IMG/VR virus record: IMGVR_UViG_3300036719_003345
Span: 1-24,554 of that record
Direction: 5' to 3' (one strand)
DNA: 24,554 bases
Source: a virus
Shown piece after piece: positions 1 to 24,554 of the stretch (positions are counted from its first letter, which is position 1; each line of letters opens with the position of its first letter). A program made the translations under genes and the position numbers. The notes under the pieces are model-generated. The model did no database searches, was not told the DNA's origin, and saw nothing but the letters and a program-made list of their open reading frames with translations.

Positions 1-802
1 CAGCACCAGTCTTTCCATTGAAACTAGAAACATAATCTGTAGGCATCGGTCCAGTAGGACCAGTTGGCCCTAGTTGAGTATACATGACCTGATGTGCTGT
101 AAGAATTACTGATGGAATTGCTGGTCTAGTTGGATTTGTTCCTGCTGTGTCTGCTATAAATTCTAAACGAGTATCAGATGTTCGCCACATCAATTCAACA
201 TAATCATTAGCATTAACTTGCAACATGTAGTTCCAAGCAGCAATGGTTTTAGCTGCTGCTGCACCACCCGAAACAGTTACAATGCCGTTACTATCTGCAA
301 TATCTGTTCCGTTTTTACGGAACCATATATCAATAGTGTCTGTACCAGATCCAGAAACTCTATCAGCCTGTGCAGAAAACTCAATGTTATATACGCCAGG
401 ATAACTGAATGTAATTCGTGAATTAGAAACTATACTTACGCCATTAGAATCTGGATCTGTATTGTTATAGGTAATTGGATAAGCACCTGTTGTGCCTGCT
501 GCTTGTTGGTCTTGTGTTGACCAGAAACTACCCCAATATCCTAATGCTCCTCCGGCTCCTGTAGCACCATCAGCACCAGTTGCTCCTGTAGCACCAGTTG
601 CTCCTGTTGCGCCCATAGATCCACCAACAACTGAAATAATTACTGGTCCTGTACCATTATAATTTGCAAAACTTATTCCGCTTCCAGCAGAAATACCATA
701 AATGCTCTTATTGACCCACCCATCACCATTATAAATGTAATGAATGCCACCAAAATCGTAGGTATCACCGCTTGAAGGATTGCTTGGGAAACTAATTGGC
801 AT
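1..802 (-). CDS. Tail fibre protein with collagen-like and C1q/TNF-like domains, 3'-partial
   Basis: The gene reads leftward from ATG at 800-802 and is still open at base 1, so about 267 N-terminal residues are visible. It begins MPISFPSNPSSGDTYDFGG, a short beta module (P..P..G..Y....Y.YNG.GW) common at the start of phage fibre proteins. Residues about 62-84 are a short GAT-type Gly-X-Y run. The next part (YWGSFWSTQDQQAA, later PGVYNIEFSAQAD and NANDYVELMW) has the rhythm of a C1q/TNF-like jelly roll, the trimeric head found on collagen-like phage and viral fibres. A second short GPTGPTGP run and a SFNGKTGA motif follow. It probably acts at the tail tip or virion surface in host recognition. 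It lies 20 nt after the collagen-like gene. No clear Shine-Dalgarno is visible; a CATAAATA box is just upstream. The fold call is by eye from pattern only. Confidence 0.8.
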   Translation of the reverse strand, partial: MPISFPSNPSSGDTYDFGGIHYIYNGDGWVNKSIYGISAGSGISFANYNGTGPVIISVVGGSMGATGATGATGATGADGATGAGGALGYWGSFWSTQDQQAAGTTGAYPITYNNTDPDSNGVSIVSNSRITFSYPGVYNIEFSAQADRVSGSGTDTIDIWFRKNGTDIADSNGIVTVSGGAAAAKTIAAWNYMLQVNANDYVELMWRTSDTRLEFIADTAGTNPTRPAIPSVILTAHQVMYTQLGPTGPTGPMPTDYVSSFNGKTGA

Positions 803-810
803 AGGTCATA

Positions 811-818
811 TATTTATG
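811..818 (-). promoter_or_regulatory. Possible late promoter box (CATAAATA)
   Basis: The minus strand reads CATAAATA here, one mismatch from the T4 late consensus TATAAATA and matching the looser NATAAATA form. It lies in the 20-nt gap between the collagen-like gene and the next fibre gene. The ATG at 802 is only 8 nt past the box, so a start at the usual distance would give an almost leaderless mRNA. Seven-base AT-only matches are expected by chance in DNA this AT-rich, so this is weak. Confidence 0.3.
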
Positions 819-822
819 GTTG

Positions 823-2145
823 TTAACTGATCCAAACTTGAGATCCATTTTTAGTTACTGAAGTATAAATTATTCCATCATCTGTGTTGTACCATCTATC
901 TCCAGGATTGGGAGTTCCGGGTGCAGTGTCTCCCTCGTAAAAACGAGTAGCATAAGAACCATCAGAATATTTTAAACCAGCTGGTATACTTAAATCTGAT
1001 GTGCTTGGATCTAAATTGAATCCTGTTACTCTTTTTAAATCTGCACCAGAACTATCTGCTAATTGAACATCACCGTCACTACCTTTAGTAGTAATAGAAG
1101 ATCCAGTCGTAGCATCAACTCTTACATTTGACCCGGATCGCGTAACAGTAAGATTATTGCCGAAGTCAATAAAAGCGACACCAGTACGAAGTACAACGCT
1201 ACCATTTCTTTTTACTCCTAAACCGCTACCACCGCTATTGTGTAGCGGATCGATTGTCATTGGATTAACTGGTATTGCGGCTAGTTTATCATTGACAAAT
1301 TTTATGTCAAAAGAAAGTTCTTTTTTCTTTTCATCATATTTTAATGGATAGACTGCATTTGCTATTCCATCTGAACCAGAAGGGCCTTGATCCCCTTTAG
1401 GGCCTTGTAATCCCTGCGGTCCTATTGGTCCCTGTTCGCCTTGTGGTCCTTGTGGTCCTATTGGGCCTTGTTTCCCCTGCTGTCCTTGTGGACCAATTGG
1501 ACCAGCAGGACCTATTTCCCCCTGATCTCCTTTGGAGCCTATATCTCCCTTTGGACCTTGTAGACCCTGCTTTCCTTGTTTGCCTTCTTTTCCTTCTTTA
1601 CCTTGTGGTCCTATTGGGCCTTGTTCCCCTTGCGGTCCTTCTAATCCTTGTTGTCCCTGTTCTCCTTTTGGGCCTTGGGGTCCTATTGGACCTCTCTCTC
1701 CCTGTGGACCTCTCTGACCATCTTTACCAGCTGGTCCAGCTTCTCCTTGAGGACCCTGCTTACCATCTATACCATTTCTACCTGGCTCTCCCTGTTCTCC
1801 TTTTTCGCCGCGCATTCCCTGAACACCAGGCAATCCCTGTGGGCCTTGGGGACCAGCGATTGACTCTATTAAAGTAGTCTGCTTAGGAGGAGTTTTTACT
1901 TCTTTTCTTATTAGTTTATTTTTTTGTTCAAAAATTGGTTGAAAATATTCGTTTAAATTCGAATTATCAACTTTGAAACAAATTACATCACCAGATTCTT
2001 CTTTTACAAATAAAGAATTTGTTCCAGAACCAATATTATAAGATGATGAATACCATTGAGGAGATACACATTCAAATATGGTATCTTTCTTTAAATTGGC
2101 TATGTTCCTTTTGAGAACAATTTTTTGTCCGATTTGGAAGTTCAT
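823..2145 (-). CDS. Collagen-like tail fibre / virion surface protein
   Basis: This 440-aa protein has three parts. Residues 1-97 form a compact N-terminal domain rich in beta-type sequence ([14 protein letters not shown]...), probably the virion attachment part. Residues about 98-259 are an almost unbroken Gly-X-Y collagen-like stalk of some 54 triplets, rich in GPQ, GEQ, GPI and GKQ, which should form a homotrimeric triple helix. The last 180 residues are a Ser/Gly/Thr/Asp-rich beta domain ending in a short module, [20 protein letters not shown]. The ATG overlaps the stop of the 41-aa gene upstream by one base (TAATG), which suggests translational coupling. Collagen-like proteins are frequent as fibres or decoration in large marine phages. 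Exact virion position is unknown. The long antisense reading frame opposite the stalk is a by-product of the GXY codons. Confidence 0.85.
1366..1854 (-). repeat. Gly-X-Y collagen-like repeat region within the fibre gene
   Basis: On the plus strand this stretch is a degenerate 9-nt periodicity (tcctattgg / ccttgtggt-like units), which translates on the minus strand into about 54 Gly-X-Y triplets with a few imperfect ones. It is a protein-level repeat inside one open frame, not an intergenic array. Similar 18-27-nt blocks recur ([13 protein letters not shown] appears at least twice), so slippage or recombination could change the stalk length. Confidence 0.85.
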
Positions 2146-2270
2146 TATCGATAATAAATTTCAGTATTGGTGGTTTTCTTTATCTTAATTTTATTCACTA
2201 TACCTTTATTGGTCAGTGTTTTTGAAAGTATAGTTGCTGTCTTATTAAATTCTTTAACCTTTACTTTCAT
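2145..2270 (-). CDS. Small basic protein of 41 aa, unknown function
   Basis: ATG at 2268-2270 overlaps the TGA of the preceding gene (ATGA), and its TAA overlaps the ATG of the collagen-like gene by one base (TAATG). It fills the whole space between two genes without leaving a gap. The product starts MKVKVKEFNKTATILSKTL and ends KKTTNTEIYYR. It is rich in Lys and Thr, with no membrane segment or signal peptide. This interlocked packing is the main evidence that it is real. It may be a small virion or fibre-associated protein by location. I do not recognise the family. Confidence 0.65.
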   Translation of the reverse strand: MKVKVKEFNKTATILSKTLTNKGIVNKIKIKKTTNTEIYYR

Positions 2271-2692
2271 ATCAAACCACCATCTTCATTCAAAATCTCA
2301 AATCTTCCTCTCAGAAGCATATCTGAGAAGGTACTTCCTTTATTCAATTCAACTGTATAAAAATGTCTTCCTGCTGGAAGATAGCCCATTATATTTGATG
2401 TAAATTCAAAATAAATTCCACCGTTTAAAGTTGCCAAATTTTCATCTTTATTGATTCTGACGAAGCTTATTCCAGAATCATGTGAAAGTCCAGTTAATCC
2501 AGTTATTAAATATGTTACACCAACAAAATCAGATTGGAAGACTAAATTTTGTGAAGTTGGAACACTTTTAAAGATCTTGAAATCTATATTTTGAAATGTT
2601 GCAGAAATGGCTGCATCATTTGCGTCAAAATAAGTTAAAAGTAAATTAAAATTATTACCTTTTATCGCTTCAAGATCTTTTTGTGGTGTCAT
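2267..2692 (-). CDS. Putative virion structural protein, 141 aa
   Basis: The protein begins MTPQKDLEAIKGNNFNLLLT and is rich in beta-type segments (NIDFKIFKSV, GRHFYTVELNKG, RGRFEILNEDGG). It resembles the small Ig-like or baseplate-adaptor proteins often placed before tail fibre genes, where a two-strand opening 'kGdnf.l.v.f.d..g.a' is common. No catalytic motif, signal peptide or membrane helix is seen. The ATG overlaps the stop of the GT2-TPR gene (ATGA); AAGG lies upstream of it, and a GATAAATA box about 22 nt upstream could start a late transcript. The link to fibres comes from position and texture rather than a recognised family. Confidence 0.65.
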   Translation of the reverse strand: MTPQKDLEAIKGNNFNLLLTYFDANDAAISATFQNIDFKIFKSVPTSQNLVFQSDFVGVTYLITGLTGLSHDSGISFVRINKDENLATLNGGIYFEFTSNIMGYLPAGRHFYTVELNKGSTFSDMLLRGRFEILNEDGGLI

Positions 2693-3906
2693 TTGTATGC
2701 CTTATGCTTCTTTTTATTTATCTTCTTTAGCTCCTTTTGTTTTTGCTTTTCAACCATTTCTTGAACTCCTCGCTCATTCTGAATCTTAGCAACAATCTGC
2801 TTATAAGATTCAAAATTATGATTGATTCTTGCTCTTTCGCTCTCTGGGAATTTGTTTTCACAAATCAATTTGTGACATGCTTGTAGTCCTAGATGGAACT
2901 TACCGACAGAATGCGCCACAGCACCAAGCTCATCCAAATTGCCCCAAGAATATGGAATTTCTTCTATGAAAAGGGTATCTTCAATTGGTCTTGGTATTTC
3001 AAGAGCCATACGAGCATAATTATATGCTGCTCTTGGTCTTCCATGCATTCTATGTAATCTAGCCAATTGATATAATGGCTCTGCTCTTGTTGGTCTTGCT
3101 TCGTAAGACTTCATGAACATATCATATATTTCTGGCCAAGGATGTGCCAAGAAAGTCTTGCAGATAGCCATTCGATATACAGAGAAGAAAACTTCTTCTT
3201 CCCAACCACCCAAAGTAGATCTCTTTTCGTATGCTGCTAATGCCTTTTCCCACTGATGGGAATCGAAATAGCTTTGAGCAAGATAGAAGTGATATCTTAC
3301 ATTCGTTGGATCGTCTTGAATAGCCTTTTCAAGAAGTTCTGCATCTCTGGCGTATTTTTCTTTTGGATCAATACCAATGTTTCTAGCACCTTCAGTACGA
3401 GCTTCGATTGAGTACTTTCCAAAAATTTTATCTATCTTATAAGGCTTTGGTTCTGAATCTGGGTATTCATGAAGAACCCCAATATAGTGCCAGTCTCTAT
3501 TGTTCTTGAAAATTTGTGTTCTCCACCAAGTAAATTCTCCTCTGGCGAACTGTAGAGTATATGCATCTGCTGTTGGGTTTTGTGGGAACTCAAATTGACC
3601 GTTTACGCTATCGTCAGCATCAATGACCCAAGCATAGTCTGCCTTGCCCTTGGCGTTCTGGAATGCCTCTGTACGAGAACCTATCTTGCCTGCGTGATCA
3701 CCGAATCCCTTCCAGTCAGACTGGTAAATTTCTCCGGGGATGTTCTTCTCCTCAAAAAACTTACGAATCATGTCCTGAGTTCCATCAGTAGAACCAGTAT
3801 CAGTGATGTCGTAACGGTCTATGTACTTGTAGATTGATTCAAGGCAACGAAGAATGACATGGGTTTCATTCTTCACGATCATGCATAGTGTAATTGTAGG
3901 TTTCAT
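2689..3906 (-). CDS. GT2-family glycosyltransferase with TPR-like C-terminal domain
   Basis: The 405-aa product starts MKPTITLCMIVKNE, the typical first strand of a GT-A family 2 enzyme. It has the nucleotide-sugar signature DTGSTDGT at residues 36-43 and the metal-binding DxD as DADD at 96-99. From about residue 185 it becomes helical with TPR-like spacing (AELLEKAIQDDPTNVRYHFYLAQSY and later repeats). The tail is very Lys-rich (KQKQKELKKINKKKHKAYK). GT2-TPR proteins occur in marine T4-like phages and giant viruses; the acceptor is unknown and could be a virion protein or a host or phage glycan. It follows a perfect TATAAATA box whose 3' end is only 4 nt from the ATG. Its GC looks higher than that of the adjacent island genes, like the core genes. 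Confidence 0.88.
   Translation of the reverse strand: MKPTITLCMIVKNETHVILRCLESIYKYIDRYDITDTGSTDGTQDMIRKFFEEKNIPGEIYQSDWKGFGDHAGKIGSRTEAFQNAKGKADYAWVIDADDSVNGQFEFPQNPTADAYTLQFARGEFTWWRTQIFKNNRDWHYIGVLHEYPDSEPKPYKIDKIFGKYSIEARTEGARNIGIDPKEKYARDAELLEKAIQDDPTNVRYHFYLAQSYFDSHQWEKALAAYEKRSTLGGWEEEVFFSVYRMAICKTFLAHPWPEIYDMFMKSYEARPTRAEPLYQLARLHRMHGRPRAAYNYARMALEIPRPIEDTLFIEEIPYSWGNLDELGAVAHSVGKFHLGLQACHKLICENKFPESERARINHNFESYKQIVAKIQNERGVQEMVEKQKQKELKKINKKKHKAYK
2715..2722 (-). promoter_or_regulatory. Candidate T4-type late promoter box (GATAAATA)
   Basis: The minus strand reads GATAAATA in the last codons of the GT2-TPR gene, 22 nt before the ATG at 2692. The expected start would be near 2709, which leaves a short leader containing AAGG before the ATG. 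This geometry is what a real late promoter for the virion genes would need. The 7-base core also occurs by chance in AT-rich coding sequence. Confidence 0.4.
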
Positions 3907-3910
3907 GCTG

Positions 3911-3918
3911 TATTTATA
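3911..3918 (-). promoter_or_regulatory. T4-type late promoter box TATAAATA
   Basis: The minus strand carries a perfect TATAAATA, the -10-like element read by the gp55 late sigma factor encoded in this same window. It spans the junction between the SDR gene and the GT2-TPR gene: the SDR stop codon TAA (3914-3916) lies inside the box. The ATG of the GT2 gene (3904-3906) follows after 4 nt, so a start about 6 nt past the box would fall on the ATG itself. This marks a plausible boundary between the sugar island and the late virion block. Confidence 0.6.
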
Positions 3919-4681
3919 CCAATTTTTTTAGTTCGTTGTAAGTTTCTCGTATTCCTTGTTCAAGACCAATTGTCTTTATTGGAAGGTCAGAATCTTCACA
4001 ATAAAAATCTAACCCCTTTTCATTTATGACTATTGGTACTTTATAATCAGAAAGATTATTGATCATATTTGCAATGTCGAATAATGTAAATTTATTCTCG
4101 TAAGAACAATTTACTTCTTTACTAATATTATCGTTTTGTATATAAAAATCAACTAAAGATATCAGATCTTTCATATAGAAAAAATCCATAATTTTATCTT
4201 TATGGATTATTATTTGTTCTTTTTTCATATATCTGATTATATTTGATTTTATGAATCTAGTATCAAGTTCATTTTCATCAAATACTGCAAATATTCTTAA
4301 GTTATACCAACCATCAGTATTTTTTACTATGTCGCGTATATCTCTTTTGCTATCTCCATATGGAGTATCATGAAATATTTCAGCACCTGAACCAAAAGAT
4401 ATTAACTTTTTAAACTTATGTCTATTTGAATGAAGATTATTGATCATCTTCATATTATTTTCATAAATTAAATTATTTTCTTCTTTTAATCGGCTTCCAC
4501 CAGTTGTAGCTGTATGGATTACAACATCGTAAAATTTTTCATTAAACCATTCACAAGTAGAATTGTAATCAGATAAATCAAAATAATTTCTTGATATACA
4601 ATTAATGTTATATTTTTGCTGTAAAATGTTATTTAAAGATTTAGCTATATAACCATTTCCACCAGTAATTAATATATTCAT
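3914..4681 (-). CDS. NAD(P)-dependent epimerase/dehydratase/reductase (extended SDR)
   Basis: This 255-aa protein opens with the Rossmann motif TGGNGYIAKSL (GxxGxxA type). Its catalytic YxxxK is YGDSK, preceded by the Ser-rich FGSGAE strand. The segment DVVIHTATTGG followed by GSGAEI..TPYGDSK recalls GDP-fucose synthase and related 4-ketoreductases, but at 255 aa it is shorter than those enzymes (about 310-320). It probably reduces or epimerises a nucleotide-activated keto sugar. In this cluster it could reduce a branched ketone, as YerF does, or make a deoxysugar donor for the fucosyltransferases. The substrate cannot be read from the sequence. It is very AT-rich. It is preceded by a 48-nt AT-only gap, the largest gap within the island. 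Confidence 0.8.
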   Translation of the reverse strand: MNILITGGNGYIAKSLNNILQQKYNINCISRNYFDLSDYNSTCEWFNEKFYDVVIHTATTGGSRLKEENNLIYENNMKMINNLHSNRHKFKKLISFGSGAEIFHDTPYGDSKRDIRDIVKNTDGWYNLRIFAVFDENELDTRFIKSNIIRYMKKEQIIIHKDKIMDFFYMKDLISLVDFYIQNDNISKEVNCSYENKFTLFDIANMINNLSDYKVPIVINEKGLDFYCEDSDLPIKTIGLEQGIRETYNELKKLV

Positions 4682-4697
4682 AATTTATTAATAAATT
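4682..4697. repeat. 16-bp perfect AT palindrome between SDR and panB-like genes
   Basis: The sequence AATTTATTAATAAATT is its own reverse complement. It lies in the 48-nt AT-rich gap (4682-4729) after the panB-like gene, just upstream of the SDR start. There is no loop or GC stem, so it is not a good intrinsic terminator. It may be a protein-binding site or simply chance in nearly pure AT sequence. Confidence 0.4.
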
Positions 4698-4729
4698 TTA
4701 AATTTTTATTAAATATTAATTAAAATATA

Positions 4730-5668
4730 TTATCGCTTAATATCGGATGGATTTGCTGTGATTGGAGTTACACAGTGATTTGGTTTTGCGTTATTTTCTA
4801 CTCTATCTTGCTCATACTTCCACTTATCATCGCCCAATAATTTCTCAAGCTCTTCTTCCTTAATTTCATAAAAATTATCTGGACCAGGAAATATACCAGA
4901 TCTAACTTCATCAACATATTGTACAAGAGCTTCTTGAATTATTTTTCCTGCCTCGCAATAACGCTTTACAAATTTTGATTTGAATTCCCAAAATAGACCA
5001 GTTAAATCATGGAAGATTACTAGCTGTCCATCAACTTCATTTCCGCCCCCGATTCCATATACAGGAATCTTTAATTCCCTAGCAATCATTCCTGCTGGTT
5101 CTTTTGGCATTGCTTCCAATAATAGTGCAGAACATCCTGCTTCCTGAAGTTTTAGTGCTTGATTTAAAATTACTTCTGCTTGATCTGCGGTCTTTCCTTG
5201 AACTCTGTATCCGCCTAGCTTTGCTCTTGTATGTGGTGTCAATCCAAGATGACTCATTACCATAATTCCAGAATCAACAATAGCCTTTACTCGGTCTATC
5301 ATTGCTCCCTCTACCTTTACCATATCGCAACCAGCGACTATAAAACGGCCTGCATTTTCAATTGCAACTTGATTGGATGGCTGATATGACATATAAGGCA
5401 TATCTCCAATCAAAAATGCATTTTGATTTCCCTTACTTACTGCTTCACAGCTTCTAATCATATCATCCATTGTTACTGGAATGGTTGTTTTATAGCCAAG
5501 TGTGGTCATTCCAAGAGAATCACCAATCAACACGCAATCTACTCCAGCTCTATCTGCAAGAATTGCTTGTGGATAATCATAAGCGGTAACTAGTACCGTT
5601 TTAATACCTTTAGCCTTATTTGTTGTTAGTGTAAGAATTGTTTTCTTTGTTTTGCTATCTGCTGCCAT
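4730..5668 (-). CDS. panB: Ketopantoate hydroxymethyltransferase family protein (PanB-like)
   Basis: The 312-aa product aligns by eye with PanB over residues about 22-260. PanB transfers a hydroxymethyl group from methylene-tetrahydrofolate to the alpha-carbon of 2-oxoisovalerate. Metal ligands are present in GDSLGM (D50) and GDMPYM (D89). Other PanB signatures are VKVEG (K118, E120), SHLGLTPH (H140) and LLLEAMP, whose E185 corresponds to the catalytic base. GGYRVQGK is also typical. All key residues I can check are kept, so it is likely active. It is about 45 residues longer than E. coli PanB, with an acidic C-terminal tail (EELEKLLGDDKWKYEQ). A strong AAGGAG ends 7 nt before the ATG; the upstream TAA stop lies just ahead of it. 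In this sugar cluster the true acceptor may be a keto sugar or keto acid other than 2-oxoisovalerate. Confidence 0.9.
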   Translation of the reverse strand: MAADSKTKKTILTLTTNKAKGIKTVLVTAYDYPQAILADRAGVDCVLIGDSLGMTTLGYKTTIPVTMDDMIRSCEAVSKGNQNAFLIGDMPYMSYQPSNQVAIENAGRFIVAGCDMVKVEGAMIDRVKAIVDSGIMVMSHLGLTPHTRAKLGGYRVQGKTADQAEVILNQALKLQEAGCSALLLEAMPKEPAGMIARELKIPVYGIGGGNEVDGQLVIFHDLTGLFWEFKSKFVKRYCEAGKIIQEALVQYVDEVRSGIFPGPDNFYEIKEEELEKLLGDDKWKYEQDRVENNAKPNHCVTPITANPSDIKR

Positions 5669-5679
5669 AACGAATCTCC

Positions 5680-7449
5680 TTATAAGGGGTTAATTATCAT
5701 TTCCTGTTTAAATTCTTCATCGTCTAAAAATGGGTACATATTTTCTAGTGGTTGAGAAACCAATTTGCCATCGCTATTTATCTTCGCAGAAGAAGAAGGC
5801 GACATGTTTTGTGAAAACGGACAAATTACTTCTATTAGTGCAAATCCATTTGTATTTAATATTTCTGGAAGTCGCTCATTAATATCTTCTTGTGTTTCCA
5901 ATTTATGGTAGGGCATATCATATGCATATGCTATTTTTGAAATTTCTGGGAATGAAAGGCCGGACTTTTTATCAGTTCCAAAGTAACGACTTTCAAAAAA
6001 TTTATCCATAGTATTTCTAATAGACAAATATCCTCCATTGTTTAAAACAAATATTTTTACGGGTAATCCATAATTAACTACAGTTTGCAATTCTTGAATA
6101 TTCATCTGAAAAGATCCATCACCTGTAATTGCAATAATTTGTTTTCTATTTGATGCTATTGCAGCACCAATTGATGCTGGAATAGAAAAACCCATATCTG
6201 CTTGTGCGCCTGATGTTATATACTTTTGATCATCTCGTATCTTTAGTGCTTGTGATGTTGCATAATATGCAGAACCAGCATCACTTATCACAATTGAATC
6301 TGGGCTGTTATATTCTGATAACTTTTCTATTAAATAGTAAATATTAATTCCGTCTTTTGTGTCCGTATATTCATCGACAAAAACTGGCCATTTATTTCTC
6401 CATCCTATACACTTATTTATCCAAGACTGATCTGTTTTATATTCTATATCATGCGTTTCATTGAAAAAATATTTTAGATCAGTGTTTATTTCCGCATCAA
6501 TTCTTATAGTATTTTTTTTGTGTTCATTCTTATCAATATCAACAACTAATACCTTGGCTTCTCTTGCAAAAGTTTCGTATCTAAATCCAGTGACGGAAAC
6601 ACTCAAACTGCTTCCAAGTGAAATAACTAAATCACTATTCTGTACAGCAAAGTTTCCAGCTCTATCCCCTTTTGTTCCAAGTCTTCCAACATATAGAGGA
6701 TGATTAGAAGGTAAAAAATCTATTCCAAGATAAGTAAATGCTACAGGTAAATTATATTTTTCAATAAATTGAATAAATTCTTTTCTGGTTCCTGATAGGT
6801 GAATGCCATATCCGGCTATAACAATAGGTCGTTTTGCATTTTTTAGATATTCTTCAAAAATAGAACAATCTACCTTATTATTTTCTTCATTTTTTTCAAA
6901 ATGTATTAATTCATTCTCATCAATATAACTGCCTTGTACATCCATAGGAATGTCAATCCAAACAGGTCCAGGTCTGCCCGATTCGCATATATGAAATGCT
7001 TTTTCTAAATGAAAAGCAATCATCTTTGGATCTGTTACCATTACTGCGTACTTTGTAATTGGTTTTACGATATCAACAATATTTGCTTCTTGTACGCCGA
7101 ATTTTCTCAATGGAATATTTAATCCATGAGTATTTTCTTTTCTATTCACATTTCCAGATATAAAAACAACCTTGTTACTATCTTGCCACGCATCAAGTAA
7201 TCCAGTAATCGTATTTGTTCCGCCGCATCCTGTAGTAGGCATTACTACTGATATTTCATTTGTGACCTTTGAATATCCAACAGCTCCCATAGCACATGCT
7301 TGTTCATGATGATTAAAAATTCCTTTTATGGTTTTACTTTTTGCTATTCCATCATTCAAAAACATAGCACCGCCACCTGTCACCATAAAAACATGTCGGA
7401 TTCCTTTTCTTTCTAAAAAAGAGGCAATATAATCTGAAACTCTTACCAT
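5680..7449 (-). CDS. Thiamine-diphosphate-dependent enzyme, acetolactate synthase / YerE-like
   Basis: This 589-aa enzyme has the three-domain layout of the acetolactate synthase family. The N-terminal domain contains HHEQACAMGAVGYSK, with E49 as the glutamate that activates the cofactor. A central domain follows (IVIAGYGIHLSG...). The C-terminal ThDP-binding domain has the GDGSF...NNGGYLSIR motif from about residue 442. The loop TTGCGGTN replaces the TSGPGATN of ordinary acetolactate synthase. The NNGGYLSIR variant is typical of ThDP enzymes I associate with O-antigen clusters. YerE, of this family, decarboxylates pyruvate and adds acetyl to a 4-keto-3,6-dideoxy sugar nucleotide. With an RfbH-like gene nearby, a YerE-type sugar branching role is the best guess. 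A role in branched-chain amino acid synthesis is less likely because reductoisomerase and dehydratase are absent here. Confidence 0.85.
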   Translation of the reverse strand: MVRVSDYIASFLERKGIRHVFMVTGGGAMFLNDGIAKSKTIKGIFNHHEQACAMGAVGYSKVTNEISVVMPTTGCGGTNTITGLLDAWQDSNKVVFISGNVNRKENTHGLNIPLRKFGVQEANIVDIVKPITKYAVMVTDPKMIAFHLEKAFHICESGRPGPVWIDIPMDVQGSYIDENELIHFEKNEENNKVDCSIFEEYLKNAKRPIVIAGYGIHLSGTRKEFIQFIEKYNLPVAFTYLGIDFLPSNHPLYVGRLGTKGDRAGNFAVQNSDLVISLGSSLSVSVTGFRYETFAREAKVLVVDIDKNEHKKNTIRIDAEINTDLKYFFNETHDIEYKTDQSWINKCIGWRNKWPVFVDEYTDTKDGINIYYLIEKLSEYNSPDSIVISDAGSAYYATSQALKIRDDQKYITSGAQADMGFSIPASIGAAIASNRKQIIAITGDGSFQMNIQELQTVVNYGLPVKIFVLNNGGYLSIRNTMDKFFESRYFGTDKKSGLSFPEISKIAYAYDMPYHKLETQEDINERLPEILNTNGFALIEVICPFSQNMSPSSSAKINSDGKLVSQPLENMYPFLDDEEFKQEMIINPL

Positions 7450-8396
7450 ATAAATTTATCTCTATAATAATTAACAATTTTTGGAAGTTCACTATCAAAT
7501 TGTTTAATAGGAATCCAACCCAAAGAGCGAAGCTTAGAATCGTCTAATGCGTATCTTACATCTTGTCCTGGTCTATTGCAAGAAAAATCAATATACTTTT
7601 CCATATCAAAAATATCAAGATTACTTGCTTTAAGAATCTTTTTCACTGTTTCAATATTTGTCTGCTCAAATCCACCACAAATATTGTATATCTCATTTTT
7701 GACACCAGCTTCAATTATTGTTATTATTCCCATAGCAGTATCTTCTGCATGTAACCAATTTCTAATTGGAGTGCCATTATTGTGTAGTGGTATCTTTCTG
7801 CCCAATTTTAAATACTTGCATGTCTTTGGTATAAGTTTTTCGACATATTGTCCGATTCCATAATTATTGGTTGGGCGAACAATTACATATGGAATACCAT
7901 ATGTTCTATTCCAGGCCATAATCAACATATCTGCGGCGGCTTTAGTAGCGGAATATGGATTCGATGGTTTTAAAATATCGGTTTCTTTGTGGCAATCCTC
8001 AATAATATCACCATAAACTTCATCTGTACTGAAATGAAGGAAAATAGGCATTTTACCATTTTCTTGTCTATAGTTTCGTATGAGTTTTAGTAAATTATGA
8101 ACTCCATCAATATTAGATTTAACAAAATCATCACTATTTGCTATAGAATTTCCAACATGTGTTTCGGCGGCTGCATTAATAATATAATCACAGTCATAAA
8201 GAAATGTTAAATCATTAATATCACAATGAACAAAAGAAAAATTAGGATATTTCTTGAATTCTTCAAGTAAATTTTTATTGGCCGCATATGTCATCTTATC
8301 TACACCTTTGACATACCATCCTTTTTCAAGGCATAGGCGGGTGATGTATGAACCAATAAAACCTAAACAACCAGTTACATATACTATTTTACTCAT
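7443..8396 (-). CDS. Nucleotide-sugar 4,6-dehydratase-like (RmlB-type extended SDR)
   Basis: The 317-aa product has the NAD-binding GxxGxxG as TGCLGFIGS (residues 8-16), then NAAAETHVGNSI and the substrate-binding SNIDGVHNLL. The dehydratase triad appears as STDEVYGD (T124, D125, E126) with YSATK (Y148, K152), and RPTNNYG follows. The TDE triad is the mark of hexose 4,6-dehydratases such as RmlB, rather than of epimerases. It would turn dTDP- or CDP-glucose into the 4-keto-6-deoxy sugar. RmlB uses dTDP-glucose, whereas an RfbH partner normally needs the CDP form, so the nucleotide specificity is open. ATGA overlap with the upstream gene; the stop overlaps the ThDP gene start by 7 nt. Confidence 0.87.
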   Translation of the reverse strand: MSKIVYVTGCLGFIGSYITRLCLEKGWYVKGVDKMTYAANKNLLEEFKKYPNFSFVHCDINDLTFLYDCDYIINAAAETHVGNSIANSDDFVKSNIDGVHNLLKLIRNYRQENGKMPIFLHFSTDEVYGDIIEDCHKETDILKPSNPYSATKAAADMLIMAWNRTYGIPYVIVRPTNNYGIGQYVEKLIPKTCKYLKLGRKIPLHNNGTPIRNWLHAEDTAMGIITIIEAGVKNEIYNICGGFEQTNIETVKKILKASNLDIFDMEKYIDFSCNRPGQDVRYALDDSKLRSLGWIPIKQFDSELPKIVNYYRDKFIW

Positions 8397-9070
8397 AATT
8401 GAATTGTGTCCAATAATTTACATTTTTCTTGAAATTGTTGATAAAAACCATCGTGAACTGCAACGCTCTCTGGATTTCCTCTGCCGTGGAAACCAAAGCA
8501 ATTATTTAAATTGTATTCACACTCTGGTATTCTTGACTCTAAGGAGAATTTCATAGCTACTTCTACTGGAGCATACTTACAATTATTTGCAATAAAATAA
8601 TCATAGTACATATTTGTTAATTCTCCATCGTCACAATATCCTAAAAATTTTAAATTTTTTGTGAGATGAATAAATTTATTACTTTTTAGAACAAATCCAC
8701 CATTTCCAACTCTATTTCTTCTTCCTTCCCATTTCCAGGGAGCACCAATATAATCATAATTGAAGAATTCATTTTTCCATAAATGAGGATTTATCACAAA
8801 TCCATCATCATGAATTCCAATATAATAGTCTGTCTTAATTATATCGGCTAAATGGGTATAGGTAAATAAAGATGATTCTTTATGCGTTGAATATTTAGTT
8901 TCTATGAATGTTATATCACTGGGTAATTTTTCTGGTTTTTGATTGCTGACTAATATAAGCTCGGCAAAATCAATATCTTTTGCACTATACAAAAGTGCTT
9001 TTATGCTTTGAGTTGGATTAACGCAATTATAAGATAAAAGAGTTATGTTTTTAAGATTTATCTTACTCAT
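8393..9070 (-). CDS. DUF5672-like putative glycosyltransferase
   Basis: The 225-aa protein contains the segments YYIGIHDDGFVINPHLW, FNYDYIGAPWKW and VGNGGFVLKSNKF, which I recognise as the pattern of the DUF5672 family. This family has a GT-A-like core and is found in polysaccharide and viral sugar clusters; DDG at residues 108-110 takes the place of the DxD metal site. The C-terminal part HGRGNPESVAVHDGF keeps the family's closing histidine region. It overlaps both neighbours by 4 nt (ATGA), so it is likely co-translated. The transferred sugar and acceptor are unknown. Confidence 0.72.
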   Translation of the reverse strand: MSKINLKNITLLSYNCVNPTQSIKALLYSAKDIDFAELILVSNQKPEKLPSDITFIETKYSTHKESSLFTYTHLADIIKTDYYIGIHDDGFVINPHLWKNEFFNYDYIGAPWKWEGRRNRVGNGGFVLKSNKFIHLTKNLKFLGYCDDGELTNMYYDYFIANNCKYAPVEVAMKFSLESRIPECEYNLNNCFGFHGRGNPESVAVHDGFYQQFQEKCKLLDTIQL

Positions 9071-9783
9071 AAATATTCTTGAAAAATTTTATTCATAATA
9101 TTGATTCGATTAACATTGCTCATACCAGTTAAATGAATTAAAAAATAATCTTTATTCCACGGATTTACAACATTAGGTCTATTTCTAGACCAGCCAACTT
9201 GATCAGATGGTTCTAAAAGAGGTATTGCAAGTTTATTATCTAAAGCAGAATTTAAATATCTGTGATGAATCATCTTCATTAACAATTTTAACTGTGTGCT
9301 ATAGAACAGAAAATTTATGGTATCTTGTTCATGTTGGAAATTCTTAGAAGCGGCTAAAAATGCTTCTTTAAAATATTTTAAGTTTTCTGTTTTTTTAATT
9401 ATAAAATTACCAGTATTAAAAGTACTATTGTTATTCCAGTCTGGGGATGCATAAAAAACATGCTGATCAGTTAATTCAAAATCTTCAATTTTATATGAAT
9501 CATTTGTTATTATTGCATCAGCATCTATCCACATAACAATATCATAATGCTCTAAAAAATCAAATACTCTTAATACTCTTAAAAATCCAATATCTGTATC
9601 TTTATATCTCCCGGATATATCAGAGCCAAACGATCTCATACAAATAAGATCATAATTATGCTTTTGTGCATATTTTTGTTTAGATTTCATAGAGGCATCT
9701 AAAACAGACATTATACCAGTATCTCCTTTTTCTGGAAAAATCTCTGTTGCCCCGGTAACTATTAAAATTCTTTTTTTGTACAT
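9067..9783 (-). CDS. DxD glycosyltransferase, GT34/galactosyltransferase-like
   Basis: I start this gene at ATG 9781-9783 (MYKKRILIVTGATE), one base after the stop of the methyltransferase gene. A longer frame begins at 9846 but would overlap that gene by 62 nt. The 238-aa product has a clear DxD in DIVMWIDADAII (D87, D89), preceded by GFLRVLRVFDFLEHY, and later FNTGNFIIKKTE and HEQDTINFLF. These match the layout of the GMA12/MNN10-type galactosyl and mannosyl transferases (GT34). It probably adds galactose or a related sugar. No membrane anchor is visible, so it acts in the cytoplasm. Shine-Dalgarno is weak, so translation probably depends on coupling to the upstream gene. Confidence 0.75.
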   Translation of the reverse strand: MYKKRILIVTGATEIFPEKGDTGIMSVLDASMKSKQKYAQKHNYDLICMRSFGSDISGRYKDTDIGFLRVLRVFDFLEHYDIVMWIDADAIITNDSYKIEDFELTDQHVFYASPDWNNNSTFNTGNFIIKKTENLKYFKEAFLAASKNFQHEQDTINFLFYSTQLKLLMKMIHHRYLNSALDNKLAIPLLEPSDQVGWSRNRPNVVNPWNKDYFLIHLTGMSNVNRINIMNKIFQEYL

Positions 9784-9784
9784 T

Positions 9785-10420
9785 TTATCTTGTTTTTTCA
9801 AAGACAAAAATTCCACAACCATTCCACCAGCCAGCAGAATCTTCATTTCCGAAGAAACATACTTGCATTGCTGGATATAATTGCAAATCTCTTATTGCTC
9901 TAAATGTACCTTGCTGAACTTTTGGCCAACACCAATCATCAACCATATAAATAAAGCTATCCGCCATTCCATTATAGTAATGAGTCAATGCTTTATAGTG
10001 ATCAAGTTCTTCATGATCTCCATCATAAAAATAAGCATCAACATTTTTGATACCTTTTTGTTCTAGATTAATACCAAAACAATCTTCATCTATTAAATTC
10101 GGTTCTTGACCCAAATTAGTTTTCCAATTATTTAAAAACTCTTGCTTGGGGGAACCAAATTGTGAAAAATTATCAACAACCCAATATTTTAAATTATTGG
10201 TATTTCCTTTTAGAGCAGCAATCGCTGTAGATCCATACCAAACTCCAATTTCAAGATAAGTTTTGATGTCCGGTAATCCGAGTAGTCTATTAGCAAAATG
10301 CTTATATTGTGTACCCGAAAATCCTTTTATAGAAAGAATTTCCGGTGTTACTTTTGATGGGATATTGCTATTAAGTGCTACTGTAACTGCGTTTTTTAAT
10401 TGTTCTGTTCTTGCTTTCAT
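9785..10420 (-). CDS. Class I SAM-dependent methyltransferase
   Basis: The start chosen is ATG 10418-10420 (MKARTEQLKNAV), because GGAG sits 6 nt before it. A second in-frame ATG at 10432 lies in a TAATG overlap with the upstream stop. The 211-aa product has SAM-binding motif I as TYLEIGVWYGSTAIAAL, an acidic end of the second strand in WVVDNFSQFG, and FYDGDHEELDHYKAL, which fits the class I Methyltransf_24-type group. It would methylate a sugar hydroxyl or amine, given its place between an RfbH-like and a glycosyltransferase gene; methylation of host-type O-antigen sugars is common. A nucleic acid target is less likely as no NPPY-type motif is present. Confidence 0.8.
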   Translation of the reverse strand: MKARTEQLKNAVTVALNSNIPSKVTPEILSIKGFSGTQYKHFANRLLGLPDIKTYLEIGVWYGSTAIAALKGNTNNLKYWVVDNFSQFGSPKQEFLNNWKTNLGQEPNLIDEDCFGINLEQKGIKNVDAYFYDGDHEELDHYKALTHYYNGMADSFIYMVDDWCWPKVQQGTFRAIRDLQLYPAMQVCFFGNEDSAGWWNGCGIFVFEKTR

Positions 10421-10431
10421 ATTATACTCCA

Positions 10432-11742
10432 TTATATCTGAGAAAAAAATGAATCTGCCACTACTTCAATATAATCCAGTTGAACATCAGTTATAACTGG
10501 GCTTGTTCCCAAGAAGAAGGTATCCGTCGTAACCTTTCTTGCATTGGGGTAATTATGTATGACTTCAAATTCATTCATCATGCCGGAATAAGCTGGCTGA
10601 AGCATAATATTTCCGGCAAAGTATGGCCTGGTTTGAATCTTATTTTCTTCAAAATAATTTACGATATCCTTTCTTCTGAAAGGGGCATCATCGCGGATAG
10701 TAATAGCAAAAGCAAACCAGCTAGGATCAGCATATTCCGTCGCCTTTGGTAAAATTAGCATGTCCTCATATTTTGAGAAGATTTTCTGAAGTCTTGCATG
10801 ATTGTGCTTTCTCTTCTCAATTATTTGCGGAAGCTTCTTTATTTGCGCCAGTCCCATTGCGGCTTGCTGTTCTGTTGGTTTTAGATTATATCCAATCTCG
10901 TCATACACATACTTGTGATCAAAGATTTCTTCTGGGAGGGCAGGAAGCCAATTAGAGAACCGCTTCTTGCACGATCCGTTCTTGAGTAGATTAGCCTTCT
11001 TACCGACGCAATAGCAGCCTCTACCCCACTCTCTGAAGCTTCTGGTGACTATCTCTTGCTGGTGTGTGTTACACGCCACAAATCCGCCCTCGCCCATAGT
11101 AATATGGTGTGCAGGATAGAACGAGCAGCTAGCAAGTTCGCCAAAAGAACCAAGTGGCTTATTCTTGTAAGTTGATCCCAAAGCATCACAGCAATCCTCA
11201 AGAAGCACAAGATCGTATTTCTTTACGATTTCCATGAGTCTATCCATATTTGGAGGATTTCCTAGGACATGAGCAAATGTAATGATCTTACAACCATCCT
11301 TAGCCTTTTCCTCTACCTGATCTAGGTTTAGATTTAGCGTATCAAGATCAATATCTACAAACACAGGCTCAAAACCAACCTGGAAAATGGGATTGATCGT
11401 GGTAGGAAATCCGGCTATTGGAGTAATTACCTTAGTTCCCTTTGGGAAATTGTATAATCTTTTTGATGTCATTGCAGACATCATAATTAAATTTGAACTA
11501 CTTCCGCTGTTTGTAAGAATACCGTATTCTTTACCCATTAGACGGGGAAATAATTGCTCAAAGCGAATTCCACTTTCTCCTAATGCCAGCCAACCATTTA
11601 GTAAAGATTTGGTGGTTTCGACATATTCATCAGCAGTAAAATAGGATCCTGCGTACTGAACCCAGTCCTGTCCAGCCACCCATATCTTACTCTGGTTTTT
11701 TTCATTAATATATTCTTCAATAGCTTTTAAAATGTGTTCCAT
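10432..11742 (-). CDS. rfbH: RfbH-like sugar-nucleotide 3-dehydratase (PMP enzyme with Fe-S motif)
   Basis: The 436-aa product belongs to the DegT/DnrJ/EryC1 fold type I family. The usual PLP lysine is replaced by histidine in SFYPAHHITMGEGG (H212), as in E1/RfbH and ColD. It also has the cysteines that separate E1/RfbH from ColD: C185 (LEDCCDALGS), C243 and C245 (GRGCYC). C185 and C243 are 57 residues apart, as in the E1 motif C-X57-C-X-C-X7-C, but the last cysteine is C258, giving X12 rather than X7. E1 uses PMP plus a [2Fe-2S] cluster to remove the C3 hydroxyl of CDP-4-keto-6-deoxyglucose and needs a reductase partner (E3), which is not in the window. Length matches RfbH (437 aa). The GC content looks higher than that of its neighbours, suggesting separate acquisition. 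Confidence 0.9.
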   Translation of the reverse strand: MEHILKAIEEYINEKNQSKIWVAGQDWVQYAGSYFTADEYVETTKSLLNGWLALGESGIRFEQLFPRLMGKEYGILTNSGSSSNLIMMSAMTSKRLYNFPKGTKVITPIAGFPTTINPIFQVGFEPVFVDIDLDTLNLNLDQVEEKAKDGCKIITFAHVLGNPPNMDRLMEIVKKYDLVLLEDCCDALGSTYKNKPLGSFGELASCSFYPAHHITMGEGGFVACNTHQQEIVTRSFREWGRGCYCVGKKANLLKNGSCKKRFSNWLPALPEEIFDHKYVYDEIGYNLKPTEQQAAMGLAQIKKLPQIIEKRKHNHARLQKIFSKYEDMLILPKATEYADPSWFAFAITIRDDAPFRRKDIVNYFEENKIQTRPYFAGNIMLQPAYSGMMNEFEVIHNYPNARKVTTDTFFLGTSPVITDVQLDYIEVVADSFFSQI

Positions 11743-11745
11743 GTT

Positions 11746-12510
11746 TTAATTAACCACAGCCAATTCTTTTTTTGATTGTATTTCTATATTTCCAATTTTA
11801 GTCTTTAACCAATTATTGGATGTATGAGTATACGAATAATTTGAGGTTTTTGCAAGATCAAAATAATTAATTATATCAGAGGGACAATAGCACTCAAAAT
11901 GTTGAAGTCGTGTTATAATATTATCAACAGGTCCATCATAACCATGAGTTTCTATATGTTCACACAATTTCTTTGCGCCTATTTTTGAAATACAATATGC
12001 AGCAAGACCTTCACATATTACGGGTTTAAGATTCGTGATTGCCTTCAAGCGATCATCAAAGGCAGCATTCGGCAAAGAATTTACTAAGCTTTGCTTTGGT
12101 TGATAATGAGCTGTTATAGCCTGTAAATATAATAAATCTATTTTGTTATAATCAAATTTTGTTAATCCATGTATATTAAAAGTCTTGGCAGGACGGCAAT
12201 CGTCTTCGCAAATGAGATAAACATTTTCATCTGATTGAATTAATTTTTTCCATAGTCTATAATGAGCCATTAAAGCTGCCATTTCACCAAATCTAACCCA
12301 AGATCTATTAGTACAAGCTAAAATATTTGATATTCTAAGTGGTATCTTTGCATTCTCAAACAAAAAATGAGGTGGATTGGAATGAAATTCAATTTCATTT
12401 TCGGAGACTCCCTTTTCAAATTGAAAAGGTATTTCTTGTTTTTGAAAAACTGAAATTATATCATTATGGCGTTCTGTTGCACTGGGCAGAGTAATTATTC
12501 TGGCTATCAT
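11746..12510 (-). CDS. Glycosyltransferase family 25 (LPS-type)
   Basis: The 254-aa protein opens RIITLPSATERH, the N-terminal strand and arginine turn of GT25 enzymes. It contains FGEMAALMAHYRLWKKLI (the family's 'GE.G...SH...W..' motif) followed by CEDDC, the acidic metal site. Later segments GLAAYCISKIGAKKL and GPVDN also match the family. GT25 enzymes often transfer galactose in lipooligosaccharide synthesis. It starts with an ATGA overlap on the GT10 gene upstream and ends 3 nt before the RfbH-like gene. A second, shorter GT25-like gene is at 14935-15567, so the island has two members. Confidence 0.85.
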   Translation of the reverse strand: MIARIITLPSATERHNDIISVFQKQEIPFQFEKGVSENEIEFHSNPPHFLFENAKIPLRISNILACTNRSWVRFGEMAALMAHYRLWKKLIQSDENVYLICEDDCRPAKTFNIHGLTKFDYNKIDLLYLQAITAHYQPKQSLVNSLPNAAFDDRLKAITNLKPVICEGLAAYCISKIGAKKLCEHIETHGYDGPVDNIITRLQHFECYCPSDIINYFDLAKTSNYSYTHTSNNWLKTKIGNIEIQSKKELAVVN

Positions 12511-13373
12511 AATGTAATTGTTTCTTTCAATTGTTTCTTTATAGAATTAAATGATTCTATAATATCATATTTAAATAAGGGAGCATTCTTCATCTTTTGA
12601 TAAAGATGCTCGTTAGAATCTATGTATTTCACATACTCAAGACATTCTTGCGGACTGCTAAAATTATTGACATAAATGAATGCTTCTGGATTAAAGTCGC
12701 TTAGACAATATGAATCTCCCCAGTAAATTGGAATACAGCCAGCTGTTTTGGCCTGGAATAATTTCTCAGTAACATATCCAACCTTCATTGTATTTTCAAA
12801 TGCCATAGCAAATCTAAATCCACAGATAGCATTATATTTTCTTATTTCGTTTCTATCAGGATCTCCATTTCCAAATGGTATTCCAAATCCATTGGTTTCT
12901 TTATAAGACTTTAATAGATTAAAAAATTCAACTCTATTCTTGTGAACAGCAGAAAATGGAGCTACGCAAAATCTATTTTTCTTTGTTTCTGACCACTGAT
13001 TATAATTAATTTGATCAACTTTGATTACTGGTATTGGATTTTTTTGATTTTGTAAATTATAAAAATTAATATAAAAATACCAAGCTGGAAAACGAATATT
13101 TTTTAAATCATATCTAGTAGGATCGAAAGATAAATGGTAGTCCCCATCCTTATACTGCACAGGTTTTGGTTCTGCCATAAAAGTTAATATTTTAGTTTTG
13201 GTTCTATCTATTTCCTTTGGTACATAATTTTCAGCTACTAAACATAAATTACAATCTCTTGGATTATTTGTTAATAATAAATCACTACCATATATTTCTT
13301 GCAACATTGATAGTAATATATTTTCTTGATAATTAAAGTCTGGCCAAAAATTATTGATACTTAACTTTATCAT
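12507..13373 (-). CDS. GT10 alpha-1,3-fucosyltransferase-like enzyme
   Basis: I place the start at ATG 13371-13373 (MIKLSINNFWPDFN), the conserved beginning of these enzymes. A TTG at 13388 would only add five residues. The 288-aa product carries the family core FRFAMAFENT...GYVTEKLFQA...GCIPIYWGD, with the acidic-Asn pair, EK and GxxPxYxG signature used by GT10 to bind GDP-fucose. Earlier LTFMAEPKP and later KYIDSNEHLYQKM are also family-like. It should transfer fucose (or a similar 6-deoxy sugar) in the cytoplasm. The start lies 23 nt inside the end of the upstream GT10 gene. The two GT10 proteins are distant and differ in their N-terminal halves. Confidence 0.87.
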   Translation of the reverse strand: MIKLSINNFWPDFNYQENILLSMLQEIYGSDLLLTNNPRDCNLCLVAENYVPKEIDRTKTKILTFMAEPKPVQYKDGDYHLSFDPTRYDLKNIRFPAWYFYINFYNLQNQKNPIPVIKVDQINYNQWSETKKNRFCVAPFSAVHKNRVEFFNLLKSYKETNGFGIPFGNGDPDRNEIRKYNAICGFRFAMAFENTMKVGYVTEKLFQAKTAGCIPIYWGDSYCLSDFNPEAFIYVNNFSSPQECLEYVKYIDSNEHLYQKMKNAPLFKYDIIESFNSIKKQLKETITL

Positions 13374-14187
13374 TATTAATACTTTCAAAGATACAATCGT
13401 CAGCTGTATTTAGCTGCAATACTTTATTGAAATTTGTCTCTACGCTTTTTATTTTTGTACGATACAAATCTGGTGAAAGAATACTTAGATCAAATCCTTC
13501 GTCTAGGAAAATTATTCCATTACAATCAAAATCTTCGCATATACTTTTATCACCATAATAAATTGGAATAGTTCCAGTAGCAAAACAATCAGTTACTTTT
13601 TCTGTATAGTACTTTGGATATTTTGCATTTTCTATGACTATAGAAAACATATAATTTTTAAGACCATCTATCTTATCATTAAGAAATCTATAATCTCTTC
13701 CAAAAATATGGTCTTTATAAAAAGGATGTTGAGATAATTTGTCAAATATCTCAAGTCTTAATTTATGCCCGGTTGTTGATTTTTTAAAACTTGTTATATA
13801 CGAGCAAAGATTTGTTTTATCGTATATTTTTGGTTCTGTTATCCAGGGAACATTAGATGATGGTGGATTATAAGAAAATAATTCTATATCTTTTTCTATT
13901 AATCTTCTATCATTAGTAAAAATTTTTTTATAGTATTTTTTTAATCCAGATATATTTGAAGATGCTGCTGAAAGTAGATGTGGTATAATTTCAGAAGATT
14001 CTCCAAGCCATCCATATCTTGGACCAGAATAACCATCTTTTATTCTACCAAAAATACTATCGTCAAAATAAACTACTGGTAAATTATCTTTTGGATACTG
14101 ATTAAAAATCCAATTAAACTTCTTCGGTGGATATTTTAAACAAGATCCACCTGTAAATGCATTTGTTATGATATGTAAGCTACTCAC
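13351..14187 (-). CDS. GT10 fucosyltransferase-like enzyme, second copy
   Basis: The core FSIVIENAKYPKYYTEKVTDCF followed by GTIPIYYGD is the GT10 signature, close to that of the next gene. I prefer GTG 14185-14187 as start (SSLHIITNAFTGGSC follows), because GTGA overlaps the GT11 stop and ITNAFTGGS.LKYPP looks like the natural N-terminus. ATG at 14217 would add 10 residues but overlap more. This gives 278 aa. The middle region (YGWLGESSEIIPHL, TNDRRLIEK) belongs to a phage and giant-virus subgroup often annotated only as glycosyltransferase. Donor is likely GDP-fucose or another GDP-deoxysugar. Very AT-rich. Confidence 0.83.
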   Translation of the reverse strand: MSSLHIITNAFTGGSCLKYPPKKFNWIFNQYPKDNLPVVYFDDSIFGRIKDGYSGPRYGWLGESSEIIPHLLSAASSNISGLKKYYKKIFTNDRRLIEKDIELFSYNPPSSNVPWITEPKIYDKTNLCSYITSFKKSTTGHKLRLEIFDKLSQHPFYKDHIFGRDYRFLNDKIDGLKNYMFSIVIENAKYPKYYTEKVTDCFATGTIPIYYGDKSICEDFDCNGIIFLDEGFDLSILSPDLYRTKIKSVETNFNKVLQLNTADDCIFESINNDKVKYQ

Positions 14188-14948
14188 ACCAAAACCATAT
14201 CTTTTCTGTAAATACATTCCCAGTTTTTGGGACTTTGCTTAAACCATTTCTTTGGAGCAACTATTTTCTTGTCTAAATTTTCATTTAACCAAGATCCCCA
14301 CCAAGAATAGCTACTATTTGAAATAATATTATGATCGCAAAGAGACATCAATCTTAGATCTATCTCATTTGTATTATCCATTATAATATTTGGCAAATGC
14401 TTAAAGTTTTTTGAGCACCACTTTTTATCATCTGTAAATATTACAAAGAAAGAATCTTTTCCAACTATTTCAATACCAGTATTAAAATAGCTCATATCAG
14501 ATAAGACAAATGCATCTTGAATATAAAGATAATCTCCTCTTCGTACATGAATTGATACTAAAGGTTTTCCTACCTTTTCCTTTAAATTTTTAATAAACTT
14601 ATAACATTTTTTGGTTAATTCTTCTTTAAAAGTAAATATTTTTCTAAGATCAATTTCATATTCTTCCACATATCTTGAATTCTGAAAATACCCGAAAAAA
14701 TCGGTATTATCTGGTATTGTTTTGGTATCAAGATAATCAAAATTGTTCATTTCAACTGCTTGGTGTTTAGGAGCAAAATCATCAGAATTGCTTCCTTCAA
14801 GATTAAAAATAGATGCTATTTCTGGTTTATTTTTAAAATCATAACCTATCTCAAACCCAGTTTTCTTTCCAGCATTATAGAGAAGAGAATATTGGAACAT
14901 TTGGTTTCCAAGTCTTCCCCATTTGCCCAAATTTTTAAAAGTTAACAT
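14184..14948 (-). CDS. GT11 alpha-1,2-fucosyltransferase
   Basis: All hallmark motifs of GT11 are visible in this 254-aa protein: GRLGNQMFQ at residues 11-19, the GDP-fucose binding HVRRGDY at 134-140, FFVIFTDDKKWC, and the C-terminal SNSSYSWWGSWLN. The length is slightly below typical bacterial enzymes (about 290). It transfers L-fucose in alpha-1,2 linkage, usually to galactose. A GGAG a few bases before the ATG gives it its own ribosome site despite a 14-nt overlap with the preceding gene. Hosts or other phage genes must supply GDP-fucose, since no GDP-mannose dehydratase is in the window. Confidence 0.93.
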   Translation of the reverse strand: MLTFKNLGKWGRLGNQMFQYSLLYNAGKKTGFEIGYDFKNKPEIASIFNLEGSNSDDFAPKHQAVEMNNFDYLDTKTIPDNTDFFGYFQNSRYVEEYEIDLRKIFTFKEELTKKCYKFIKNLKEKVGKPLVSIHVRRGDYLYIQDAFVLSDMSYFNTGIEIVGKDSFFVIFTDDKKWCSKNFKHLPNIIMDNTNEIDLRLMSLCDHNIISNSSYSWWGSWLNENLDKKIVAPKKWFKQSPKNWECIYRKDMVLV

Positions 14949-15567
14949 TCCTATTCTCCAGTGGTTTATCAGTAAGATACTGCCATTTGTTTAGGCCAGC
15001 AGCCTCATCGCTTTGGTAAAAGAATGGCTTATTGGGGGTCAGAACAATAGATTTTTCTTGTAATGAAGCAGTTGCAATATCGATTGGCTTCTTGAATCTA
15101 TGAACTATAGTTCTACCAAAGTTAAGAACATCGTTTCTATAATCTTCACTGAGATATAAAACTGCATGAAGAGCTAACACTCCACCTATCTTTAGATAAT
15201 CATTATTATATCGTCTGGTAATGTAATGCCGATTTCCAGTAGAAACTCCAAGATAGATAGCATCGGCTTCATCTGGAAGTTCAATCAGGGGTTGAAAGTC
15301 TTCTGAAACTCCAACATCATCTTCAAAAATAATGAACGGTGTTTTTATTTCCTTATTACCTAGAATCTTGAACATAGATTCAGCAACACCAACATAATGC
15401 TTTTCTGATTCTGGTGTTCCTAGAGGGGCAGGGCGAACTTCTGCATCCACTCTGTTATGATTCTTGAAGCCTAAACCGTCAAGTAAGGCTTGCATTCTAT
15501 GTTTATTTTTTGTATTTGAATCTAAATTAATCCAATACGCTGGTATTTCACGAAGATCTATTTTCAT
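14935..15567 (-). CDS. GT25-like glycosyltransferase, short form
   Basis: The 210-aa protein has the GT25-like opening IPAYWINLDSNTKNKHRMQALL (N-L-D then R in place of the family's NL..R..R) and IIFEDDVGVSEDF, the acidic metal motif. ADAIYLGVSTGNRHY, GGVLALHAVLYLSEDY and KPIDIATASLQEK follow the family's order. It is shorter than standard GT25 enzymes and lacks the clear GE.G...SH segment, so it may be a divergent subgroup. GC looks higher than in the flanking genes. It starts 20 nt inside the end of the upstream gene. Confidence 0.75.
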   Translation of the reverse strand: MKIDLREIPAYWINLDSNTKNKHRMQALLDGLGFKNHNRVDAEVRPAPLGTPESEKHYVGVAESMFKILGNKEIKTPFIIFEDDVGVSEDFQPLIELPDEADAIYLGVSTGNRHYITRRYNNDYLKIGGVLALHAVLYLSEDYRNDVLNFGRTIVHRFKKPIDIATASLQEKSIVLTPNKPFFYQSDEAAGLNKWQYLTDKPLENRNVNF

Positions 15568-16435
15568 TTCTATTTACTCCATCATGATCACGAATTTCTT
15601 TATCCATATGAATGTATTCCAATTCAGGGGAATTTATCAAAGTTATCGCTGCAATCGAACTTCTAGTTAACATAGCTGTCTTGCATTTACTCAAACACAA
15701 AACTTCAAGTAGGATATTATCTATCAGTCTTTCTTGATGCATTGAATATTGAAAATAATTATATTTTGGCGACCAGCCTTCATGGATAGGAACTTTATTT
15801 GTGCTTCTAATTACATGATCAAAATAAAATACTTTATCTTTAAAAATATTTTTTACAATATCAACATATTCCTGCTCGTCGCTCATGACAAATATTTTTG
15901 AGTGCTTTGCCTGAGAAAAAGCAGTATCTATTTTTTTGATAATAGATTCAATTGTCAGCTTTTTTCCATGCAAATGCGAATCTGTTCCTCTAATATGAAC
16001 TCCCAGATATTCTGAAAAGTTAATACTTTTTGTAAATGATTCTATCATTTTAACTATATTATCAGATAATGTAAAATTATTTTTCCATGTTTGATTAAAT
16101 TTTTGCCTGTATTCTGGCAACATCATTCCATCATAATCTACAATAGATGCCATATTAAAATATTGTTCGGCGGAAGGTGGAATGTTTATTAATTCATCTT
16201 TGCCTTCAGTTTGTAGAATGTTATTAATATTATTAAGTGTTTTTGCATCATTAAAAACATAAAACCAAGGAGAATATTTGTTGTAGATATTATAATATCT
16301 AAACATTTCATTTTTATCTAAATAAAAATTTACATTATTGGTTTCGCAATAGTTAACTAAACCTATTAGCTGATATAGGGTAGCACAAAAACCATTCCTA
16401 CATGTTTTTAATGTAATACTTTTTGGTTTATTCAT
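15548..16435 (-). CDS. NodZ/O-fucosyltransferase-like enzyme (HxRxxD type)
   Basis: The 295-aa product has an N-terminal segment CRNGFCATLYQLIGLVNYCE, comparable to the 'G..N.l..l..al..A' opening of fucosyltransferases. The donor-binding motif is GVHIRGTD (H147, R149, D152), followed by FSQAKHSKIFVMSDEQEY. The C-terminal LTRSSIAAITLINS gives the closing Ser-rich loop. This fits the alpha-1,2/alpha-1,6/O-fucosyltransferase superfamily (GT11, GT23, NodZ, GT65), nearer to NodZ-type than to the classical GT11 two genes downstream. It should use GDP-fucose. The gene overlaps the 98-aa upstream gene by 8 nt. Confidence 0.78.
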   Translation of the reverse strand: MNKPKSITLKTCRNGFCATLYQLIGLVNYCETNNVNFYLDKNEMFRYYNIYNKYSPWFYVFNDAKTLNNINNILQTEGKDELINIPPSAEQYFNMASIVDYDGMMLPEYRQKFNQTWKNNFTLSDNIVKMIESFTKSINFSEYLGVHIRGTDSHLHGKKLTIESIIKKIDTAFSQAKHSKIFVMSDEQEYVDIVKNIFKDKVFYFDHVIRSTNKVPIHEGWSPKYNYFQYSMHQERLIDNILLEVLCLSKCKTAMLTRSSIAAITLINSPELEYIHMDKEIRDHDGVNRNENRSS

Positions 16436-16724
16436 AATTAATAAATTTATTAGAATATTCTAACAAATCTTCAGAATTGGTCAAGATATAATCAAAACGA
16501 GATTCTACTTCAGCAAGATTCTGTAATGCAAATTCAGTCATCACAGGATCATCTATGAAGGCTAAAGTTGTCTTAGTCTTATCTTTGCTATAGAGAAATA
16601 CAGCTTCATCTATACCTCTACCCCAATAGACCTCTACTGGCTTGGTAACATTTCTCTTATTTAAAAACTTGTAAACGACCTCTTTTATGTCGAGGGGCAT
16701 ATAATCTTCATTACAAATATACAT
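16428..16724 (-). CDS. Unknown 98-aa protein following regA
   Basis: The ATG overlaps the regA stop by one base (TAATG), so it is likely translated with regA. The product begins MYICNEDYMPLDIKEVVYKF and ends FDYILTNSEDLLEYSNKF. The latter resembles the 'FD.ilT..eeLL' segment found at the end of the N-terminal half of GT10-type and similar glycosyltransferases, where the acceptor domain passes to the donor domain. It could therefore be the remaining N-terminal part of a broken glycosyltransferase, or an independent small phage protein. No catalytic motif is visible. In T4 the gene after regA is DNA polymerase (43); this protein has no similarity to it. Confidence 0.7.
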   Translation of the reverse strand: MYICNEDYMPLDIKEVVYKFLNKRNVTKPVEVYWGRGIDEAVFLYSKDKTKTTLAFIDDPVMTEFALQNLAEVESRFDYILTNSEDLLEYSNKFINYE

Positions 16725-17134
16725 TATTTTTTACCGATATGATATTTTTGAATTAAAGTCCAATCCTTCTTTTCCGAATGGGGAAGAATCTTGATCTGAT
16801 TGATCCCCAACTGTGGTTCTTTGTATTTATCTGGATTTGTGGGATGAATAAGTCCCCATTCGGTAAGAAGTTTCACTATTACATTTCTTCTGCCAAGATC
16901 ATTCTCATCCATATCGCTCTTCAAGCCATCAAGAACAAACATCTCCTTGAAGTGCATGATTGCGTATCTTCCTCTCTTGTGCAGAATATGACATGATTGA
17001 TAAAGCTTCTTTTCTTGCTTGGAAGAAACTCCTAATCGAGTTAGTGTTTCCTTTACCTTTAAAAAGTCTTGCTCAGACTTTAGCTTTACTTCTACGCCTA
17101 AACCTTGAAAAATATCCTCGTCAACTTCGCTCAT
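16724..17134 (-). CDS. regA: RegA translational repressor
   Basis: Residues from EVKLKSEQDFLKVKETLTRLG onward align closely with T4 RegA, including LYQSCHILHKRGRYAIMHFKEM and the ending WTLIQKYHIGKK. RegA is a small RNA-binding protein that blocks translation of many early phage mRNAs, including its own and the clamp and clamp-loader genes, by competing with ribosomes at start sites. I choose ATG 17132-17134 (MSEVDEDIFQGL), since GGAG lies 5 nt upstream. The TTG at 17149 would put the Shine-Dalgarno inside the gene. The 136 aa include about 14 extra N-terminal residues relative to T4 RegA (122 aa). The gene directly follows gp62, as in T4. Confidence 0.93.
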   Translation of the reverse strand: MSEVDEDIFQGLGVEVKLKSEQDFLKVKETLTRLGVSSKQEKKLYQSCHILHKRGRYAIMHFKEMFVLDGLKSDMDENDLGRRNVIVKLLTEWGLIHPTNPDKYKEPQLGINQIKILPHSEKKDWTLIQKYHIGKK

Positions 17135-17152
17135 AATATCTCCATACAAGGA

Positions 17153-17160
17153 TATTTATT
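17153..17160 (-). promoter_or_regulatory. Possible late-type box (AATAAATA) before regA
   Basis: The minus strand reads AATAAATA at the gp62 stop codon, 18 nt before the regA ATG. A start about 6 nt past it would leave a leader of some 13 nt that still holds the GGAG of regA. It fits the loose NATAAATA form but not the strict consensus. RegA is normally needed early, so the match could be chance. Confidence 0.25.
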
Positions 17161-17527
17161 AAATTTTAAATGTTTCTACATGCTTTACGATAGCATCCTT
17201 TTGTTCTTGGGTCAAAAGAACCTCATATTCACATGCTTTACGATAGGAGACATCGTAATACTTGATAATAGCCTGAATTACATCGCTCTTATCCTTCTTG
17301 GCCCATCCGCTGAACCGCTTTCGCTTACGGACAGCCAATCTATAGTAATCGTACTGCATCCTTTTGTCTAGGAATGGATACTTGTTCATTTCGTTGGCAT
17401 AGGCCACGGTATCCATGAAATAGGAAAGGGATTTGTTGACTATAAAAGGAACATAATCCCGACCATCTTGGTCCAGAATATCTTCCTTAGTATAGTTGAT
17501 GGATTCTAGAACCTTTCCTAGATTCAT
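17159..17527 (-). CDS. 62: Clamp loader small subunit gp62
   Basis: The 122-aa protein starts MNLGKVLESINYTKEDIL and contains VRKRKRFSGWAKKDK and AIIKYYDVSYRKACEYEVLL, segments shared with gp62 of T4-like marine phages. It forms the clamp loader with four copies of gp44 and opens the gp45 ring at primer-template junctions. It is clearly shorter than T4 gp62 (187 aa), as in marine relatives. ATGA overlap with gene 44 implies translational coupling, which in T4 sets subunit ratio. Identification rests partly on its fixed position between 44 and regA. Confidence 0.87.
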   Translation of the reverse strand: MNLGKVLESINYTKEDILDQDGRDYVPFIVNKSLSYFMDTVAYANEMNKYPFLDKRMQYDYYRLAVRKRKRFSGWAKKDKSDVIQAIIKYYDVSYRKACEYEVLLTQEQKDAIVKHVETFKI

Positions 17528-18474
17528 TTGCTGATGCCCTTAAACTCGCAGTTCATCATGATCTCAACCATCATGGCTGTCAGATTGATCTCCTGATCGG
17601 CCACAAAAGCAGACTTGTATTGATACTCAGCAATGATGGTAATTGCTTGCGGAATGCTGCTTGGAACTAGCATCTCCTGTAGATTATCGTAAATCTTACG
17701 GAAGATATCCGTGCTATTATCCAGGTTCTTCACAATCCATTCACGAACAGACTTGAAGTTTTTTTGAGCCATGAAACCAATTAGCTTGGCAACATCAACA
17801 TCCTTGACTTCAGAGAGAATTCCAATGTCGATCTTTCCAGACACAGAATACCGCTGAAGTTCATTGATGATTCGCCTGAAGTCTGGGAAATGCTTGATTA
17901 CAAGTTGTCTAACTGCATTGTCATTGTATTCAATATTTTCAGCAGTTAGAATTTTGCAAGCTCGCTTGTACATTTCAAGACCGAGCGTGGAGTTTTCTCC
18001 TGATTGAATATTGAAGTTGATCTCTGTGCAGCGAGAGTGAAGAGGTTCAATGATTCGATACTTCCAGTTACAGGTCATGATGAATCGGCAGTTGGCTGCA
18101 AATTCCTCGATGGCCCCGCGCAGAGCAGGCTGAATGCTCTGGGCATTGGAGTAATCGAACTCGTCTAGAATCACTACCTTCTTGGCATCGGTCAATGATA
18201 CAGTGCTAGCAAAGCCACGAATCTTTGTTCGCAGAGTATCAATATTCCCATCCTCTGAGCAGTTGATGAGAATGTAATCGCACCCAAGATCATTGCATAG
18301 GGCCTTGGCAACGGTGGTCTTACCGCATCCGGGCTTACCAACAAACATCATGTTCTGCAATTCACCACCCTTTACCATTTCGCTAAAGGTGGCTTTTAGT
18401 TCCTTTGGAAGAACACAATCAGATAGCGTCTGGGGTCGATACTTCTCGACCCACAGGTACTGGTCAGTTGTCAT
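17524..18474 (-). CDS. 44: Clamp loader large subunit gp44 (AAA+ ATPase)
   Basis: The 316-aa product opens with EKYRPQTLSDCVLP, the classic start of clamp loader subunits. It has Walker A GKPGCGKT (residues 46-53), Walker B VVILDEFDY (D104, E105), a sensor 1 region FIMTCNWKYRI and the SRC motif LHSRCTEINF (147-149), which supplies the arginine finger to the neighbouring subunit. The C-terminal part (about 230-316) is the collar domain. The ATPase loads the gp45 sliding clamp for DNA synthesis and for late transcription. It starts 2 nt after gene 45 and overlaps gene 62. Length matches T4 gp44 (319 aa). Confidence 0.97.
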   Translation of the reverse strand: MTTDQYLWVEKYRPQTLSDCVLPKELKATFSEMVKGGELQNMMFVGKPGCGKTTVAKALCNDLGCDYILINCSEDGNIDTLRTKIRGFASTVSLTDAKKVVILDEFDYSNAQSIQPALRGAIEEFAANCRFIMTCNWKYRIIEPLHSRCTEINFNIQSGENSTLGLEMYKRACKILTAENIEYNDNAVRQLVIKHFPDFRRIINELQRYSVSGKIDIGILSEVKDVDVAKLIGFMAQKNFKSVREWIVKNLDNSTDIFRKIYDNLQEMLVPSSIPQAITIIAEYQYKSAFVADQEINLTAMMVEIMMNCEFKGISK

Positions 18475-18476
18475 GA

Positions 18477-19187
18477 TTAGCTCCCGCTGTTACTGCTAGA
18501 TTCTAGGGCGATCCAATAGGTCAGATTTAGATTCTTTGAAGTAAACTTGCTGATAACCTTGCTTCCGATTTGGACATCGTAAGAGCCAGGAATCATCTTG
18601 AGGTTTTCCATCTTTAGACGGAACTCAAAATCATCATCAAAATCAGAATCTAGGCAGTCTTCGGTGCTTCCAAGGCTGATTGAGTAGGTGTTTGTGGTGC
18701 TGTCCTTGACATCACAGACCTTGGCAAATACCTCCCCGTCCTCAGCGTAGATCGACATATCAGCGACCTGAAGGACTCCAGAAGCCTTCTGAAGCTCGTT
18801 CAGCTTCTTGTCCGACAGGCTGAATTCTAGAACCACAGATGGCATCGTAAGGGCTTTTGGTGGGTTGCTGGTGATCAGCTTTGGCTCACAGTAGAAGTAC
18901 TTGACCGAAGACCCGGTATCGTTCGAAATTTCAAGATACTTATCGTGGAACTCCAGTTCCGGGTTTTCAAATAGCGACAGAATACCGAGGAACTGGGATA
19001 GATCCCAGATACCAAATTCCTGGTCAAATGTCTCCTCTACCGTGGCTTCAGCCACAATATTCTTATAAGAAGACATTGTAGCAAGCTTGTTTCCGGGGCG
19101 AATCAACAGATTGCTGTTGATCGTTGAGAAGTTCTTCAGGATCTGAAGAGTGGGCTTGCTGAGAGTTAGTTTAGTTGTTGTTTTCAT
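18477..19187 (-). CDS. 45: Sliding clamp gp45
   Basis: Start ATG 19185-19187 (MKTTTKLTLSKPTLQILKNF) matches the T4 gp45 opening and has AAGGTG about 11 nt upstream. The TTG at 19208 would place this site within the gene. The 236-aa product shows FATINS-like FSTINSNLLIRPG, WDLSQFLGILSLFENPELEF and MKMQPGNY-like LKMIPGSYDVQIGSK, which line up with T4 gp45 (228 aa). It forms a trimeric ring that tethers polymerase to DNA and is also the mobile activator of gp55-dependent late promoters. Acidic, as expected, with a Ser/Gly-rich tail. GC looks clearly higher than in the island. Confidence 0.95.
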   Translation of the reverse strand: MKTTTKLTLSKPTLQILKNFSTINSNLLIRPGNKLATMSSYKNIVAEATVEETFDQEFGIWDLSQFLGILSLFENPELEFHDKYLEISNDTGSSVKYFYCEPKLITSNPPKALTMPSVVLEFSLSDKKLNELQKASGVLQVADMSIYAEDGEVFAKVCDVKDSTTNTYSISLGSTEDCLDSDFDDDFEFRLKMENLKMIPGSYDVQIGSKVISKFTSKNLNLTYWIALESSSNSGS

Positions 19188-19208
19188 AATATAAAATTCA
19201 CCTTTCAA

Positions 19209-19370
19209 TCAGGTATTGTCCTGCAAATAGTCGAAAAAGTCAAGGCTCCCGTCACGCAAATCATGCATCAATTTCTTCGTGGCATGACGCAAATCACGAA
19301 GTTTTTTCTTTCTAAAGAATCTTGCGAGTTTTCTGGCCCGAATTATTTTCCAAAGTGGATGTTTTTTCAT
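19209..19370 (-). CDS. Small basic 53-aa protein between gp46 and gp45
   Basis: ATG 19368-19370 overlaps the stop of the 101-aa gene (ATGA) and the TGA ends 21 nt before the gp45 ATG. The product begins MKKHPLWKIIRARKLARFF, and the rest is helical with many Arg/Lys (RKKKLRDLRHATKKL) and a Phe/Tyr/Asp-rich end (SLDFFDYLQDN). In T4 the region between 46 and 45 carries rpbA and small genes; this protein is too short to be RpbA and I do not recognise it. The strong positive charge would suit nucleic acid or polymerase binding, which is only a guess. Tight packing supports its reality. Confidence 0.7.
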   Translation of the reverse strand: MKKHPLWKIIRARKLARFFRKKKLRDLRHATKKLMHDLRDGSLDFFDYLQDNT

Positions 19371-19672
19371 AAGATACCTACCCAAGAATACGAGTTGTTG
19401 TCATAGACATATTCATACAACATACCAACGGTTGTATTAAACCATCTCTGACCAACAACTGGCTCGTAGGGGGCGGAAGCTCCAACATGCACTCCTGCGG
19501 AGTTGAGAAGCCTCCAGCCCCTTGTTTCGCCGTGTTCGGGAGAAAATCCACTTGTTTCAAAAGATGCAACATAATACTTGCCCTCTTTTTCTACAATGCT
19601 CCCGTACTCGTATACCTTGAGTGTACCGTCTGGATTAGCAATCTTAAATTTTCCTTTAAAATTGAGATCCAT
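19367..19672 (-). CDS. Small beta-rich protein with chitin-binding-like and fibre-tip-like modules
   Basis: The ATG overlaps the gp46 stop by one base (TAATG). The 101-aa product has two parts. Residues about 20-55 (YEYGSIVEKEGKYYVAS followed by G.SPEHGETRGWRLL) follow the pattern of a type 5/12 carbohydrate-binding module: 'Y..G..V...gk.Y.A.....g..P......W..l'. Residues 64-101 (GASAPYEPVVGQRWFNT then LYEYV and WVGIL) repeat the C-terminal module of the collagen-like fibre in this window. It has no catalytic motif. Its location within recombination and replication genes is unexpected for a virion or sugar-binding protein. Confidence 0.75.
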   Translation of the reverse strand: MDLNFKGKFKIANPDGTLKVYEYGSIVEKEGKYYVASFETSGFSPEHGETRGWRLLNSAGVHVGASAPYEPVVGQRWFNTTVGMLYEYVYDNNSYSWVGIL

Positions 19673-21387
19673 TAGTTTTGTACCAGTTTGCTAAAATTGT
19701 TTTTCTTTTCTAGAGTAACCGTATTCTTGAACTTATCATGTAGTTGATCTGTCTTGTGGCTTATTACAAAGACATTACAACCCTTCTTCAGGCCGTTGAG
19801 CAACTTCATAAGTTCATCGGTTCCGATAGAATCCAGCGAAGAATCAAATACTTCGTCAAGGATGAGTAGGTTGCAGTGAAGACTGTTCTTCATTCTTGCA
19901 ACTTCTCGCCATGCTAGGAGCAGAGAAATGTCGATTCTCATCTTTTCTCCTTCACTGAAACTCAAATATGAAAATTCGTCACGATGCCTACTTTCAATCT
20001 TTTCATTAAATTCACCGTCAAGATTGAACTTCACGAAGAATCCCATGTTACTGAGGTTCTTATTCACTAACTTATTTATAATCGGAAGATAGTGATTTAT
20101 AATCTTTCCCTTGATTCCACTATCTTTCAAGAGATCCACTACAAGTTCGTGATCATTTTGTTGCTTTTCAAGAGAGATCAAAGCAGTTTCTTTTACTTTC
20201 TTCTCAATTTTAACAGATTCTAACTGTTCTTTTGTAGAAGCTATCTGATCTTCGTTTACAGAACACTTATCAGCTTCATAGCCAGCCTTTACCTTTTCTA
20301 GACTAGCCACTTCTCGTTCAAGTGACTTGACCTCTCTAACAAGCTCTTTAATTCGTTCTTGGACTTCTTTGCTCTTAGTTAAAATATCGTTATGCCAAGC
20401 TATTGAATTAATAATCTCTTCTGCATTGGTTCCTAGTTTGGCTAGTTTATTCTTCTTAGCCGAAACAATAGAACATTTATGGGATTCTTCAATGGCTTGC
20501 TTACAAGTTGGGCAAGTCTCATTATTATTAAAGAATTCCAGTTCTTCATTTATGGTATTGATATTAACAGTAAGATCGGCCTTCTTCTCTCTCAAAAGAG
20601 CCAAATCTTCGTCTGTAATCTTATATTGTTCTAGCTTCTTACCTTCCTGAAGGATTTCTTTGTTTAAAATCTTAATTTTTCGTTTAGATCCATCAATCTC
20701 TTCAGTCGCCTCTTTAATTTTATTTTCCAACATTTCAAGGCTCTTCTCCATGTTGGATTGTAAATTTTTGAGATTAGTTTCATAAAGTTTTATCTTTTCG
20801 TCTATAACTCTTTGGTCAAGCTTATTAATCTTAATACTCTCCCTTATCTGTGAAAGCTTGCCCTTTAGTATCAAGTTCATTGACGAGAAGACATCAATAT
20901 CTAGGATAGTTTCGATGACCTGGCGACGATCAGCCGGAGGTAATTCCATGAAAGGAACGAACGAAGATTTACCAAGAATAATGACTTGCATGAAAGTCTT
21001 TCTATTCATCTTGAGTATCTGATTCTCAAGCATATCTTGGTAATCTTTAGTCTTGGCTGCTTGCTCTATCATCTCCCCATTCTTATAGATCTCAAAGATC
21101 TTTGGAGCAAGGCCGCGCCGAATCATATACTCAGTCTTGTTGATCTCAAACTCTAGTTCGACTAGGCACTTACCTTTATTTACGCTATTTACAAGTTGCG
21201 GTATATTGATGTTTCTAAAAGGATTGCCAAAGAGGGCAAATGTAATTGCATCAAGAAACGCAAACGACTTACCGTTTCCGTTTGATCCGCTGACAAGAGT
21301 TGTTTGACTTTTCTGGAAATCAATCTCAGAAAAGGTGTTTCCAAATGAGCCGAAATTCTTGAATTTAATCTTTTTAAAGTTAATCAT
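19672..21387 (-). CDS. 46: Recombination endonuclease subunit gp46 (Rad50-like)
   Basis: The 571-aa SMC/Rad50-type ATPase has Walker A GSNGNGKS (residues 34-41), a Q-loop region with FMQVIILGKSSF, a long coiled coil (about 180-440) interrupted by the zinc hook CPTC at 292-295, the signature YLSFSEGEKMRIDISLLL, Walker B LLILDEVFDSSLD and the switch histidine in VISHK. With gp47 it resects double-strand ends to start recombination-dependent replication, and degrades host DNA. Length matches T4 gp46 (560 aa). Overlaps the gp47 end by 8 nt. Confidence 0.97.
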   Translation of the reverse strand: MINFKKIKFKNFGSFGNTFSEIDFQKSQTTLVSGSNGNGKSFAFLDAITFALFGNPFRNINIPQLVNSVNKGKCLVELEFEINKTEYMIRRGLAPKIFEIYKNGEMIEQAAKTKDYQDMLENQILKMNRKTFMQVIILGKSSFVPFMELPPADRRQVIETILDIDVFSSMNLILKGKLSQIRESIKINKLDQRVIDEKIKLYETNLKNLQSNMEKSLEMLENKIKEATEEIDGSKRKIKILNKEILQEGKKLEQYKITDEDLALLREKKADLTVNINTINEELEFFNNNETCPTCKQAIEESHKCSIVSAKKNKLAKLGTNAEEIINSIAWHNDILTKSKEVQERIKELVREVKSLEREVASLEKVKAGYEADKCSVNEDQIASTKEQLESVKIEKKVKETALISLEKQQNDHELVVDLLKDSGIKGKIINHYLPIINKLVNKNLSNMGFFVKFNLDGEFNEKIESRHRDEFSYLSFSEGEKMRIDISLLLAWREVARMKNSLHCNLLILDEVFDSSLDSIGTDELMKLLNGLKKGCNVFVISHKTDQLHDKFKNTVTLEKKNNFSKLVQN

Positions 21388-22432
21388 CTATGGTAAGGGA
21401 TTCTTGATAAAGATCTTTAATGATGTTCTTAATATCGTCCTTGTTCGTGATCTCGGATAGATCATCTATCTCTTTGCAGATCATCGTTATTGTATCCATA
21501 TTCATATCAATATCAATAGACGAATAATTTATTTCAATTTCTTCGTCTACTACAGTTACATCATATGGTTTGGCTTCATTCAGCTTCGTCATGAACTTTT
21601 CGTAAAATACTGGCTTATTTCTTCTCTGGACAATCAGCCGCACATACTTATCTTTGAAACTCGGAAAGTCAAGTTTCTCAAGTTCATCAGATAGAGAATC
21701 ATCATAAACAATTCTATGAAACAACTCTTCTGTGTTTTGGATAAATTCTAGATCTCTAGTCTTGGTATCAAAGACATGAAATCCTTTTCGTTCGTTGACA
21801 TCTGTAAATCCCATTTGATACTGAGTACCAAGATATTCGATATTCTTGTGTCTTGATTTTAGGTGGAAATGCCCAGACATAACAGTTTCAAACTTATCGA
21901 ACATTTCTCTTTGAAGTCCGGTATCATGATATACCCCACGAAGAACTTCAAATCCAACGATCTCAAAGTGGCCTAATAGAATATGAGCTTTTGTGTTCTT
22001 TATGAATTCAACACAGGCATCCATATTATCTTCGCACATCCAGGGAACAGCACCAATAGAAACATCTGGGTATATAAGTTCCTTTGGTTCATTTACCACT
22101 TCAATATGAAAATACTTTTCAAGAAGTTCTTGTGGAGAATTAGTTTTATTTGTATTCCTAAAATAGGTATCGTGGTTGCCGATAATTATTTGCATCGACA
22201 TACCCATTTTTTCCATAGGTTCAATAACGCGAGTACGGACTTGATTCAGAGTATTAAAATTAACATATTTACGACGATCAAAGAAATCTCCAAGATGGAT
22301 CACATGATCAATATTATGTTTTACACAATATGGAAAAAACTGTTTTTCAAAGAACTGAATAAAATGTTCTAAAAGAACTGGAGAATCATTCTTTGCGCCA
22401 AAATGAGTATCGTTAATTATTGCAATTTTCAT
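21380..22432 (-). CDS. 47: Recombination endonuclease subunit gp47 (Mre11-like)
   Basis: The 350-aa metallophosphoesterase shows all five Mre11 motifs: NDTHFG (D8, H10), GDFFDRR (D49), GNHD (85-88), LLGHFE (H155) and SGHFHLK (187-190). These coordinate two manganese ions for nuclease action. It pairs with gp46. Residues after about 230 form the capping and Rad50-binding part. The ATG overlaps the gp55 stop (ATGA). T4 gp47 is 339 aa, so the length is normal. Confidence 0.97.
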   Translation of the reverse strand: MKIAIINDTHFGAKNDSPVLLEHFIQFFEKQFFPYCVKHNIDHVIHLGDFFDRRKYVNFNTLNQVRTRVIEPMEKMGMSMQIIIGNHDTYFRNTNKTNSPQELLEKYFHIEVVNEPKELIYPDVSIGAVPWMCEDNMDACVEFIKNTKAHILLGHFEIVGFEVLRGVYHDTGLQREMFDKFETVMSGHFHLKSRHKNIEYLGTQYQMGFTDVNERKGFHVFDTKTRDLEFIQNTEELFHRIVYDDSLSDELEKLDFPSFKDKYVRLIVQRRNKPVFYEKFMTKLNEAKPYDVTVVDEEIEINYSSIDIDMNMDTITMICKEIDDLSEITNKDDIKNIIKDLYQESLTIDD

Positions 22433-23025
22433 TTGCGACTTTTTATTTTCTTTTTCTTCTTTTTAACTTTTGTGTCTTCGAATTTATTTACATCATTTTC
22501 TGAAAGACTAAAAATTTCTCTGAAGCTAACTGAACTATCTTTTGCAAAATAATTTTCTTTAAACCATCGATGAAATTTTTCATCGGCATTATCTTCCATT
22601 ATCTTATACTTGATATAAGACTGCTTCTTTTCTTTTTCTATGCGTCTTAAAAATGCAAAGTATATGATTTGGGTAAAATAAGAAAAGGGATTTTTTGATT
22701 TATTTGGATCAAAATTATGAGCATACATTAAGCAATTTTCTACCCCATCACCAACCATCTCTTCTCTATAGGGATAGTTCATAAAATTTGGTCTATAGGA
22801 AAGATGCTCTGCTATCTTTAAAAAAGATTCTGCTATGTAATCTGAAATAGGAGGTTTTTTTCTTCCAGATTCCTCAGCTGCATTATATCGTTTTTTCCAT
22901 TTTATCATCTCAGCCAAAAATTCTTTATTATCTACATAATGCGAATTTTCTTCTTCTTTTATTATTGGCTCTAAATCTGGTTCTATTATGTCATCAGATT
23001 CTTCTATTTTTTTCTTTTTTCTCAT
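22429..23025 (-). CDS. 55: Late sigma factor gp55
   Basis: The core YVDNKEFLAEMIKWKKRY, then EEMVGDGVENCLMYAHNFDP followed by NPFSYFTQIIYFAFLRRIEKEK, aligns with T4 gp55, which binds host RNA polymerase and recognises TATAAATA late promoters. I start at ATG 23023-23025 (MRKKKKIEESDD) rather than TTG at 23031, giving 198 aa. The N-terminus has about 25 extra charged residues compared with T4. The C-terminus ends KKKKKKIKSRK after DVNKFEDTK, where T4 gp55 has its hydrophobic clamp-binding tail, so that contact may differ here. No good Shine-Dalgarno was seen. It is followed directly by gene 47. Confidence 0.93.
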   Translation of the reverse strand: MRKKKKIEESDDIIEPDLEPIIKEEENSHYVDNKEFLAEMIKWKKRYNAAEESGRKKPPISDYIAESFLKIAEHLSYRPNFMNYPYREEMVGDGVENCLMYAHNFDPNKSKNPFSYFTQIIYFAFLRRIEKEKKQSYIKYKIMEDNADEKFHRWFKENYFAKDSSVSFREIFSLSENDVNKFEDTKVKKKKKKIKSRK

Positions 23026-23036
23026 TGCCAAATAAT

Positions 23037-23066
23037 ATCATAATTCCAGAAAAAATCAATTGACAA
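23037..23066 (-). promoter_or_regulatory. Possible sigma-70-type promoter before gp55
   Basis: On the minus strand TTGTCA (23061-23066) is followed after 18 nt by TATGAT (23037-23042), each near the host consensus for -35 and -10. The 105-nt gap between gp55 and the upstream gene is the largest in the window, so a promoter here is plausible. However, the start would fall near 23030, only about 5 nt before the gp55 ATG, leaving no leader. Weak. Confidence 0.3.
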
Positions 23067-23130
23067 AATTCGGGTTTCCCAGTAAGCTTCGCTGTGTAGG
23101 CGATCAACAAGGGAATTTATAACTAATTAG

Positions 23131-23850
23131 TTACTCTTTAGTATCTTCAGATATATCATCGATATACTTACGAGGATCATCAGGGAAGTCTTCCAAATTA
23201 ATTCCCTTTCTTTTCATCTTTTCTTTTTCTTTATCTGTGAGGAATTCCATTTCAGGAATCAAAAGATCTTCTTCCTCATCATCGCGTAAAGAACCAAACA
23301 TATCAAAATCTAAAAGACCGTTTTCGATCATATCCTGAAATACATCGGGAGGAATCGAAAAGAACATTCCTACATTTGTATTTGTATTCATAAAAGGAAA
23401 TGGCATTGAAGGTGGCTTTGCCAAAGGATTTTTTGGTTCAATTGTTTGAATATCACCTTCAATAATATCATTGAATAATGAATTTAACATATCCTGCAAT
23501 CCTTCTGGATTTTCCATTATATCTTTTGTTTTTTCTTCTGTTTGTTTGAGAGATTCTTTATATTTTTCTTCAGTCTTCAAAGACTTTTGATATAAAACAA
23601 CTGTACTCTCAGATGGCATTAAAACAGAAGCAACATGATCTCTTGGAAGATCAATATGCTCTTGATCTGTAAATTCAAGCCAGTTTCTCAGAAGTGTTAT
23701 TTCTCTAGTTACTCCAAAAGAATCTGGAGATATATGCGTCTTAATCACCATTGGTCTTAAGATGCTAATAGTAGAATCATTCTCCCCAGATAATAATCCG
23801 AGAACTTCTTCACCACTTCTCAGCTTAAACAATCTGCAAGTAGTTTCCAT
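23131..23850 (-). CDS. Conserved T4-like phage protein with Sm-like N-terminus
   Basis: This 239-aa protein begins METTCRLFKLRSGEEVLGLLSG, then STISILRPMVIKT, a strand pattern like the Sm/Hfq fold: 'l.sGe.v.G.l.......i.l..p..i'. Genes with this start lie between uvsW and gp55 in several marine T4-like phages and are usually labelled hypothetical. The middle is charged and helical (KTEEKYKESLKQTEEKTKD). A hydrophobic stretch PPSMPFPFMNTNTNVGMFF and an acidic tail (DDEEEDLLIPEMEF, KYIDDISEDTKE) follow. It may bind RNA, but no experiment-based function is known to me. Confidence 0.8.
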   Translation of the reverse strand: METTCRLFKLRSGEEVLGLLSGENDSTISILRPMVIKTHISPDSFGVTREITLLRNWLEFTDQEHIDLPRDHVASVLMPSESTVVLYQKSLKTEEKYKESLKQTEEKTKDIMENPEGLQDMLNSLFNDIIEGDIQTIEPKNPLAKPPSMPFPFMNTNTNVGMFFSIPPDVFQDMIENGLLDFDMFGSLRDDEEEDLLIPEMEFLTDKEKEKMKRKGINLEDFPDDPRKYIDDISEDTKE

Positions 23851-23855
23851 ATGAC

Positions 23856-23863
23856 TATTTATC
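23856..23863 (-). promoter_or_regulatory. Possible late-type box (GATAAATA)
   Basis: GATAAATA lies between the uvsW stop and the ATG of the Sm-like gene, ending 5 nt before that ATG and directly after a GAGGAG. It overlaps what would be the ribosome site leader. Its place resembles the box at 3911-3918, but the single-base mismatch and AT richness make it uncertain. Confidence 0.3.
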
Positions 23864-23866
23864 TCC

Positions 23867-24554
23867 TCAAAGATCTATCGGGACTAAATTAAAAGAAAAA
23901 GATTCGCTTTCGTAAATTTTTATTCGTTCAAGAAAATGATTGAATGCATGATTTCGATATTTCTTGTGTCTTAAATCATCAACCAAATCAAAAACCATTA
24001 CACGATCTTTTGTTTCTGACATTCTCAAACCACGACCAATAGACTGAAGAACACGCACAACAGACTTTGAAGGATGAAGAAATACAATGTTGTGAATGTT
24101 CTTGATACTTATGCCAGTACTGCAAGTTCCATAAGATGCAACGAGAATAGAATTTTCTGACTTATCCACAATTTTACGAATCTCTTCTCTATCTTCAGCA
24201 TCAGTCATTCCAGAAATAAAGTAACACTTTTTATCTGTGCAAGTTTTTTGTATTGATTCGAAGAAGGGAAGACCGTGCTTCTGAACTTGCGAGAATAGAA
24301 CTAAAGTATTTCCTTTGAGAGAAGCGCAAAGCTTTTCTGCAACTTTATTTCTTCTCTCATGTGATATAATGTAATCTATTTCTTCTTGATATGTTTTTCT
24401 TTTCATCGTATCGCATTCTTCTTTTGCGTACTTCAATTGAATGCAATTGATATCAAGATTAGAAAGCACTTTATTATCGATTAGATCTTTTGTGCTTGTA
24501 ACACGAATCGGTGGGCCAAATAGTCCTTCAAGAACTAGTTTATGTACCTGGATA
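23867..24554 (-). CDS. uvsW: UvsW DNA/RNA helicase, C-terminal part (5'-partial)
   Basis: The frame is open from the right edge, so this is the C-terminal 228 residues or so of a longer protein; a GTG at 24469 is internal, not the start. Residues before it (LEGLFGPPIRVTSTKDLID) match the inter-lobe region of UvsW. The second RecA lobe is clear: ILVASYGTCSTGISIKNIHN (motif V) and VLQSIGRGLRMSE (motif VI with Q..GR..R). T4 UvsW is a superfamily 2 helicase that unwinds R-loops and branched DNA, turning off origin replication late in infection and aiding recombination repair. It precedes the Sm-like gene. Confidence 0.93.
   Translation of the reverse strand, partial: IQVHKLVLEGLFGPPIRVTSTKDLIDNKVLSNLDINCIQLKYAKEECDTMKRKTYQEEIDYIISHERRNKVAEKLCASLKGNTLVLFSQVQKHGLPFFESIQKTCTDKKCYFISGMTDAEDREEIRKIVDKSENSILVASYGTCSTGISIKNIHNIVFLHPSKSVVRVLQSIGRGLRMSETKDRVMVFDLVDDLRHKKYRNHAFNHFLERIKIYESESFSFNLVPIDL

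Follow-up and report, generated by a model that had tools for sequence, protein, structure and literature searches.

A viral PanB homolog linked to a YerE-like carboligase gene in a putative branched-sugar operon of a T4-like phage

The window, the whole stretch of DNA analyzed here, is a 24,554-base IMG/VR fragment of a T4-like phage in which a glycan module on the minus strand lies between collagen-like repeat genes (0-2.1 kb) and T4-like replication-type genes (16.7-24.5 kb). The latter, which encode UvsW, gp46/47, gp45/44/62, and RegA and flank the module, agree with the phage origin put forward in the original prediction. The gp44 protein of the window phage is 52 to 54% identical to those of phages of Synechococcus, Prochlorococcus, Pelagibacter, and Methylophilales, and a host cannot be assigned from it across these several groups. 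A near-identity search of INPHARED with the window returned zero matches, and protein searches of the same collection gave no PanB match spanning 80% of the query; they retrieved mostly ilvB/panB-type genes, many of them in bacterial-looking records. Two other IMG/VR contigs (L002 and L003) carry an essentially identical module, with proteins 99 to 100% identical to those of the window. Collagen-like G-X-Y repeats are found in two minus-strand proteins (positions 2-2145, with PF01391 in 823-2145), which are candidate fiber proteins adjoining the glycan module.

In order of window coordinates, and all on the minus strand, the module comprises a GT2 glycosyltransferase with TPR repeats (2689-3906; PF00535 and TPR families) and a 255-residue SDR of the RmlD/epimerase type (3914-4681; PF01370/PF04321), a candidate ketoreductase of a new branch in a YerF-like role. 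These are followed by a 312-residue PanB-family hydroxymethyltransferase, the proposed donor-making enzyme (4730-5668; PF02548, TIGR00222), a 589-residue YerE-like ThDP-dependent carboligase, the proposed branching enzyme (5680-7449; TPP_enzyme N, M, and C), and a 317-residue RmlB-like NDP-hexose 4,6-dehydratase with an STDEVYG motif (7443-8396; TIGR01181). Further along lie a DUF5672 protein, probably a glycosyltransferase (8393-9070; PF18922, E = 2e-14), a GT34-like glycosyltransferase (9067-9846; PF05637, E = 7e-11), a Methyltransf_24-like protein, possibly a sugar methyltransferase (9785-10432; PF13578, E = 9e-5, 23.7 bits against a gathering score of 26.3), and a 436-residue RfbH/E1-type PMP-dependent [2Fe-2S] sugar 3-dehydratase (10432-11742; NF011936 and E1 structures). 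A glycosyltransferase array occupies 11746-16435 and consists of a GT25 protein (PF01755), two GT10 proteins (PF00852 twice), a GT11 protein (PF01531), and two unassigned proteins; the activated sugars are probably the substrates of this array. Gene spacing is tight, with a gap of 11 bases between the PanB and ThDP genes, an overlap between the ThDP and RmlB-like genes, and operon genes that overlap or abut. The PanB, RmlB-like, RfbH-like, ThDP, and SDR families that had been predicted here were all recovered on this strand by profile searches. Their placement within 4730-11742 holds for four of them; the SDR gene lies just outside, and the same span contains three extra genes, those for the DUF5672, GT34-like, and Methyltransf_24-like proteins.

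The RmlB-like protein scores 305 bits against TIGR01181, below the equivalog cutoff of 365, and only 71 bits against the CDP-glucose 4,6-dehydratase model TIGR02622, for which the cutoff is 278. Neither RfbF nor RfbG of the yersiniose pathway is present in the window. Because the 4,6-dehydratase is RmlB-like and not RfbG-like, the predicted sugar nucleotide is more likely to be dTDP than CDP. Copies of this dehydratase that are 58 to 90% identical occur in viral cassettes elsewhere. The RfbH protein scores 473 bits against NF011936 (cutoff 423), and E1 (3bcx/3bb8; E ≈ 1e-104) is its top hit in the PDB. His212 replaces the PLP lysine, which is the signature of a 3-dehydratase, and four candidate FeS cysteines (C185, C243, C245, and C258) occupy positions that we take to match the FeS ligands of E1. 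Both features extend well beyond the window. In the viral PanB loci described below, all 82 DegT-family proteins have His at the PLP-lysine position, and the four cysteines aligned to the E1 ligands are kept in 63 of the 64 long ones; among ThDP loci without PanB, the His is present in 39 of 40 DegT proteins. Some loci encode DegT proteins of 380 to 395 residues, and a reading of these as aminotransferases was dropped, since the alignment shows His in place of the PLP lysine. The ThDP gene is linked to a 3-deoxy-4-keto sugar pathway by RfbH in the window and by a His-type DegT enzyme in 78 of 87 PanB loci.

As had been anticipated, neither a CDP-glucose synthase nor an E3 reductase partner of RfbH is present among the Pfam matches of the window, and no nucleotidyltransferase was found in the window. 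The lack of the latter and of the E3 electron donor that RfbH needs, together with the sub-cutoff score of the RmlB-like protein, counts against the donor pathway proposed below. Because an NTP_transferase was found in just 5 of 42 related viral records, the activated glucose may come from the host.

The ThDP protein contains all three TPP_enzyme domains and keeps the catalytic Glu49 and the GDG...NN cofactor motif. Its closest PDB match, and closest solved relative, is 8rph (394 bits), the Janthinobacterium enzyme JanthE, which has been described as YerE-like (PMC12188165); the best AHAS match reaches 256 bits. The motif reads CDG in JanthE, whereas the window protein has the canonical GDG. 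Against TIGR00118 the protein scores 364.5 bits (cutoff 538), and it falls under every AHAS equivalog cutoff shown. In a 78-row tree, the window protein belongs to a 61-row clade (SH-aLRT 100) that includes JanthE, bacterial sugar-cluster ThDPs, and all viral ThDPs, and IlvI, other AHAS-like rows, and Gcl fall outside it. Grouping inside true acetolactate synthases, which was to have refuted the original prediction, is therefore not what the tree gives. The fine placement remains unsure because the tree contains long branches, JanthE among them, and omits the YpYerE sequence. On sequence evidence, the assignment as a YerE-like carboligase is well supported; acyl addition to a ketone acceptor is inferred, without assay data.

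Bacterial relatives of the ThDP protein were sampled from 297 genomes of one phylum, 18 of which gave a match at E < 1e-85, and are 41 to 52% identical to it. The nearest (L183, 52%) adjoins an HpcH/HpaI-type aldolase and RfbH. Several bacterial YerE-like ThDP genes lie in clusters with RfbH and an SDR, with a nucleotidyltransferase as well in L209. The window SDR is 27 to 30% identical (E = 1e-31 to 1e-33) to the SDRs beside the ThDP genes of L209 and L213.

Among known systems, the yersiniose A pathway (RfbF-RfbG-RfbH, YerE, and YerF) likewise places a 4,6-dehydratase, an RfbH-type 3-dehydratase, a YerE-like carboligase, and an SDR in one cluster. The phage operon differs in that an RmlB-like enzyme replaces the CDP-specific RfbG, PanB is added, the window has no cytidylyltransferase or E3, and the genes are phage-encoded. 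In the erwiniose pathway of Pectobacterium, the YerE-like enzyme ErwE prefers 4-hydroxy-2-oxo acids as donors (PMC12247030), as we propose for the phage ThDP enzyme. The source of the ErwE donor was not found in the literature searched, whereas for the phage operon we propose PanB, drawing on a folate C1 unit, as the donor maker. The original idea of a branched-chain deoxysugar pathway gains support from the position of the ThDP protein outside the AHAS clade and from the recurrence of the gene set in sugar clusters of other viruses and of bacteria, the absence of which was also to have refuted it; PanB itself occurred in such clusters only in viruses among the loci examined. That the phage encodes a YerE-type pathway to a branched sugar is, on sequence evidence, a well-supported prediction.

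The new element relative to these systems is PanB. The protein meets the criteria of its family (PF02548, E = 9e-95; TIGR00222, 269.6 bits, cutoff 207.6; NF001452 also passed) and retains the metal and catalytic residues, which we take to be D45, S46, D84, K112, E114, H136, and E181 in E. coli PanB; the catalytic residues are invariant across 15 viral copies. A structure model of moderate confidence (pLDDT 72) matches the PanB structures 1o68 and 1m3u and confirms the fold only. The fold and catalytic residues are the same as in the E. coli enzyme (1m3u), and the pocket residues look near canonical. In place of E. coli Q142, V144, V183, L213, and P227, the viral clade has H, R, M, V, and S, respectively; it also carries a C-terminal extension and lacks a PanC partner. 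Compared with the best 80 bacterial PanB matches listed, the signature residues of the viral clade are H146, R148, M187, Y204, V217, and S231, with H146 (E. coli Q142) present in 100% of the viral clade and in 0% of those 80. The clade is monophyletic (UFBoot/SH-aLRT 100/99). The same 80 matches are 41 to 51% identical to the window PanB, and none of them has a ThDP gene nearby; no bacterial origin for the viral clade emerged among the matches listed, and one is not excluded. A second viral lineage is represented in the tree by L009, which groups with bacterial PanB (100/100) and has Q where the main clade has H146; ≈14 loci (L009 and L368-L381) carry a bacterial-like PanB of this type and share the branched-sugar setting. 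Because both lineages occur in this setting, more than one recruitment of PanB is probable.

The association of PanB with the ThDP gene was followed in 87 fetched viral PanB loci (≈81 contigs), picked by similarity to the window PanB. A ThDP gene neighbors PanB in every one, usually less than 35 bp away and in both gene orders, with the ThDP protein 32 to 100% identical to that of the window. Since the loci had been chosen in this way, we checked the result with a second scan that started from bacterial-type PanB; among the 77 new viral loci that it gave, many on contigs already seen, the ThDP gene is adjacent in 73 and within three genes in 3, and one locus is at a contig end. The viral loci are phylogenetically related, and these counts are not independent. 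The association is not due to chance, being found again on dozens of further viral contigs. In nearly every viral PanB contig or locus examined in IMG/VR, PanB sits in a probable branched-sugar cassette. A tandem pair of ThDP genes adjoins PanB in four loci (L375-L377 and L379), and two proteins resembling the N- and C-terminal halves of transketolase are encoded beside the PanB-ThDP pair in L051 (12585-14287) and L244.

Viral PanB has previously been interpreted through pantothenate synthesis, in prasinoviruses (PMC6851583) and in oxygen-minimum-zone viromes, in one of which it was the most abundant vitamin gene and was taken as a boost to CoA (PMC8940887). Applied to this operon, auxiliary metabolism of that kind would make the ThDP protein an acetolactate synthase and PanB a ketopantoate hydroxymethyltransferase, raising host valine, pantothenate, and CoA; both families do act in the valine/pantothenate route, and PanB lies above the TIGR00222 cutoff. 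We consider this very improbable given the position of the ThDP protein outside the AHAS clade and below the AHAS cutoffs, and given a setting of sugar genes with His-type dehydratases. The partner enzymes PanC (PF02569) and IlvD (PF00920) are also lacking, with 0 of 33 related viral records encoding either, positive controls included, in records that are fragments. By contrast, the record of Microcystis phage MaAM05 has panB near panC, with no sugar gene annotated there. The missing partners and the MaAM05 contrast render the pantothenate readings doubtful for the viral PanB clade, to which they probably do not apply; the published sequences themselves were not compared. Because nearly every IMG/VR PanB locus examined is in a branched-sugar cassette, the CoA-boost reading of viral PanB probably needs revision.

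A different view of PanB emerges from what takes its place. ThDP-seeded scans yielded 100 distinct viral ThDP loci, which we scored for the kind of neighboring gene: PanB in 42, an HpaI-like aldolase in 21, a NeuB-like protein in 12, a DJ-1/cupin module in 11, an HMGL-like aldolase in 5, and none in 9. No locus has two kinds, and independent occurrence at these rates was calculated to give two or more kinds in about a fifth of loci, an expectation that shared ancestry weakens as a test. The bacterial YerE-like loci show the same swapping habit, with HpaI-like proteins in L183, L211, and L216 (the last below the gathering score), NeuB in L210, L212, L214, and L215, and acetaldehyde dehydrogenase with a DmpG-like protein in L217. 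The viral HMGL, L183 aldolase, and DmpG-like assignments were made by sequence reading and not by Pfam search. In the DJ-1/cupin loci (e.g., L231, 7771-9371, and L284, 4398-6001), three genes encoding DJ-1/PfpI-like, cupin-like, and, by eye, HAD-like proteins replace PanB beside the YerE-like ThDP gene; this module, at about a tenth of ThDP loci, is not an obvious source of an oxo acid and so weighs against the donor reading. All the other neighbor kinds come from families whose products are 4-hydroxy-2-oxo acids, the donor class preferred by the YerE-like ErwE. The products of HpaI-type and DmpG-type aldolases and of NeuB-type synthases are of this class. In E. coli, both PanB and the aldolase YfaU can form 4-hydroxy-2-oxo acids when given 2-oxo acids with formaldehyde (PMC7611260); a literature search for PanB with 4-hydroxy-2-oxobutanoate under that name found nothing. 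Because the neighboring gene is exchanged among 4-hydroxy-2-oxo-acid-making families and is always beside the ligase, we infer that it makes the donor.

Two roles had originally been offered for PanB, and the swapping of aldolase and synthase families at this position favors donor preparation over lengthening of the branch. For the latter, PanB would act after the ThDP enzyme and hydroxymethylate the methyl ketone of a sugar-bound acetyl branch, adding one carbon, which would account for the tight pairing of the two genes. The known reactions of PanB-type enzymes take place on free 2-oxo acids, however, and the same PanB clade pairs with ThDPs only 32 to 57% identical to that of the window, which makes a sugar-bound substrate less likely; the exchange with aldolases and synthases also suits a free-acid donor. 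Branch lengthening by PanB is, in our estimation, quite unlikely.

With PanB as donor maker, host enzymes would provide an NDP-glucose, probably dTDP-glucose, which the RmlB-like enzyme would convert to a 4-keto-6-deoxy sugar and from which RfbH would take off the 3-OH to leave a 3,6-dideoxy-4-keto sugar. PanB would extend a small 2-oxo acid by the C1 unit of 5,10-methylene-THF, in the simplest case turning pyruvate into 4-hydroxy-2-oxobutanoate. The YerE-like ThDP enzyme may then decarboxylate the 4-hydroxy-2-oxo acid and transfer the hydroxyacyl unit to C4 of the sugar, after which the SDR would reduce the new branch ketone. The finished glycan might decorate either the virion or the host surface, and the evidence decides neither. 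We think it likely that the operon produces an NDP-activated 4-C-branched 3,6-dideoxy sugar for the neighboring glycosyltransferases with PanB in this role, although product and substrates are untested. The sequences themselves establish the enzyme families, the conserved catalytic residues, the recurrent linkage, and the swapping beside the ThDP gene; the order of the steps is inferred, as are the choice of nucleotide and of 2-oxo acid and the nature of the product. Donor making is the best-supported reading of PanB, the new part, for which there are no enzyme activity data.

The identity of the 2-oxo acid bears on a further alternative. With a pocket near canonical, PanB could use its usual 3-methyl-2-oxobutanoate within the same pathway, and the donor would be ketopantoate, giving a gem-dimethyl hydroxyacyl branch. 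Viral PanB is like bacterial PanB in its catalytic residues and over much of its pocket, but the viral clade has unique residues (H146, R148, M187, and V217) at otherwise conserved positions. A quaternary carbon adjacent to the reacting carbonyl, as in ketopantoate, disfavors a carboligation donor. In favor of this alternative, the YerE-like enzyme JanthE accepts a hindered donor, 4-methyl-2-oxovalerate (PMC12188165). Overall, we rate a ketopantoate donor as unlikely. Returning to a 4-hydroxy-2-oxo acid donor, we see an even chance that the viral PanB is a sugar gene that supplies this donor to the YerE-like enzyme for an undescribed 4-C-(1,3-dihydroxypropyl)-type 3,6-dideoxy sugar, with the donor module exchanged for aldolase, NeuB-like, and other modules that vary the branch.

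The cassette ties YerE-like enzymes to donor genes and offers interchangeable donor modules, and donor choice is directly testable. A 2025 review of YerE-like enzymes pointed to viruses as a so far unexplored reservoir of surprising functions (PMC12247030). If displayed on virions or infected cells, an exotic sugar could affect adsorption, superinfection exclusion, or defense. Micromonas virus MpV1 is reported to encode acetaldehyde dehydrogenase, acetolactate synthase, an aminotransferase, and dTDP-glucose 4,6-dehydratase, and Ostreococcus viruses PanB (PMC5454428, PMC6851583); these could also be branched-sugar genes.
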